A stretch of 64,000 nt of DNA, taken from Zobellia uliginosa. GTDB taxonomy: Bacteria; Bacteroidota; Bacteroidia; Flavobacteriales; Flavobacteriaceae. Each line of letters opens with the position of its first letter. Positions within the stretch are counted from its first letter, which is position 1. The position numbers were made by a program, and so were the translations under genes. Below the pieces are notes generated by a model. The model worked only from the letters and a program-made list of their open reading frames with translations. It made no database searches and was not told the origin of the DNA. The stretch lies in NCBI RefSeq assembly GCF_018860745.1, contig NZ_JAHKPY010000002.1:1-64000 (forward strand), written 5' to 3'. Positions 1-64,000 of this stretch are shown in pieces.

Positions 1-3000
1 TGTCGCCCAAGTCATGGCAACTACTAATGACGGTGGATTCATGGATAATGTTTCAATCACTGTAAAGAAGCCTTTAAATGAAGTAGGTAGATGGAGCGAA
101 CCCATACCTTTTGGAATAGTTCCTGTAGCAGTTGCTAACCTTCCAGACGGGAAATTAGTCGCATGGTCCTCAAAGTATAAGGATTATTTTGGCGGTGCTG
201 ATGGTTTCACGTATACAGAAATATTTGACCCTTTTGTAGGGGAGAACGGAATGCCTATGGGAGAGAAGCTTACCACAACTAATCATGATATGTTTTGTCC
301 AGGAATAAATAACTTACCTAATGGTATGATATTAGTTACTGGCGGCTCGTCTAACTCAAAGGCTACATTGTATGATTATACCTCGGATACATGGATAGCG
401 ACCGATAATATGAATATTGGCAGAGGATATCATGGAGGTGTCACTCTTTCGGATGGTTCTGCAATGGTTATTGGAGGGTCCTGGAGTGGGGGCTTGGCAC
501 CGAGTGGAGAGAAAATTGCTGAAATTTGGAGAAAGGAAACAGGTTGGAAGATTCTTACTGGATTAAGAAGTGATATTTTGTTTAACTCTAATGATTTAGC
601 TTTTGAAGAAGAAGGGGTCTATAGGGCAGATAATCACTCATGGCTATGGGCAGCACCAAATGGTAAGGTATTTCATGCTGGTCCCGGTGAAGAGATGAAC
701 TGGATAGATGTATCAGGAAATGGTTCGTTTACCAACATTGGTAAGAGAGGTAATGATACATATTCCATGAAAGGAAATACAGTAATGTTCGATATCGGAA
801 AAATTCTTAAAGTTGGAGGTGCCACATCTTATGCGAGTGGAGATTTGGCTAAAGATAATTCTTTTATTATCGATATTAATGATGAAAACAATGTTACGGT
901 TACATCCACATTAAATAATCTTCAATTTAGCCGTACCATGCAAAATAGTGTGGTTCTTCCTAATGGTGAAGTTTTAGTAACCGGTGGATTAAATACAGCA
1001 AGAGTTTTTACAGATGAAGGAGCTAGATTAAATGGGGAAATGTATAGTCCAATTTCCAATACATGGCGCACAGTTGCCGGGATGAAAGTGCCCAGAACTT
1101 ATCATAGTGTTTCAATTTTACAGGCAGATGGAAGGGTTTTTGTAGCTGGAGGAGGACTTTGTGTAACATGTTCAAACCATTTGGATGCGGAAATATATAG
1201 CCCACCTTATCTCTTTGATTCTAATGGGGCGTTGGCTGAAAGGCCTACTATTGATGCACCCTTTAAAGTTGACTATAATAGTATCATGGCGGTGACCGGA
1301 AGTTCTGATATTCAAGAGTTCAGTTTTATCAGATTATCTTCTTCTACCCATAGTACAAATAATGAACAAAGAAGAATTCCTTTAAGTTTTACAGGGAATG
1401 GAGCCTATAATTTAAGCATACCCGATAGAAATCTTTTACCACCTGGATATTACATGCTATTTGGTATAAATGCAAATGGTGTGCCCTCTGTGTCTAAATC
1501 GGTTTTGGTTGGAGTACCTACAATTCTAGTTTCAGGAGTTATCGTTTCGCCGGCATCTTTAAGTATGGAATCAGGCTCAACTCAATTAATAACTGCAAAT
1601 GTTGCGCCATCTAATGCAGACAATAAAAATTTAACATGGTCCTCAAATGACCCATCTATTGCTACAGTTGATGAACATGGACTTGTGACTGCTATTTCAT
1701 CGGGCACGGCAATTATAACAGTTACGACAGAGGATGGCGGTTATTCCGTAAGGAGCAATATTATAATTGACGGTGAATGTACGTTATCTAATGTGGCTCT
1801 TGGTGGAACTGCAATTCAATCAAATACATATGGGGGTGGATTGGCATCATATGCTATTGACGGTAATATTCAAGGTAGCTCAGCATCTTATGCTGGTGCA
1901 GATCTTCAACATACAATCAGGGAAGATAACCCATGGTGGGAATTAGACTTGGGATCAGATTATATTATAGATAGTTTAAAGATTTATAATAGAAGTAATG
2001 GATTTCATTCGCGATTAAAGAATTTTTATGTTTTTATTTCTGATGTTCCATTTCCTTCAGTATCTACAATTGAAGGTTTAAAAGCTAATACAAATATATT
2101 TCAATATTTTTTTGAAGGGTCTGCTTCTGAACTTGAGACAATACCTTTAAAGACTAATGGGCGATTCATTCGAATTCAGGTTGAGGGGAATGGAATATTA
2201 CATATGGCCGAGGTTGAAGCTATAGGGTGTTTTATTGGCAGCAGTGATTGTGTTGATGTATTACCTGCTGAGATAAGTCCTGCTGGTCCTTTTCGTGATT
2301 ATCAGGAAGAACAGGCATTACAGGCTATACCAGAAGGAGGAACATGGTCAGGGGCAGTAACTGTAGATGGTATTTTTAATCCAAGGAATGGACCTGGTAC
2401 TTACACGGTAAGGTATAACTTTCAAGATGAGGAAGGTTGTATTAGCTCAGACGTAAAAAATATTTTAGTCAAAGCATCTTGTGATGGTGTTGCTCCGATT
2501 GCAATTAATGCTTCAGGCCCGTTCTTAACATCAAATTCGGTTCAGACCTTGGTTGCTAACCCAGTGGGTGGGACATGGTCCGGAGCTAGTAGTGACGGTA
2601 CATTCGATCCAGGTGTAGGTCCTGGAACATATTCGGTCACCTATACATATGACAACGGCGAGGGTTGTGTTCAGACTGAAACCATAGAATTGACTGTAAA
2701 TGCTTTGGACTCCAACTGTGAATTGACGAATGTGGCAGCATTAGGTACGGCCCTTCAGTCGAGCACTTACGGGGATGGTTCGGCCTTCTTTGCCATTGAC
2801 GGGAACCAGGAAGGAACTACGGCGTCCTACAACAAAGCGGACCTTCAGCACACCGAAAGGGAGGACTACCCATGGTGGGAGCTTGACCTTGGGTCCGATT
2901 ATCTACTTGAAAACCTTGTGATATACAATCGGAGCGATTCCAACCAATCTCGGCTCCAGAACTTCTATGTATTCGTTTCACAATCTCCCTTCCCTGATGG

Positions 3001-4186
3001 GTCGAGCCTAGAGGAACTTCGGGACAATGGCGAGGTAACCGAATATTATTTCGGAGGTGCCGCCGGAGCACAGGAGGTCATACCTTTGAATAGCGAGGGT
3101 CGATATGTTAGGATAGAGCTATCCGGGAACGGTATATTACATATGGCGGAAGTGGAGATAATGGGGTGTTACCTTGGAGGTCTACCATGTGATGGTATCG
3201 ATCAGGTCCTGATATCAGATTTGGGTCCGATTGATTATACAGATTCGGTTCGGACCTTGGTTGCTAACCCAGTGGGTGGGACATGGTCCGGAGCTAGTAG
3301 TGACGGCACATTCGATCCGGGGGTAGGTCCTGGAACGTATTCGGTCACCTATACATATGACAACGGTGGGGGATGTGTTCAGACTGATAGCATGGAAATA
3401 GAAGTTGGTTTTTCCTGTGAATTGACGAATGTGGCAACATTAGGTACGGCCCTTCAGTCGAGCACTTACGGGGATGGTTCGGCCTTCTTTGCCATTGACG
3501 GGAACCAGGAAGGAACTACGGCGTCCTACAACAAAGCGGACCTTCAGCACACCGAAAGGGAGGACTACCCATGGTGGGAGCTTGACCTTGGGTCCGATTA
3601 TCTACTTGAAAACCTTGTGATATACAATCGGAGCGATTCCAACCAATCTCGGCTCCAGAACTTCTATGTATTCGTTTCACAATCTCCCTTCCCTGATGGG
3701 TCGAGTCTAGAGGAACTTCGGGACAATGGCGAGGTAACCGAATATTATTTCGGAGGTGCCGCCGGAGCACAGGAGGTCATACCTTTGAATAGCGAGGGTC
3801 GATATGTTAGGATAGAGTTATCCGGGAACGGTATATTACATATGGCGGAAGTGGAGATAATGGGGTGTTCTGTGATAAATGAAGCAACTACTCTTAGAGC
3901 CTCTATTGAAAACGCTGATTCAGTATCAACACTTAATGTCATTCTATTGGCTCCAAACCCGGTGTCTACTGAAATTAGAATTATGGGGGTTTCCAAAGAA
4001 ATGATTTCCTCAGTTATTATTTTTGATATGGAGGGTAGGCAAGTTTTAAATGCAGAAAACACCCAAAATGGTTATAGCAATAATGTACAAATTATAGATG
4101 TTTCAAAGTTTGTTAAAGGAGTATATCAATTGAATGTAACGTTGATAAATGGTGAAATACACACCAAACCGTTTTTAAAAAAATAA
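1..4186 (+). CDS. Secreted galactose oxidase-like protein with Big_2, F5/8C and T9SS sorting domains (5' end missing)
   Basis: The reading frame is open to the left window edge, so the N-terminus is missing; the first in-window ATG is at 14 and the first residues look like the end of a Big_2 domain. Numbered from that ATG: kelch-type galactose oxidase head about 25-390, galactose-oxidase C-terminal (DUF1929) domain about 395-505, Big_2 about 508-590, F5/8C (discoidin) domains about 592-745, 903-1052 and 1136-1285, PKD-like modules between them with GGTWSG...GPGTYTV motifs, and a T9SS type A sorting domain over the last 75 residues. The radical-copper residues of galactose oxidase can be matched: C95 (DMFCPG), Y139 (RGYH), W157 (GGSWSGG), Y363-H364 (RTYHS), H446 (STHST). 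It is therefore probably an exported or surface-bound alcohol/aldehyde oxidase of the AA5 type acting on sugars; the substrate is unknown. The last two F5/8C modules are almost identical in DNA and richer in GC than the rest. Confidence 0.85.
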   Translation, partial: VAQVMATTNDGGFMDNVSITVKKPLNEVGRWSEPIPFGIVPVAVANLPDGKLVAWSSKYKDYFGGADGFTYTEIFDPFVGENGMPMGEKLTTTNHDMFCPGINNLPNGMILVTGGSSNSKATLYDYTSDTWIATDNMNIGRGYHGGVTLSDGSAMVIGGSWSGGLAPSGEKIAEIWRKETGWKILTGLRSDILFNSNDLAFEEEGVYRADNHSWLWAAPNGKVFHAGPGEEMNWIDVSGNGSFTNIGKRGNDTYSMKGNTVMFDIGKILKVGGATSYASGDLAKDNSFIIDINDENNVTVTSTLNNLQFSRTMQNSVVLPNGEVLVTGGLNTARVFTDEGARLNGEMYSPISNTWRTVAGMKVPRTYHSVSILQADGRVFVAGGGLCVTCSNHLDAEIYSPPYLFDSNGALAERPTIDAPFKVDYNSIMAVTGSSDIQEFSFIRLSSSTHSTNNEQRRIPLSFTGNGAYNLSIPDRNLLPPGYYMLFGINANGVPSVSKSVLVGVPTILVSGVIVSPASLSMESGSTQLITANVAPSNADNKNLTWSSNDPSIATVDEHGLVTAISSGTAIITVTTEDGGYSVRSNIIIDGECTLSNVALGGTAIQSNTYGGGLASYAIDGNIQGSSASYAGADLQHTIREDNPWWELDLGSDYIIDSLKIYNRSNGFHSRLKNFYVFISDVPFPSVSTIEGLKANTNIFQYFFEGSASELETIPLKTNGRFIRIQVEGNGILHMAEVEAIGCFIGSSDCVDVLPAEISPAGPFRDYQEEQALQAIPEGGTWSGAVTVDGIFNPRNGPGTYTVRYNFQDEEGCISSDVKNILVKASCDGVAPIAINASGPFLTSNSVQTLVANPVGGTWSGASSDGTFDPGVGPGTYSVTYTYDNGEGCVQTETIELTVNALDSNCELTNVAALGTALQSSTYGDGSAFFAIDGNQEGTTASYNKADLQHTEREDYPWWELDLGSDYLLENLVIYNRSDSNQSRLQNFYVFVSQSPFPDGSSLEELRDNGEVTEYYFGGAAGAQEVIPLNSEGRYVRIELSGNGILHMAEVEIMGCYLGGLPCDGIDQVLISDLGPIDYTDSVRTLVANPVGGTWSGASSDGTFDPGVGPGTYSVTYTYDNGGGCVQTDSMEIEVGFSCELTNVATLGTALQSSTYGDGSAFFAIDGNQEGTTASYNKADLQHTEREDYPWWELDLGSDYLLENLVIYNRSDSNQSRLQNFYVFVSQSPFPDGSSLEELRDNGEVTEYYFGGAAGAQEVIPLNSEGRYVRIELSGNGILHMAEVEIMGCSVINEATTLRASIENADSVSTLNVILLAPNPVSTEIRIMGVSKEMISSVIIFDMEGRQVLNAENTQNGYSNNVQIIDVSKFVKGVYQLNVTLINGEIHTKPFLKK
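2535..2679 (+). repeat. PKD-like module, direct repeat copy 1
   Basis: This 145-bp stretch inside the oxidase gene recurs at 3243-3387 with about 8 differences. It encodes the GGTWSGA...GPGTYSVTYTY module that precedes each of the last two F5/8C domains. Confidence 0.9.
2717..3170 (+). repeat. F5/8C domain, direct repeat copy 1
   Basis: A 454-bp segment repeated at 3416-3869 with only three substitutions found by reading the two copies side by side. It encodes a whole F5/8C (discoidin-like) binding domain. The homologous first F5/8C domain (about 1780-2230) is clearly diverged and more AT-rich. Confidence 0.95.
3243..3387 (+). repeat. PKD-like module, direct repeat copy 2
   Basis: Second copy of the 145-bp PKD-like module at 2535-2679. 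The offset between the copies (708 bp) differs by 9 bp from the offset of the adjoining F5/8C copies (699 bp), because the linkers differ. Confidence 0.9.
3416..3869 (+). repeat. F5/8C domain, direct repeat copy 2
   Basis: Second copy of the 454-bp F5/8C segment at 2717-3170, offset 699 bp. Codon choice matches copy 1 base for base, so the duplication or a gene conversion is recent. Confidence 0.95.
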
Positions 4187-4208
4187 TTTGAACATAGATT
4201 TTAAAACA

Positions 4209-4234
4209 ACGGAGCTCCTAAAAAGGGGCTCCGT
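4209..4234 (+). terminator. Rho-independent terminator after the oxidase gene
   Basis: Stem ACGGAGC/GCTCCGT extended by three inner pairs, with a TAAAAA loop, followed by a short T-rich run. It lies 23 bp after the oxidase stop codon. Confidence 0.7.
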
Positions 4235-4446
4235 TAGTTTTATAAGATTTATTATTTCTGGTTTTGATGAAAATCATTATCATATTAAAGCCTCTATGGC
4301 TTTAAGGATTGAACAAGTTTTTATAGTTAGGATTGTTGTATGGCATAAGAATTGCCAATTAAGCATCGATAGAAAAGGCGTTATACTTGCTTTTAGTAAT
4401 GATAACAGCGCTTTTAAGGAATATGATGTTAATTGATAACTAAGCG
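4235..4446. other. Intergenic stretch before lon, no gene seen
   Basis: Between the oxidase terminator and lon there is AT-rich sequence with no credible gene. A small hairpin (stem TTAAAGCC/GGCTTTAA, 4285-4305) is the only other structure noted. The lon promoter probably lies here, but no clean promoter match was found. Confidence 0.5.
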
Positions 4447-4468
4447 TTCTGTCATTAAAATGACAGAA
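4447..4468. promoter_or_regulatory. Near-perfect palindrome in front of lon, possible operator
   Basis: A 10-bp inverted repeat (TTCTGTCATT / AATGACAGAA) with a 2-bp AA spacer. It ends 17 bp before the preferred lon start at 4486 and overlaps the alternative upstream ATG at 4468. Its position and symmetry suggest a binding site for a dimeric regulator of this stress protease; the regulator is not known from the sequence. Confidence 0.5.
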
Positions 4469-4485
4469 TGACCGCAAATGATACT

Positions 4486-6936
4486 ATGGGAGATCCTAAA
4501 TTCACGAATTTTGACAATATGTCGCTACAGGCCATTGATGAGGATGCAGAGCTGATACCCCTTTTGACTGCAGAGGATGAGGAAGCAATGAATAATGAGG
4601 CTTTGCCTGAAACACTTCCAATATTGCCTTTACGTAACACTGTGTTATTTCCTGGGGTAGTAATTCCTATTACAGCGGGCAGGGATTCGTCCATCAATTT
4701 AATAAAAGATGCGAATAATGGGTCTAAGGTTATTGGTGTTGTATCCCAAAAGGATAAGGATACGGAAAATCCAACGGTAAACGACATAAATGTCTTGGGA
4801 ACGGTAGCCCGTATTTTAAGAGTACTAAAAATGCCAGATGGTAATACTACTGTTATTCTTCAGGGTAAAAAACGTTTTGAAGTAGCGGAAATGCTTACGG
4901 AGGAACCCTATATGACTGCAACGGTTAGGGATACCAATGAAGAGAGGCCCAATCCAACTGAGCCGGAGTTTTTAGCTATTATTGAGTCTATTAAAGATTT
5001 GGCACTTAAAATTATTAGGGATAATCCAAATATACCAAGTGAAGCTTCTTTTGCAATTAAGAACATTCAGAGCAATTCGTTCTTGATCAACTTTGTTTCG
5101 TCTAATCTTAATCTTGGTGTAAAGGAAAAGCAGGAACTATTGGAGATTAATAATCTTCAAGAACGTGCGTTGGCTACTTTAAAACATATGAATCTTGAAC
5201 TTCAGAAATTGGAGTTGAAGAATGATATACAGTCCAAGGTTCGTAATGATATGGACCAACAGCAGCGCGAGTATTTCTTGCATCAGCAAATGAAAACCAT
5301 TCAGGAAGAATTGGGCGGTGTTTCTCATGATGACGAGATTTTTGAAATGCGAAAGAGGGCTAAAAAGAAAAAATGGGACGATAAGGTCAAGGAGCATTTT
5401 GATAAAGAATTGGCCAAAATGCAGAGGATGAATCCGCAAGTGGCGGAGTATTCTATCCAAAGAAATTATTTAGACCTTTTTCTGGATTTGCCTTGGAACG
5501 AGTTTTCTAAAGATAAATTCGATTTAAAAAGAGCCCAGAAAATTCTAGATCGTGATCACTATGGTCTTGAAGATGTAAAGCGCCGCATTATTGAATATTT
5601 AGCGGTACTTAAGCTTAGAAACGATATGAAATCACCTATTCTATGTCTTTATGGACCTCCAGGGGTAGGTAAGACATCATTGGGTAAATCCGTAGCTGAA
5701 GCGCTTGGGCGCGAATATGTAAGGATATCTTTAGGTGGTTTAAGAGATGAAGCTGAAATACGCGGACACCGAAAAACGTACATAGGCGCTATGCCGGGTA
5801 GAATTGTTCAGAGTTTGAAAAAGGCGGGGACTTCTAACCCTGTTTTTATCTTGGATGAAATAGATAAATTATCAAGTAGCCATCAAGGTGATCCCTCTTC
5901 TGCCATGTTGGAGGTTCTTGACCCAGAACAGAACAGTGAATTTTATGACAACTTTTTAGAGATGGGATATGACCTTTCCAAGGTTATGTTTATCGCAACA
6001 GCCAATAATCTAAGTACAATTCAGCCAGCGCTTCGTGACCGTATGGAGATTATTAATGTTACCGGGTATACTATAGAGGAAAAAGTTGAGATTGCTAAAA
6101 GACACTTGCTACCAAAGCAGTTAAAAGAACATGGTCTTACTAGCAAAGATTTAACTATAGGGAAGCCTCAGTTAGAGAAAATCGTAGAAGGGTATACACG
6201 TGAATCCGGAGTTCGTTCTTTGGAGAAGCAGATAGCTAAAATGGTACGTTATGCGGCCAAAAATATCGCAACGGAAGAAGAATATGAGGTTAAGGTAACC
6301 AATGATGTGGTCGTAAAAGTTCTTGGACCTGCCAGATTGGAGCGGGATAAATATGAGAACAATGATGTAGCCGGAGTTGTTACCGGTCTTGCATGGACAA
6401 GTGTGGGAGGGGATATTCTTTTTATTGAGTCGATCTTATCTAAAGGAAAAGGTAGTTTAAATATCACCGGAAACTTGGGTAAGGTAATGAAAGAATCGGC
6501 TACCATTGCTATGGAATACATAAAGTCCAATGCGGAGCGTTTTGGTATAAACGCAGAAGTATTCGATAAATATAATGTTCATATTCACGTACCGGAAGGT
6601 GCTACTCCAAAAGATGGTCCAAGTGCAGGTATAACTATGTTGACTTCCTTAGTTTCCTTGTTTACGCAAAGGAAAGTGAAGAAGAGTTTGGCTATGACCG
6701 GCGAGATAACTTTAAGAGGTAAGGTACTACCTGTAGGAGGAATCAAAGAGAAAATACTTGCGGCTAAAAGGGCTAGAATAAAAGAATTGATTCTTTGTAA
6801 AGATAATGAAAGAGATATTTTAGAGATAAAAAAAGAGTATCTTAAGGGTCTTAAATTTCATTATGTTACAGACATGCATGAAGTTATAGATATTGCCCTA
6901 ACATCCCAAAAAGTTAAGAACGCTAAAAAACTCTAA
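4486..6936 (+). CDS. lon: ATP-dependent protease Lon
   Basis: Cytoplasmic ATP-driven serine protease that removes misfolded and short-lived regulatory proteins. Visible features are the N-terminal LON substrate-binding domain ([14 protein letters not shown]), a coiled-coil middle, an AAA+ module with Walker [10 protein letters not shown] near residue 390 and Walker [10 protein letters not shown], and the C-terminal protease domain with the Ser-Lys dyad (DGPSAG, serine about 713; GGIKEK, lysine about 754). The start was set at ATG 4486 ([11 protein letters not shown]), which fits flavobacterial Lon N-termini as I remember them; an ATG at 4468 would add six residues but lies in the palindrome. 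Length (816 aa) is normal. The stop overlaps the cmk start by one base, so the two are probably cotranscribed. Confidence 0.97.
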
Positions 6937-7628
6937 TGTCTAAGATTACGATTGCCATAGATGGATTTTCTTCTACAGGAAAAAGTACCTTGGCCAAGCA
7001 ACTAGCCAAAGAACTAAACTATGTTTACGTAGATACAGGTGCCATGTACCGGGCAATAACGTTATTTGCTATGCGCAATAATTTTATTGGCAGCGGAGAA
7101 GAGCGTTTGGAAGATTTGGTAAAACTGTTGCCCAGAATAAAATTAAAATTCGTTCCCAATCCCAAACTGGGTTTTGCAGAAATGTACTTGAACGATGAAA
7201 ACGTTGAAAAACAAATACGCACTATGCAAGTTTCCAAATACGTAAGCAGAATAGCCGAGTTGGAACAGGTACGTTACATGTTGGTAGAGATGCAAAAGAC
7301 TATGGGCAAGGAAAAGGGCATTGTTATGGACGGCAGGGATATTGGTACCGTAGTTTTTCCCGATGCCGAGCTTAAGATTTTTATGACTGCATCTCCACAA
7401 GCAAGGGCTACGCGCAGATATAAAGAGTTGTTGGATAGGGGGGAGGAAGTCTCTTATGAGGATGTGCTGGAAAATGTGCAGAAGCGAGATTTTATAGATT
7501 CCCACCGCGAATTTTCTCCATTGCGTAAAGCGGATAATGCCATAGAGTTCGATAATAGTGATATGGGGCTGAAGGAGCAATTTGAACGGCTACTTAGTAT
7601 AGCCGATCGCTGTATTGAGAAAGTATAA
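6936..7628 (+). CDS. cmk: Cytidylate kinase
   Basis: Phosphorylates CMP and dCMP with ATP in pyrimidine nucleotide salvage and supply. The N-terminal P-loop is GFSSTGKST (residues about 10-18), followed by the CMP-kinase signature YVDTGAMYRA and by MDGRDIGTVVFPDA near residue 130. The length of 230 aa is standard for the family. It follows lon with a one-base stop/start overlap, and a strong bidirectional hairpin lies immediately after its stop. Confidence 0.97.
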   Translation: MSKITIAIDGFSSTGKSTLAKQLAKELNYVYVDTGAMYRAITLFAMRNNFIGSGEERLEDLVKLLPRIKLKFVPNPKLGFAEMYLNDENVEKQIRTMQVSKYVSRIAELEQVRYMLVEMQKTMGKEKGIVMDGRDIGTVVFPDAELKIFMTASPQARATRRYKELLDRGEEVSYEDVLENVQKRDFIDSHREFSPLRKADNAIEFDNSDMGLKEQFERLLSIADRCIEKV

Positions 7629-7663
7629 AAAAACGTGCCAGAAATTAATCTGGCACGTTTTTT
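7627..7663. terminator. Bidirectional terminator between cmk and the LysM gene
   Basis: Stem AACGTGCCAGA/TCTGGCACGTT with a 6-nt loop, flanked by an A run and a T run, so it can end transcription from both converging genes. Confidence 0.85.
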
Positions 7664-7681
7664 ATTTGTTTTCGGTTCTTC

Positions 7682-8062
7682 TTAGATATTAGGGATAACA
7701 AGAACTTGATCAGGGTGTATAACATCTGGGTTAGTCAATACACCTGTGTTAGCAGAAAAAATCTGCTTATACTTCATTGGATCTCCGTAGTATTGTTTCG
7801 CTATTTTACTTAAAGATTCGCCGCTTTTAACTGTATGTCTTGCGTATACTGAAGAATCTTCTACCGTGATATTCGCTTTAATGTCTGAGGGACTTTCGCC
7901 ACCCAATTGCTTGATCTTGTCCCAAAGCAAGTTTTTTTCATATGGGGTTCCGGCTTCACCTTTAATTTTCAGCACACCGTTATCTTCGGAAACATCTCCG
8001 TTTTTTATACCCAATTGTTCACCAAGATTCAAAACTTCTTGATATTTTGCTTTAACGCTCAT
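7682..8062 (-). CDS. LysM domain protein resembling Kbp/YgaU
   Basis: A 126-aa protein without an obvious signal peptide. The first 70 residues look like a small BON-like domain (NGVLKIKGEAGTPYEKN), and residues about 73-126 form a LysM domain (YARHTVKSGESLSKIAKQYYG to PDQVLVIP). This order and size match the E. coli potassium-binding protein Kbp (YgaU), so a cytoplasmic ion-sensing or stress role is possible; peptidoglycan binding is less likely without an export signal. It is a single gene converging on cmk. Function is inferred from architecture only. Confidence 0.85.
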   Translation of the reverse strand: MSVKAKYQEVLNLGEQLGIKNGDVSEDNGVLKIKGEAGTPYEKNLLWDKIKQLGGESPSDIKANITVEDSSVYARHTVKSGESLSKIAKQYYGDPMKYKQIFSANTGVLTNPDVIHPDQVLVIPNI

Positions 8063-8175
8063 ACTTAATACTTTTTAATGGTTAATATTCTTGTCCTAAG
8101 ATAACGATAAAACCACCATTTTACGTATAAAATAACATAAAAAAAGGTACACAGGCATATGCTGTAAGGAGAAGG

Positions 8176-8206
8176 TTGGTAAACTAATAAAAAAGATGTA
8201 TTTTTG
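8176..8206 (+). promoter_or_regulatory. Bacteroidota-type promoter of rpsA
   Basis: The -7 element TATTTTTG (8199-8206) matches TANNTTTG exactly, and a TTGG -33 element lies at 8176-8179 with about 19-20 bp spacing. The predicted transcription start near 8213 gives a leader of about 110 nt before the rpsA ATG. Confidence 0.6.
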
Positions 8207-8325
8207 CACTCCTTTTTTACAAATTCATCAAGAGCGAAAAGGAAAGATAAAAAATTGACATATAACAACTTCTGCGGTCATTGTTTAACTCTTGTGCCAT
8301 CGTAGAATACAAATTAAGATCAGCA

Positions 8326-10158
8326 ATGGCTGAAGAAAAAACAACAGCTCAGGTAGAGGAAACTGCTGCCGAGGTTAAACAAGAAGTAAAAGAACAAGCT
8401 CCTAAGCAAGACCCAAAAGAATTTTTGGAAAACTTTAATTGGGAGAAGTATGAAGAAGGTATTGAAAAAGTAGAGGACTCTAAATTAGAGGAATTCGAAA
8501 AATTAGTAGCTGAAAACTTTGTAGATACTGCTGATGAAGAGGTAGTAGAAGGTAAAGTGGTCTATTTAACAGACCGTGAAGCGATCATAGATATCAATGC
8601 TAAGTCTGAAGGTGTTATTTCATTGAACGAATTCCGTTATAATCCTAACTTAAAAGTAGGTGATAAGGTTGAAGTTCTTATTGACATCCGTGAAGATAAA
8701 AGTGGTCAATTGGTTCTTTCTCACAGAAAGGCTAGAACTATTATGGCTTGGGACCGTGTTAATGCTGCCCACGATAAAGAAGAAATTGTTAGTGGTTTCG
8801 TTAAGTGTAGAACTAAAGGTGGTATGATCGTAGATGTTTTTGGCATCGAAGCTTTCTTGCCAGGTTCTCAAATTGATGTGAAGCCTATTCGTGATTACGA
8901 TCAGTATGTTGGTAAAACAATGGAATTCAAAGTGGTTAAAATAAACCATGAGTTCAAAAACGTTGTAGTATCTCACAAAGCGTTGATCGAAGCGGATATC
9001 GAAGAACAGAAAAAAGAAATCATCAGCCAATTAGAGAAAGGACAAGTGTTAGAAGGTGTTGTGAAAAACATTACTTCTTACGGTGTGTTTGTTGATCTTG
9101 GTGGTGTAGATGGTTTGGTACACATTACCGATCTTTCTTGGAGCCGTATCAACCACCCGAACGAGGTTGTAGAATTGGATCAGAAAATCAACGTTGTTAT
9201 ACTTGACTTTGATGAGAACAAATCTAGAATACAGTTGGGTATGAAGCAATTGGAGAAACATCCTTGGGATGCCTTGAGCGACGAAATCAAAATTGGAGAC
9301 AAAGTAAAAGGTAAAGTAGTTGTAATCGCAGATTACGGTGCATTTATCGAAGTTGTTGAAGGTGTTGAAGGTTTGATCCACGTTTCTGAAATGTCTTGGT
9401 CTACGCACTTGCGTTCAGCTCAGGATTTCGTAAAAGTTGGTGATGAAGTAGAAGCTGTTGTGTTGACATTGGATCGTGAAGATCGTAAAATGTCTCTTGG
9501 TATCAAGCAATTGACTCCAGACCCATGGACAGATATTACTACTAAATACCCTGTTGGTTCTAAACATTCAGGTATCGTTAGAAACTTTACCAACTTTGGT
9601 GTCTTTGTTGAGATGGAAGAAGGTATTGACGGTCTTATCTATATCTCTGACCTTTCTTGGACTAAGAAAATCAAGCACCCATCTGAGTTTGTTTCCGTAG
9701 GAGATAAAATGGAAGTTGAAGTGTTAGAATTGGATGTTGAAGGTCGTAAGCTTAGCTTAGGTCACAAACAAACTACTGAGAACCCTTGGGATAAATACGA
9801 AGCTGAATTTGCTGTAGATACTATCCATAAAGCGGCTATTACCGATATCGTTGATAAAGGTGCTACCATAGACTTTAATGAAGATATTACTGCATTTGTT
9901 CCGCAACGTCATTTAGAGAAAGAAGATGGTAAGAAATTAGGCAAAGGAGACGAAGCTGAATTTAAGATCATTGAATTCAATAAAGATTTCAAGCGTGTTG
10001 TTGCAAGTCACACTGCTATTTTCCGTGAGGAAGAGCAACGTAACGTAAAAGCACAACAGAAGAAAGCTGCTGCATCTGCAGACGAGGCTAAACCTACATT
10101 AGGTGATGCTAACGAAGCACTTCAAGCTTTGAAAGATAAGATGGAAGGTAAGAAGTAA
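8326..10158 (+). CDS. rpsA: 30S ribosomal protein S1
   Basis: RNA-binding ribosomal protein that helps mRNA bind to the 30S subunit. Six S1 (OB-fold) repeats can be read, starting with EGKVVYLTDREAIIDI, SGFVKCRTKGGMIVDV, EGVVKNITSYGVFVDL, KGKVVVIADYGAFIEV, SGIVRNFTNFGVFVEM and KAAITDIVDKGATIDF, preceded by an acidic N-terminal stretch and followed by an Ala/Lys-rich tail. The start is the ATG at 8326 (MAEEKTTAQ); an in-frame TTG at 8281 would add 15 implausible residues. The length of 610 aa is typical for Bacteroidota. It is a single gene with its own promoter and terminator. Confidence 0.97.
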   Translation: MAEEKTTAQVEETAAEVKQEVKEQAPKQDPKEFLENFNWEKYEEGIEKVEDSKLEEFEKLVAENFVDTADEEVVEGKVVYLTDREAIIDINAKSEGVISLNEFRYNPNLKVGDKVEVLIDIREDKSGQLVLSHRKARTIMAWDRVNAAHDKEEIVSGFVKCRTKGGMIVDVFGIEAFLPGSQIDVKPIRDYDQYVGKTMEFKVVKINHEFKNVVVSHKALIEADIEEQKKEIISQLEKGQVLEGVVKNITSYGVFVDLGGVDGLVHITDLSWSRINHPNEVVELDQKINVVILDFDENKSRIQLGMKQLEKHPWDALSDEIKIGDKVKGKVVVIADYGAFIEVVEGVEGLIHVSEMSWSTHLRSAQDFVKVGDEVEAVVLTLDREDRKMSLGIKQLTPDPWTDITTKYPVGSKHSGIVRNFTNFGVFVEMEEGIDGLIYISDLSWTKKIKHPSEFVSVGDKMEVEVLELDVEGRKLSLGHKQTTENPWDKYEAEFAVDTIHKAAITDIVDKGATIDFNEDITAFVPQRHLEKEDGKKLGKGDEAEFKIIEFNKDFKRVVASHTAIFREEEQRNVKAQQKKAAASADEAKPTLGDANEALQALKDKMEGKK

Positions 10159-10178
10159 ACCTAATATCTATTCATATA

Positions 10179-10214
10179 AAAATCCCCATAGCCATTGGTT
10201 ATGGGGATTTTTTT
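10179..10214 (+). terminator. Terminator after rpsA
   Basis: Stem AAATCCCCATA/TATGGGGATTT with a short loop followed by a run of seven T, 20 bp after the rpsA stop codon. Confidence 0.8.
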
Positions 10215-10317
10215 GTTCAAACCTATCGTACATAATGGGTTTATACAGATTAGGTAGGTACTTTCCATGAAAACGGAATACATTTAGAATGGCGCTTTTT
10301 TTCTAAGTAGAATTCCC

Positions 10318-10325
10318 TACTTTTG
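10318..10325 (+). promoter_or_regulatory. -7 element of the pyrR-pyrB promoter
   Basis: TACTTTTG matches TANNTTTG; a T-rich -33 region lies around 10295-10302. The predicted start near 10332 leaves a leader of only about 17 nt before pyrR. Confidence 0.55.
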
Positions 10326-10348
10326 TGAAGCTAAACCATTATTGCAGT

Positions 10349-10888
10349 ATGAGCCAAAAGGTACTTCTTTCTGAAAAGGAAATAAACATCATACTCCATC
10401 GTTTGGCATGTCAACTCCTCGAGAATCATCTAGATTTTAAAAATACCGTACTTATAGGCATTCAGCCAAGAGGCACTTTTGTTGCTGATAGATTAACAAA
10501 AATCTTGAAAGAGGAATATGGCGTAAAGGAAATTAAACTAGGATTTCTAGACATCACCTTTTATAGAGATGACTTCAGAAGAGGAGATAAAACCTTGGAA
10601 GCTACCAAAACCAAAATAGATTTTTTAATTGAGGACAAGAAAGTAGTTCTAATAGATGATGTACTCTATACGGGCCGCAGTATCCGGTCTGCCTTAACGG
10701 CAATACAATCTTTTGGTAGACCTTCTGAAATAGAGTTGCTTGCATTAATAGATAGACGTTTTAGTAGACATTTGCCTATACAACCCAATTACCGTGGGAG
10801 ACAAGTTGATGCTATAAACGATGAAAAGGTGAAGGTTCTTTGGAAGGAAAATGACGGTGAGGACGTGATATATTTGATAAATAAATAA
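10349..10888 (+). CDS. pyrR: Bifunctional pyr operon regulator / uracil phosphoribosyltransferase PyrR
   Basis: Type I phosphoribosyltransferase fold: the PRPP-binding motif VVLIDDVLYTGRS is near residue 108, with IGIQPRGTFVADRL upstream. In many bacteria PyrR binds pyr mRNA and makes UMP from uracil and PRPP. The start was placed at ATG 10349 (MSQKVLLSEKE), giving 179 aa, the usual family size; an in-frame GTG at 10325 lies in the promoter -7 box. It is followed 2 bp later by pyrB. With so short a leader, classical PyrR-mediated attenuation in front of this operon looks unlikely. Confidence 0.95.
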   Translation: MSQKVLLSEKEINIILHRLACQLLENHLDFKNTVLIGIQPRGTFVADRLTKILKEEYGVKEIKLGFLDITFYRDDFRRGDKTLEATKTKIDFLIEDKKVVLIDDVLYTGRSIRSALTAIQSFGRPSEIELLALIDRRFSRHLPIQPNYRGRQVDAINDEKVKVLWKENDGEDVIYLINK

Positions 10889-10890
10889 CA

Positions 10891-11817
10891 ATGGCGGAAC
10901 TGAGTGTAGAACACTTATTAGGAATCAAATACTTAAATGAGAATGATATTCAGCTCATTTTTGAGACCGCTGATCATTTTAAGGAAGTTATCAATCGCTC
11001 CATTAAAAAGGTTCCTTCTCTACGCGATATAACAATTGCTAATATTTTCTTTGAAAACAGTACGCGAACAAAACTTTCCTTTGAGCTGGCGGAGAAGAGG
11101 CTATCGGCAGATGTTATAAATTTTTCAGCGGGGCAATCATCCGTAAAGAAGGGTGAGACATTAATTGATACGGTAAACAATATCTTATCTATGAAAGTGG
11201 ATATGGTGGTTATGCGCCATCCTAATCCTGGGGCGGGAATATTTTTATCCAAACATGTTAATGCATCTATTGTAAATGCGGGAGATGGTGCGCATGAGCA
11301 TCCTACACAGGCGTTATTGGATTCTTACTCAATTAGGGAAAAGTTAGGTGATGTAGCAGGTAAAAATGTGGTAATCGTGGGTGATATTCTTCACTCTCGT
11401 GTAGCGCTGTCCAATATTTTCGCATTAAAATTGCAAGGAGCAAATGTAAAAGTCTGTGGCCCAAAAACGTTGATGCCAAAACATATTGAATCCTTAGGGG
11501 TAACCGTAGAGACAGATTTAAGAAAAGCACTAAATTGGTGTGATGTGGCGAATATGTTGCGTATTCAGAACGAGAGACTGGATATTAGCTATTTCCCTAC
11601 TACACGTGAGTATACCCAACAGTTTGGGGTCAACAAGAAATTATTGAATAGTTTAGATAAAGAGATAGTAATTATGCACCCTGGACCAATAAACAGAGGT
11701 GTGGAAATTACCAGTGATGTGGCAGATTCAAAACAGTCCATCATATTAAATCAAGTAGAAAATGGTGTTGCCATTCGTATGGCAGTAATTTATTTATTAG
11801 CTTCAAAAATAAAATAA
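10891..11817 (+). CDS. pyrB: Aspartate carbamoyltransferase catalytic subunit
   Basis: Joins carbamoyl phosphate and aspartate, the first committed step of pyrimidine synthesis. The carbamoyl-phosphate-binding motif FENSTRTKLSFELA is near residue 54, and the HPTQALLDS and MHPGPINRGVE motifs follow. The length of 308 aa is standard. No regulatory subunit pyrI is adjacent. It lies 2 bp after pyrR and 7 bp before the next gene, so all are probably in one transcript. Confidence 0.97.
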   Translation: MAELSVEHLLGIKYLNENDIQLIFETADHFKEVINRSIKKVPSLRDITIANIFFENSTRTKLSFELAEKRLSADVINFSAGQSSVKKGETLIDTVNNILSMKVDMVVMRHPNPGAGIFLSKHVNASIVNAGDGAHEHPTQALLDSYSIREKLGDVAGKNVVIVGDILHSRVALSNIFALKLQGANVKVCGPKTLMPKHIESLGVTVETDLRKALNWCDVANMLRIQNERLDISYFPTTREYTQQFGVNKKLLNSLDKEIVIMHPGPINRGVEITSDVADSKQSIILNQVENGVAIRMAVIYLLASKIK

Positions 11818-11824
11818 TAAAAGT

Positions 11825-12157
11825 ATGATTTTCGATTCAGACGGTTCTACAACTATCGTTTCTCAAGAAAATACAACGCTTTCTATTTTCTTGAAAAACT
11901 TAAATGACGCTTACCCTAAAATAAAGAATGACAATATTGTCATAAACCTCTTTTCCTTTTCAAAATTAAAGGCAGATGATGTTCTTGAGTTTTTGCAACT
12001 ATCGGATTTGCATAAAAAAGCAAAGAAATCGTTTGTTTTGGTAACCAATAAAGTATCTTATGATGAGGTGCCGGATGCTATAATAGTTGTGCCTACAATT
12101 CAAGAAGCACAGGATGTAATTGAAATGGAAGAAATTGAACGAGATTTAGATTTATGA
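11825..12157 (+). CDS. Small conserved protein in the pyr/rnz operon, STAS-like
   Basis: A 110-aa cytoplasmic protein with no signal peptide or membrane segment. Its alternating pattern (IVINLFSFSKLKADDVLEFL, then KKSFVLVTNK and PDAIIVVPTIQEAQDVIEM) resembles a small STAS/SpoIIAA-type alpha/beta fold. Homologues in flavobacteria are often labelled ribonuclease Z from their position, as I recall, but no metal-binding motif is present. It overlaps the next gene by four bases (ATGA). Function unknown. Confidence 0.8.
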   Translation: MIFDSDGSTTIVSQENTTLSIFLKNLNDAYPKIKNDNIVINLFSFSKLKADDVLEFLQLSDLHKKAKKSFVLVTNKVSYDEVPDAIIVVPTIQEAQDVIEMEEIERDLDL

Positions 12158-12627
12158 GTAACTATCACCTATCTCAAGTTAACATTGCTAAAATGTTAGC
12201 CCCTATAGACAGTCCGGTAATGGCTGATTTTGTTAAAGATTTAGATCGTATAAATGCCATTGCAGATAAAAGTACAGGGTTTATTTGGAGATTACAAGGG
12301 GATGAGAACAATGCAACAGCACTACGTGTTTTTGAAGATGATTTCTTAATAATAAACATGTCGGTTTGGGAATCTAAAGAAGCATTGTTTAATTTTACAT
12401 ATGCTTCCCAGCATGCAGGGGTAATGAAAAGAAAGAAAGAATGGTTTCATAAAATGTCTGACATGCATATGTGTCTGTGGTATACAAAAGAAGGACATGA
12501 ACCTACACCTGAAGAAGCAAAAGAGCGTCTTAGATACCTAAATGATTATGGAGAATCTCCTTATGCATTTAGTTTTAAAGGGCAATTTACAGCAGAGGAT
12601 GCTTTAATATATACGCCCAAGAATTAG
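12154..12627 (+). CDS. DUF3291 domain protein
   Basis: A 157-aa protein of the DUF3291 type (YHLSQVNIAKMLAPIDSP at the N-terminus, GFIWRLQGDE in the middle, MHMCLWYTKEGHEPT near residue 107). The fold resembles ferredoxin-like ABM monooxygenase domains, but no catalytic role is established. It is translationally coupled to the gene before it (4-bp overlap) and ends 4 bp before rnz. Confidence 0.85.
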   Translation: MSNYHLSQVNIAKMLAPIDSPVMADFVKDLDRINAIADKSTGFIWRLQGDENNATALRVFEDDFLIINMSVWESKEALFNFTYASQHAGVMKRKKEWFHKMSDMHMCLWYTKEGHEPTPEEAKERLRYLNDYGESPYAFSFKGQFTAEDALIYTPKN

Positions 12628-12631
12628 AGAA

Positions 12632-13537
12632 ATGAAACTTCAGATTCTAGGTTGCTACGCAGCAACACCGCGAACAATGACCAACCCAACTTCTCAGGTG
12701 TTGGAGATTAAGAACCATATGTTTTTAATTGATTGTGGCGAAGGAACACAAGTGCAATTGCGTAAGCACAAGATTAAGTTTTCTCGCATTAACCATATTT
12801 TTATTTCACATCTTCATGGGGACCACTTTTTTGGATTACCAGGTCTTATCTCTACATTCAGATTATTGGGAAGGGAAAAAGAACTTTATGTCTACGGTCC
12901 TAAAGGCATTAAGGAAGCAATTACACTTTTATTGAAGCTTGGCGACTCGTGGACGAATTATCCTTTGCACTTTCATGAACTGACCAATAGGGAGCCTGAA
13001 ATAATATTTGAGGACGATAAGATGGTCGTGGAAACTATTCGGTTAAATCACAGGGTATACACTAACGGTTTCCTGTTTAAAGAGAAGCCGGGCGAGCGAA
13101 AGCTTAATGTAGAAGCTGTAGAAAAATATAAGGTTGATAGAGCTTACTATCAGAATATAAAAAATGGAAAGGATGTTATTATGGATGATGGTACCATTAT
13201 TTCTAACGCAAAACTAAGTTCTGACCCGCCTCAACCCAAAAGTTACGCCTATTGCAGTGATACAGGTTACAAACCGGATATTGTAGGTCAAATTAAAGAT
13301 GCTACTGCGTTATATCACGAAGCTACATTTCTGGAAACCGAGGCACATTTGGCCGTCAAGACTAAACACTCTACAGCTAAGGAGGCTGCTGCTATTGCCA
13401 AAGCAGCTGAGGTTGGTAAGCTTATATTAGGTCATTATTCTACCCGTTATAAATCAATTGAACTTTTTAAGGAAGAAGCATTGGAAATATTTCCTAATGT
13501 AGTTCTTGCCGATGATGGTAAGTTTTTTGAGTTTTAG
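12632..13537 (+). CDS. rnz: Ribonuclease Z
   Basis: Zinc-dependent metallo-beta-lactamase-fold endonuclease that cuts tRNA precursors at the 3' end. The HxHxDH motif is in ISHLHGDHFFGLPG (residues about 57-70), the distal metal ligands are in SDTGYKPD and GHYSTRYK, and the tRNA-contacting exosite is partly visible around residue 140-165. The length of 301 aa is typical. One tRNA gene in this window (tRNA-Ser) lacks an encoded CCA, the usual kind of substrate. Confidence 0.96.
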   Translation: MKLQILGCYAATPRTMTNPTSQVLEIKNHMFLIDCGEGTQVQLRKHKIKFSRINHIFISHLHGDHFFGLPGLISTFRLLGREKELYVYGPKGIKEAITLLLKLGDSWTNYPLHFHELTNREPEIIFEDDKMVVETIRLNHRVYTNGFLFKEKPGERKLNVEAVEKYKVDRAYYQNIKNGKDVIMDDGTIISNAKLSSDPPQPKSYAYCSDTGYKPDIVGQIKDATALYHEATFLETEAHLAVKTKHSTAKEAAAIAKAAEVGKLILGHYSTRYKSIELFKEEALEIFPNVVLADDGKFFEF

Positions 13538-13608
13538 TCAGCTTCTTACTTTTTCATTAGCAATCTTTTGCTGAACTTTGATAGGAGAGACCGTATCAAA
13601 AAAAAGCT

Positions 13609-14256
13609 ATGCAAAAAGATTTAGGAGATTACCGTAAATCATATGAAAAAAGTGCCTTGATGGAAGATTCTATTTCAGATAATCCAATGGAGTTGTTTCA
13701 GAAGTGGTTTTATGAAACAGAAGCTTCAGATGGGGTAGACGAGCCCAATGCCATGACAGTGTCTACTGTTGGTCTGGATGGCTTTCCTAAAAGTAGGGTA
13801 GTGCTTTTAAAAAAGTTTACGCACGAAGGTTTTATTTTTTATACCAACTACAATAGTGAAAAAGGGCGGGCTATTGCAGCTAATCCCAATGTATGTGTTT
13901 CCTTTTTTTGGCCGAATATGGAGAGGCAAATCATAATAAAGGGCAAAGCGGAAAGAATACCCGAAAATTTATCGGATGGCTATTTTGAATCACGCCCGGA
14001 TGGCAGTAAGCTTGGGGCTATAGTTTCTGAACAAAGCTCGGTTATCGAATCAAGGGAAGAGTTGGAAGACAAGTTAAAAAACCTTGAGGTTGAGTACCAA
14101 GATAAAGAGATAACAAGACCTGAGCATTGGGGTGGGTATATCGTTAAACCAATATCAATTGAGTTTTGGCAAGGTAGACCAAATCGTTTACATGATCGCA
14201 TCCGGTATTCCTTAATAGATGAATTGGATTGGAAAATGGAGCGTTTAGCACCTTAA
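13609..14256 (+). CDS. pdxH: Pyridoxamine 5'-phosphate oxidase
   Basis: FMN-dependent oxidase forming pyridoxal 5'-phosphate, the last step of vitamin B6 cofactor synthesis and salvage. FMN/PLP-binding segments are visible: SRVVLLKKFTHEGFIFYTNY, GKAERIP and the C-terminal signature EFWQGRPNRLHDR. The length of 215 aa is standard. It starts 71 bp after rnz on the same strand. Confidence 0.96.
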   Translation: MQKDLGDYRKSYEKSALMEDSISDNPMELFQKWFYETEASDGVDEPNAMTVSTVGLDGFPKSRVVLLKKFTHEGFIFYTNYNSEKGRAIAANPNVCVSFFWPNMERQIIIKGKAERIPENLSDGYFESRPDGSKLGAIVSEQSSVIESREELEDKLKNLEVEYQDKEITRPEHWGGYIVKPISIEFWQGRPNRLHDRIRYSLIDELDWKMERLAP

Positions 14257-14308
14257 CCCTATTACTTCGGCCACTCAAAATATTTTTAAAACTTTAAATT
14301 TTGGTTAA

Positions 14309-14794
14309 ATGAAAACATTGATAATGGTCAGACACGGAAAATCTTCTTGGGATTATTCTGTGAGTGATAGAGATCGTCCACTACAAGAAAGAGGTGTTAA
14401 TGATGCGCTTTTGGTCTCGTCAGAATTCAATTCGCAAGCTCAAAACATAGCTGCTGTTTTCTCAAGTCCTGCAAATAGGGCGTTGCATACTTGTATGATT
14501 TTTTCCAGACAATTAAACATCCCACTATCATCCGTAGAGATTAAAGATGAGCTGTATGATTTTTCGGGAGAATCAGTGTTTGAGTTCATATCAAATCTTG
14601 ATGACTCCTTGGATTCGGTGATGATTTTTGGGCATAACCATGCTTTTACACATGTTGCCAATTCTTTGGGAAATACCTATATTGACAACGTTTCTACCAG
14701 TGGGCTCGTGCATTTAAAATTCAATGTTGATAACTGGAGTTTGGTAAAAAAAGGAATCACAGAACAAACAATTTTCCCGAAAGACTTAAGATAA
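14309..14794 (+). CDS. sixA: SixA-type phosphohistidine phosphatase
   Basis: Histidine phosphatase superfamily protein with the RHGKSSWD motif at residues about 8-15 and the second catalytic histidine in FGHNHA near residue 110. SixA removes phosphate from histidine on phosphotransfer proteins; here the partner is unknown. The 161-aa length fits. The ppk1 start codon follows its stop with no gap, so the two are almost certainly cotranscribed and possibly coupled in translation. Confidence 0.9.
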   Translation: MKTLIMVRHGKSSWDYSVSDRDRPLQERGVNDALLVSSEFNSQAQNIAAVFSSPANRALHTCMIFSRQLNIPLSSVEIKDELYDFSGESVFEFISNLDDSLDSVMIFGHNHAFTHVANSLGNTYIDNVSTSGLVHLKFNVDNWSLVKKGITEQTIFPKDLR

Positions 14795-16897
14795 ATGATA
14801 AAGACAAGACCAAAATACATAAATAGAGAAATTAGTTGGCTACGTTTTAACGAAAGAGTGCTTCAAGAATGCGAGGATGAAAATGTACCGTTAATTGAAC
14901 GTCTTCGTTTTTTAGGTATTTTTTCAAATAATCTTGATGAGTTCTTTAAGGTGCGTTATGCCACGGTGAAACGTATTTTTGAAGCCGGGAAATCTGGTAA
15001 AAGTGTTTTGGGAGGAGAAAAGGCAAAAGATTTACTGGTTGAAATTACCAAGTTTGTTATAGAGCAGCAACGTAAAAGTGTTGAGATTCTTAAGAAAATT
15101 GAAAACGAACTTGAGGAGCAAGACGTATACCTTCTGAATGAAACAGAACTTTCTGAAGCTCAAGGAAAATTCGTTAAAAAATATTTTGTACAAAAAGTAA
15201 GTCCACAGCTCATGACCATTATCTTAAATGATTTGGCAGAGTTTCCAATGCTAAAGGATACCGCAGCTTATCTAGCGGTAAAAATGGTTTTACAGAGTGA
15301 TGATCGCACCAAGAGTACATTTGAGAAGAAAGAAAAGCGTTACGCGCTTATTGAGATTCCTAAGGGTATTGACAGGTTTGTGGTTTTACCAAAAGAGGGA
15401 GATAAAAACTATGTTATTATTTTAGATGATATAATTCGCTATTGTATGGATAGCGTTTTCCCAATGTTCGATTATAAGAGCATATCTTCTCATATGATCA
15501 AGATTACCAGGGATGCTGAGCTGGATATAGATAATGATTTGAGTAAGAGTTTTATAGAGAAAATTTATTCTAGTGTTGAGCACAGAAAAATTAGTGATCC
15601 GGTACGTTTTGTATATGATAAAAACATAGAAACGGATACGTTAGACTTTCTGAAAGAAAAAATGGGTATTGAAGACGCAGATAGTGTCATACCCGGTGGT
15701 AGATACCATAATAAAAGGGATTACATGGGCTTTCCTAGTTTAGGGAGAGAGGATCTTATGTATGATAAAATTGCTCCGCTACCGGTAAAAGGCCTTAGTC
15801 TTGAGGGGAGTTTGTTAGAGCAAATTGCTGAAAAAGATTATTTGCAGTATACCCCTTATCACACGTTTTCTTATGTGTTGAAGTTTTTAAGGGAAGCTGC
15901 TCTTGACCCTAAGGTAAAAGCAATTAAAATAACGGTTTATCGCCTAGCTAATGATTCTCAGGTTGCCGCATGTCTTTCAAACGCTGTAAAAAATGGGAAA
16001 CAGGTGACATTGCAAATTGAGCTACGTGCCCGTTTTGATGAACAGGCTAATATTAGATATGCCGAAGAACTGCAAGCAGAAGGGGTAAAACTTATTTTTG
16101 GCGTTCCCGGTCTAAAAGTGCACAGTAAGATTTGTATGATAGAGCGCGAAGAAAATGGAATTTTAAAGCGTTATGGTTTTATAAGTACTGGTAACTTCAA
16201 TGAATCAACTGCAAGAATATATACGGATTATACCTTGTTCACTGCTAATGAGCCTATATTAAAGGAGTTAAACAAGGTTTTTGATTTTTTTGAAACTACC
16301 TATAAAATTAATAAGTACAAGCATTTAATAGTATCTCCTCATTATACAAAATCCTTCTTTACAAAACTTATAGATAAAGAAATTATAAATGCCGAGGCGG
16401 GTAAACAAGCTTTCATAAAGATAAAAATGAACAGTTTTACTTCGTACAAGATGATTGATAAATTGTACGAAGCCAGTAACGCTGGGGTAAAGATTCAACT
16501 AATTGTTCGTGGTATTTGTTGCTTGATTCCTGGAATTGAAGGAATGAGCGAAAATATTGAAGCAATCAGTATAGTAGATAAGTTTTTGGAGCATCCGCGT
16601 ATGTTTATATTTTGTAATGATGGTGATACTAGAGTGTTTATTTCTTCAGCGGATTTTATGACCCGTAATCTCGAGAACAGAGTTGAGGTGGGTTGCCCTA
16701 TTTATGACGAAGATGTCAAAAAAGAATTGATCGATACGTATGAGATTTCATGGAACGATAATGTGAAAGCCCGGGTTTTCAATGAGGCACAGGATAACGC
16801 TTATCGTGTAAATGATAAGCCTAAGTTACGTTCACAATTTGCTACGTATGATTATTATCTAGATAAATTGGGTTCTAATATTCCTACTACGGAGTAA
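14795..16897 (+). CDS. ppk1: Polyphosphate kinase 1
   Basis: Makes inorganic polyphosphate from ATP. The N-terminal domain begins with the typical INREISWLRFNERVLQE; the two phospholipase-D-like halves carry the autophosphorylated histidine region (KVHSKICMIERE, residue about 443) and STGNFNESTARIYTD, followed by RGICCLIPGIEGMS. The length of 700 aa is normal. It directly abuts sixA. A weak inverted repeat (16920-16950) lies after the stop. Confidence 0.97.
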   Translation: MIKTRPKYINREISWLRFNERVLQECEDENVPLIERLRFLGIFSNNLDEFFKVRYATVKRIFEAGKSGKSVLGGEKAKDLLVEITKFVIEQQRKSVEILKKIENELEEQDVYLLNETELSEAQGKFVKKYFVQKVSPQLMTIILNDLAEFPMLKDTAAYLAVKMVLQSDDRTKSTFEKKEKRYALIEIPKGIDRFVVLPKEGDKNYVIILDDIIRYCMDSVFPMFDYKSISSHMIKITRDAELDIDNDLSKSFIEKIYSSVEHRKISDPVRFVYDKNIETDTLDFLKEKMGIEDADSVIPGGRYHNKRDYMGFPSLGREDLMYDKIAPLPVKGLSLEGSLLEQIAEKDYLQYTPYHTFSYVLKFLREAALDPKVKAIKITVYRLANDSQVAACLSNAVKNGKQVTLQIELRARFDEQANIRYAEELQAEGVKLIFGVPGLKVHSKICMIEREENGILKRYGFISTGNFNESTARIYTDYTLFTANEPILKELNKVFDFFETTYKINKYKHLIVSPHYTKSFFTKLIDKEIINAEAGKQAFIKIKMNSFTSYKMIDKLYEASNAGVKIQLIVRGICCLIPGIEGMSENIEAISIVDKFLEHPRMFIFCNDGDTRVFISSADFMTRNLENRVEVGCPIYDEDVKKELIDTYEISWNDNVKARVFNEAQDNAYRVNDKPKLRSQFATYDYYLDKLGSNIPTTE

Positions 16898-16955
16898 AGA
16901 GTAGTTTACGTTTCAAGTTTTAGGTATTATTTGATTTTACCTAAAGCTTGATTTT

Positions 16956-17537
16956 TTATCCATGAATACTTTCTTTATTACTTAGGTCTTTCATTATTTC
17001 TGCCTCAAAATCTAAGAGTGACTGCCATTTTCTGTCTACTTCCTCGCGGTCTCCATATTGTCTTGCAAATTTTAAGAACATGGTATAATGTCCTGCTTCG
17101 CTTACCATAAGTTTATGGTAGAAATCGGCAAGTTCTTTATCTTCCAATTCTTCGGAAAGCAATCTAAAGCGTTCGCAGCTCCGAGCTTCGATTAATGCAG
17201 CATATAAAAGACGATGCACCAACTGGGTAGTACGGCTTCCGCCTTTGGGAAAGAACTTTATTAATTGAAGAACATATTCGTCTTTTCTGTCACGTCCCAA
17301 ACTCTGACCTCTTGCTGTAATCCGGTCATGCACCATTTTAAAATGGGCCATTTCCTCTCGCGAAAGTGCAATCATTTCTTCCACCAACTCAGTATATTCC
17401 GGAAAACTTATGATCAAGGATATAGCCGTGCTTGCTGCTTTTTGCTCGCAATACGCATGATCGGTCAAAATTTCATCTATATTTTTCTCAACAATATTTA
17501 CCCATCTTGGGTCAGTTGGTAGCTTTAAACCTAGCAT
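16956..17537 (-). CDS. miaE: tRNA-(ms2io6A37)-hydroxylase
   Basis: Ferritin-like non-haem diiron monooxygenase that hydroxylates the isopentenyl group of ms2i6A37 in tRNA. The carboxylate/histidine ligand motifs are visible: DHAYCEQKAA (near residue 26), EEMAHF (near residue 66), EARSCERF and SEAGHY (near residue 147). The length of 193 aa is typical. It is a single gene between ppk1 (convergent) and the ebo cluster (divergent). Confidence 0.93.
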   Translation of the reverse strand: MLGLKLPTDPRWVNIVEKNIDEILTDHAYCEQKAASTAISLIISFPEYTELVEEMIALSREEMAHFKMVHDRITARGQSLGRDRKDEYVLQLIKFFPKGGSRTTQLVHRLLYAALIEARSCERFRLLSEELEDKELADFYHKLMVSEAGHYTMFLKFARQYGDREEVDRKWQSLLDFEAEIMKDLSNKESIHG

Positions 17538-17626
17538 AATTCAATTTTTCGTAAAATTAGCAAGAATCTTTGTAAACTATAACTTGAATTTAGCATCTTA
17601 AATATCATGTTATCCCAAAGAATAAT

Positions 17627-17634
17627 TAGTTTTG
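17627..17634 (+). promoter_or_regulatory. Probable -7 element for the ebo operon
   Basis: TAGTTTTG matches TANNTTTG on the forward strand, about 80 bp before eboA. No good -33 element was found at the expected distance, so this is only a candidate. Confidence 0.4.
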
Positions 17635-17715
17635 TAGATAGTTGTTTTTTATAATGCCGAAAGGTGAAAGAAAACAGGGTTGTTACCACTTATCAAGAAA
17701 CCCGAAAAACAGAAT

Positions 17716-18573
17716 ATGGAATTAACCAAATTAGACCAAGAACTTCAGACTTTATTAAGCAGTAATTTAGACCCTGATACAGATTCATGGTTGCATTCAA
17801 AACTAGAACAAATAATTAGTTCAAGTTCTACAAAAGATCTGTACATGACGTATAGCCTATTGGCTAGTAAAATAGATTCAGACACTATTCTGAATTTAAG
17901 TCCTGATACAGATGAAGTAACCGAGTATTTGCTTAAACAGAATGCTACCGTACTTCAAATAGCCCGCATTTATCTTTTATTGAAGGTGTTGAAGGCAGAT
18001 GGTGATTTTTTCGTACCTAAAGTGGCTAACCTTATTCAAGTAGCAGATATCGGAGAGCTGGAAACCTTCTTAAAATTTCTGATTCTGTTACCCGATTCCG
18101 AAAATTATAAGCAGACTGCAGTTGAGGCTTTACGAACGAATATTTCCACCATATTTAAAGCCATAAGTATGCAGAATCCATATCCCGCAAAATATTTTAA
18201 TGATCAACAATGGAACCAAATGTTCCTTAAAGCTGCTTTTATGCAGTTAGATCTTTCTGCCATTTTAAGTATTGATGAGCGAGCGAATAAGGATTTAACA
18301 CGAATTATATCTGATTACGCACATGAAAGGTGGGCGGCATCCAGAGAAATAGAGCCTTTGTTTTGGCGGCCTGTGGCAGCATTTTTAGATGAAACCTTGT
18401 TGAAAGATATGGAGTGCTTGTTCGCAAGTGATAATCTTGTTGAAAATAAAGTAGCGGCACTGTGTTGTTATAATTCTAAAGAGCCAAAAGCCAAAGAGTT
18501 ATTGGCCCAACACCCAAATTTAAAGGCTCAAGTAACGAATAAAGAAATTACCTGGAAAAATATAAAAGCTTAA
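17716..18573 (+). CDS. eboA: EboA domain protein
   Basis: A 285-aa soluble, helix-rich protein recognised as EboA mainly because it heads a complete ebo gene set; the motif SILSIDERANKDLTRIISDYAHERWAASR region (residues about 192-220) and the RPVAAFL stretch fit the family as I know it. No catalytic motif, signal peptide or membrane segment is visible. The start was set at ATG 17716 (MELTKLDQELQ) instead of the upstream in-frame TTG at 17680. The next gene starts 1 bp after its stop. Molecular function is unknown; known ebo clusters are linked to moving or processing a metabolite precursor. Confidence 0.85.
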   Translation: MELTKLDQELQTLLSSNLDPDTDSWLHSKLEQIISSSSTKDLYMTYSLLASKIDSDTILNLSPDTDEVTEYLLKQNATVLQIARIYLLLKVLKADGDFFVPKVANLIQVADIGELETFLKFLILLPDSENYKQTAVEALRTNISTIFKAISMQNPYPAKYFNDQQWNQMFLKAAFMQLDLSAILSIDERANKDLTRIISDYAHERWAASREIEPLFWRPVAAFLDETLLKDMECLFASDNLVENKVAALCCYNSKEPKAKELLAQHPNLKAQVTNKEITWKNIKA

Positions 18574-18574
18574 T

Positions 18575-19483
18575 ATGGAAGATAAAATGATGATAATAGA
18601 TCCGCATGTACACATGTCATCTAGAACTACGGACGATTATGAAGCGATGGCCGCGGCCGGAGTTGTTGCGGTAATAGAGCCTTCTTTTTGGATGGGACAG
18701 CCAAGGACTCAGGTAGGTTCTTTTCAAGATTATTACAGCAGTTTAGTAGGTTGGGAGCCGTTTAGAGCTAGTCAGTTTGGTATTCAGCATTATTGTACCA
18801 TCGGTTTAAATTCCAAAGAAGCAAATAATGAGGCTTTAGCGGAACAGGTTATTGAGCTTTTACCTCTATACCTGCACAAACAGAATGTGGTGGCCATAGG
18901 TGAGATAGGTTATGATGATCAAACTCCGGCAGAGGATAAATACTTCCGTATGCAGCTAGAAATGGCCAAGGAATTGGATATGGTGGTTCAGGTGCACACA
19001 CCACATCGTGATAAAAAGGCTGGTACGCTTAAAAGTATGGAAGTTTGTCTGGAACACGGCCTAGACCCTGCAAAGGTAGTTATTGACCACAATAACGAAG
19101 AAACCGTAAAAGAGGTTTTGGACAAAGGTTTTATTGCTGCATTTACCATCTACCCAAAAACAAAAATGGGTAATGAGCGTATGGTTGAAGTGGTTAAAAA
19201 GTTTGGAAGTACTAATATTATTGTAGATAGTTCTGCGGATTGGGGCGTTAGTGACCCTTTGGCCGTGCCAAAAACAGCAAATCTTATGCTGAAAAGAGGT
19301 ATTGCAAAAGAGGACGTTGTAAAAACCTGTTACCAAAATGCATTGGATATTTTTGGTTCTAACGGCAAAATGAAAGAGGAGCATTGGTTGAAATCCAAAG
19401 GAGTAAATCAAGCTCAACTTTTTAATGACAACAGTGTTTTAAGAGGACAAGAACCCAGAGTAGATTCTGATCAGATTACATAA
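18575..19483 (+). CDS. eboB: EboB, TatD-family metal-dependent hydrolase
   Basis: A TIM-barrel hydrolase of the TatD type, 302 aa. Metal-binding features are seen in order: IIDPHVHM (HxH near residue 10), IGEIGYDD (glutamate), VQVHTPHRDK, VVIDHNNEE and VDSSADWG. The substrate in ebo systems is not known. It overlaps eboC by one base (TAATG) and sits 1 bp after eboA, which argues for one operon. The variant motifs differ from the housekeeping TatD DNase, in keeping with a specialised role. Confidence 0.88.
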   Translation: MEDKMMIIDPHVHMSSRTTDDYEAMAAAGVVAVIEPSFWMGQPRTQVGSFQDYYSSLVGWEPFRASQFGIQHYCTIGLNSKEANNEALAEQVIELLPLYLHKQNVVAIGEIGYDDQTPAEDKYFRMQLEMAKELDMVVQVHTPHRDKKAGTLKSMEVCLEHGLDPAKVVIDHNNEETVKEVLDKGFIAAFTIYPKTKMGNERMVEVVKKFGSTNIIVDSSADWGVSDPLAVPKTANLMLKRGIAKEDVVKTCYQNALDIFGSNGKMKEEHWLKSKGVNQAQLFNDNSVLRGQEPRVDSDQIT

Positions 19484-20385
19484 TGAATTCCACATTTCTT
19501 GGATATGCGCGATTGGCAAGACCTGCTAACTTACCAACTGCCGCCGCCGATATTTTGGCCGGTGTAGCTATTGGAGGTGTTTTTGCAAGCGGTGTAACAT
19601 CAGATTTTTTAGGTTCAGTGTTGTTTACGCATATCTTGTGCCTTATGTTTTCATCCGTTTTTTTATATGCGGGCGGGGTAATCCTTAATGATGTTTTCGA
19701 CTTTAAAATAGATCAAGTAGAACGGCCAGAACGGCCTATCCCTAGCGGAGTTGTGCCGATAGCGGCTGCAACGCTATATGGTTCAATTACTTTGGTTATC
19801 GGAATTCTGTTGGCCTTTTTGGTATCGAGTATTTCAGGTGGTGTTGCCTTTGCGCTTGCTATGGCTATACTTTTATATGACGGCATTGCCAAAAAGTATG
19901 ATTTTTTTGGTCCTTTGAGTATGGGTTTGTGTAGAGGGATAAACCTCCTATTGGGAATGTCCATTTTAGGAGATTTCAATTACTGGTTTATGGCCATTAT
20001 CCCTATTGTGTATATCTTCGCTATTACATTGATTAGTAGGGGGGAAGTGCATGGTGAAAACAAAAACCACATCGTGCTGGCAGGTGTACTTTATGGTATG
20101 GTGATTTTGGCCGTTGCATCTATAGCATTTTTATATACGGATGACCTAATATTTTCGTTATTGTTTCTAGTAGTGTTTGCGTTCACGGTGTTAAGACCTT
20201 TGGTCAAAGCCCATTCCGTAAACTCTCCTGAGAATATTAAAAAAGCGGTTATGGCAGGAGTTATATCGCTTATATTGCTAGATGCATCTGTAGCTGTTGC
20301 ATTTTCAGATTGGTGGTATGGTTTGATAATACTGGCCTTATTGCCTATTTCTAAGGGCCTGTCTAAATTATTTGCCGTTACTTAA
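19483..20385 (+). CDS. eboC: EboC, UbiA-like membrane prenyltransferase
   Basis: An integral membrane protein of the UbiA superfamily, about 300 aa with eight or nine hydrophobic segments. The first prenyl-diphosphate Asp motif appears as NDVFDFKIDQVERPERPIPSG (NDxxDxxxD, about residues 70-90), and a second region YDGIAKKYDFFGPLSMG (about residue 130) stands in place of the second motif. It could attach a prenyl chain to a small aromatic or polar acceptor in the membrane. It starts inside the stop of eboB. This is the only multi-pass protein among the six ebo products. Confidence 0.9.
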   Translation: MNSTFLGYARLARPANLPTAAADILAGVAIGGVFASGVTSDFLGSVLFTHILCLMFSSVFLYAGGVILNDVFDFKIDQVERPERPIPSGVVPIAAATLYGSITLVIGILLAFLVSSISGGVAFALAMAILLYDGIAKKYDFFGPLSMGLCRGINLLLGMSILGDFNYWFMAIIPIVYIFAITLISRGEVHGENKNHIVLAGVLYGMVILAVASIAFLYTDDLIFSLLFLVVFAFTVLRPLVKAHSVNSPENIKKAVMAGVISLILLDASVAVAFSDWWYGLIILALLPISKGLSKLFAVT

Positions 20386-20417
20386 GGTCAATTGTATTGG
20401 CGTTCAAAATAAATTCG

Positions 20418-21578
20418 ATGTTTAAAACAATAGAACAGAAATTTGAGGTTTCATATCAATATGGCCTCCACTTTACCGAAAACTTGTTCGGTATAAAAAA
20501 CACCTTGTTCAGGGATGTTATCAAAGCTTATAAGAATGAGCCTGTAAAATTACTCTTTGTGATTGATGATGGTGTGGCCGAGGCTCACCCGGAATTAATA
20601 CAAAACATTAAAACCTACTGTCTGCAATACCAAGAGAATCTGTTGCATACTAAAAGTATGGTCGTTCAAGGTGGTGAGACTTGTAAAAATGATGAGAGTC
20701 AGGTTGAGGCTATTCTAAAAGCGGTTAGTGAATACGCTATTTGCAGGCATTCTTTTGTAGTTGTAATTGGCGGCGGTGCGGTTATTGATATGGCAGGTTA
20801 TGCCGCGGCAATTGCCCATAGAGGTGTAAAACTAATACGTATACCAACAACGGTATTATCTCAGGATGATTCTGCGGTAGGGGTTAAGAATAGTGTGAAT
20901 GCCTTTGGGAAGAAGAATTTTATTGGAACTTTCGCTCCTCCGTTCGCTATAATTAATGATACGGATTTTTTAAAAACCTTGGAGCAGCGCGATTGGATAT
21001 CCGGTATTTCGGAAGCTCTAAAAGTAGCACTGATTAAAGATGATGTCTTTTTTGAATATTTGGAAAAAAACGCTCATTTATTAAGAGAGAGAAATATGGA
21101 AGCTATGCAGTACACCATCTATAGGTGTGCCGAAATGCATATGCATCATATAGCACAGGGTGGAGACCCGTTTGAGAGTGGTTCTTCCAGACCATTGGAT
21201 TTTGGACATTGGGCAGCCCATAAATTAGAATATATGACCAATTATGCACTGCGTCATGGTGAAGCGGTTGCAAAAGGAATTGTTCTAGATGTTGCCTATG
21301 CTCATTTAGTCGGTTTGATAAATGAGTCCGATTTAAATCGTGTAGTGCAGGTTTTTCAGAATATAGGTTTTGATTTGAGTTTTCCGTTATCTTCTGAGAA
21401 AGAAGTAAACGAGTTGCTGAATGGAATAGAAGAATTTCGGGAGCACTTAGGTGGGGAACTCACGATAACGTTAATTTCTGATATTGGCGTAAAATATGAT
21501 GTTCACGAAATTGATAGGGGAACCATGAAAAATGCATTGGACTTGGTAAACGAAATTTCAAAACTTAAAGTAAAATAG
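20418..21578 (+). CDS. eboD: EboD, 3-dehydroquinate synthase-like protein
   Basis: Sugar-phosphate-cyclase/dehydroquinate-synthase fold. NAD-binding VIGGGAVIDMAGYAAA lies near residue 115, followed by RIPTTVLSQDDSAVGVK, where housekeeping AroB has a GGKTG-type loop; metal ligands are likely in EALKVALI, the GSSRPLDFGHWAAHKLE histidine and the LRHGEAVAKG histidine. It is therefore a cyclase homologue that may act on a different sugar phosphate. ATG 20418 (MFKTIEQKFEVSY) is preferred to TTG 20397. It ends 1 bp before eboE. Confidence 0.9.
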   Translation: MFKTIEQKFEVSYQYGLHFTENLFGIKNTLFRDVIKAYKNEPVKLLFVIDDGVAEAHPELIQNIKTYCLQYQENLLHTKSMVVQGGETCKNDESQVEAILKAVSEYAICRHSFVVVIGGGAVIDMAGYAAAIAHRGVKLIRIPTTVLSQDDSAVGVKNSVNAFGKKNFIGTFAPPFAIINDTDFLKTLEQRDWISGISEALKVALIKDDVFFEYLEKNAHLLRERNMEAMQYTIYRCAEMHMHHIAQGGDPFESGSSRPLDFGHWAAHKLEYMTNYALRHGEAVAKGIVLDVAYAHLVGLINESDLNRVVQVFQNIGFDLSFPLSSEKEVNELLNGIEEFREHLGGELTITLISDIGVKYDVHEIDRGTMKNALDLVNEISKLKVK

Positions 21579-21579
21579 C

Positions 21580-22773
21580 TTGCGCATAGATAAAAATTTT
21601 CAACTTACATATTGTACCAATATCCACCCAGGATTTGATTGGAAGACCACTTTTGATAGTCTAAAGAATCACGTTCCGCAGATTAAGCAAAAAGTAGCTC
21701 CCAGCAAGCCTTTCGGTTTGGGGTTGCGTTTATCCAATAAAGCGAGTGAGGAACTTGCTTTGGATTCGAATCTTGCTGAATTTCAACAATGGCTGAGTGA
21801 AAACGAGGTATATGTTTTTACCATGAACGGTTTTCCGTATGGTAATTTTCACAACGAACGCGTTAAGGATGATGTGCATGCGCCAGATTGGACCGCGCAG
21901 GAAAGGTTGACATATACTAGGCGTATGTTCGATCAGTTAGCGGCTTTGCTTCCTGAAGGTAATACGGGTGGAATTTCAACGTCTCCAGTAAGCTATAAAT
22001 ATTGGCATGCTACAGAAGAAGCGACTAAAACAGCTTTTGAAACGGGAGCAAAAAATATGCTCGAAGTTGCCACCCATCTACATAAAATAGAACAAGAAAC
22101 CGGAAAATATCTACATTTGGATATAGAGCCGGAGCCTGATGGTATGTTGGAGAATAGTGATGAGGTTCTTCAATTTTTCGCTGATTATTTATTGCCTATT
22201 GGTGTTGCCCTAATAGGTGAAAAATTAGGGTTGGATGCTGAAGCTGCAAAGAAATTGATTCACCGTTACCTTACCGTGTGCTATGATATTTGCCATTTTT
22301 CATTAGCTTACGAAGAGCCAACGGACACTTTTGAAAAATTGGAAAAAGCGGGAATTGCAATAGGGAAAATTCAAGTGAGTGCTGCTTTAAAAATTCTTTC
22401 AAATCCGTCAGGGAATGATGAAATTTGGGAAGCTTTGGCACTTTTTGATGAGCCTACCTATTTACACCAAGTAACTGAAAAGGTGAGTGGTAAGGTAAAA
22501 ACCTATAATGATTTGCCTATTGTTCTTGAACATAAAAGGGAATTTGAAGAATTACGCGCACATTTTCACGTGCCTATTTTTTTAGAACGTTTTGGAGCTT
22601 TGAATTCTACCCAAGACCATATTCTAAAAGTGATGAAATATTTAAAGGAACACCCTGTTTCCGAACATTTGGAAATTGAGACCTACACTTGGGATGTTCT
22701 CCCATCTGCTTTAAAGAGAGACCTTTCCGAGTCTATTATAAGGGAGATTGATTGGTTTGTAGATAAGTTTTAG
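21580..22773 (+). CDS. eboE: EboE, TIM-barrel metabolite traffic protein
   Basis: A 397-aa protein matching the EboE family (QLTYCTNIHPGFDWKTTFDSL at the start, then MNGFPYGNFHNERVKDDVHAPDW near residue 80 and LDIEPEPDG near residue 180). It has a sugar-isomerase-like xylose isomerase/TIM-barrel look with acidic and histidine residues (CYDICHF, EIETYTWDV). The only plausible start is TTG at 21580, because the next ATG would remove the conserved N-terminus. It sits 1 bp after eboD and 3 bp before eboF. Confidence 0.88.
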   Translation: MRIDKNFQLTYCTNIHPGFDWKTTFDSLKNHVPQIKQKVAPSKPFGLGLRLSNKASEELALDSNLAEFQQWLSENEVYVFTMNGFPYGNFHNERVKDDVHAPDWTAQERLTYTRRMFDQLAALLPEGNTGGISTSPVSYKYWHATEEATKTAFETGAKNMLEVATHLHKIEQETGKYLHLDIEPEPDGMLENSDEVLQFFADYLLPIGVALIGEKLGLDAEAAKKLIHRYLTVCYDICHFSLAYEEPTDTFEKLEKAGIAIGKIQVSAALKILSNPSGNDEIWEALALFDEPTYLHQVTEKVSGKVKTYNDLPIVLEHKREFEELRAHFHVPIFLERFGALNSTQDHILKVMKYLKEHPVSEHLEIETYTWDVLPSALKRDLSESIIREIDWFVDKF

Positions 22774-22776
22774 AAG

Positions 22777-24156
22777 ATGAAGAAAACGCTAGTGATTAAT
22801 GTTGTGGGCTTGACGCAACGTCTTATTGGGGAGCATACCCCATTTATAGAATCCTTTCTTAAAAAGGGAAAATCTGCTTACATAAATCCTGTTTTGCCAG
22901 CAGTAACTTGTTCTGCACAATCCACTTATTTGACGGGGAAAACTCCTGACGAACATGGTATTGTCGGGAATGGTTGGTATTTTAAAGATGAGTGTGAAGT
23001 TAAATTTTGGCGTCAGTCAAATAAACTGGTGGAAAGCGATAAACTTTGGGACGAACTAAAAAAACAGGATGAACATTTTACCTGTGCGAACCATTTTTGG
23101 TGGTACAATATGTACTCTACCGTAGATTATAGCTTAACGCCCAGACCTAATTATTTGGCCGATGGCAGAAAAATACCGGATGTGTATTCTTATCCTCCCG
23201 AGTTGAGGGATACGTTACAGGGTGAGCTGGGTACTTTTCCATTATTTCAGTTTTGGGGTCCTAAAACCTCTATAAAATCCAGCAAATGGATTGCTGATGC
23301 GGCTATTCGTACGGATGAGATGCATAATCCTACTTTGTCTTTGGTTTATCTTCCGCATTTGGATTATAACTTACAGCGCCACGGACTCAATTTTGAAAAA
23401 ATCAAAAAAGACTTAAAAGAGATAGATGGAGTAGTGGAGCATCTGGTAAAACATTTTGAGAAGCGAAATACAAGAATTGTACTGCTGTCTGAATATGGTA
23501 TTACCGATGTAAATAACCCTATTCATTTAAACAGAATCTTACGTTCCAAAGGCTATATTGCTATTAGGGAAGAACGCGGACTTGAACTTTTGGATGCAGG
23601 TCAGAGCAAGGCTTTTGCTGTAGCAGACCATCAAATTGCACATATTTATTTAAATGACCCTGCCGTAAAGCTAGAGGTAAAGGCTTTGTTAGAAACAGTT
23701 TCCGGAGTTGAAAAAGTACTAACAGGAGAAGAATTGGAAAAAGCCAATTTAAATCATGAAAGAAGTGGAGACCTTGTTGTGGTTGCCGATGCCGATTCAT
23801 GGTTTACCTATTATTTTTGGTTGGATGATGCTAAAGCGCCGGATTATGCCCGAATGGTAGATATACATAAAAAACCAGGTTATGATCCAGTTGAGATGTT
23901 GACTGACCCGAAAGATAAATTGGTAATGGCGAAGGTTATTGTCAAGTTACTTAAGAAAAAAATGGGATTCAGAACGGTAATGAATATCATTCCGTTGGAT
24001 GCTACGTTAGTTAAAGGATCCCATGGCCGAATACCGGAAGATAAAGCTGATTTCCCGATTTTAATTACGGATCAAATAAATTCCTCATTTAATGATGATA
24101 TTGAAGCTACGGATGTGTTTGGGATTTTAAAAAACCATATAATGGAAGAAGTATGA
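22777..24156 (+). CDS. eboF: EboF, alkaline phosphatase-superfamily protein
   Basis: A 459-aa member of the nucleotide pyrophosphatase/phosphodiesterase branch of the alkaline phosphatase superfamily. The nucleophile region is PAVTCSAQSTYLTGKTPDEHG (residues about 46-66) and late histidine ligands are in VADHQIAH and KGSHGRIPED. However, the first metal motif (usually IDGLR) reads VVGLTQR, and the motif usually written SDHGM reads SEYGI, so several canonical metal ligands differ. No signal peptide is seen, so the protein is probably cytoplasmic or peripheral to the inner membrane. Its stop overlaps the start of the TMEM220 gene by four bases. Confidence 0.88.
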   Translation: MKKTLVINVVGLTQRLIGEHTPFIESFLKKGKSAYINPVLPAVTCSAQSTYLTGKTPDEHGIVGNGWYFKDECEVKFWRQSNKLVESDKLWDELKKQDEHFTCANHFWWYNMYSTVDYSLTPRPNYLADGRKIPDVYSYPPELRDTLQGELGTFPLFQFWGPKTSIKSSKWIADAAIRTDEMHNPTLSLVYLPHLDYNLQRHGLNFEKIKKDLKEIDGVVEHLVKHFEKRNTRIVLLSEYGITDVNNPIHLNRILRSKGYIAIREERGLELLDAGQSKAFAVADHQIAHIYLNDPAVKLEVKALLETVSGVEKVLTGEELEKANLNHERSGDLVVVADADSWFTYYFWLDDAKAPDYARMVDIHKKPGYDPVEMLTDPKDKLVMAKVIVKLLKKKMGFRTVMNIIPLDATLVKGSHGRIPEDKADFPILITDQINSSFNDDIEATDVFGILKNHIMEEV

Positions 24157-24530
24157 AGTATTTCTTTAAAATATTGAGTTCTGTATTTGCGGTCCTTTTT
24201 GCTTGGGCGGCTTACCTACAATATAATGATCCAGATGCTACTACTTGGTATATTATTTACGGTTTAGCTGCTTTAGCGTCATTACTTTTTGTAGTTAACC
24301 GTTTGACTTTTACTATAGCAACCTTTTTTTGTTTATTGGCCATGATAGGTGCTTATAAACAATGGCCTGTGCAATTTGAGGGTTTTACTATTGGAGAAGG
24401 AGATATAGAGAATATTGAACGCGGTAGAGAAGCTTGTGGTTTGCTGATTATAGCAGTAATTATGCTGGTATACGCACTGCGAATTCGCTTTGTAAAAAGG
24501 ATTAAAGGTCTAAGTCAAAAGTTTTTCTGA
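24153..24530 (+). CDS. TMEM220-family membrane protein at the end of the ebo operon
   Basis: A 125-aa protein with four predicted membrane helices and the family motif AAYLQYNDPDATTWYIIYG (residues about 19-37), which identifies the transmembrane 220 group. Function is unknown. Its ATG overlaps the eboF stop by four bases, so it is translated as part of the ebo transcript. Its last 29 bp overlap the 3' end of dnaX, which runs the other way. Confidence 0.88.
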   Translation: MKYFFKILSSVFAVLFAWAAYLQYNDPDATTWYIIYGLAALASLLFVVNRLTFTIATFFCLLAMIGAYKQWPVQFEGFTIGEGDIENIERGREACGLLIIAVIMLVYALRIRFVKRIKGLSQKFF

Positions 24531-26334
24531 GTAAATCTATCGCTGGATTTTTCTCCCTAAGTTTTTCGTATTTTTCTTCAGGTGTAAAAGCGAATTTTTT
24601 AGCTACACTTTCGTTGACTGTAATTTTTAGTTCAATGAAGTAGTTGTTTAAGTTTCGCCTTAGGTGCTCCATAAGCCCGTATTGCTCCCGCTCAATTTCT
24701 TTTTTCATAGTGCCGTTTGGAAGTTCTATCCAAATGGTCTTGTCCTGAACTAATTTAGGTATATCTGCATTGAGGTTGGAAGCTAGAATTTTCTTTCCTT
24801 CCAAATCGATTTTATCAACAAAATCCGCCCAATGTTTTTGCATTTCCTCTTCGGTAAAAGCATCCTTTGGTAGTTTGCTTTCGTCAATAGTTTCGTCTTT
24901 GCGACTAAGCTCGTGTTCTTTTTTTGCTTTTAAACTAGAAATAGAAAGTCCGGATACTCGTTTTCCTCCACCTATATTAAGCTTTTTTGCGGGTGTGGCT
25001 TTGGGTTGAGGGGCTGCGGTTTCTTCTATTTTAGGTTCGGCAACAGCTATAGAACTAGGTGTTCTTGTTGTTTCTTCTTTTTGGTACTGTGGACTTTCCT
25101 GTTTTTTAGTTGTTACAGCTGTTTCTGGAGTAGCTGGTTTGGGCTGTTCCTGAGCCGGTGTTGAAGTTTGTGCCTGAGTTTTTGCAGGAGAATTATTTCC
25201 TTTAAAAAAAGAAGCAGGTGCTATAAAATCGATAGTGGAACCGTCTAGGACGTCAGATTCAGAATTTTTTTTTTCTGCCTCAAATCCAATCGAAGCTAAT
25301 TTCATTAAGGTAAGTTCAACCAGCAGCCGTTGGTTTTTACTGGTTTTATATTTTAAATCGCAGTCATTGGCGATGTTTAAAGCTTGCAGTAAGAACTGCA
25401 TCCCTGTCTTTTTTGACTGTTCCAGGTAGTTTTGCTTGGCCACGTCACCAACTTCCAGCAAGTTAATCGTGTCTTGATGTTGACAAACCATTAAATCCCT
25501 AAAATGAGAAGCTAAACCACTTATAAAGTGATGTCCGTCAAAACCTAGGGATAAGGTCTTATTGAATAAAAGTAGCAACTGCGGAATGTTGTGCTCCAAA
25601 ATTAAATCGGTTGCCGAGAAATAGGTATCGTAATCAAGAACATTAAGGTTCTCAGTAACTGCTTTTCTAGTTAGTTCTTTGCCTGAAAAGCTAACTACCC
25701 TGTCAAAAATAGAAAGGGCATCTCTCATGGCGCCATCTGCCTTTTGAGCTATAATATGCAACGCATCATCATCAGCGACAATACCTTGATTTTCAGCAAT
25801 ATATTTCAAATATTCAGCAGCGTCTTTAACTGTAATTCGCTTAAAATCAAATATTTGACAACGAGAAAGTATCGTTGGTATGATTTTGTGTTTCTCCGTG
25901 GTAGCCAAGATAAAAATGGCATGCTTTGGCGGTTCTTCAAGTGTTTTTAGAAAAGCGTTGAAGGCCGATTGAGAGAGCATGTGTACCTCATCTATAATAT
26001 ATACCTTGTATTTACCAACCTGTGGCGGTATACGAACCTGGTCTATAAGATTACGAATATCATCAACAGAGTTATTTGAGGCTGCATCGAGCTCAAAAAT
26101 ATTAAAAGCAAAATCCTCACCTTCCTTTTCTGTACCATCAGAATTTATCTGTTTGGCCAAAATACGGGCACAAGTAGTTTTGCCAACACCACGCGGACCG
26201 CAGAACAATAGCGCCTGCGCCAAATGATTGTGCTCAATGGCATTGGTCAACGTATTGGTAATGGCCTGTTGCCCCACAACATCTCTAAATGTCTGAGGTC
26301 TATACTTACGTGCCGATACAATAAAGGGTTCCAA
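24502..26334 (-). CDS. dnaX: DNA polymerase III subunit gamma/tau
   Basis: AAA+ clamp-loader ATPase of the replisome. Walker A GPRGVGKTTCAR is near residue 46, Walker B IIDEVHMLS near residue 114, and the SRC sensor motif ILSRCQIF near residue 157. The region from about 400 to 480 is a low-complexity Pro/Thr/Ala/Gln linker typical of tau, followed by a C-terminal domain. The zinc-binding module (four cysteines) that normally follows Walker A is absent: the sequence runs from AKQINSDGTEKEGEDFAFNI straight into the IFELDAASNN motif. Length is 610 aa. Confidence 0.95.
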   Translation of the reverse strand: MEPFIVSARKYRPQTFRDVVGQQAITNTLTNAIEHNHLAQALLFCGPRGVGKTTCARILAKQINSDGTEKEGEDFAFNIFELDAASNNSVDDIRNLIDQVRIPPQVGKYKVYIIDEVHMLSQSAFNAFLKTLEEPPKHAIFILATTEKHKIIPTILSRCQIFDFKRITVKDAAEYLKYIAENQGIVADDDALHIIAQKADGAMRDALSIFDRVVSFSGKELTRKAVTENLNVLDYDTYFSATDLILEHNIPQLLLLFNKTLSLGFDGHHFISGLASHFRDLMVCQHQDTINLLEVGDVAKQNYLEQSKKTGMQFLLQALNIANDCDLKYKTSKNQRLLVELTLMKLASIGFEAEKKNSESDVLDGSTIDFIAPASFFKGNNSPAKTQAQTSTPAQEQPKPATPETAVTTKKQESPQYQKEETTRTPSSIAVAEPKIEETAAPQPKATPAKKLNIGGGKRVSGLSISSLKAKKEHELSRKDETIDESKLPKDAFTEEEMQKHWADFVDKIDLEGKKILASNLNADIPKLVQDKTIWIELPNGTMKKEIEREQYGLMEHLRRNLNNYFIELKITVNESVAKKFAFTPEEKYEKLREKNPAIDLLRKTFDLDL

Positions 26335-26374
26335 AAAAAACTTATGGTTTAGAATTTACATCAACTCAATTATA

Positions 26375-26382
26375 CAAATATA
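26375..26382 (-). promoter_or_regulatory. Candidate -7 element for dnaX
   Basis: Reverse-strand TATATTTG fits TANNTTTG and lies about 41 bp before the dnaX start; the -33 position is not conserved. Confidence 0.4.
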
Positions 26383-26447
26383 AAATAAGGAATGGTAAGT
26401 GCCTTTTATTTCGATAGGATAAAGTCTTTATTTATCAACAATTGTAC

Positions 26448-26455
26448 TAATTTTG
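26448..26455 (+). promoter_or_regulatory. -7 element of the rnpB promoter
   Basis: TAATTTTG matches TANNTTTG, placing the transcription start at about 26461-26463, exactly where the RNase P RNA begins. Confidence 0.65.
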
Positions 26456-26459
26456 CACG

Positions 26460-26768
26460 TTAAGCAGGCCGCCTTATCGCTGCCGTGAAAACGGGAGAGG
26501 AAAGTCCGGACACCATAGTGCAGCATAGCGGGTAACGCCCGTCATCCGTTTAACGGAAAGGACAAGTGCAGCAGAAAGTATGTACAGGTAATGCTGTAGT
26601 GAAACCAGGTAAACTCTATGCGGTGAAACGTCATGTAAATCGGTGCTTGAGGGCTGCACGCCCGAGCCGAAGGGTAGGCGGTTTGAGACTAATAGTAATG
26701 TTAGTACTAGATAAATGATAGGGAAGGTCCTTTGGGCTTAACAGAATCCGGCTTATGGCCTGCTTATT
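26460..26768 (+). ncRNA. rnpB: RNase P RNA component
   Basis: Bacterial type A RNase P RNA. The conserved core segments are present: GAGAGGAAAGTCCGGAC near the 5' end (26495-26511) and ACAGAATCCGGCTTAT near the 3' end (26741-26756), whose TCCGG/CCGGA partners form the P4 helix, with GTGCAGCAGAAAG and GAAACC elements between. The 5' AAGCAGGCCG pairs with the 3' CGGCTTATGGCCTGCTT to form the outer helix. Ends are set from this pairing and are uncertain by a few bases. The RNA cuts the 5' leader from tRNA precursors. Confidence 0.95.
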
Positions 26769-26776
26769 TTTTTACC

Positions 26777-27340
26777 TCAGCAAATTTCATTGTAATCTTG
26801 GTTAGGAACACTGAAAAAACTAAAAATACTACCCCCGTACTTACGTTTTTCAACAAAATTATCTAGATGTGAAAGATCCATATGACTAGAATGCTCTATA
26901 ATGAGCAAGCCGTTTTCAGTCAAAAGCTCATTCTTAAAAACCAGTTCCGGAATTTTTTCAAAAGATTCCAAAGGCAAATCGTACGGTGGATCAGCAAAAA
27001 TTATAGTTGCCTTTTCACGTGTTTTTTCTAAATAAGTAAATACATCATTTTTAAATACTGAAATACCCATTTCAAGAGATTCAGAGGTATCGGTAATGAA
27101 TTTAACACATCCGTAATCAGCATCAACCGCACTAATACGTTCTGTACCCCTAGAAGCAAACTCGTAGCTAATATTTCCTGTTCCTGCAAATAAGTCAATT
27201 ACAACAAGCTCATCAAAATAATAACGGTTGTTAAGAATATTGAACAGAGCTTCTTTAGCCATGTCAGTCGTTGGTCGGACGGGTAATTTTTTAGGAGCAG
27301 TTAGTCGCTTTCCTTTATGTAAACCTGAAATTATACGCAT
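26777..27340 (-). CDS. rsmD: 16S rRNA (guanine(966)-N(2))-methyltransferase RsmD
   Basis: SAM-dependent methyltransferase for 16S rRNA. The N-terminal family signature MRIISGLHKGKRLTAPK and RPTTDMAKEALFNIL is followed by SAM motif I DLFAGTGNISYE (near residue 49) and the catalytic DPPYDLP (near residue 115). The length of 187 aa is standard. Its start codon overlaps the stop of the DUF3822 gene upstream by one base. Confidence 0.95.
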   Translation of the reverse strand: MRIISGLHKGKRLTAPKKLPVRPTTDMAKEALFNILNNRYYFDELVVIDLFAGTGNISYEFASRGTERISAVDADYGCVKFITDTSESLEMGISVFKNDVFTYLEKTREKATIIFADPPYDLPLESFEKIPELVFKNELLTENGLLIIEHSSHMDLSHLDNFVEKRKYGGSIFSFFSVPNQDYNEIC

Positions 27341-28173
27341 TAAAAAGCATTTATTACCGTGAAATCAATTGTGTCTTCTGGTCTATCTATACCAGGATGT
27401 TCTGTAAATGAAGGGTAGAACATAGATACATCCTTCACGTAATTATAGCATAAATCATATATGTCATCATCCTTTTCAATATCACCGAAAAGTTTAATTG
27501 CAACCGATTCCGTATCGAGTTCTAACTGCTCTAAGGTGAATAGCAGGTAATAAAGGAAATCTTCTTTAGTAACGAAATTAAAACTATTGAAGAGTAATAG
27601 TTTTTTTGAGGCAATAACGGTAACATCCATTTGCCGTTGAGAAGTATGTATATAGCAAACGGCTTCTTTGCTAGAGGAATGATTGTTAAGCAAGGATTCT
27701 ACCATTACAGTGCCATTGTGCTTAAAGGTAAATTCGCCAAAAAGGTCATAGATGTAGTTGTTGATGTTAACAAAGGGAACATAAACATTATTCATCTGAA
27801 AGCTTTCTAGCTCATCAAAAGCCAAGTGGTCATTGGCTAGTATTTTGGTATTGAATTTTAGGTAATTGGCCAGTTCATCTTCATTAAAAAGAACTTGAGG
27901 AACAAGGCTAAATAGATTGTTGCGATGAACTACAACAATTTCTGAAAACTGATCTTCTTCTATATGATGTGAAGAGAATAGAAGTTTTAATCGCTTTAAT
28001 ATTTCATATGGGGTAAGTTCTTTGGCAAAAACTACCTTCTCAGAATTTAAAATGGTATTTGCTACGGTATCAAATACACAAAAAGAAAGTCCATTCAAGC
28101 TAACTTGAATGGACAGTTTTTTATAATTCTCCACTGGTTCTCCAGTATTATTTTGATTCTCCTTTTTTGTCAT
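27340..28173 (-). CDS. DUF3822 family protein
   Basis: A 277-aa protein of the Bacteroidota-specific DUF3822 family, recognised by size, the LSIQVSLNGLSFCVFD opening and its usual place directly before rsmD. The fold is probably actin-like/RNase H-like as in other pairs of this sort, but no function is established. It overlaps rsmD by one base and the gene upstream by 26 bases, so the three form one operon. Confidence 0.85.
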   Translation of the reverse strand: MTKKENQNNTGEPVENYKKLSIQVSLNGLSFCVFDTVANTILNSEKVVFAKELTPYEILKRLKLLFSSHHIEEDQFSEIVVVHRNNLFSLVPQVLFNEDELANYLKFNTKILANDHLAFDELESFQMNNVYVPFVNINNYIYDLFGEFTFKHNGTVMVESLLNNHSSSKEAVCYIHTSQRQMDVTVIASKKLLLFNSFNFVTKEDFLYYLLFTLEQLELDTESVAIKLFGDIEKDDDIYDLCYNYVKDVSMFYPSFTEHPGIDRPEDTIDFTVINAF

Positions 28174-28801
28174 ATATAGGGGGCCAGTTACCGCTGGTGC
28201 TTACTTCGTCAATAGAACCTACTTTAATATATGCTCCATTAACTTCTTCCACGCCTACTTCTGCTTTCTCTTTCTTAAGAAGGTCTTCTGGCTGATCATA
28301 AAGTACTACTTTCTTGTCTACTTTGGCTTCGAAAACCGGAGCTTTATAGTTGCCTTTAGAAAGGATATCAGATTTCATTTCAAATTTCTCACCGCCTTGG
28401 GCAAAAGGAACTTCCATTAAAGTCTTGTAACGGTTGTCTCCTTTAAAAAGTGAATCTTTTACTGAAACAGTACCTAAAGTGTCAATGATTTTAACCTCTT
28501 TCAAAAGATCGATCTGATATGTTTTATCGAATTCCATATAAGATGAATCTCTCTGTTGAGTAATGGTATACTCAGCAGTATCGATAAACTTGATCAAACT
28601 GTTAAAATCTTTTGCGTATTTTCTGTTTACGGTTTTGTAAGCCTCTTGCGCGTTTCTAATATCTTTCAGTTTAGCAATAACCTGCCCAAAACGTTCTTCC
28701 TTTACTTTGTTGAATTGGATAGGTCCCGTAACTGATTGGTATATAGCGTATGCCAAACCTACACAAGCTACCCACAGTACAATTTGAATTATGGTCTTCA
28801 T
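28148..28801 (-). CDS. Membrane-anchored protein of unknown function upstream of DUF3822/rsmD
   Basis: A 217-aa protein with one N-terminal membrane helix (about residues 4-23, IIQIVLWVACVGLAYAIYQ) followed by a charged soluble domain that faces the periplasm if the helix is a signal anchor. The short stretch after the helix (RFGQVIAKLKDIRNAQEAYKTVN) recalls the start of pilin-like proteins, but no further domain is recognised. The 26-bp overlap with the next gene is unusually long. Function unknown. Confidence 0.8.
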   Translation of the reverse strand: MKTIIQIVLWVACVGLAYAIYQSVTGPIQFNKVKEERFGQVIAKLKDIRNAQEAYKTVNRKYAKDFNSLIKFIDTAEYTITQQRDSSYMEFDKTYQIDLLKEVKIIDTLGTVSVKDSLFKGDNRYKTLMEVPFAQGGEKFEMKSDILSKGNYKAPVFEAKVDKKVVLYDQPEDLLKKEKAEVGVEEVNGAYIKVGSIDEVSTSGNWPPIYDKKGESK

Positions 28802-28835
28802 TTCTCTAGTGTTAATTATATTTTAGTGGTTGTGA

Positions 28836-28843
28836 CAAATCTA
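28836..28843 (-). promoter_or_regulatory. -7 element of the DUF3822-rsmD operon
   Basis: Reverse-strand TAGATTTG fits TANNTTTG; a TTTG at 28861-28864 lies at 17-bp spacing, slightly short. It is divergent from the helicase promoter 45 bp away. Confidence 0.5.
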
Positions 28844-28888
28844 CAATTTTTTTTCAATCGCAAAAGTTTTTCGCCCAAAAATCCTGTT

Positions 28889-28896
28889 TATCTTTG
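28889..28896 (+). promoter_or_regulatory. -7 element in front of the RecD-like helicase
   Basis: TATCTTTG matches TANNTTTG. The predicted transcription start falls at about 28902-28904, on or next to the helicase ATG at 28903. Confidence 0.5.
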
Positions 28897-28902
28897 ATAC
28901 CT

Positions 28903-30345
28903 ATGACAACGTTGAACGATGCATCATTTTATAAAGTACTAAAGGAAAAATTTCCACACGACCCTACACTCAAACAGTCAATAGCATTACAGAAATTAGC
29001 TTCGTATATACTTTCTGACAGAAAGGACGATGTGTTTTTGTTAAAAGGTTTTGCGGGAACAGGTAAAACAACCCTGGTAGGTACCGTGGTTAGTAGCTTA
29101 TGGAAGACTAGGATGAAAGCGGTGTTGATGGCCCCTACGGGAAGAGCGGCAAAAGTAATGTCTAACTATGCAAATACTCAATCCTTCACCATACACAGAA
29201 AAATCTATTTTCCCAAGAAGCAGGGTGGCGGTGGAGGAATACAATTTGTTTTAGCACCCAATAAGCATAGAAATACGATTTTCATAGTAGATGAAGCTTC
29301 CATGATTCCGGATGCACCAACAGATTCTAAGTTATTTGGAAACGGGTCTCTTCTGGATGATCTAATTCAATTTGTGTATTCTGGTCATAATTGTAAACTG
29401 ATCTTAATTGGGGATACGGCTCAGTTACCTCCTGTTCATCTGAATTTAAGTCCAGCACTCGATCCCGATAAGTTAGCATTGAATTATGATAAGGAAGTGG
29501 TTAGACTTGAATTGGATGAGGTCGTACGCCAAGCGGAAGATTCAGGTATTCTTGTAAACGCTACTTTGCTTAGGGAACAGTTACAGAGTAGTTTTACAGA
29601 TGAGTTTAAATTTCATTTAAGCAGTTTTAAAGATATAGTCCGGCTTGTAGATGGTTATGAGATACAGGAAGCAATAGACACTAGTTATTCGGAAAATGGA
29701 AAGGAGGAAACGGCATTTATAGTTAGGTCGAATAAAAGGGCAAATTTATACAATGAGAACATCCGTAGCCGAATCTTATACTTGGAAAATGAGATTGCAG
29801 TAGGTGATTTTATGATGGTGGTGAAGAACAACTACTTTTGGCTTTCTCCCAATACGGAAGCTGGTTTTATAGCTAATGGAGACGTCATAGAAGTTCTTGA
29901 ACTCTTTGCTATAAAGGAATTGTATGGTTTTAGATTTGCAGAAGTGAAAGTGCAAATGGTTGATTATCCCAATCAAAAACCTTTTGAAACTGTTTTGTTA
30001 TTGGATACGATTAAAGCCGAAACCCCTTCCTTACCCTATGAAGAAGGGAATAGACTATACCAAGAAGTGATGAAGGACTTTGCAAATGAATCTTCTAAAT
30101 ACAAGAAATTTTTAGGTGTAAAGAGCAATAAATATTTTAATGCCTTACAGGTTAAGTTTTCATATGCCATAACTTGCCATAAGTCTCAAGGAGGACAATG
30201 GAATACCGTTTTTGTAGAACAACCCTATTTGCCAAACGGAGTAGATAAAGAATACCTGCGTTGGCTATATACAGCGGTAACAAGAGCAAAAAAACAATTG
30301 TACCTTATAGGTTTTAAGGATGATTTTTTTGTTGATGTGGAATAA
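28903..30345 (+). CDS. RecD-like ATP-dependent DNA helicase
   Basis: Superfamily 1B helicase of 480 aa. Walker A GFAGTGKTT is near residue 49, motif II VDEASM near residue 131, motif III GDTAQLPPV near residue 172, and the C-terminal UvrD_C_2 part carries ITCHKSQGGQWNTVFVE and YTAVTRAKKQLYLIG. It acts on DNA in repair or recombination, separately from a RecBCD complex because no recB or recC is nearby. ATG 28903 is preferred to the in-frame TTG at 28894, which lies inside the promoter box. The transcript may be leaderless. Confidence 0.92.
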   Translation: MTTLNDASFYKVLKEKFPHDPTLKQSIALQKLASYILSDRKDDVFLLKGFAGTGKTTLVGTVVSSLWKTRMKAVLMAPTGRAAKVMSNYANTQSFTIHRKIYFPKKQGGGGGIQFVLAPNKHRNTIFIVDEASMIPDAPTDSKLFGNGSLLDDLIQFVYSGHNCKLILIGDTAQLPPVHLNLSPALDPDKLALNYDKEVVRLELDEVVRQAEDSGILVNATLLREQLQSSFTDEFKFHLSSFKDIVRLVDGYEIQEAIDTSYSENGKEETAFIVRSNKRANLYNENIRSRILYLENEIAVGDFMMVVKNNYFWLSPNTEAGFIANGDVIEVLELFAIKELYGFRFAEVKVQMVDYPNQKPFETVLLLDTIKAETPSLPYEEGNRLYQEVMKDFANESSKYKKFLGVKSNKYFNALQVKFSYAITCHKSQGGQWNTVFVEQPYLPNGVDKEYLRWLYTAVTRAKKQLYLIGFKDDFFVDVE

Positions 30346-30454
30346 GCTAAATTGCAACTTTACAAAGTGCTAATTTTTAGCAGGTTTTAAAATTTTTGAG
30401 TAAAAATAGACGCTACTTTTAGCTTCTTACCCATCAAAATAATAGAGTAGTGAT

Positions 30455-31018
30455 ATGACATCGGACAGTATAATCAGTATTTTTTTAGGTATTGGGCTTG
30501 CCGCATCTGTTGGCTTTAGGGTGTTCTTGCCACTTTTTGCGCTAAGCTTGGCTTCGTATACAGGTGTTTGGGAGCTTAATGAAAGTTGGGAATGGATAGG
30601 CAGCCTAGCTTCTGTAATTACCTTGGGAGTGGCAACATTAGTAGAAATTTTCGCCTACTTTGTGCCCTTTGTGGATAATCTTTTAGATAGCTTTGCAGTG
30701 CCTTTGGCCGCTATAGCCGGTACGGCAGTTATGGTGTCTACGGTAGCAGATCTAGATCCTGTAGTAACTTGGTCGTTAGCCATTATAGCTGGGGGTGGTA
30801 CAGCAACAGCCATAAAAGGTGCTGGGGCAACGGGTAGAATAGCTTCTACGGCAACAACCGGAGGGTTGGCCAATCCGTTAGTTTCAACGCTAGAAACAGG
30901 TACGGCAGTAGTTGTTACTACGGCATCGATATTTGCGCCGGTACTTGCTGTAATTTTAGTCATTATCATTTTGGTATTTATTTTTCGTATTTACAGAAAA
31001 TTGAGACCTAAGAGATAA
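30455..31018 (+). CDS. DUF4126 family membrane protein
   Basis: A 187-aa very hydrophobic protein with about five membrane segments and many small residues. IFLGIGLAASVGFRVFLPLF at the start and the Ala/Gly/Thr-rich middle (IIAGGGTATAIKGAGATGR) are typical of DUF4126. Function is unknown. It stands alone between the helicase and kdsB, 82 bp before kdsB. Confidence 0.88.
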   Translation: MTSDSIISIFLGIGLAASVGFRVFLPLFALSLASYTGVWELNESWEWIGSLASVITLGVATLVEIFAYFVPFVDNLLDSFAVPLAAIAGTAVMVSTVADLDPVVTWSLAIIAGGGTATAIKGAGATGRIASTATTGGLANPLVSTLETGTAVVVTTASIFAPVLAVILVIIILVFIFRIYRKLRPKR

Positions 31019-31100
31019 GAATAGATTTTAGAAGAGGTTTACGATTTCTAAATTGGTTTTAGAAGTATGAAATTTAGTAGAAAACAATAATCCACAAAAA

Positions 31101-31829
31101 GTGAAAATAATAGCTATGATACCGGCCCGCTACGCGGCATCTAGGTTTCCTGCAAAGTTGATGCAGGACCTATCAGGCAAACCTGTCATCTTACGTACAT
31201 ATGAAGCGGCAGTAGGCACTAAATTGTTTGATGAGGTTTATGTTGTGACAGACAGTGATGTTATTTTCAATACGATAACCAACGCAGGTGGTAAGGCACT
31301 AATGAGCCAAAAAGAACATGACTGTGGTAGTGATCGTATTGCGGAAGCTGTAACGAACATGGATGTTGACATTATCGTGAACGTTCAAGGAGACGAACCT
31401 TTTACGGATAGAGAGAGTTTGGCAAGTGTTTTGGAAGTGTTTAAGAATGATCCGGAAAAGGAAATAGATTTAGCGTCTTTAATGGTTAGAATTACGGATG
31501 AAGAAGAAATCGATAATCCCAATACGGTAAAGGTTATTGTGGATAATCGCAATTTTGCCCTTTATTTTTCCCGTTCGGTAATTCCATATCCAAGAAATAA
31601 AGAAATTGAAAGTGTCTATTATAAGCATAAAGGTATTTATGCCTTCAGGAAAAGTGCTTTAATGGCCTTTCAGAGATTACCGATGTTGCCTTTAGAAGCT
31701 ATTGAAAAAATTGAGGCTATTCGATATTTGGAATATGGAAAGAAAATAAAGATGGTTGAAACAACTGTTTCAGGAATAGAGATAGATACTCCAGAAGATC
31801 TTAAAAGAGCACAGCAAGCATGGAGGTAG
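31101..31829 (+). CDS. kdsB: 3-deoxy-manno-octulosonate cytidylyltransferase
   Basis: Activates Kdo (or 8-amino-Kdo) with CTP for lipid A core assembly. The N-terminal [16 protein letters not shown] nucleotide-binding motif, CGSDRIAEA and VNVQGDEPF are present. The start codon is GTG at 31101; the length of 242 aa is normal. It overlaps the HAD gene by 10 bases and is two genes before a kdnB-like gene, which suggests that its natural substrate is 8-amino-3,8-dideoxy-Kdo (inference). Confidence 0.95.
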
Positions 31830-32521
31830 ATTACAGTAAAATCACCGTAGTTGGTTTTGATGCCGATGATACCTTATGGGTAAACGAAACCTATTTTAGA
31901 GAAGCTGAGCAAAAATTCGGAAAGCTTTTGGAAGGTTACGAAACTATGAATACCATAGACCAAGAGTTGTTTAAAATGGAAATTAAAAACCTAGAGCTCT
32001 ATGGTTATGGGGTAAAAGGTTTTATGCTTTCTATGGTAGAGTCTGCTTTAAGGCTGTCAAACAATAAGATTTCACAGGCCAAAATCGATGAAATTTTAAA
32101 TATTGGCAAGGATATGTTGCGCCAACCGGTAGAATTATTAGATGGTGTAAGAGAAGTTTTACGTAAATTAAGCGGAAATTATCGATTGATTGTCTTGACC
32201 AAAGGTGATTTATTAGATCAAGAACGCAAATTGGAGCGTTCAGGTCTTTCAGAATTTTTTCATCATGTGGAGGTTTTGAGTGATAAGAAAGAAGAAAATT
32301 ATCAACATTTATTAAATCATTTACAAATCGATGTAAATGAATTTTTAATGATCGGGAATTCACTAAAATCAGATGTGTTGCCTTTAATTGAAATTGGTGC
32401 GCAGGCAGTGCACGTTCCTTTTCATACAACTTGGCAGCATGAGCAAGTAGAGATTAATGATGGCGATTATAAGTATCTGAAAATAAATAAATTATCAGAT
32501 ATATTAGAGTATTTGAAATAG
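31820..32521 (+). CDS. HAD family hydrolase
   Basis: A 233-aa haloacid-dehalogenase-type phosphatase. Motif I is GFDADDTLW (residues about 10-18), motif II VLTKGD with threonine near residue 125, and motif [13 protein letters not shown] near residue 175. A helical cap domain lies between motifs I and II (YjjG-like), so it does not look like KdsC, which lacks a cap. Substrate unknown. It overlaps kdsB and is 3 bp from the following oxidase gene. Confidence 0.9.
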
Positions 32522-32524
32522 GTT

Positions 32525-33655
32525 ATGATGGAGGTAAAGAAGCATACGCAAGTAAAACAAGCAACTGTAGGTAAGAAAACGGAATTCAGAAATTTTCCAA
32601 TGGTGCCTAGGGTAGTTTTCGGTAGAGGAAGTTTTAATCAATTAGGCGATATTTTAATGCCCAAAAGAAAACATTCCGATGCCCCTTTTATATTTCTAGT
32701 GGATGATGTATTTGAAAATACCGAACTGGCAAAAAGGATTCCACTTATTTTCAACGATCAGATTATTTTTATTTCTGCGGAAGAAGAACCTAAAACGGCA
32801 CAAGTAGATGCTTTGGTCGATAAAATTAAAAGAGAATATCAAGATTTGCCTAGTGGTATTGTAGGTATTGGAGGGGGAACCTTATTGGACCTGGCCAAAG
32901 CAGTAGCCATTCTATTAACAAACAACGGTAGTTCTTCGGAATATCAAGGATGGGATTTAGTTCAAAAACCGTCAATTTTTCATGTGGGGATACCCACCAT
33001 TAGTGGAACAGGAGCGGAGGTTTCCAGAACTACGGTTTTATTAGGGCCTGAGAAGAAATTGGGTATCAATTCAGACCACACTACTTTTGGACAAGTACTC
33101 CTTGATCCGGATTTAACCCAAGGCGTTTCTAAAGAACAATGGTTCTATACAGGAATGGATTGCTATATACATTGTATTGAATCATTAACAGGCACGTATT
33201 TAAATGCTTTTAGTCAAAGTTATGGAGAGAAAGCGTTAGAACTATGTAAGGAGGTGTACCTCGGAGATTTATCAGAAGAAGAATCTAGGGATAAATTAAT
33301 GATGGCTTCGTGGCATGGTGGTATGAGCATAGCCTATTCTCAGGTAGGAGTGGCACATGCGTTAAGTTATGGTTTGGGATATTTACTAGGGGTTAAGCAT
33401 GGTATTGGTAACTGTTTAGTGTTTCAACATCTGGAAGAGTTTTATCCTGAAGGGGTAGCACTTTTTAATAAAATGAAGGTAAAACATGGTATTGAATTGC
33501 CTACCGGTATCTGTGCAGCTCTGACCGATGCTGAGTTTAAGACCATGATAAAAGTAGCAATGAACATGGTTCCCTTGTGGGAAAATGCCCTTGGTAAGAA
33601 TTGGCGGGATACCATTACCCCTGAAAAACTGGAATCTATCTACAGAAAAATATAA
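32525..33655 (+). CDS. kdnB: KdnB-like 3-deoxy-manno-octulosonate 8-oxidase (iron-containing alcohol dehydrogenase family)
   Basis: A 376-aa group III alcohol dehydrogenase. Visible are FGRGSFNQLGDIL, the glycine-rich GIGGGTLLDLAKA (near residue 115), GIPTISGTGAEVSRT (near residue 157), and metal ligands in YTGMDCYIHCIESL, VGVAHALSYGLGY and GVKHGIGNC. These stretches closely resemble Shewanella KdnB as I remember it, which oxidises the C8 hydroxyl of Kdo before amination by KdnA. Placement beside kdsB supports this. No kdnA aminotransferase is in the window. ATG 32528 is an equally good start. Confidence 0.82.
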   Translation: MMEVKKHTQVKQATVGKKTEFRNFPMVPRVVFGRGSFNQLGDILMPKRKHSDAPFIFLVDDVFENTELAKRIPLIFNDQIIFISAEEEPKTAQVDALVDKIKREYQDLPSGIVGIGGGTLLDLAKAVAILLTNNGSSSEYQGWDLVQKPSIFHVGIPTISGTGAEVSRTTVLLGPEKKLGINSDHTTFGQVLLDPDLTQGVSKEQWFYTGMDCYIHCIESLTGTYLNAFSQSYGEKALELCKEVYLGDLSEEESRDKLMMASWHGGMSIAYSQVGVAHALSYGLGYLLGVKHGIGNCLVFQHLEEFYPEGVALFNKMKVKHGIELPTGICAALTDAEFKTMIKVAMNMVPLWENALGKNWRDTITPEKLESIYRKI

Positions 33656-33738
33656 GTTTCTTATTTTAGTTAAAAGGAGAATCACTTCAAAGCAGGTAGT
33701 TTTTATCTTAAAAATTCAATTTTCTAAAGTACTTTCCT

Positions 33739-34272
33739 ATGCAAAAGCTAGCTCATTTTATTTACTTTAAGGTGATGGGCTGGAAAATGGTGGGCAAATT
33801 CCCCGGTCATTTAAACAAATTTGTGATAGCCGTAGTGCCCCATACCAGTTACGCGGATTTTTTCTTAGGACTGCTGATCAGAAGGATTTGGGGCGAACAA
33901 ATTAACTTTGTAGGAAAAAAAAGCCTTTTTGCATTTCCGTTTGGGTGGATATTTAGAAAATTGGGCGGAGAGCCTATTGATCGTACCAAGAATAACGATA
34001 TGGTTTCAGCCACGGTAAAAGTATTTGAAAAGCGAGATAAATTTAGATTAACAATTGCACCCGAAGGTACGCGAAAAAGGGTTGATAAGTGGAAAACAGG
34101 TTTTTACTATATCGCTAAGGGAGCAAAAGTGCCAATTGTTTTAATAGCTTTTGATTTTGGTCACAAGCAAGTCAAAATATCAGAACCTTTATACACCACA
34201 GATGATAAGGATGCTGATTTTGCGTTGTATCATGAGTTTTTCAAAGGGGTAGAGGGTAAGGTGTCTAGATAG
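33739..34272 (+). CDS. 1-acyl-glycerol-3-phosphate acyltransferase-like protein
   Basis: A 177-aa PlsC-type acyltransferase. The catalytic HxxxxD motif is VPHTSYADF (residues about 34-42), followed by IDRTKNNDM and the EGTRKR motif near residue 113 and KVPIVLIAFDFG. It is shorter than typical PlsC and lacks a clear membrane anchor. It is 83 bp after the kdnB-like gene, so a role in envelope lipid or LPS assembly is possible but unproven. Confidence 0.9.
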   Translation: MQKLAHFIYFKVMGWKMVGKFPGHLNKFVIAVVPHTSYADFFLGLLIRRIWGEQINFVGKKSLFAFPFGWIFRKLGGEPIDRTKNNDMVSATVKVFEKRDKFRLTIAPEGTRKRVDKWKTGFYYIAKGAKVPIVLIAFDFGHKQVKISEPLYTTDDKDADFALYHEFFKGVEGKVSR

Positions 34273-34360
34273 CTGTAATTTTTCTTTTTATTTATCTAGC
34301 AATTATTGTTTAAAGCTTCTTCTCTTTGTTTTTTATCTAAATAAGTAAAATTGAAAATGA

Positions 34361-34410
34361 ATAATAACCAAAAAGCGACCTGAGAAATCAGGTCGCTTTT
34401 TGGTTATTAT
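34361..34410. terminator. Long bidirectional terminator
   Basis: Perfect 23-bp stem with a GAAA tetraloop (34384-34387), bounded by A/T-rich arms. It separates the acyltransferase gene from yebC, which converge here. Confidence 0.9.
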
Positions 34411-34425
34411 AAGCAATGAGTTAAA

Positions 34426-35136
34426 CTATTCCTGCATCGTATGATATACGTTCTGTACATCATCATCTTCTTCAATTTTCTCTAAAAGCTTTTCAACATC
34501 AGCAGCTTCTTCTTCAGAAAGTGCTTTGGTTACTTGCGGAATACGCTCAAAGCCAGATGATAGAATTTCTATTTCTCTATTCTCTAATTCTTTTTGAATA
34601 GCACCAAAGCTTTCAAAAGGAGCATAAATTAAGATGCCATCGTCATCAACAAAAACCTCTTCTGCACCAAAATCAATAAGCTCCAATTCTAGTTCTTCGG
34701 GGTCAATACCTTCAGCGGGAATTCTAAAATTACAGGTATGGTCAAACATAAACTCTACCGAACCTGAAGTTCCCAAACTACCATCACATTTATTGAAATA
34801 ACTGCGAACATTGGCTACTGTTCTGGTATTATTGTCGGTTGCCGTTTCCACAAGTATAGCAATACCGTGTGGCGCGTATCCTTCAAAAAGCACTTCTTTA
34901 TAATCACCAAGACTTTTGTCACTTGCTCTCTTAATTGCACGTTCTACATTGTCTTTAGGCATGTTAACAGATTTTGCATTCTGTATAACCGCTCGTAGTT
35001 TCGCGTTGGAGTCTGGGTCAGGCCCACCCTCTTTTACTGCCATTACAATGTCTTTGCCAATACGTGTAAAAGCTTTGGACATTGCTGACCAACGCTTCAT
35101 TTTACGTGCTTTTCTAAATTCAAAAGCTCTTCCCAT
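34426..35136 (-). CDS. YebC/PmpR-family regulator or translation factor
   Basis: A 236-aa three-domain YebC-type protein (MGRAFEFRKARKMKRWSAMSK at the start, SVNMPKDNVERAIKRASDKS near residue 55, VRSYFNKCDGSLGTSGSVEFMF near residue 107). Members are annotated as transcription regulators, and recent work links YebC proteins to translation through proline-rich stretches. Length is standard. It is preceded by a good promoter. Confidence 0.93.
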   Translation of the reverse strand: MGRAFEFRKARKMKRWSAMSKAFTRIGKDIVMAVKEGGPDPDSNAKLRAVIQNAKSVNMPKDNVERAIKRASDKSLGDYKEVLFEGYAPHGIAILVETATDNNTRTVANVRSYFNKCDGSLGTSGSVEFMFDHTCNFRIPAEGIDPEELELELIDFGAEEVFVDDDGILIYAPFESFGAIQKELENREIEILSSGFERIPQVTKALSEEEAADVEKLLEKIEEDDDVQNVYHTMQE

Positions 35137-35166
35137 AATCTGTAACTAAATATTTGTTGAAGATAG

Positions 35167-35197
35167 CAAATTTAATAAAAATGGTAATGGTTGCAAG
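35167..35197 (-). promoter_or_regulatory. Promoter of the yebC gene
   Basis: Reverse-strand -7 element TAAATTTG (35167-35174) with CTTG at the -33 position (35194-35197) and exactly 19 bp between, a close fit to TTTG-N19-TANNTTTG. The leader is about 24 nt. Confidence 0.6.
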
Positions 35198-35258
35198 TAA
35201 CCCCGCCGCATCTATTCAAAAGAACTTTGATTATTTCGTTTTTATAGCAAATAATTAG

Positions 35259-35546
35259 CTATTCACTTTCTATAATTTCTTCAATGCTGTGAGCGAGTTT
35301 AAAATCTTTTTCGGTAATACCCTCCGCATCGTGGGTGTTAAGTCTAATATTCAATGAGTTGTAAACGTTGCTCCAATCAGGGTGATGTCCTTGCGCTTCG
35401 CATTCAAACGCAATACGGGTCATGACTGAAAAGGCATCTTTAAAATCCTTGAATTCAAAAGAGGTTTCGATTGCACCATCAACATACTCCCAACCATTTA
35501 GTTGTTTTAGTTGACTTTCAATTTCTTGCTCCGGTAATTTTTTCAT
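35259..35546 (-). CDS. 4a-hydroxytetrahydrobiopterin dehydratase
   Basis: A 95-aa pterin-4a-carbinolamine dehydratase. The active-site motif is GHHPDWSNVYNSLNIRLNTHD (residues about 59-79), with three histidines in the expected pattern, and the N-terminal WEYVDGAIETSFEFKDF fits. It recycles the pterin cofactor of aromatic amino acid hydroxylases; no such hydroxylase is in the window. Confidence 0.95.
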   Translation of the reverse strand: MKKLPEQEIESQLKQLNGWEYVDGAIETSFEFKDFKDAFSVMTRIAFECEAQGHHPDWSNVYNSLNIRLNTHDAEGITEKDFKLAHSIEEIIESE

Positions 35547-35637
35547 AATGTTCTAATTGGTGTTTGTTTTGTGCTTAAGGTGTATATGAAAATAAGCAAT
35601 TCTAAAGTCTTTGGCAATAGTTTCTCTGGCTGTAAGG

Positions 35638-36459
35638 CTAGCGCATTACATGATGGTCAATAATATCCTGATATCCGTATTGTAGGTTTTTCGGTAATTT
35701 ATTGTCTTTTGGTAAAACAGCAAGATAGCGCTCTTCATTGGAGGTAAAAACCCGTTTGTAAATAGGACTAAAATCGCCAATACGTTCTACCACTTCTTTT
35801 ATAAAATCTTCATGATGAACAAGGTCTTTACTTCCCAAGTGAAAAATACCGGTTTTGTTCCTATTGATCAAGTAATGAATTTGTTGAGTCAACTTATCAT
35901 CGTTCGTAACATTTAGCACTAGGTTGGGAAACACTTCAATAGGTGCGTTTTCCCAGATGAACTTTTTGATGCCCTTGATTCTAGGAGAGCTATTACCAAA
36001 AACCATTGGAATACGTAGAATAGCCATTTTATTTTGGGGTAGCCTAAGTAACATGTTCTCTATTTTTATCTTCAGTCTACCATATACGCTTTCGGATAAA
36101 GTTTTGTCATACTCGTAAGACGGATATTTTCTATAAGTATCGAACACATTGGCGGAAGAAAGAAAGTATAACCTACAATCATTCTCTTTTAAATATTCTA
36201 CAATATGTTGATGTGCCAATATTTGAGCAGCAAAATTACCACGAACTGCAGAGATAATTATTTGTGGTTTTATATTTTCAAGGATGGTATATATATCATC
36301 CTCTTCCATGTCATATTTTACGAATTGTTGATTTTTATCAAATGATCTTCTCGCAGAATTATATGTGCCAAATGTATTAAAATAGGGGCATAGTTCTTTA
36401 TAGATAGCGTTACCTAAAAAGCCGCTTCCCCCAATGATTAAAATTTTTTTTATCTCCAA
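35638..36459 (-). CDS. SDR-type sugar nucleotide epimerase/reductase-like protein
   Basis: A 273-aa extended short-chain dehydrogenase with the N-terminal NAD(P)-binding motif GGSGFLGNA (residues about 9-17) and YEYDKTLSESVYGRLK around residue 115-130, which supplies the YxxxK pair in an altered context. It resembles RmlD-type dTDP-4-dehydrorhamnose reductases, but its substrate cannot be told. It is 3 bp after glsA and so probably in its operon. Confidence 0.82.
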   Translation of the reverse strand: MEIKKILIIGGSGFLGNAIYKELCPYFNTFGTYNSARRSFDKNQQFVKYDMEEDDIYTILENIKPQIIISAVRGNFAAQILAHQHIVEYLKENDCRLYFLSSANVFDTYRKYPSYEYDKTLSESVYGRLKIKIENMLLRLPQNKMAILRIPMVFGNSSPRIKGIKKFIWENAPIEVFPNLVLNVTNDDKLTQQIHYLINRNKTGIFHLGSKDLVHHEDFIKEVVERIGDFSPIYKRVFTSNEERYLAVLPKDNKLPKNLQYGYQDIIDHHVMR

Positions 36460-36462
36460 TCC

Positions 36463-37377
36463 TTAAAAAATTGAGTGTCCTGTTTTTGTTGTTAATTCCT
36501 CTAAGGCTGCCATCCCTAATTTGGAATTGCCTTTTGGATTTAAACCGGGAGACCATGTTGCAACACAGTAGGTATTAGGAAGTAAAGCTACTATGCCACC
36601 GCCAACACCACTTTTTCCGGGAAGACCAACTTCAAAAGCAAATTCGCCGGCTTCATCATAAAAGCCACAAGTTAACATTAATGCGTTTATTCGCTTTACC
36701 TGGGTTAGATTTAAATAGTTTTTTCCCCTTTGGCAGGTGCCGTGATTCATGAAAATATAAAAAGCATCGGTCAATTGTTTACAGTTCATTTCTAAGGAGC
36801 ATTGGTAAAAATACAAGTCAAGAACAGAATCTACATCATTATGTAAATTGCCATAGGACTTCAATAAATTGGCTGCTGCGTAGTTTTTAAATCCCGTCTT
36901 TTTTTCTGAGAGCGCTACCTTTTCATTGTAACGAATAGAGGTATCATTTGTCAATTCTTGAACAAATTTTAAAAACTCTTCTTTGGGGTTTTTTAAATGA
37001 GAGACCAAAACATCTGCAATAACAAGGGCTCCCGCATTTATAAACGGATTTCTAGGGATTCCATTTTCCTGTTCCAAAAGGGATAGGTGATTAAACGGGT
37101 CACCAGAAGGCTCAACGTCAACCCTTTTCCAAAGCTCATCTCCAACCAGACCAAAAGAAAATGCAAGAGTCAGTACTTTAGAAATACTTTGAATAGAAAA
37201 GCCTTCCATAGCCTGTCCAGCGCTATAAGTATTCTTATTTGCATCTAAAATGAAGATTCCAAATTTTTGTAAATCTACATTTGCCAATTCAGGAATATAG
37301 GAAGCAACCACGCCTCTATTGGTAGCTACCTTGGAATTGCCTGCAATTTTATTTATTATAGTTTGATAATCTATCAT
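36463..37377 (-). CDS. glsA: Glutaminase A
   Basis: Serine-dependent glutaminase releasing ammonia from glutamine. The SxxK-type active site is seen in FSIQSISKVLTLAF (residues about 60-73), with NPFINAGALV near residue 109 and GKSGVGGGIVALLP near residue 258. The length of 304 aa is typical. It shares one base with the gcvT stop codon. Confidence 0.95.
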   Translation of the reverse strand: MIDYQTIINKIAGNSKVATNRGVVASYIPELANVDLQKFGIFILDANKNTYSAGQAMEGFSIQSISKVLTLAFSFGLVGDELWKRVDVEPSGDPFNHLSLLEQENGIPRNPFINAGALVIADVLVSHLKNPKEEFLKFVQELTNDTSIRYNEKVALSEKKTGFKNYAAANLLKSYGNLHNDVDSVLDLYFYQCSLEMNCKQLTDAFYIFMNHGTCQRGKNYLNLTQVKRINALMLTCGFYDEAGEFAFEVGLPGKSGVGGGIVALLPNTYCVATWSPGLNPKGNSKLGMAALEELTTKTGHSIF

Positions 37378-38462
37378 TATGCTTTGTAAAATGGAGGCTT
37401 AACTACGGTTGCAGGTATCGCTTTTTTCCGTACTTGAATGTGTATTTGGGAGCCAATTTCAGAAAAAACTTGAGGGACATAACCTAGACCGATTCCTTTT
37501 CCTAAAGAAGGTGACATGGTACCCGATGTAACAACTCCAATTTTATTCCCTTGCCCGTCCACTATATCATATCCCTGTCTGGGAATGCCTCTTTCATCCA
37601 ATTCAAAACCAATGAGTTTGCGTTCTGGGGCGTGTGCTTTTATCTTGGCCAATGTTTCGCTGTTGACAAAATCTTTAGTGAATTTGGTAATCCAGCCCAA
37701 GCCAGCTTCAAACGGAGAAGTACTATCATCAATATCATTTCCGTATAAACAATAACCCATTTCAAGGCGTAGTGTATCTCTAGCGGCAAGACCAATAGGT
37801 TTTATACCGTAATCCGCACCAGCATTAAAAACTTTGTCCCAAACTTGTAACACTTCTGTGTTCTTACAATAAATTTCAAATCCGCCAGAACCTGTATATC
37901 CGGTTGCCGATATGATTACATTTTCTATTCCGGCAAAATCTGCCACAACAAAATTGTAAAATTTAATATTTGCCAAATCCACGGAGGTAAGGGATTGCAT
38001 GGCTTCAACCGCTTTTGGACCTTGTATGGCCAAAAGAGAAAATCCATCGGAAATATTACGCATAGCTGCGCCAATCTCTTTATTGTATTTTGATATATGT
38101 AACCAATCTTTATCTATATTGGAAGCATTTACCACCAAGAGATAGGTTTCTTCTTTAACCCGATAAACAATAAGGTCATCAACAATTCCACCCGTTTCGT
38201 TAGGGAGACAACTATATTGGGCTTTTCCTATGGTAAGTTTAGAAGCATCGTTAGAAGACACTTTTTGGATTAGTTCTAAGGCATTTGGGCCTTCAATCAG
38301 AAACTCGCCCATATGGGAAACATCAAAAACGCCTACACCTTTACGAACCGTTTCGTGTTCTACATTTATGCCTTCATAAGAAACAGGCATGTTATACCCT
38401 GCAAAGGGTACCATTTTAGCTCCTAGGGCTTCATGGGTCTGGCTTAATGCAGTATTTTTCAT
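37377..38462 (-). CDS. gcvT: Glycine cleavage system aminomethyltransferase (T protein)
   Basis: Transfers the methylene group from the H-protein-bound intermediate to tetrahydrofolate. The N-terminal [15 protein letters not shown] and DVSHMGEF motifs, [11 protein letters not shown] near residue 188 and the C-terminal [21 protein letters not shown] are all conserved. The length of 361 aa is normal. No gcvH or gcvP is nearby. It overlaps glsA by one base. Confidence 0.96.
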
Positions 38463-38484
38463 TGCAATTCTGTATTTAAGTGTA

Positions 38485-38492
38485 CAAAGCTA
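38485..38492 (-). promoter_or_regulatory. -7 element of gcvT
   Basis: Reverse-strand TAGCTTTG matches TANNTTTG; a clear -33 element is not seen. It gives a leader of about 16 nt. Confidence 0.45.
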
Positions 38493-38603
38493 TTGAAATA
38501 TTTAACTTTAGTATAATTGTGCTTTATTATGTTTTACATAATCTTTGTAAATTACCTAAGCAAGTATTATAATACTCAAAAACAATCTTTTAAAATAAAT
38601 ACT

Positions 38604-40217
38604 ATGGTGAGACTATTTTACGTATTAGCGATTGTGTTATTGGCTCCTTTAGCGGGTATAGCTCAAGATACTCCGGAAGATTTTCTTTCTGCGGATTTTC
38701 ACAAAGGGAGAAGGGAAGCGGTACGGAAAATGATGCCAGTAAATAGTGTGGCCGTAGTTTTTGCAAATGCAGTTAGAAACCGAGCTAATGATGTGGACTA
38801 TGTGTACCATCAAGACCCTGATTTTTATTATCTGACCGGTTACAATGAGCCCAATGCACTACTGCTTATTTTTTCTGAAGACCAGACCGCACAGGGGATT
38901 GAAGGTAACGAGTTAATATATGTGCAAGAAAGAAACCCTAGGGCGGAGCAATGGAACGGAAAAAGATTAGGAATTGAGGGGGTAAAAAGTAAACTCGGTT
39001 TTGAAGCAGCTTTTAACGGAAGTGCTTTTAAAGATATTCCAATCAACTTTCAGGAATTTGACAAAGTGTTGTTTTTTGATTTTGAAAATGATTATCGGGA
39101 TTCAAGCGATGAAGCGGATTTGTATAATTTGATTCAAACCTTTAAAACGAAAGTTGATTACCCTGCTGATTTTGATAGTTCTAAAGACAGGTTCTATTCT
39201 ATGATTACATCTACGGATATTGAGAATAGCGCCAATGTGGCGCAAATTTTAGGGAGATACCTTAACAGGGATGAAAAACTTCAGGAAGATGAACTTATAA
39301 GTGGTTTTGTAAATGCCGAAGATGATAAATTAAGAAGTGAAATAAAGGAGAAGGTAAGTTTAAAGCTAGAAGCCAATAATTTAAACTCTTCCATGTTGAA
39401 TGAAATTTTATCTTCATTACGTGAAACCAAATTGGCGGAAGAAATGGTCTTGTTAAAAAAGGCAATTGAAATTTCAGCTGTGGGCCAAGTGGAAGTAATG
39501 AAAGCCATGCACCCAAATATGTCAGAGACCGAGATTCAAGGGGTTCACGAATATGTATATAAAAAATATGGAGCGGAATACGAAGGCTACCCGTCTATTG
39601 TAGGAGGAGGCCATAACGGCTGTATTTTGCATTATATTGAAAACAACAAGCCTAAAGTAGGGAATGATTTGGTGTTGATGGATTTAGGTGCGGAGTACCA
39701 TGGTTACACGGCGGATGTTACGAGAACGATACCTGCTAACGGAAAATTTTCAAAGGAACAAAAACTGATATACGATATTGTTTATGATGCGCAGGAAGCT
39801 GGTATTAAGGCAAGTACCCTTGGAGCACCGTTTCAAGCGCCAGGAGAAGCGGCCAGTAAAGTAGTTACCGCAGGTTTGATGAAATTAGGAATCATAACTA
39901 AAGAAGAAGATGCACGTATCTATTTTCCACATGGAACTTCGCATTATTTAGGTTTAGATGTTCATGATAAGGGTACGTATCAACCTTTTCAAGAGAATAC
40001 GGTAATTACTGTTGAGCCCGGTATTTATATTCCAGAAAATAGTGATTGTGATGAAAAGTGGTGGGGTATAGCCGTACGTATAGAAGATGATATACTTATA
40101 ACGAAAGATGGTCCGGTAAATTTATCGGCAATGGCGCCCAGAAAAGCCGAGGAAATAGAAAAAGTAATGAAGCAGCCCAGTCCGCTGGATCAGTTTGAAC
40201 TTCCAACTTTGGAGTAA
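38604..40217 (+). CDS. Secreted Xaa-Pro aminopeptidase (M24B)
   Basis: A 537-aa aminopeptidase P with a signal peptide (MVRLFYVLAIVLLAPLAGIAQ, cut after AQ), so it acts outside the cytoplasm. The N-terminal AMP_N domain is about 30-200, and the pita-bread catalytic domain carries the dimetal ligands in MDLGAEYHGYTADVTRT, the FPHGTSHYLGLDVHD histidine and VEPGIY plus IRIEDDI-like VRIEDDI. It cuts X-Pro bonds at peptide N-termini. ATG 38604 is chosen because the earlier in-frame ATG at 38517 would place 29 unlikely residues before the signal peptide. Confidence 0.95.
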   Translation: MVRLFYVLAIVLLAPLAGIAQDTPEDFLSADFHKGRREAVRKMMPVNSVAVVFANAVRNRANDVDYVYHQDPDFYYLTGYNEPNALLLIFSEDQTAQGIEGNELIYVQERNPRAEQWNGKRLGIEGVKSKLGFEAAFNGSAFKDIPINFQEFDKVLFFDFENDYRDSSDEADLYNLIQTFKTKVDYPADFDSSKDRFYSMITSTDIENSANVAQILGRYLNRDEKLQEDELISGFVNAEDDKLRSEIKEKVSLKLEANNLNSSMLNEILSSLRETKLAEEMVLLKKAIEISAVGQVEVMKAMHPNMSETEIQGVHEYVYKKYGAEYEGYPSIVGGGHNGCILHYIENNKPKVGNDLVLMDLGAEYHGYTADVTRTIPANGKFSKEQKLIYDIVYDAQEAGIKASTLGAPFQAPGEAASKVVTAGLMKLGIITKEEDARIYFPHGTSHYLGLDVHDKGTYQPFQENTVITVEPGIYIPENSDCDEKWWGIAVRIEDDILITKDGPVNLSAMAPRKAEEIEKVMKQPSPLDQFELPTLE

Positions 40218-40220
40218 TAA

Positions 40221-40255
40221 AAAATCCCCTAAAATTTCTTTAGGGGACTTTTGTT
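40221..40255. terminator. Bidirectional terminator between aminopeptidase P and thrC
   Basis: Stem TCCCCTAAA (40225-40233) / TTTAGGGGA (40239-40247) with A and T runs on the two sides. Confidence 0.85.
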
Positions 40256-40256
40256 T

Positions 40257-41552
40257 TTACCTATTCAAGAGATATTGTTTTAATTCATTATACTCTTTTA
40301 TTGAGATAGATTTTTTCTCCCTGTCCATCACCTTTTTAATTTGTTCAGGAATAGCAACCTGCTTGCCAATGGTTTCTTCAACAACATCCAGAAACTTCAC
40401 AGGATGCGCGGTTTCTAAGAAAATACCATAAACATCAGGATGCAACTCTTGATATTTTTTGAGCCCTAAATAGCCTACAGCTCCATGCGGGTCCGCAACA
40501 TATCCGCTTTCACCGTATATTTTCTTCATGGTCTCTCTAGTTTCGGCATCTGAAAAGGAATACGAAGAAAGGTTTTCTTTTAGAGCTTCAAAATTGTCTT
40601 GGTATAAATGTCTAATGCGAATAAAGTTACTTGGGTCGCCCACATCCATAGCATTTGATATTGTTGCAGTAGATGGTTTTGGCTTGTACTCCTCAGTTTT
40701 CATGAACTCGGGTACGGTATCGTTTACGTTGGTAGAAGCTATAAAATGCTTTACAGGCATACCTAGACGTTGCGCTACCATTCCGGCACAAACGTTTCCG
40801 AAGTTCCCGCTTGGTATAGAAAAGACAATTTCCTTTCCTTGTGATTTCGCTTGTTTGTAAGCAAAAAGGAAGTAGAATAATTGTGGCAGCCAACGTGCCA
40901 CATTAATAGAGTTTGCAGATGTCAATTGCATCTTTTCTAGAAGCGTTTCATCTAAAAATGCGGTCTTCACCATTTTTTGACAATCATCAAAAGTACCATC
41001 AACTCTAAGAGCGGTTATATTCTGACCCAAGGTGGTCAATTGTCGTTCTTGAATGTCGCTAACTTTTCCGTCAGGATATAAAATAACAACACGTACTCCT
41101 TCCACACCTAAAAAGCCATTGGCAACGGCACCTCCGGTATCACCAGAAGTAGCTACTAGCACGGTCACATCTTGCTTTTCTCCTTCAGAGAAGTAACCCA
41201 GACAGTTGGCCATAAATCGAGCACCTACATCTTTAAAAGCCATAGTTGGACCATGAAAAAGTTCTAAGGTAGAAACGTTTTCTTCGATTTCTACAACAGG
41301 AAAATCAAAGTCAAGTACTTTGGCAATGATTTCTCTAAGCCTTTCATTTGGTATTTCCTTGGATACAAATTGATGAATTGCATTAAATGCAATCTCATGA
41401 TTCGTTAAATCTTCAATTTGTTCAAAGAAACGCTTTGGTAAAGGCTCTATTTTCTCAGGAAAATAAAGCCCTTTATCAGGTGCAATTCCCTTAATTACGG
41501 CATCCTTAAATGAAACTTCAGGAGCTTTTTTATTCAGACTGTAAAAATTCAT
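40257..41552 (-). CDS. thrC: Threonine synthase
   Basis: PLP-dependent enzyme converting O-phosphohomoserine to threonine. The PLP lysine is in GPTMAFKDVGARF (residues about 104-116), the phosphate-binding loop in SGDTGGAVANGF near residue 146, and SIPSGNFGNVCAG near residue 245. The length of 431 aa is normal. It is the last gene of the thrABC operon, sharing one base with thrB. Confidence 0.97.
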   Translation of the reverse strand: MNFYSLNKKAPEVSFKDAVIKGIAPDKGLYFPEKIEPLPKRFFEQIEDLTNHEIAFNAIHQFVSKEIPNERLREIIAKVLDFDFPVVEIEENVSTLELFHGPTMAFKDVGARFMANCLGYFSEGEKQDVTVLVATSGDTGGAVANGFLGVEGVRVVILYPDGKVSDIQERQLTTLGQNITALRVDGTFDDCQKMVKTAFLDETLLEKMQLTSANSINVARWLPQLFYFLFAYKQAKSQGKEIVFSIPSGNFGNVCAGMVAQRLGMPVKHFIASTNVNDTVPEFMKTEEYKPKPSTATISNAMDVGDPSNFIRIRHLYQDNFEALKENLSSYSFSDAETRETMKKIYGESGYVADPHGAVGYLGLKKYQELHPDVYGIFLETAHPVKFLDVVEETIGKQVAIPEQIKKVMDREKKSISIKEYNELKQYLLNR

Positions 41553-42475
41553 TAGTATATGGTCTTAATTCCTTGACTATTAATTTTAGAAACATGAACA
41601 TCATAATCTATACCGATGTTCTTGTACACTTCTTTTATTGCCGTTGCAACTTTATTCGCGGTGTCTATACCTTTGCTGAATGCGAAAATAGATGGACCCG
41701 AACCTGAAATGCCGCTACCTAAAGCACCAGCCCTTAGCGCCTCGCTTTTGACTTTGTCAAAACCAGGAATAAGAATTGAACGGATGGGTTCAACAATATG
41801 GTCTTCTAAAGAGCGTCCTATGAGGTCGTAATCTTCGGTGTATAGTCCGGCTATGAGTCCGCCTACATTACCCCATTGTTTAATGCCGTCCGCCAAAGTA
41901 ATATTGGTTTTCAGTATTTTTCTCGAATCCGACGTCTTAACTTCTATCTGCGGATGGATTACCGTTGCATACAGGTCATTGGGTGTATGAATGGGTACAA
42001 CATCCAATGGGCTGTAACTGCGTACCAACGTAAAACCGCCAAATAGTGCAGGAGCTACATTATCTGCATGGGCTACACCACTGGCCAATCGTTCACCTTC
42101 CATAGAAAATTGAACGAGTTCAAGCGTTGAAAAAGGTTTTCCAAGCAGTTCGTTCATGGCCCAAACGGCACCTGTGGAACTGGCTGCACTGCTTCCAATA
42201 CCGCTACCGGCTTTTATTTTTTTATAGATTTCTATTTCAAACCCACCTTCGTAATCACTTTTTTCCAATAATGCCAAACCTGCTACGCCTGCAACGTTTT
42301 GAAGCGTTTCCATAGGTAAATCTTGACCTTCAAGTTTGGTGATTCGTATGTCTTTTTCTTGGGTTTTACGAATAACCATTGTGTCGCCTACATTATCAAG
42401 AGCGACACCTAAAACGTCAAATCCGCATGAAACATTTGCTATTGTGGCAGGGCAAAATACTTTAATTTCCTCCAT
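41552..42475 (-). CDS. thrB: Homoserine kinase
   Basis: GHMP-family kinase phosphorylating homoserine. The ATP-binding motif is IKAGSGIGSSAASSTGAVWA (residues about 87-106), with VFCPATIANVSCGFDVLGVA at the start and GSGISGSGPSIFAF near residue 250. The length of 307 aa is typical. It lies 2 bp after thrA. Confidence 0.97.
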   Translation of the reverse strand: MEEIKVFCPATIANVSCGFDVLGVALDNVGDTMVIRKTQEKDIRITKLEGQDLPMETLQNVAGVAGLALLEKSDYEGGFEIEIYKKIKAGSGIGSSAASSTGAVWAMNELLGKPFSTLELVQFSMEGERLASGVAHADNVAPALFGGFTLVRSYSPLDVVPIHTPNDLYATVIHPQIEVKTSDSRKILKTNITLADGIKQWGNVGGLIAGLYTEDYDLIGRSLEDHIVEPIRSILIPGFDKVKSEALRAGALGSGISGSGPSIFAFSKGIDTANKVATAIKEVYKNIGIDYDVHVSKINSQGIKTIY

Positions 42476-42477
42476 AA

Positions 42478-44922
42478 CTAGAAATTTCCAATTCTGATGA
42501 TATCGGCAAAAATACCGGATGCAGTAACATCGGCACCTGCACCGGCACCTTTTATGATCATAGGCTGATTTGGGTAGCGCTCCGTGTAAAATAAGACGAT
42601 ATTGTCACTTCCTTCCAAGTTATAGAAATCGTGTCCTTTTGGTATAGCCTGTAGTCCTACACTAGCTTTTCCGTCTTCGAACTGGGCCACATATTTTAGT
42701 TTGCTATTGGCATCATTAGCTTTTTTATACATGGCCTGAAAATCATCTTCATGCTTTATTAGCGAAGCAAAAAAGTCATTGTTGTTATCCGTGTCAAGGC
42801 TTTCTTGTGGTAAGAACGATTTATTTTCGATATCGGTAATTTCTAATTGATTCCCACTCTCTCTAGCAAGAATTAATATTTTCCGCATAACATCAACACC
42901 GCTCAAATCTATTTTTGGGTCGGGTTCCGTGTAACCTTCCTCCTGTGCTTGTTTTACGATATCGTGAAAAGTGGTAGTGTCATTAAAATTATTGAAAACA
43001 AAGTTTAGACTTCCTGAAAGTACAGCCTGAATTTTGAGGATTTTATCGCCAGAGGCAATCAAATGCTTTAGGGTGTCAATAATCGGTAATCCTGCGCCAA
43101 CATTGGTTTCGAATAGAAACGGAGCGTTATAAGTACGAGCGAGCGACTTTAATTCCTGATAGTTTTCAAAAGCTGATGAACAAGCAATTTTATTACAAGT
43201 TACCACCGAAATGCTATTGCCTAAATAGGTGTTGTATGTTTGAGAAACCTCTGCGCTTGCGGTATTATCAACAAAAATACTATTGCGGTAATTCAACGCG
43301 TTCACCTTTTTCATGAACTCAGCCTTGTCCGCTTTTTGACCACTGGTTAGAGCTTCTTCCCAATTTTTAAGGGGAATTCCAGTTTCGTTAAATACCATCG
43401 TACGGGAATTGGACATACCAACTACACGTATATTCAACTTTAGGTTTTCTTTTAAGAACTTCTTCTGTTGATATACTTGGTTCAAGAATTTAGAACCAAC
43501 ATTACCAACACCCATTACAAACAGGTTTAACTGTTTTATGTTTTCCTCAAAAAACTCTTCGTGAAGCGCATTAAGGGCTTTCTTAACGTCTTCTTTTTTG
43601 ATAACTGCTGAAATATTTCGCTCGGAAGCACCTTGCGCAATAACACGTAGATTTACGTTGTTCTTTCCTAAAGTACTGAACATTTTACCGCTCAAACCTT
43701 GATGGCTTTTCATATTATCGCCAACCAAAGCTATAATTGCCAAATCTTTTTCTGCGATGACCGGCTTTATTTTTCCGCGTTCTATTTCATATTCAAAAGC
43801 GGTGTTTACAACTTCCGAAGCCCTGTCAATATCATCCGCGGAAATGCCCACGCAAATGGAATGTTCAGAAGACGCTTGAGTGATAAGCACTACACTAATT
43901 TCAGCTTGGGATAGCACTTCAAAGAATCGTTTGGAAGTACCTGGTATTCCTACCATTCCTGGGCCTTCAAGAGACAGCAGTGCAATATTTTCAACATGGC
44001 TTATCCCGCGAACCGTCTTGCCTTTTTCATTCTTGTTTTTAGTGATTAGAGTACCTGCATTATCAGGTTCAAAAGTATTTTTAATGACAATGGAAATTCC
44101 TTTTGCCAACACAGGTTGAATAGTTGGTGGGTATAAGACCTTAGCGCCAAAATGAGAAAGTTCCATAGCCTCTTCATACGATATATGTGGTATAGCTTTG
44201 GCTTGCTTTACTAATTTAGGATTAGCGGTGAACATACCACTAACATCTGTCCAGATTTCTAAAAACTCTGCATTGATAGCGGCAGCTAAAATGGCGGCGG
44301 TATAATCTGAACCTCCACGGCCTAAGGTTGTAGAATTACCATTTTCAGAGGAAGCAATAAAACCTCCCATGACAATTATCTTATGGTTGTCTTTATCAAA
44401 AAACTTCGCGCAATTAGCATTTGTCAAATTAAAATTGACATTGGCCTTGCCATTAATATTATTAGTTTTTATAAGTTCTCTGCTATCTACATATCCTGCA
44501 TTTAAACCTTCTTGAGCAAAATATTCACTAATAATATATGAAGATAAAAGTTCGCCATAGCTCACGATTTTATCTGAGAGTCTAGGTGTTATTTCACCAA
44601 TTAGGAAAGCTCCTTCTAATAGGGTTTCCAAGGTGTTGATGTCACTTTTCACCTTACTTAGTACCTTACTTTGAGCGTTTACATGTATAAGTGCCTTCGT
44701 GGTTTCTAAGTGTCGGTCTTCAATTTCTTTTAAAATTGATTTGTAACCTTCACTCTGCGATGAAGCCAAATATGCCGCATTCAATAAAAGGTCTGTGATA
44801 CCACCAAAAGCGGATACAACAACAACGGTCTTATCCGTATTTAAATTGGCAACGATATTTTTTACTAATGATATGTTAGAGGCGTTGGCAACGGAAGTGC
44901 CGCCGAATTTTAAAACTTTCAT
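42478..44922 (-). CDS. thrA: Bifunctional aspartokinase / homoserine dehydrogenase
   Basis: Fusion enzyme for the first and third steps from aspartate to threonine. The aspartokinase domain starts at MKVLKFGGTSVANA and has TTLGRGGSDYTAA near residue 200; two ACT regulatory regions lie about 310-460; the homoserine dehydrogenase domain starts with LFVMGVGNVGSKFL near residue 467 and has LSGSLNFVFN near residue 653. The length of 814 aa is typical of ThrA. It is the first gene of thrABC and has a consensus promoter 175 nt upstream of its start. Confidence 0.97.
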   Translation of the reverse strand: MKVLKFGGTSVANASNISLVKNIVANLNTDKTVVVVSAFGGITDLLLNAAYLASSQSEGYKSILKEIEDRHLETTKALIHVNAQSKVLSKVKSDINTLETLLEGAFLIGEITPRLSDKIVSYGELLSSYIISEYFAQEGLNAGYVDSRELIKTNNINGKANVNFNLTNANCAKFFDKDNHKIIVMGGFIASSENGNSTTLGRGGSDYTAAILAAAINAEFLEIWTDVSGMFTANPKLVKQAKAIPHISYEEAMELSHFGAKVLYPPTIQPVLAKGISIVIKNTFEPDNAGTLITKNKNEKGKTVRGISHVENIALLSLEGPGMVGIPGTSKRFFEVLSQAEISVVLITQASSEHSICVGISADDIDRASEVVNTAFEYEIERGKIKPVIAEKDLAIIALVGDNMKSHQGLSGKMFSTLGKNNVNLRVIAQGASERNISAVIKKEDVKKALNALHEEFFEENIKQLNLFVMGVGNVGSKFLNQVYQQKKFLKENLKLNIRVVGMSNSRTMVFNETGIPLKNWEEALTSGQKADKAEFMKKVNALNYRNSIFVDNTASAEVSQTYNTYLGNSISVVTCNKIACSSAFENYQELKSLARTYNAPFLFETNVGAGLPIIDTLKHLIASGDKILKIQAVLSGSLNFVFNNFNDTTTFHDIVKQAQEEGYTEPDPKIDLSGVDVMRKILILARESGNQLEITDIENKSFLPQESLDTDNNNDFFASLIKHEDDFQAMYKKANDANSKLKYVAQFEDGKASVGLQAIPKGHDFYNLEGSDNIVLFYTERYPNQPMIIKGAGAGADVTASGIFADIIRIGNF

Positions 44923-45097
44923 GTTAGATGAAATTAACTCTTAAAAATAGATTGGATGCGAAATAACGCAATAACGAACTGATATGTTTTTGTCTACCCC
45001 AAAGGGGTTGTGGTGCCAAACGTGTTGATTGAACCATTGGTCGTGAAGAAAAATTCAGTTGATATGTTTGCGATATGCTTATACATAGTAAAAATGA
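44923..45097 (-). promoter_or_regulatory. Predicted untranslated leader of the thrABC transcript
   Basis: From the predicted transcription start to the thrA ATG there are about 175 nt, long compared with other leaders in this window. A short hairpin CCCC-TTT-GGGG lies near 44997-45007. A 69-codon frame runs through it but its ATG options are poor and it is not rich in threonine or isoleucine codons, so a classical attenuator peptide is not evident. Confidence 0.35.
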
Positions 45098-45103
45098 AAG
45101 CAT

Positions 45104-45134
45104 CAAATGTAGTACTTTTGGATTCTTAATCAAA
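45104..45134 (-). promoter_or_regulatory. Consensus promoter of thrABC
   Basis: On the reverse strand TTTG (45131-45134), exactly 19 bp, then TACATTTG (45104-45111): a perfect match to TTTG-N19-TANNTTTG, the best in the window. Confidence 0.75.
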
Positions 45135-45299
45135 TTTTTGTTGTTAGTTATTGAGCCTTAATGTTAATTACTTACATTATTCAAATTTTTGTTAGATTTT
45201 CGCAATGATTTATGGCTGTAAACCTGTCATTTTAATACAGAACTAACAATTCATAGCTTGGTACATACTTAAGAACCAGATAACTCTATAATTTTTTAC
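45135..45299. other. Intergenic stretch between thrABC and nnr
   Basis: No gene is seen. It must hold the promoter of the NAD(P)H-hydrate gene and contains an imperfect palindrome CTGTCATTTTAATACAG (45224-45240), which resembles the one in front of lon. Confidence 0.4.
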
Positions 45300-46856
45300 A
45301 TGAAAATTTTTTCTGCAAAGCAAATTTATGAAGCCGACAAGGCAACCATAAAAAAGAACGGTATTTCTAGTGACCAGTTAATGGAAGGGGCTGCTGTACA
45401 GCTCTTCAATTGGCTGCATTTAAGAATTCAAGGAGCGCCTGTTAAAATTCATTTGTTTTGCGGTATAGGGAACAATGGTGGCGATGGGATTGCCCTGGCG
45501 CGCCATTTACAGGAACATGGTTATAATATAGCGGTATACGTTGTAAATTACAGTAAGAAGCGATCAGATGATTTCTTGCTAAATTTAGACCGATTAAAAG
45601 ATCGGAAAATATGGCCTGAATTTTTAGAAGAAAATTCCGTTTTACCAGAAATTGGAAGAGATGATATTATAGTTGATGCTATTTTTGGAATCGGTCTGAA
45701 CCGCGCTCCAGATGCATGGGTGGTTAATTTATTTGAGCATATTCAAAAGTCCCAAGCCTTTGTACTTTCTGTAGATATACCATCAGGATTGTTTACAGAC
45801 AAGGTTCCAAAAGATGAAAAAGCGGTGGTGAAAGCGAATCACACCTTAAGTTTTCAAGTGCCTAAATTGGTGTTTTTCTTGCCGGAAACCGGAATTTTTA
45901 CCGAACAATGGGAAGTTTTGGATATTGGTCTAGATCCGGAGTTTTTAACAACTACCGAAACGGAATATGAACTTATAGGTAAAAATGAAATGCTTCCTGT
46001 TTACATTCCTAGAGAGAAGTTCTCCCACAAGGGTACGCATGGGCATGGTTTAATTATAGGAGGAAGTTATGGAAAAATAGGAGCCGTACATTTGGCTTCA
46101 AAAGCCTGTCTACAATCGGGGAGCGGGCTGGTTACCGCGTATGTGCCCAAATGCGGATATGTACCATTGCAAACGAATTTTCCAGAAGCAATGGTTTTGA
46201 CCGATGCAGATGATAATCATGTTTCTAAAATCGAATTTAATATAGACCCAACGGTTATAGGTATTGGTGTGGGCTTGGGTAAAGATAAGAACACCGTAAA
46301 AGCATTGGACGGATTTTTGACCGAAAATAAAAAGCCCTTGGTTGTTGATGCCGATGCACTAAATATACTTTCTGAGAATAATGATTTGCTTGAAAAATTA
46401 CCCGCTCAAACCGTACTAACACCGCATCCAAAAGAATTGGAACGATTAATAGGTAGTTGGAAAGGAGATTTTGACAAGCTTGATAAGGCAAAAGCATTTT
46501 CAAAAAAATACGATTGTGTTTTAGTGATTAAAGGTTCGCATACCATAACTATTTATAATGATAAAGGATATGTAAACACCACAGGAAACCCTGGTATGGG
46601 AACAGGTGGTACGGGTGATGTATTGACTGGAATGATAACCGGATTGATAGCTCAGGGATACAATCCATTAAATGCAGCAGTTTTTGGAGTGTATTTGCAT
46701 GGTAGGGCAGGAGATATTGCAGTTGAAAAAACAGGGTATCAGGCTCTTACGGCAACTGATGTTGTAGCTAATATTGGTGCTGCTTTTATTGATTTGTTTA
46801 CACAACCTGAGAATAGACCGGAGGCAAATGAAAATGAAAGGCCACCAGAACAATAG
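45300..46856 (+). CDS. nnr: Bifunctional NAD(P)H-hydrate epimerase / ADP-dependent dehydratase
   Basis: Repairs hydrated NADH and NADPH. The N-terminal YjeF_N epimerase half (about 1-215) has GIGNNGGDGIALARHL near residue 55 and VDAIFGIGLNR; the C-terminal ribokinase-like dehydratase half (about 225-500) has GGSYGKIGA, LTPHPKELERL and the catalytic GNPGMGTGGTGDVLTG near residue 430. The length of 518 aa fits the fused form. It is a single gene, followed by a terminator. Confidence 0.96.
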   Translation: MKIFSAKQIYEADKATIKKNGISSDQLMEGAAVQLFNWLHLRIQGAPVKIHLFCGIGNNGGDGIALARHLQEHGYNIAVYVVNYSKKRSDDFLLNLDRLKDRKIWPEFLEENSVLPEIGRDDIIVDAIFGIGLNRAPDAWVVNLFEHIQKSQAFVLSVDIPSGLFTDKVPKDEKAVVKANHTLSFQVPKLVFFLPETGIFTEQWEVLDIGLDPEFLTTTETEYELIGKNEMLPVYIPREKFSHKGTHGHGLIIGGSYGKIGAVHLASKACLQSGSGLVTAYVPKCGYVPLQTNFPEAMVLTDADDNHVSKIEFNIDPTVIGIGVGLGKDKNTVKALDGFLTENKKPLVVDADALNILSENNDLLEKLPAQTVLTPHPKELERLIGSWKGDFDKLDKAKAFSKKYDCVLVIKGSHTITIYNDKGYVNTTGNPGMGTGGTGDVLTGMITGLIAQGYNPLNAAVFGVYLHGRAGDIAVEKTGYQALTATDVVANIGAAFIDLFTQPENRPEANENERPPEQ

Positions 46857-46881
46857 GTCTAAAATAAAGCTAAATAAATAT

Positions 46882-46913
46882 AAAAGCCTCAAGATTAAAA
46901 TCCTGAGGCTTTT
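46882..46913. terminator. Bidirectional terminator after nnr
   Basis: Stem AAAAGCCTCA/TGAGGCTTTT with an A/T-rich loop and flanks, between converging genes. Confidence 0.8.
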
Positions 46914-46938
46914 ATATTTTTGGTAGAATTATATAATG

Positions 46939-47340
46939 TTATTTAGCTTTCACACGTCTTTTGACCCATGCTGCTGCATTATCAAATTCAATAAAGAATT
47001 TCATAGGTTTTTTGTAGAACAATTTTTCAATTTTAAAGTTGTGCATATCTATCTCCTTAACGGAAACAATTGCTAAAGCCTTTAGGTTGTCCAGTTGTCT
47101 CAAATAGGTGTAAATAGTAGGGTCTACGGCGTAAGAATTCTTTCTTAAGCTGATATAGCCAAAGTTTCTATCCCTAAAGTGAATTTCTGAAATTCCTATG
47201 ATTTGGTAGACTCTTTCCAATGTAAGAGTTGCCCCCTCATCAAACAGCGAAACCATATAGTTTTCGTAAACCTGTATTTTTCCAACATCTAATTGATACT
47301 CCCTGACTATAATAGTCTTCTTCGGTCGTCTCACTTTCAT
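46939..47340 (-). CDS. Conserved hypothetical protein, possible STAS/SpoIIAA-like fold
   Basis: A 133-aa basic, soluble protein without signal peptide or membrane helix. The strand-helix pattern (GKIQVYENYMVSLFDEGATL, then YTYLRQLDNLKALAIVSV and FFIEFDNAAAWVKRR at the end) suggests a small alpha/beta fold of the STAS-like type. No enzyme motif is seen. It sits alone between nnr and clpC. Function unknown. Confidence 0.7.
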   Translation of the reverse strand: MKVRRPKKTIIVREYQLDVGKIQVYENYMVSLFDEGATLTLERVYQIIGISEIHFRDRNFGYISLRKNSYAVDPTIYTYLRQLDNLKALAIVSVKEIDMHNFKIEKLFYKKPMKFFIEFDNAAAWVKRRVKAK

Positions 47341-47491
47341 CTTAAATATATTATAATGTCCTGAGACGAATGTAGATGTATCGTAACCTATTGAGAAAAA
47401 TAATAGATTAAAAGCGTAAATATCGTTTATAGTGCTAATGCAAGAATATAAATGTGTTGAGTTTCTTACTTGTAAATTTTATCATAAGAAA

Positions 47492-47520
47492 AAAGGGAGT
47501 CAATTTAATTGACTCCCTTT
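47492..47520 (-). terminator. Terminator of clpC
   Basis: Stem AAAGGGAGTCAA/TTGACTCCCTTT with a 5-nt loop; in the reverse direction it is followed by a T run. It lies 22 bp after the clpC stop. Confidence 0.85.
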
Positions 47521-47542
47521 GCTAACATTTCCTACGTTAAGT

Positions 47543-50089
47543 TTATGAATTAGAAGATTTTTCTGCTTTTTTAATGTCTATTGTAAGTTCTTCTTTCTTT
47601 TCGTCCAGATCCATAAGAATAGTATCGCCCTCTTCAAGTTTAGAGTTTACGATTTCTTCGGCCAAGGCATCTTCAATATACTTTTGAATAGCCCTTTTTA
47701 AAGGTCTGGCACCATATTGCTTATCAAAACCTTTGTCTGCAATATAGTCTTTAGCTTTGTCCGTAAGACTTAGCTCATAACCAATATCCTTAATTCTAGC
47801 GAACAGTTTACGAAGTTCAATATCAATGATTTTGTGAATGTCTTCTCTTTCTAAAGCGTTGAAAACAATAACATCATCTATTCTATTTAAAAACTCGGGA
47901 GCAAACGCCTTTTTAAGTGCGCCTTCAATAACACTCTTTTGATGACTATCTTCTTGAGATTTCATTGCAGAGGTTCCAAAACCAATTCCTTGTCCAAAAT
48001 CTTTCAACTTACGGGCACCAATATTAGACGTCATAATGATAATAGAATTTCTAAAATCAATTTTTCTTCCTAGGCTATCCGTAAGGAATCCATCATCCAA
48101 GACCTGTAATAACATGTTAAAGACGTCTGGATGCGCTTTCTCAACTTCATCTAATAAGATAACAGAATAAGGCTTGCGTCTCACTTTTTCAGTTAGTTGA
48201 CCGCCTTCTTCGTAACCAACGTATCCCGGAGGTGCTCCTACTAATCTAGAAATAGCGAATTTTTCCATGTACTCACTCATGTCAATACGTATTAACGCAT
48301 CTTCAGAGTCAAAAAGCTCTTTGGCCAAAACTTTTGCCAATTGGGTTTTGCCAACACCGGTCTGACCTAAGAAAATAAACGAACCAATAGGCTTGTTCGG
48401 GTCTTTTAGTCCGGCACGGTTTCTTTGGATGGCCTTTGCAACCTTTGCAACTGCGTCATCTTGCCCTATTACATTAGACTTTATAAGGCTAGGTAATTCG
48501 GCTAATTTATTACTTTCTGTTTGTGCTATTCTGTTAACGGGAATACCGCTCATCATAGAAACCACATCAGCAACATTATCCTCGCTAACGATTTCTTTAT
48601 GAAGCTTACTGTCTTCTTCCCATTTCTCTTGGGCGGTTACCAAGTCTTTTTCAAGACGTTTTTCATCATCGCGTAATTTGGCAGCTTCTTCGTATTTCTG
48701 CTTTTTAACTACACTGTTCTTCAGTTCACGAACATCTTCTAGTTGTTTTTCAAGTTCTAGAATCTGTTTGGGAACATCCATATTTACAATATGAACACGA
48801 GAACCGGCCTCATCTAAGGCATCAATAGCTTTGTCCGGTAAGAAACGGTCCGTCATGTAACGGTTCGTTAACTTAACACATGCAATAATTGCCTCATCTG
48901 TATAGGTCACATTGTGGTGGTCTTCGTATTTTCCTTTAATGTTGTGAAGAATCTCAATAGTCTCATCAACTGTTGTAGGTTCTACAATAACCTTCTGGAA
49001 ACGTCTTTCTAAAGCACCGTCTTTTTCAATATACTGACGGTACTCATCTAGAGTTGTTGCACCAATACATTGAATCTCACCTCTTGCCAAGGCAGGTTTG
49101 AACATATTTGAAGCATCCAAGCTACCTGTTGCGCCACCGGCACCAACAATGGTATGGATTTCATCAATAAAAAGAATAACGTCATCATTCTTCTCAAGTT
49201 CGTTCATTACCGCTTTCATACGTTCTTCAAACTGACCACGATATTTTGTACCAGCAACTAAAGAAGCTAAGTCTAGCGTTACCACCCTTTTGTTATATAG
49301 GATACGAGAAACCTTTTTGTTTATGATACGTAGTGCCAGACCTTCGGCTATGGCACTTTTACCAACACCAGGTTCACCTATTAATAACGGATTGTTCTTC
49401 TTTCTTCTACTTAAAATTTGAGATACACGCTCAATCTCCTTTTCTCTACCAACTACAGGGTCTAGTTTGTTCTCCTCGGCCATAAGCGTCAGATCACGAC
49501 CAAAGTTGTCAAGTACTGGAGTTTTTGATTTTTTATTTCCTTTTTGCCCCGCAGCAGTACCAAAGCTACCTTCTTTACCCTCGGTATCGTCGTTATCACT
49601 TGGGAAAGATTCGGAAGTTGGTGCGTCTACAATATCATCATCACTTGTGATCATAAATTTAAATTGTTCCTTAACTCCATCATAATCTACTTTCAGTTTA
49701 TGAAGTAGTTTCGTAGTAGGGTCATTTTCGTTTCTCAAAATACATAATAGTAAATGTGCGGTATTGATCGATGAACTTTGGAAAAGCTTGGCTTCTAAAA
49801 ATGTTGTTTTTAGAGCGCGCTCTGCCTGTCTCGTCAAATGCAGGTTCTTTTTATCTTTTTGCAAAGTGTTCGGGTTTGGGTTGGAAGGGCTAAGAATCTC
49901 GACCTTTCTTCTAAGATGATCTAAATCGACCTCCATAGCGTCAAGAATACTAATTGCTTTGCCGTTACCATCTCGTAAAAGCCCCAACATTAGATGCTCG
50001 GTACCAATGAAATCATGGCCTAACCGTAGCGCCTCTTCTTTACTATAAGCAATTACGTCTTTTACTCTCGGTGAAAAATTATCATCCAT
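47543..50089 (-). CDS. clpC: Clp protease ATP-binding subunit ClpC
   Basis: Class I HSP100 unfoldase that feeds proteins to ClpP. Two N-terminal Clp_N repeats (about 1-145), first AAA+ with Walker A GEPGVGKSAIAEG near residue 240, a UVR-type middle segment (KKQKYEEAAKLRDDEKRLEK near residue 457) that marks ClpC and not ClpA/B, second AAA+ with GQTGVGKTQLAK near residue 575, and the C-terminal D2-small domain. Length is 848 aa, normal. No regulators of the McsA/CtsR kind are nearby. Confidence 0.97.
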   Translation of the reverse strand: MDDNFSPRVKDVIAYSKEEALRLGHDFIGTEHLMLGLLRDGNGKAISILDAMEVDLDHLRRKVEILSPSNPNPNTLQKDKKNLHLTRQAERALKTTFLEAKLFQSSSINTAHLLLCILRNENDPTTKLLHKLKVDYDGVKEQFKFMITSDDDIVDAPTSESFPSDNDDTEGKEGSFGTAAGQKGNKKSKTPVLDNFGRDLTLMAEENKLDPVVGREKEIERVSQILSRRKKNNPLLIGEPGVGKSAIAEGLALRIINKKVSRILYNKRVVTLDLASLVAGTKYRGQFEERMKAVMNELEKNDDVILFIDEIHTIVGAGGATGSLDASNMFKPALARGEIQCIGATTLDEYRQYIEKDGALERRFQKVIVEPTTVDETIEILHNIKGKYEDHHNVTYTDEAIIACVKLTNRYMTDRFLPDKAIDALDEAGSRVHIVNMDVPKQILELEKQLEDVRELKNSVVKKQKYEEAAKLRDDEKRLEKDLVTAQEKWEEDSKLHKEIVSEDNVADVVSMMSGIPVNRIAQTESNKLAELPSLIKSNVIGQDDAVAKVAKAIQRNRAGLKDPNKPIGSFIFLGQTGVGKTQLAKVLAKELFDSEDALIRIDMSEYMEKFAISRLVGAPPGYVGYEEGGQLTEKVRRKPYSVILLDEVEKAHPDVFNMLLQVLDDGFLTDSLGRKIDFRNSIIIMTSNIGARKLKDFGQGIGFGTSAMKSQEDSHQKSVIEGALKKAFAPEFLNRIDDVIVFNALEREDIHKIIDIELRKLFARIKDIGYELSLTDKAKDYIADKGFDKQYGARPLKRAIQKYIEDALAEEIVNSKLEEGDTILMDLDEKKEELTIDIKKAEKSSNS

Positions 50090-50345
50090 AAATTTATCCT
50101 TTCATCTATAAAATTAGTAAAACTATACCAATCTAACGCAAATAGTGTACCTAATATTAGATAAAGTTGGCCTAAATAATGAAAAAGGAATAGGGTTAAA
50201 AGGTAACTGGCAATTGAAGCGGTATCTTTTAGTATTGAAAAAGTGTTGATAAATTGTTTAATAAAGAAGTGTGTATGTGCTATAAAGGCTATCATTTTGC
50301 GTATATTGGCATGTTTTTTAACTAAAATAATTCTAGGATTTAAAA

Positions 50346-52886
50346 ATGGCAGAAGGAGAAAAATTGATTCCGATTAATATCGAAGAGGAAATGAAATCTG
50401 CTTACATCGACTATTCGATGTCAGTCATTGTGTCACGTGCTTTACCTGATGTCAGGGACGGTTTAAAACCGGTTCACAGAAGAGTACTGTACGGTATGTA
50501 TGAGCTAGGGGTTCGTTCCACCAGCTCTCATAAGAAATCTGCGCGTATTGTTGGTGAGGTTCTAGGTAAGTACCACCCTCATGGTGATACGTCCGTATAT
50601 GATTCTATGGTACGTATGGCGCAAGAGTGGAGTTTGCGATACATGCTGGTAGATGGGCAAGGTAACTTCGGGTCTGTTGACGGCGATAGCCCAGCGGCTA
50701 TGCGTTATACCGAGGCCAGAATGCGAAAGATTGCTGATGACATGTTGGCGGATATAGATAAGGACACTGTGGATCATCAATTAAACTTTGATGATTCCTT
50801 GCAAGAACCAACGGTTCTTCCTACTCGTGTTCCTAATTTGTTGGTAAACGGCGCTTCGGGTATTGCAGTAGGTATGGCAACGAATATGCCACCACATAAC
50901 TTAACAGAAGTTGTTAACGGTACTATTGCCTACATTGAAAACAATGAAATTGAGATCGATGAGATCATGACTCATATTAAGGCTCCAGATTTTCCTACTG
51001 GAGGTACCATTTACGGCTATGACGGCGTCAAAGAAGCTTTTCATACCGGAAGAGGTAGAGTGAAAATAAGAGCAAAGGCTGTTATTGAAGAGGTTCAAGG
51101 TAGGGAGTGTATTATTGTTACAGAGATACCTTACCAAGTGAATAAGGCAGACATGATCAAGAAAACTGCCGATCTTGTTAATGAGAAGAAAATAGAAGGT
51201 ATATCTACTATTCGCGATGAATCGGATAGAAATGGTATGCGCATCGTTTATATTTTGAAACGAGATGCTATTCCTAATATCGTTCTTAATACCTTATATA
51301 AGTATACAGCATTACAAAACTCTTTTAGTGTTAATAACATTGCGTTGGTTAATGGCCGTCCTAGGTTATTGAACGTAAAAGAGATGATCCACTATTTTGT
51401 GGAGCATCGTCATGAGGTTGTTGTTAGACGAACAGAGTTTGAACTTAAGAAAGCAGAAGCTCGCGCACATATTTTAGAAGGTTTAATTATTGCATCTGAT
51501 AACATAGATGAGGTAATTGCTATCATTAGAGCATCTTCTAATGCAGATGAAGCTCGTGAGAACTTAATGGAGCGTTTTAAGCTTACAGAGATTCAAGCGA
51601 AAGCCATAGTAGAAATGAGGCTCCGTCAGTTAACTGGTCTGGAGCAAGATAAACTACGTGCAGAATATGATGAAATTCTTTTAACTATTGCAGACCTTAA
51701 GGATATCTTGGCTAGAAAAGAGCGAAGAATGGACATCATTAAGGAAGAACTGGAGGAAATCAGAGAGAAATATGGTGATGAGCGCCGTTCTGAAATTAAC
51801 TATGCTGGAGGAGATTTAAGTATTGAAGATATGATTCCGGATGAGCAAGTGGTTATTACCATTTCGCATGCGGGATATATCAAAAGAACACCGGTTTCAG
51901 AATATAAAACCCAAAATAGAGGGGGTGTAGGTCAAAAAGCATCGTCCACTAGAAATGAAGATTTCTTAGAATATCTTTTTGTGGGAACCAACCACCAGTA
52001 TATGTTGTTCTTTACTCAAAAAGGAAAATGTTTCTGGATGCGTGTCTATGAAATACCGGAAGGAAGTAGAACTTCTAAAGGTAGGGCTATCCAAAACCTT
52101 ATAAATATTGAACAGGATGATAACGTTAAGGCGTTTATATGTACTCAGGATCTTAAGGATGAGGAATACGTAAACAGTCATTATGTAATCATGGCCACCA
52201 AAAAAGGTGTAGTTAAAAAAACAAGTCTGGAGCAATATTCTCGTCCAAGACAGAACGGTATCAACGCTATAGGTGTTCGTGAAGGTGATGAATTGCTAGA
52301 AGCAAAACTAACTACGGGTGCAAGTCAGATATTCTTAGGACTAAAATCTGGTAAAGCCATACGTTTTGAAGAAAGTAAGACCAGACCAATGGGTAGAAAT
52401 GCTTCCGGTGTACGTGGTATCACTTTAGCAAGTGATGATGATGAGGTAATAGGTATGGTGTCCGTACATGATATGGAAGAAAATCTTCTTGTTGTTTCTG
52501 AAAATGGGTATGGTAAACGATCTAATATCGATGATTACCGCATTACGAATAGAGGAGGAAAGGGAGTTAAAACTATTTCTATAACTGAAAAAACAGGAGG
52601 ACTTGTTGCCTTAAAAAATGTTTCTGATTCAGATGATTTAATGATAATCAATAAGTCTGGTATTGCAATTCGTATGAGTGTAGAAGATCTTCGTGTTATG
52701 GGAAGAGCTACACAAGGGGTGCGTCTTATCAATTTGAAAGGGAATGACTCCATTGCTGCAGTAGCTAAGGTTATGAAAGATGAAGACGAGTTAGATGATG
52801 CCGATGTCCTAGATATAGACGTGAAGGCAGAAGAAGATGGCACGGCTCTTGATAATGAAGCTCTAGAAGGAACAGAAGAAGAATAA
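50346..52886 (+). CDS. gyrA: DNA gyrase subunit A
   Basis: Type II topoisomerase subunit that breaks and rejoins DNA to introduce negative supercoils. The N-terminal [24 protein letters not shown] and the active-site tyrosine in [10 protein letters not shown] (near residue 121) are present; six-bladed C-terminal repeats follow. The GyrA box reads QNRGGVG where the usual form is Q(R/K)RGG(R/K)G. The tail is very acidic. The length of 846 aa is typical, and the start ATG at 50346 ([12 protein letters not shown]) fits. Confidence 0.97.
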
Positions 52887-52929
52887 ATTTGAACCATAAT
52901 TATAACGCTAATATTTAATTAATTTGAAA

Positions 52930-54192
52930 ATGAAACGTAGATTTTTAATAGTTGCGAGCCTTTGCTTTTGCATGGTAGGATTCGCACAGAAGAACGAGAT
53001 AAAAGCAGCCGAGAAGGCTATGAAAGCTGGAGATGCAGCATCGGCAAGCAGTGCACTAGAGGCAGTTTCAGGTTCTATTTCAGGAGCTGACCCAAAATTA
53101 CAGGCACAATATTACTTTGTAAGTGGTAAGGCGTATGCAGATTTGGCAAAAAAAGGTGATGGAACAGCTTTTAAAAAAGCAGCTGATGCTTTTCAAAAAG
53201 TAATTTCAGTTGAAGAAGCAAGTGGAAAGAAGAAGTATACCGCTGAAACGCAACAGCACATGTCTGCTTTGAGTGCCGATTTGGTAAACTCTGCTGTAGA
53301 GGACAACGGAAACAAAAAATTTAAAGAAGCTGCTGAAAAGTTGTATACTAGCTATAAAATTAGCCCAAAAGATACATCTTATCTTTACTATGCTGCGAGT
53401 AGTGCAGTAAATGGTGGTCATTACGAAGAAGCATTGACATACTACAACGAACTTCAGGAAATAGGATATGATGGTAGTGGTGTTGTTTACAAGGCTACGA
53501 ACGTAGAAACCGGTCAAGAAGAAGAGATGGACAAAACTCAAAGAGATTTGATGGTAAAGTCCGGGACTTACAAAGATCCTAAAGATGAGAAATCTCCTTC
53601 TAAAACAGCTGAAATCGTAAAAAACACAGCTTTGATCTATACTCAATTAGGTCAAGACGATAAAGCTTTAGAAGCTTATAAGGCAGCAAGAGCTAACGAT
53701 CCAAAAGATGTTAATTTAATCTTGAACGAAGCCAATTTGTATTACAAAATGGGCGATAAGGAAAAATTCAAGGAGTTAATGGCCGAGGCAGCATCTGTTG
53801 CGCCGGATAATCCAGATTTACATTATAATATCGGTGTAATCAATATGGAGCAAGGTAACTTGGAAGAAGCCAGAGCTTCATACAAAAAAGCTTTGGAAAT
53901 CAATCCTGGGTACACTAACGCACAATTAAACCTTTCTACAACTTACGTAAACGAAGGTAACGGTCTTATTGACGAGATGAACTCTTTGGGTAACTCTAAG
54001 AAAGACATTGCTCGTTACGATGAGTTAAAAGAAAAGAAAGATGGCCTTTTCAAAGAAGGGGCAACTGTATTGGAGGATGCATTAAAATTGAATCCTGATA
54101 ATCAAGGTATCTTAACTCAATTAAAGAATATCTATGGCGCAATGGGCGACAATGATAATTTCATGAGAGTTAAAAAGCTGTTAGGCGAATAA
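52930..54192 (+). CDS. Exported tetratricopeptide repeat protein
   Basis: A 420-aa protein with a signal peptide (MKRRFLIVASLCFCMVGFAQ) and several TPR units, clearest at ALIYTQLGQDDKALEAYKAA and PDLHYNIGVINMEQGNLEEARA (residues about 235-330). It is likely periplasmic and works through protein-protein contacts; a partner cannot be named. ATG 52930 is preferred to TTG 52924. It starts 43 bp after gyrA, so it may share its transcript. Confidence 0.88.
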   Translation: MKRRFLIVASLCFCMVGFAQKNEIKAAEKAMKAGDAASASSALEAVSGSISGADPKLQAQYYFVSGKAYADLAKKGDGTAFKKAADAFQKVISVEEASGKKKYTAETQQHMSALSADLVNSAVEDNGNKKFKEAAEKLYTSYKISPKDTSYLYYAASSAVNGGHYEEALTYYNELQEIGYDGSGVVYKATNVETGQEEEMDKTQRDLMVKSGTYKDPKDEKSPSKTAEIVKNTALIYTQLGQDDKALEAYKAARANDPKDVNLILNEANLYYKMGDKEKFKELMAEAASVAPDNPDLHYNIGVINMEQGNLEEARASYKKALEINPGYTNAQLNLSTTYVNEGNGLIDEMNSLGNSKKDIARYDELKEKKDGLFKEGATVLEDALKLNPDNQGILTQLKNIYGAMGDNDNFMRVKKLLGE

Positions 54193-54214
54193 TAAGCCAA
54201 TAACATTAATATAT

Positions 54215-54247
54215 AAAAATCCCCTAGGAATTTCCTAGGGGATTTTT
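54215..54247. terminator. Bidirectional terminator after the TPR gene
   Basis: Near-perfect 15-bp stem AAAAATCCCCTAGGA/TCCTAGGGGATTTTT with a short loop, between two converging genes. Confidence 0.9.
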
Positions 54248-54273
54248 ATTTGCTTTAATTTCGAAAAATAGAA

Positions 54274-55026
54274 TTAGGCAATTTGTTTAATGACCCTAAG
54301 TTTATGGGTATAACTGCCGGTTTCGTTATTAAAAATTCCGGTATGATCAATTCGATCAATGCGAACCTTTCCATCTACATGAATAATGTAATTATTTTCC
54401 ATGATAATACCAACATGGTATATTTCACCCTCATTATTGTCAAAAAAAGCTAAGTCTCCTGCTTCTGTTTCCTCAATAAAACTTAAAGCATGACCTTGCG
54501 TAGACTGTTCAGCTGCTTTTCTTAATAAACGATAGCCGTTGATTTTATAGACCATTTGGGTGAAGCCTGCAGCATCAATACCAAAAGGGGTCTTGCCTCC
54601 CCATAAGTAGGGGGCGTTTAGATATAGCAATGCGGTCTGTATAAGTTGTGTCTTGTCTTTTTTGTGACCATTACATTTACCATCAAAAGAATGTGAAAGT
54701 ACGTCACAGTTACTTGTGGACGACCCTAATATTACGGGTAAGAGCACGGAATTTTCCGTTTCAACAAAAGAGATAAGATCGGAAGTGTACCCTACTTTGT
54801 CCGAAGATTCTATATCATTATAGGTTTCCTCTGATATAAGAATCATCTGGTGGTTGTTTACCCACCCTTCAAATTTATCAAAAGCAACGCGAATTCGGCT
54901 CCAGGCCTTTCTGCGTTCCAAGACTTTAAAGTGTTCGCCGTATACCAATTGTGAAACCATTTCTGATGTTTCATCGGCATATACACGAACGGATACTATA
55001 CTCAGAGGACAAATTCCGTATTGCAT
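54274..55026 (-). CDS. NlpC/P60 (C40)-like protein with SH3 domains, catalytic cysteine missing
   Basis: A 250-aa protein with SH3b-like segments at about 1-60 and 65-100 and an NlpC/P60 domain from about 125 to 250. In this domain the usual DCSGF motif, whose cysteine is the nucleophile, reads DAAGF (A152, A153), while the histidine motif is kept (EIYHVGI, H204) and a second histidine follows (YIIHVDG). It therefore looks like a catalytically inactive cell-wall binding protein, or a pseudo-enzyme. No signal peptide is evident. It ends 25 bp before the thiolase gene and may follow it in one transcript. Confidence 0.85.
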   Translation of the reverse strand: MQYGICPLSIVSVRVYADETSEMVSQLVYGEHFKVLERRKAWSRIRVAFDKFEGWVNNHQMILISEETYNDIESSDKVGYTSDLISFVETENSVLLPVILGSSTSNCDVLSHSFDGKCNGHKKDKTQLIQTALLYLNAPYLWGGKTPFGIDAAGFTQMVYKINGYRLLRKAAEQSTQGHALSFIEETEAGDLAFFDNNEGEIYHVGIIMENNYIIHVDGKVRIDRIDHTGIFNNETGSYTHKLRVIKQIA

Positions 55027-55050
55027 AAGTTTGGTTGAGTGAAGGTCCTG

Positions 55051-56223
55051 TTATCGTTCTACGATTATTGCAGAAGCGCCACCTCCGCCATTACATATTG
55101 CGGCAGCCCCTATTTTTGCATTGTTTTGTTCCAAAACGTTGAGCAGGGTAATAAGTATACGAGCTCCTGAGCACCCTAGAGGATGTCCTAGAGAAACAGC
55201 GCCACCATGCACATTTACATTGGTGTCCGTAAGGCCCAACAATTTCATATTGGCTAGACCTACGACTGAAAAAGCCTCGTTAAATTCAAAAAAGTCTATA
55301 TCTTCTAATGAAATACCTGCTTTGGCAATTGCTTTTGGAAGTGCTTTTGCTGGTGCGGTTGTAAACCATTTAGGCTCTTGAGCTGCATCTGCATATCCTT
55401 TGATAGTAGCAATTGGTTCAAGTCCAAGTTTCTTTGCCTTTTCTTCACTCATTAATACTAGTGCTGCAGCCCCGTCATTAATGGTGGAGGCATTTGCAGC
55501 GGTTACGGTACCATCTTTTGTGAACGCTGCACGTAATGCAGGAATTTTTTCCATCCTTACGTTTTTAAATTCTTCATCCTCGGAAACGACTATGGGTTCT
55601 CCGCGACGTTGAGGCACTTCAACTGGTGAAACTTCGTTGGCGAATTTGCCATTTTTCCATGCATCTGCAGAACGATTGTAGGATTGCATAGCAAAATCAT
55701 CTTGGTCTTCTCTGCTAAAATTATATTTTGCGGCACATGCATCTGCACATACACCCATGGCTTCTTGGTCATAAACATCAACCAGACCATCTTTTTGCAT
55801 ACCATCAACCAATGTGGCCGGTCCAAATTTTTGTCCGTTTCTCATATGAACATAATGAGGAATAAGACTCATATTTTCCATTCCTCCTGCAACCGCAATA
55901 GAAATATCACCCAAGGCTATAGCTTGAGCGGCTTGCATAACGGCCTTCATGCCAGAAGCACAAACTTTATTAATGGTAGTACATGGTACGCTATCCGGTA
56001 TTCCAGCAAAAATTGCTGCTTGTCTAGCCGGAGCCTGTCCAGTTCCTGCTTGGACAACGTTGCCCATTAAGACCTCTTCAACTAAATTAGGATCAAGATT
56101 TATTTTGGCAAGTGCAGCCTTTATAGCTGCGGCTCCAAGTTTTGGTGCCGGAATTGTGGATAAGGCTCCCATAAAACTCCCTATGGGAGTCCTGGTGGCA
56201 GATACTATAACTACGTTTTTCAT
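55051..56223 (-). CDS. Acetyl-CoA C-acyltransferase (thiolase)
   Basis: A 390-aa thiolase II. The acylated cysteine is in NKVCASGMKAV (residue about 88), FNEAFSVVGL lies near residue 316, GGAVSLGHPLGCSGAR near residue 342, and the second active-site cysteine is in ICNGGGGASAI near residue 376. It either condenses acetyl-CoA or cleaves 3-ketoacyl-CoA; no fatty-acid oxidation genes are adjacent to decide. Length is normal. Confidence 0.95.
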   Translation of the reverse strand: MKNVVIVSATRTPIGSFMGALSTIPAPKLGAAAIKAALAKINLDPNLVEEVLMGNVVQAGTGQAPARQAAIFAGIPDSVPCTTINKVCASGMKAVMQAAQAIALGDISIAVAGGMENMSLIPHYVHMRNGQKFGPATLVDGMQKDGLVDVYDQEAMGVCADACAAKYNFSREDQDDFAMQSYNRSADAWKNGKFANEVSPVEVPQRRGEPIVVSEDEEFKNVRMEKIPALRAAFTKDGTVTAANASTINDGAAALVLMSEEKAKKLGLEPIATIKGYADAAQEPKWFTTAPAKALPKAIAKAGISLEDIDFFEFNEAFSVVGLANMKLLGLTDTNVNVHGGAVSLGHPLGCSGARILITLLNVLEQNNAKIGAAAICNGGGGASAIIVER

Positions 56224-56248
56224 ATTAAAACAAGAATTTCTCGTATCA

Positions 56249-56256
56249 CAAAACTA
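56249..56256 (-). promoter_or_regulatory. -7 element of the thiolase gene
   Basis: Reverse-strand TAGTTTTG matches TANNTTTG and lies 26 bp before the thiolase ATG, giving a leader of about 19 nt. Confidence 0.5.
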
Positions 56257-56319
56257 AGAAATTAATAGGCAATTCATTTCGTTGTTTTCATAAAAGCCCT
56301 TCGGAAGTTTATAATTTTC

Positions 56320-56327
56320 TATTTTTG
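56320..56327 (+). promoter_or_regulatory. -7 element of the HD phosphohydrolase gene
   Basis: TATTTTTG matches TANNTTTG; the predicted leader is about 11 nt. The -33 position is weak. Confidence 0.5.
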
Positions 56328-56344
56328 ATGCAGATACCTGGCCC

Positions 56345-58393
56345 ATGCGCAATTTTTTGGACAAAATTTTTAAAAACCAATCGCTTCTATATAAGTATTT
56401 TCTATACTTGGTTTCGGTGGTGTGTATTGTTTTTTTCTTTCCAAAAGGCGGAAAGTTCAAATATGAATTCCAAAAAGGAAAACCTTGGCAGTATGAGAAT
56501 CTGTATGCTCCATTCGATTTTTCTATCCAGAAAAGCAGTGACGATATTTCTAAGGAAAGGGAAGAACTTCTCAATAACCAAATAGATTATTTTAGACTGG
56601 ATACTTCTGTGCGAGATAAGGTTGCTCAAGAATACCAGGATAAATTCACTAACGTATTTACAGGAGAGAGATTTAGTTCTAGCGCCTTGGAGGCTCTAAA
56701 GTCTGCTGGAGAAGGTATTTTAAAACAATTATACAAAAATGGAGTTGTAGCAAAAATCAACAAACGCTATGAAAAAGAGCAATTATACATTGTAAAGGAT
56801 AACCAAGCAGAAAGTGTTCCTATAAATAATCTTGTTCAGATTCAAAATCTGAGACCCATTATTCAAAAAATACTGCAACAGAAAGATTTGGTAATTTATG
56901 CTAGAGAATACCAAGATCTTTTTTTAGATATCGTCAAACCAAACATCACTTATGATAAAAGTCTCTCAGAGAAAGCCTTAAACGAAGCGCTTTCTGGGCT
57001 GTCTCATACACGTGGAACGGTAGATGAAGGAAAGCTTATTGTAGCAAAAGGAGAAGTTGTTGAAGCGGAAAATCTTAATATTCTCAACTCATTAAAAACG
57101 GAGTACGAGTCAGAACTATGGACGGACAATAATTATTACTTTATATTATTCGGTTATACCGTTTTGGTAGCATTGGTATTAATGATGCTCTTCCTTTTCC
57201 TTAAGAAATATAGAAAAGAAAATTTTGAAAACAATACCAAAGTCACCTTTATATTCTTTAATATACTTTTCATGGTTTTTGTCACGACCATGGTGGTTAA
57301 ATATGACGAAGCATACGTATTTGTAGTACCTATATGTATTCTGCCACTAGTTTTAAAAACATTTTTTGATGCCAGGTTAGGCCTTTTCGTCCATGTGCTT
57401 ACGGTACTTATATTAGGCTTTGTTGTGCCCAATAGTTTTGAATATATTTTTCTGCAGATTATAGTGGGTATTGTTACCATACTTACGGTCTCGGAATTAT
57501 ATAAAAGAGCAAATCTTTTCATATCCATAGGTCAGATTACCTTAATTTATATCGTTGGTTATTTGGCCTTTCATATTATACATGAGGGCAACTTGGATAA
57601 TATACAATGGTTTACTTTGGGACTGTTCCTATTGAACGGGATGATTACTCTTTTTGTACAGCCATTGATATATGTATACGAAAAAGTCTTTGGGCTTGTC
57701 TCCGATGTTTCTTTATTAGAACTAACGGATACCAATTCTAAGCTTCTAAAAGAGCTATCTAACAAAGCACCGGGAACCTTTCATCATTCATTACAAGTAG
57801 CAAACCTAGCGGAGGCAGCAGCTAATGAAATTAGCGCAAATGCCATGTTGGTTAGAGTAGGGGCCTTGTACCATGATATAGGTAAGATGAATCACCCTAC
57901 TTATTTTACGGAGAATCAGATAACCAATGTAAACCCGCATGATGAACTGTCCCCAAAGGATAGTGGAAAAATAATTATAAATCATGTTATTGATGGTATA
58001 GAACTAGCTAGGAAAAACAAACTTCCAGATCGCGTGATAGATTTTATACGCTCTCATCATGGAACGACTTTGGTTTACTACTTCTATAAAAAGCAGCAAG
58101 AGTTGGAAGAAGGGGTAGAAGAGGCGGATTTTAGATATCCGGGACCAATTCCATTTTCTAAAGAAACGGCAATTCTTATGATGGCCGATTCGGTTGAGGC
58201 CGCATCAAAGAGTTTAAAAAACCCAACTTCTGGAATTATAGAAGAATTTGTAGATAAAATTATTGCAGGACAAATGAGCGCTGGTCAGTTTTTGAATGCG
58301 AATATTACGTTTAAAGAGATAGAAGCGATCAAAAAGATTTTTAAACAGAAATTGATAAATATTTATCATTTACGAGTGGAATATCCTGAATGA
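56345..58393 (+). CDS. 7TM-HD family phosphohydrolase (PgpH-like)
   Basis: A 682-aa inner-membrane protein: one N-terminal membrane helix (about residues 18-35), a long extracytoplasmic 7TMR-HDED-type domain (about 40-255), seven membrane helices (about 260-465), and a cytoplasmic HD domain. HD ligands are in PGTFHHSLQVANLAEAAA (near residue 478), ALYHDIGKMNHP (near residue 507), IINHVIDGIELA and IRSHHGTTLVYYFY. This architecture matches PgpH, which hydrolyses cyclic di-AMP; activity here is inferred. Length and start are normal. Confidence 0.94.
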   Translation: MRNFLDKIFKNQSLLYKYFLYLVSVVCIVFFFPKGGKFKYEFQKGKPWQYENLYAPFDFSIQKSSDDISKEREELLNNQIDYFRLDTSVRDKVAQEYQDKFTNVFTGERFSSSALEALKSAGEGILKQLYKNGVVAKINKRYEKEQLYIVKDNQAESVPINNLVQIQNLRPIIQKILQQKDLVIYAREYQDLFLDIVKPNITYDKSLSEKALNEALSGLSHTRGTVDEGKLIVAKGEVVEAENLNILNSLKTEYESELWTDNNYYFILFGYTVLVALVLMMLFLFLKKYRKENFENNTKVTFIFFNILFMVFVTTMVVKYDEAYVFVVPICILPLVLKTFFDARLGLFVHVLTVLILGFVVPNSFEYIFLQIIVGIVTILTVSELYKRANLFISIGQITLIYIVGYLAFHIIHEGNLDNIQWFTLGLFLLNGMITLFVQPLIYVYEKVFGLVSDVSLLELTDTNSKLLKELSNKAPGTFHHSLQVANLAEAAANEISANAMLVRVGALYHDIGKMNHPTYFTENQITNVNPHDELSPKDSGKIIINHVIDGIELARKNKLPDRVIDFIRSHHGTTLVYYFYKKQQELEEGVEEADFRYPGPIPFSKETAILMMADSVEAASKSLKNPTSGIIEEFVDKIIAGQMSAGQFLNANITFKEIEAIKKIFKQKLINIYHLRVEYPE

Positions 58394-58488
58394 TAAAGGA
58401 GTACGAAGCTTAAAATGCAGCTAATTTTATTTTTTTTGAAGTCCGATTTGAAATAGTATTGAACTTCTAGAAAAAAATGCAAAAAATA

Positions 58489-58520
58489 GTTGTGAACTTG
58501 AATACTAAAACATACATTTG
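58489..58520 (+). promoter_or_regulatory. Promoter of the tRNA-Ser/tRNA-Pro unit
   Basis: The -7 element TACATTTG (58513-58520) with GTTG (58489-58492) 20 bp before it. The leader from about 58527 contains a small hairpin CACGGAAACGTG. Confidence 0.6.
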
Positions 58521-58577
58521 CAACCGCAATTTTAACCACGGAAACGTGCTAAAATTAAGTTCTTTAAAGAGATTACT

Positions 58578-58666
58578 GGAGAGGTGCCTGAGTGGCCGAA
58601 AGGAACGGTTTGCTAAATCGTCGTAGGTGGAAACACTTACCCAGGGTTCGAATCCCTGTCTCTCCG
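58578..58666 (+). tRNA. tRNA-Ser (anticodon GCU)
   Basis: Class II tRNA with a long variable arm. Acceptor GGAGAGG pairs with TCTCTCC, discriminator G at 58666; the anticodon loop TTGCTAA gives GCT; the T arm is AGGGTTCGAATCCCT. The CCA end is not encoded (CAAT follows). Confidence 0.95.
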
Positions 58667-58740
58667 CAATAGCTGTCAAAGCAAATTGCGAGGGCAGAAA
58701 TTATTTCTCAAGTATTGATTAAATAAGATAACCATTTTAT

Positions 58741-58818
58741 CGGGGTGTAGCGTAGCCCGGTTATCGCGCCGCGTTTGGGACGCGGAGGTCGCAGGTTCGA
58801 ATCCTGCCACCCCGACCA
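58741..58818 (+). tRNA. tRNA-Pro (anticodon UGG)
   Basis: Cloverleaf with acceptor CGGGGTG/CACCCCG, anticodon stem CCGCG/CGCGG around loop TTTGGGA (anticodon TGG), T arm GCAGGTTCGAATCCTGC, discriminator A, and an encoded CCA at 58816-58818. Confidence 0.96.
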
Positions 58819-58825
58819 TTTTACT

Positions 58826-58861
58826 AAACCTCTTAAATCATATGATTTAAGAGGTTTTTTG
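58826..58861 (+). terminator. Terminator after the tRNA genes
   Basis: A perfect 32-bp palindrome (58826-58857, stem AAACCTCTTAAATCAT) followed by T residues. Confidence 0.85.
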
Positions 58862-58866
58862 TTTAC

Positions 58867-59031
58867 AAACAATCGTTTTGTCTTGACTAAAATAGAAATA
58901 AGTTACTTTCTTTGTCAATTATACTAATCTTAGACGATTCACCTTATTAGGTTTTTAAATAGCGTAATCAATATTTACATATAATTTTACTAAATCGGAT
59001 TATTACTTAATAAATCCTATATTTAATAACG
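58867..59031. other. Intergenic stretch before the propeller regulator
   Basis: AT-rich, no gene seen; it should contain the promoter of the following regulator, although only weak -7-like boxes (such as TAATTTTA near 58982) are visible. Confidence 0.4.
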
Positions 59032-61845
59032 ATGTTAAATATTGAATTGAACCATTCTTGTCTTTTTTTTCTTTTTTTCTCAGTTGGACTTCTTTCCCAA
59101 GAATTACCTCCCATTCAAAATTATAGCCCAGTCGAATATGGCGCGGGAAACCAAAATTGGTCACTTTCACAATCTGTCGATAAAAATATCTATTCAGCAA
59201 ATAATGGAGGGTTGTTAGAATTTAACGGTGTCAATTGGAAATTGTATCCTTCCCCTAACGGCACCCCACTTAAGTCTGTAAAGGTTATAGGTGAGTTGGT
59301 CTATACTGGATGCTATATGGAATTTGGTTATTGGCAGAAAGACGCATACGGTTCTCTAAAGTACTATTCAATATCGAGTAAGTTGGAAACCCCTTTAATA
59401 GAAGACGAGCATTTTTGGAATATAGCGGAATTTGAGGACTGGGTTTTGTTTCAGTCTTTAGATCGGATTTATATTTACAATACAAATAATCAATCTTTTG
59501 AAATACTGGAGGCTAGAACTACTAGAGCGGAAATTCTAGAAGTTGACAATAAGGTTTATTTTCAAAAAATTGGTCAAGGGATTTTCACTATCGAATATGG
59601 AAAATCAGTTTTGGTTTCTGACCATCAAGTATTAAAAAATGATGTAGTCGTTGGTGCTTTTTCGGTAAATAAAAACAGTTTGATATTGACTGAAAAAGGA
59701 GAATTTTACTTTTTGGAACTCAAGGGTCTTAAAAGATGGAATATATCTGCAGATATAGAGTTGTCATCTGTAAATGTGTACAGTAGTGTGCGATTGAATG
59801 ATGGTTCATTTGTTTTAGGTACTATTTCAAACGGAATTTATCATTTGGATAAAGATGGTAGTATCATTAATCATATTAATCAGGAAAAAGGTTTAAACAA
59901 TAATACGGTACTATCAGTATTTCAAGACGATGAATTTAATATTTGGTTAGGTTTGGATAATGGAATTAGTGTCATGAATTTAAAGTCTCCTTTCAATGAA
60001 TACATTGATCATGTTGGAAAATTAGGTGTTGTATACACGGCTGTACTGTTTAACGGGTTTAAGTACTTGGGAACGAATCAAGGCTTGTTTTATAAAAAGG
60101 AAGGAGAAGAAGGTAATTTTAAACTAATTGAAAATACAGAGGGTCAGGTATGGTTGTTAAAACAAATTGGTGATACGCTATTTTGTGGCCATAATTCAGG
60201 CACATTTACAATCTATGGAAACTATGCTAAGAAAATCTCAAATTTGCCTGGAACATGGGATATCCAACCGGTCAAATCTCATGAAAACTTATTAATCCAA
60301 GGAAATTATAAAGGTTTGAGTATTCTTGAAAAAACTAATGGGCAATGGTATTTCCGCAATAAAATAGAAGGTTTTGATAGTGCTAGTAGGTTTTTTGAGT
60401 TTGTAAATTCACAACATATTCTTGTCAATCATGACTTTAAAGGGATTTTTGATTTAAAAATAGATACTGGATTTGGAAAAGTATTAGAAGTTGCAAAAAA
60501 GGATTCAAAAGGTAGCGGGTCTAGTTTAATGAGGTATAATGATAAAATAATTTATACCACTACGAACGGTGTATTTGAATATATTCAAGAACAACATGAT
60601 TTTATTAAAGACTCACTTTTAACTAAAAGGTTTTTCAAAGAAGATGACAAAATAATTGGGATACTGAGAACAACTGACGATTCAGAAATGCTTTGGGGTT
60701 TTTCTAATAAAAACATAATATGTGTTTCTCCGGGACAGTTCAATGAAGAACCTAAAGATATTAGAATTCCCATACCAATGTTTTTTAGGAAAAGTATGGG
60801 TGTGCTGGGTTTTGAATCAATTACATACTTAAAAGATGAGTTGTATCTGATAGGAATTTCTAACGGATATGTAACGTTAGACTTGAATAAGTTAGAGTCA
60901 AAAAAGTATAAAATCTCAATAAGTTCTGTTTCTATAGAATTTCATGATGATACAAAGAGAGAAGTAAGATTTAAAGAAGATAATGAATTTAAGTTTGCAG
61001 AGAATAACTTAAGCTTTTTTTATAATATTCCTGAATACGATAAATATACTGAAGTTAATTATCAATTTCAGTTAGGCGGTATTTATGATGATTGGAGCAG
61101 TTGGTCTACAAATCCGCAAGTTTCGTTTAATAATCTACCATACGGTGACTATATTTTTAAAGTAAAGGCAAGGGTAGGAAATACCTTAACAGAAAATATA
61201 GCTTCGTATAAGTTTACAATCGCAAGACCATGGTATGTCTCTCATTTGGCGCTGTTCTTTTATATTATCGGAGCAATTCTAATATCGGCTTTAATTCACA
61301 GGTTATATAGGTCTCATTACAATAAACAACAACAAAGAATTTTAAAAGATAATAAGAAAAGTATAAAAAGAAAAAAGTTAAAAGCCGAGAAAAAAATTGT
61401 TCAGGTTAAAAATGCACAGTTACAAGAACTGGTAGAAAGCAAGAATAGGGAGTTGGCTATATCTACCATGAGCATTATTAGAAAGAATGAGTTTTTAACA
61501 GCAATCAAAAATGAATTGAAAGAAAGCGATCAAATTCCAAAGGTAAAATCTGTTATTCGGACTATCGATAGGAATATCAACAACGTTGACGATTGGAAAT
61601 TGTTTGAAGAGGCATTTAATAATGCGGATAAAGATTTTCTTAAAAAGGTAAAGAATTTACACCCACAATTAACAGCAAATGACTTAAGATTATGTGCTTA
61701 CCTAAGATTGAATCTATCATCTAAAGAAATAGCTCCTTTATTAAATATATCTTCTAAAAGTGTTGAAGTAAAAAGATATCGTTTGCGGAAAAAGATGAAT
61801 TTGCTTCATAAAGATAGCCTTACAGATTACATATTACAGTTGTAA
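59032..61845 (+). CDS. Membrane-spanning propeller/Y_Y_Y sensor with C-terminal LuxR-type HTH
   Basis: A 937-aa one-component regulator. A signal peptide (about 1-25, ending near LLSQELPP) is followed by a long two-component-regulator-type beta-propeller (about 30-620; DDEFNIWLGLDNGISVMN is a typical blade), a Y_Y_Y immunoglobulin-like domain (about 650-730, YGDYIFKVKARVG), one membrane helix (about 738-758), a basic coiled coil (about 765-825), and a LuxR/GerE-type HTH (LRLCAYLRLNLSSKEIAPLL to VEVKRYRLRKKMN). There is no kinase or receiver domain. It should sense a periplasmic sugar and act on DNA from the inner membrane. The adjoining GH16 gene points to laminarin-type beta-glucan as the cue. 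Confidence 0.9.
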   Translation: MLNIELNHSCLFFLFFSVGLLSQELPPIQNYSPVEYGAGNQNWSLSQSVDKNIYSANNGGLLEFNGVNWKLYPSPNGTPLKSVKVIGELVYTGCYMEFGYWQKDAYGSLKYYSISSKLETPLIEDEHFWNIAEFEDWVLFQSLDRIYIYNTNNQSFEILEARTTRAEILEVDNKVYFQKIGQGIFTIEYGKSVLVSDHQVLKNDVVVGAFSVNKNSLILTEKGEFYFLELKGLKRWNISADIELSSVNVYSSVRLNDGSFVLGTISNGIYHLDKDGSIINHINQEKGLNNNTVLSVFQDDEFNIWLGLDNGISVMNLKSPFNEYIDHVGKLGVVYTAVLFNGFKYLGTNQGLFYKKEGEEGNFKLIENTEGQVWLLKQIGDTLFCGHNSGTFTIYGNYAKKISNLPGTWDIQPVKSHENLLIQGNYKGLSILEKTNGQWYFRNKIEGFDSASRFFEFVNSQHILVNHDFKGIFDLKIDTGFGKVLEVAKKDSKGSGSSLMRYNDKIIYTTTNGVFEYIQEQHDFIKDSLLTKRFFKEDDKIIGILRTTDDSEMLWGFSNKNIICVSPGQFNEEPKDIRIPIPMFFRKSMGVLGFESITYLKDELYLIGISNGYVTLDLNKLESKKYKISISSVSIEFHDDTKREVRFKEDNEFKFAENNLSFFYNIPEYDKYTEVNYQFQLGGIYDDWSSWSTNPQVSFNNLPYGDYIFKVKARVGNTLTENIASYKFTIARPWYVSHLALFFYIIGAILISALIHRLYRSHYNKQQQRILKDNKKSIKRKKLKAEKKIVQVKNAQLQELVESKNRELAISTMSIIRKNEFLTAIKNELKESDQIPKVKSVIRTIDRNINNVDDWKLFEEAFNNADKDFLKKVKNLHPQLTANDLRLCAYLRLNLSSKEIAPLLNISSKSVEVKRYRLRKKMNLLHKDSLTDYILQL

Positions 61846-62135
61846 AGGACACAACAATAACTAAAACTACCACTACATTACCCATACATTTGGGTGTTAA
61901 TTCTCTTTGTTTCTTAACCTATAGTACATTACTAAGGTGTCTTTTAAATGCCTTTTTTATTGTTGATTTATCTATTTTTTCATATTTATTTTAAGTTGTA
62001 TGTTTTTTGTATAGGTTTTTTTTATGGATTCCTTAAAACTATACAATAGCTTGCAAGGGTAATTAAGTTTTAAAATTCTACTTAATACAATGATCTTTCT
62101 CTTTCTTATAATTATAAGAACTAAACCAGTTTAAA
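61846..62135. other. Intergenic stretch between the regulator and the GH16 gene
   Basis: 290 bp, AT-rich, no gene seen. It is the likely place for the operator bound by the regulator and for the GH16 promoter. T-rich boxes near 61998-62022 are candidates, but none matches the consensus well. Confidence 0.4.
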
Positions 62136-64000
62136 ATGAAAACTATGAAAAAAATTAAATACATTTTTGTTGTATTTTTTATGATTTTAGTAAGTTGTGA
62201 TGCTGATGATAATCGCATTGCTGTAGCACTTTCAAATCTAACAGTAAGTCCAGAAGTAAGTGATGATGGTTCGGGTAAAGTCGTTTTTAGAACATCGGCG
62301 ACTGGGGCCAATGTTGTTAAATATGATTTTGGAGATGGGACAACTGGAGAATCTATCACGGGATATACTACACATACCTATACTAATAGCGGTCAGAATA
62401 CCTATACTGTAATCTTAACAGCTATTGGTTCGGATGGCAATACTATAACAGAAACCGTTGATGTAACTGTTGATGTTCCAGTAATGAATTCAGACCTTGT
62501 AAATTTACTTACGAAGGGTGATTCAAAAAAATGGTTTTTAGCTGCATCACAAGCTGGCCATTTGGGCTTAGGTCCAGCACGGGATGGTATTGATGGAGAT
62601 TGGTGGTATCCTAAATGGTATTCCTCTCAGGCTTTTGAAAAATGTGGAAGCGAAATTTCTGATTGTTTCTGTGATGATGAGTTAACTTTTTCTGTTGATA
62701 GCAATGGTGAGGTTTCTTATGTACTTGATAACAAAGGTCAAACATTTTTTAATGTAGGACATAGAGATGTTGTTGCTGGAACTGAAGAAGAAGATTATTG
62801 TTATGACTATGATACTTCAGGTACAAAATCGGTAATTATTTCGACAGTTGAAGGTAATGTTCCTGAAGCTGAAACTACTGGGATGCAAATGGATTTTTCC
62901 GATGGTGGGTTTATGAGTTATTATGTAGGTTCTTCATCTTATGAAATCCTTTCCATAAGCGAGAACTTACTTTATGTTAGGACTTACGATACATTGAATC
63001 CTGATTTGGCATGGTATCTAAAGTTTTCTGCAGAAGTCTCCACGGATGGAGGTGAAGAAAGTCTTGAAACAATTTTCACCAATTTGGTTTGGTCAGATGA
63101 ATTTGATGTGGATGGAACTCCTAATACTGATAATTGGACCTATGACCTAGGTGCTGGTGGTTGGGGGAATGGTGAAGCTCAGACTTATACCGATAATCCT
63201 GAAAATGTTATAGTTGAAGATGGTGTATTAAAAATTACCGCAAAGGGAACTATTGGTGGGGCAAGTGGTGTTAAACATTATTATGATGATATTACTTTGT
63301 TAGAAACAGGTGGCGCTGCGTCCAATTTGGAAGACTTTGAAGGAACTGCCCCGGAATTTAGTGGTTTTGGTGGAGCCTCTTCCACAGTAATTGATAATCC
63401 AGATGCTTCAGGTGCAAATACTTCTCTTAAGGTCGCAGAGTCTCTTAAGAATAATGGAGCTGAGACTTGGGCCGGAACTTTATTTGATGTAACAACGCCT
63501 ATAGATTTAAATACCTATACTAGTATAAGTGTTAAAACTTGGTCTCCTGCAGTTGGTGCAATAGTTAAATTAAAATTAGAAAACCAAGCCAATGCAGACG
63601 AGTTCTTTGAAGTAGACGCTCTTTCTACGGTTGAAAATGAATGGGAAACCTTAACTTTTGATTTTAGCGATGCTCCTGTTGGAACATATGATCGTGTAGT
63701 TCTGTTTTTTGACTTTGGAGTTAGTCCTGTTGGTGATGCCGCTTATACCTCGGCTCGAATTAAATCAGAAAATTTATATGAGTTTACATATGGTCGTGTA
63801 GAGATTAGGGCAAAGCTTCCATCAGCAGGAGGTACTTGGCCCGCGTTATGGGCTTTGGGAGCCAATTTTGATACGGTAGGATGGCCTGCTTGCGGTGAAA
63901 TTGATATTATGGAACATGTAGGGAACAATTCTAATACAACTTCAAGTGCATTACACTATACTGGTAATTCCGGAGGCAATGCGGTTACGGGTTCAACATC
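62136..64000 (+). CDS. Surface lipoprotein with PKD domain and GH16 (laminarinase-like) catalytic domain, 3' end missing
   Basis: The frame is open from ATG 62136 to the right edge (621 codons) without a stop. The N-terminus is a lipoprotein signal (KKIKYIFVVFFMILVSCDADD, lipidated Cys about 23, with the acidic residues after it that direct Bacteroidota lipoproteins to the surface). Next come a PKD-like domain (about 30-110), a lipocalin-like glycan-binding region (about 118-305, with KKWFLAASQAGHLGLGP), and a GH16 domain starting near 316 (VWSDEFDVDGTPNTDNW). The catalytic motif GEIDIMEH is at 587-594 (E588 nucleophile, E593 acid/base). A beta-sandwich-like module of about 150 residues (about 390-540) is inserted in the GH16 fold. 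It probably cuts beta-1,3-glucan. Confidence 0.93.
   Translation, partial: MKTMKKIKYIFVVFFMILVSCDADDNRIAVALSNLTVSPEVSDDGSGKVVFRTSATGANVVKYDFGDGTTGESITGYTTHTYTNSGQNTYTVILTAIGSDGNTITETVDVTVDVPVMNSDLVNLLTKGDSKKWFLAASQAGHLGLGPARDGIDGDWWYPKWYSSQAFEKCGSEISDCFCDDELTFSVDSNGEVSYVLDNKGQTFFNVGHRDVVAGTEEEDYCYDYDTSGTKSVIISTVEGNVPEAETTGMQMDFSDGGFMSYYVGSSSYEILSISENLLYVRTYDTLNPDLAWYLKFSAEVSTDGGEESLETIFTNLVWSDEFDVDGTPNTDNWTYDLGAGGWGNGEAQTYTDNPENVIVEDGVLKITAKGTIGGASGVKHYYDDITLLETGGAASNLEDFEGTAPEFSGFGGASSTVIDNPDASGANTSLKVAESLKNNGAETWAGTLFDVTTPIDLNTYTSISVKTWSPAVGAIVKLKLENQANADEFFEVDALSTVENEWETLTFDFSDAPVGTYDRVVLFFDFGVSPVGDAAYTSARIKSENLYEFTYGRVEIRAKLPSAGGTWPALWALGANFDTVGWPACGEIDIMEHVGNNSNTTSSALHYTGNSGGNAVTGST

Follow-up and report, generated by a model that had tools for sequence, protein, structure and literature searches.

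Among described ebo systems, operons of the ABCDEF type have a gene order that is described as ancestral in Bacteroidetes (PMC5133447). In the passages cited here, the same source places EboD near enzymes using sedoheptulose 7-phosphate and proposes a prenylated cyclitol as the ebo product. For Nostoc punctiforme, the cited part of PMC6282210 links ebo to the movement of a small molecule into the periplasm. EboC of Maribacter (Ubi-297), Zobellia and Algoriphagus farnesylates 8-hydroxyquinoline-2-carboxylic acid (8-HQA) in vitro, as given in the cited sections of PMC9235831; the assays there concern EboC alone. A sequence-only reading of the present locus called the Bacteroidota product unknown, a statement to be qualified by this activity.

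The window, a stretch of 64,000 nucleotides from Zobellia uliginosa, carries the full set of six genes, ordered as in the ABCDEF operon. They lie contiguously on the + strand (17716-24156) and are followed by a gene for a TMEM220 family protein. The locus and its borders are made up as follows:

16956-17537, - strand: MiaE-like gene, the upstream border of the island (PF06175, 151.9 bits)
17716-18573, + strand: eboA (NF035938 EboA domain, 149.9 bits, cut-off 50)
18575-19483, + strand: eboB, a TatD-like metal hydrolase (PF01026, 69.6 bits, cut-off 27, and position)
19483-20385, + strand: eboC, a UbiA-type prenyltransferase (NF035940, 365 bits, cut-off 250)
20418-21578, + strand: eboD, of the sugar phosphate cyclase family (PRK06203, 558.9 bits, cut-off 333)
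21580-22773, + strand: eboE, a xylose-isomerase-like TIM barrel (NF035939, 489.7 bits, cut-off 250)
22777-24156, + strand: eboF, with an NPP/alkaline-phosphatase fold and a re-made metal site (PF01663, 219 bits, cut-off 23)
24153-24530, + strand: TMEM220 family four-helix membrane protein (PF15071, 83.5 bits, cut-off 27)
24502-26334, - strand: dnaX, the convergent downstream border (PRK14971, 725 bits)

The genes are tightly packed, with gaps of 1 bp between eboA and eboB, 1 bp between eboD and eboE and 3 bp between eboE and eboF, and a 1-bp overlap of eboB and eboC. Between eboC and eboD the gap is 32 bp with the ATG start of eboD, or 11 bp if the TTG at 20397 is used. eboF and TMEM220 overlap by 4 bp (ATGA), and dnaX overlaps the 3' end of TMEM220 by 29 bp. 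The sequence-only reading had the gene calls and coordinates right, including this coupling. The EboC and EboE equivalog models both score above their cut-offs, EboB and EboF are recognised only through the general families PF01026 (TatD) and PF01663, respectively, and EboA, for which there was no Pfam match, reaches 173.6 bits against the narrower model NF035937 (cut-off 320). Profile searches of the Zobellia genome gave a single copy of TMEM220 and likewise one match to EboE. A weak pattern scan returned no + strand terminator-like site between eboF and TMEM220. The Bacteroidota-type promoter pattern, scanned with one spacing and in what we take to be its consensus, was no more frequent in the window than expected by chance and had 0 + strand matches within 16586-26153, so that none was seen at eboA either and the scan is uninformative for that gene as well. 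The window EboC belongs to the same protein family, and to the same phylum, as Ubi-297 (PMC9235831), and the Ebo proteins are the same as those of the Nostoc scytonemin system in the cited part of PMC6282210. The locus differs from the ABCDEF operon in the coupling of TMEM220 to eboF, TMEM220 not being mentioned in the passages of PMC5133447 cited here.

The association of TMEM220 with ebo was followed by running the PF15071 and EboE models over one and the same set of genomes in each sample. Among 249 genomes of the window's family (235 genera), TMEM220 was present in 62, EboE in 46 and both in 43, that is, TMEM220 in 43/46 ebo genomes versus 19/203 others. The corresponding numbers for 196 genomes of the family of Algoriphagus boritolerans were 109, 71 and 69 (69/71 versus 40/125). 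A sample of 296 genomes across the phylum, a few of them shared with that of the window's family, gave 40, 24 and 18 (18/24 versus 22/272); six of its 24 ebo genomes are without TMEM220, which counts against a partnership.

Position was judged by distance in the family-wide samples. Where both occur in the window's family, TMEM220 lies directly after eboF in 32 of 43 genomes (1414-1571 bp from the EboE match), upstream of eboA in five, at 4.6 kb in one and elsewhere in five. In the Algoriphagus family the two are unlinked in 50 of the 69 genomes with both, which also counts against it; the others have TMEM220 on the same strand after eboF (10), tail to tail (6), one gene further (2) or upstream of eboA (1). 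Genes and coordinates were read directly for named ebo loci, which are the best 80 of 579 confirmed, are skewed towards relatives of the window and partly overlap with the family and phylum genomes (e.g., L110/G130 and L106/G419). Directly adjacent TMEM220 genes occur in 36 of these best 80: 24 after eboF, seven before eboA on the same strand, four divergent and one tail to tail. TMEM220 is a few genes off in one further locus and was not found in 43, some of which are on short contigs. Some TMEM220-free ebo clusters hold a ferritin-like protein and an uncharacterised protein of ~590 residues. All four possible adjacent arrangements are thus represented, with TMEM220 genes of different branches; TMEM220 precedes eboA in four Mucilaginibacter loci and in Salegentibacter, and is divergent in three Chitinophaga loci and missing from four. 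The gap between eboF and TMEM220 falls within -17 to +20 bp in 34 of the 36 cases listed. TMEM220 therefore follows eboF in many genera and is not confined to Zobellia, and since the same arrangement recurs in other genera, it is far beyond chance.

In our best reading of this ABCDEF-type operon, which we hold to be about evenly balanced, TMEM220 is an accessory specific to Bacteroidota that helps at the prenylated ebo product; the alternatives are weighed here against the genomic evidence. A possible but less probable explanation gives TMEM220 a function of its own, related to the envelope or to sugars; a common regulon or neighbourhood would then account for its closeness to ebo, with no role in the pathway. 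This would fit the 19 of 62 TMEM220 genomes of the window's family in which EboE is not found, and the behaviour of both genes on an rpoB tree built from 80 genomes that were chosen by hand within that family (32 with both, 17 with TMEM220 only, 3 with EboE only, 28 with neither; G344 and G372 dropped). Across 11 independent pairs differing in ebo, TMEM220 differed in the same way in 1.2, in the opposite way in 0.1 and not at all in 9.7; across eight pairs differing in TMEM220, the values for ebo were 2.2, 0.8 and 5.0. In these 80 hand-picked genomes the pair test for dependence was not significant in either direction, so TMEM220 does not track changes in ebo. Judged by this tree, TMEM220 is the more stable gene of the two, because pairs that differ in ebo mostly show no difference in TMEM220. 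As the pair tests are not significant, we regard the Fisher values of family co-occurrence as inflated by shared ancestry and rejected them as proof of dependence.

The neighbourhoods of TMEM220 point in a similar direction. At least 12 of 48 hand-picked genomes have ThuA no more than 10 kb from TMEM220, with 0.84 expected; this set comprises TMEM220 genes away from the miaE-dnaX site, seven of them before eboA, and omits nine TMEM220 genomes (G085, G101, G105, G113, G128, G136, G215, G232 and G372). Queries from ebo loci matched TMEM220 loci more often than control windows for ThuA (8/46 versus 1/40) and MocA (5/46 versus 0/40), but not for 3-keto-disaccharide hydrolase (3/46 versus 2/40); the three pooled gave 14/46 versus 3/40 random windows. 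Pfam domains of the neighbours of ebo-free TMEM220 genes include a TonB receptor, ThuA-GSDH, GFO/IDH/MocA, 3-keto-disaccharide hydrolase and GMC oxidoreductase, among others; these assignments come from scans of one representative each, and on them a reading of the neighbours as photolyase or UvrA genes was rejected. Beside ebo itself, MocA clusters occur in 11 loci and ThuA-GSDH clusters in 10, each cluster being named by one representative. The recurrence of ThuA and MocA genes both near TMEM220 and beside ebo may reflect a chemistry of oxidised sugars or cyclitols close to the periplasm, and it also favours the view that the two share a neighbourhood. An independent function leaves unexplained, however, why TMEM220 stands directly beside ebo in four arrangements with operon-like gaps, and why just 5 of 117 ebo genomes in the two families are without it.

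Less probable still, and in our view improbable, is that an ancestral TMEM220-ebo unit was spread by horizontal transfer and that the adjacency is inherited and functionless. Arrangement labels are clustered on both the TMEM220 and the EboE trees, and several groups with TMEM220 before eboA look inherited, as such hitch-hiking would predict. On the TMEM220 tree, which was built on few columns, the label before eboA needs six changes (five forced by starred branches), after eboF seven (four forced) and divergent two (both forced), where a change may be a loss as well as a gain. The EboE tree, on which L059 and L129 (TMEM220 some genes away) were scored as not adjacent, needs four (three), five (four) and two (two) such changes, respectively. 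As starred branches force multiple changes on both trees, TMEM220 genes of different branches probably came to lie beside ebo, or did so anew, on several occasions. Inheritance of a single unit would require that the rearrangements behind four arrangements and several TMEM220 subclades each ended in adjacency. It also has to accommodate the genomes in which TMEM220 lies elsewhere. Of 45 named loci provisionally without TMEM220, 36 genomes were checked, and 29 carry it somewhere, two of these beside ebo; it is thus still present in 27 of the 34 tested whose ebo locus itself is without it. TMEM220 is missing altogether from the other seven named genomes, which comprise four cyanobacteria and one each of Fodinibius, Flavobacterium and Algoriphagus (the last a MAG).

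That TMEM220 is an overlooked essential transport subunit of ebo is very improbable, for although nearly every ebo genome in the two Bacteroidota families has it, PF15071 was found in 0 of 146 cyanobacterial genomes sampled irrespective of ebo carriage, while ebo supports scytonemin there according to the cited part of PMC6282210, and no TMEM220 lies in the stretches with ebo genes from Deinococcus, Ketogulonicigenium, Azospirillum, Salipiger and Streptomyces plasmids. Outside Bacteroidota, this reading is largely refuted. The miaE-dnaX site also argues against TMEM220 as a strict seventh subunit: the gene stands there alone, with no ebo beside it, in seven genomes of seven genera, three of them with ebo elsewhere. 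Ebo remnants at these seven sites were rejected, as tblastn at E 1e-2 gave none.

The description that suits TMEM220 best is that of an ebo accessory in Bacteroidota and not of a universally missing transporter. The suggestion that it could be a missing transport or membrane component holds in part: a gene that follows eboF in many genera can fairly be read as a linked membrane component not described before, while a general missing part is at odds with the cyanobacterial sample and with the retention of TMEM220 without ebo in several genera. Because the adjacency appears to have been made or remade several times, yet TMEM220 is kept intact without ebo, we hold with moderate confidence that the functional link is real and that TMEM220 also has an ebo-independent role.

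The TMEM220 family is named after a human gene; among the papers listed for it, no function of a bacterial member was found. The window protein, a clear member of PF15071, has a predicted structure with helices at residues 2-25, 29-47, 53-70 and 85-124 (pLDDT 93.7), and hydropathy likewise indicates four helices. Of 110 aligned rows, two of them repeats, 108 have the motif N[DE]x[DE]xxxW and all 110 have ExxRExxG; the invariant residues are N25, D26, D28, W32 and Y36, together with E89, R92, E93 and G96. Both motifs are intact in all seven genes that stand alone between miaE and dnaX. Loop charges fit an N-in/C-in topology. By the positive-inside rule two loops are predicted to be periplasmic, and the invariant residues lie within these loops or close beside them; TMEM220 is thus probably an inner-membrane protein of four helices whose invariant polar site faces the periplasm. 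Homology to solved structures was set aside, as profile comparison gave one PDB match at E 0.43 and Foldseek gave none at E <= 0.001. Matches to the VKOR-like membrane fold fell within the noise range of helical bundles.

The chemistry of the pathway can be outlined from the other Ebo proteins. The solved chain closest to EboC is the DGGGP synthase 6m31 (E 6.6e-13), and the 16 structure matches of EboD include DHQS and 2-deoxy-scyllo-inosose synthase. EboE was matched in 28 Streptomyces plasmid records, of which three were examined and two are annotated. Genes for EboA, EboE, a TatD-like hydrolase and an EboF-like protein occur in both annotated stretches beside an inositol-3-phosphate synthase and an SCO3242-type prenyltransferase, and no gene of either stretch is annotated as EboD. 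That another enzyme which forms a cyclitol takes the place of EboD supports the proposal made in the cited passages of PMC5133447, and we infer that ebo makes a prenylated cyclitol.

With TMEM220 as a Bacteroidota accessory, we propose that EboD would make a cyclitol-like ring, that EboB, EboE and EboF would modify this ring or its partner, and that EboC would prenylate the ring product in the membrane. On the periplasmic side of the inner membrane, TMEM220 may then receive, hold or modify what EboC has prenylated, in a helping and not an essential step of ebo, and may have an additional job where ebo is missing. ebo would thereby provide a first functional context for the TMEM220 family, and TMEM220 a partner through which the little-understood ebo system can be tested. 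The conserved, probably periplasmic site of TMEM220 is a concrete place to seek the product of this widespread system, in a group, the marine flavobacteria, for which the cited sections of PMC9235831 already report measured EboC activity. A wider scheme, which we judge unlikely as a whole, has ebo supplying a membrane-bound prenylated cyclitol, as a lipid carrier or redox cofactor, to lineage-specific partners facing the periplasm: TMEM220 in Bacteroidota, scytonemin enzymes in cyanobacteria, and the ferritin-like and ~590-residue proteins where a cluster is one of those without TMEM220 that have them. In that scheme EboF would be a re-purposed NPP fold and no hydrolase.

The hydrolase label of EboF is doubtful because, of six metal ligands that were compared, four have given way to other residues with hardly any exception, and the ebo field should treat the database label 'phosphodiesterase' with caution. 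EboF does have the NPP fold, and its residues V10, T44, D196, Q200, E239 and Y240 correspond to what we take to be the metal ligands of Xac NPP, D54, T90, D210, H214, D257 and H258. These positions were assigned by a constant offset, with a second aligned stretch that is weak alone, and H363 was not placed. On this comparison, EboF departs from the ligand set of the bimetallic NPP phosphodiesterases. The six EboF residues are kept in 107, 107, 107, 107, 105 and 107 of 107 aligned rows, respectively, which include repeats of the same gene.

Five loci whose ebo cluster has no TMEM220 alongside it carry, adjoining ebo, a gene pair encoding a ~590-residue protein and a ferritin-like protein. The pairs, with the basis for each assignment, are as follows.

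L142:2801-5642, ~590-residue and ferritin-like pair (PF12902 scan, this pair only)
L082:1064-4124, same pair (annotation)
L278:1072-4090, same pair (annotation)
L081, same pair (sequence clustering)
L158, same pair (sequence clustering)

In genome G315, eboE (L080:6555-7754) is the sole ebo gene remaining at the site between the MiaE-like gene and dnaX, and TMEM220 was not found in a search of this genome. Judged by the ebo genes at that site, the locus is a decayed island. In Arenibacter, a ~1120-residue gene lies immediately upstream of eboB (loci L101, L103, L104 and L094), splitting eboA and eboB apart in L101; its composition in L104 is ThuA-GSDH-PKD-cytochrome c.

Ebo-like clusters are also annotated on Streptomyces plasmids.

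L087:2192-10555, ebo-like cluster
L276:11-8585, ebo-like cluster

In both, a member of the ScyD/ScyE family and a prenyltransferase of the SCO3242 type accompany an inositol-3-phosphate synthase, and no EboD is annotated within either interval.

Upstream of ebo in the window lies a further reading frame.

14795-16897, ORF of 700 codons with a putative resemblance to polyphosphate kinase

TMEM220 has as its neighbour a gene of ~938 codons for a TonB-dependent receptor, identified by Pfam in L003 only, in 12 ebo-free loci (L003, L007, L008, L010-L013, L015, L016, L018, L019 and L046). In Salegentibacter sp. 24 (L138), two different TMEM220 genes lie near one ebo cluster, and they fall on distant branches of the TMEM220 tree.

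L138:433-801, TMEM220
L138:5514-5921, TMEM220
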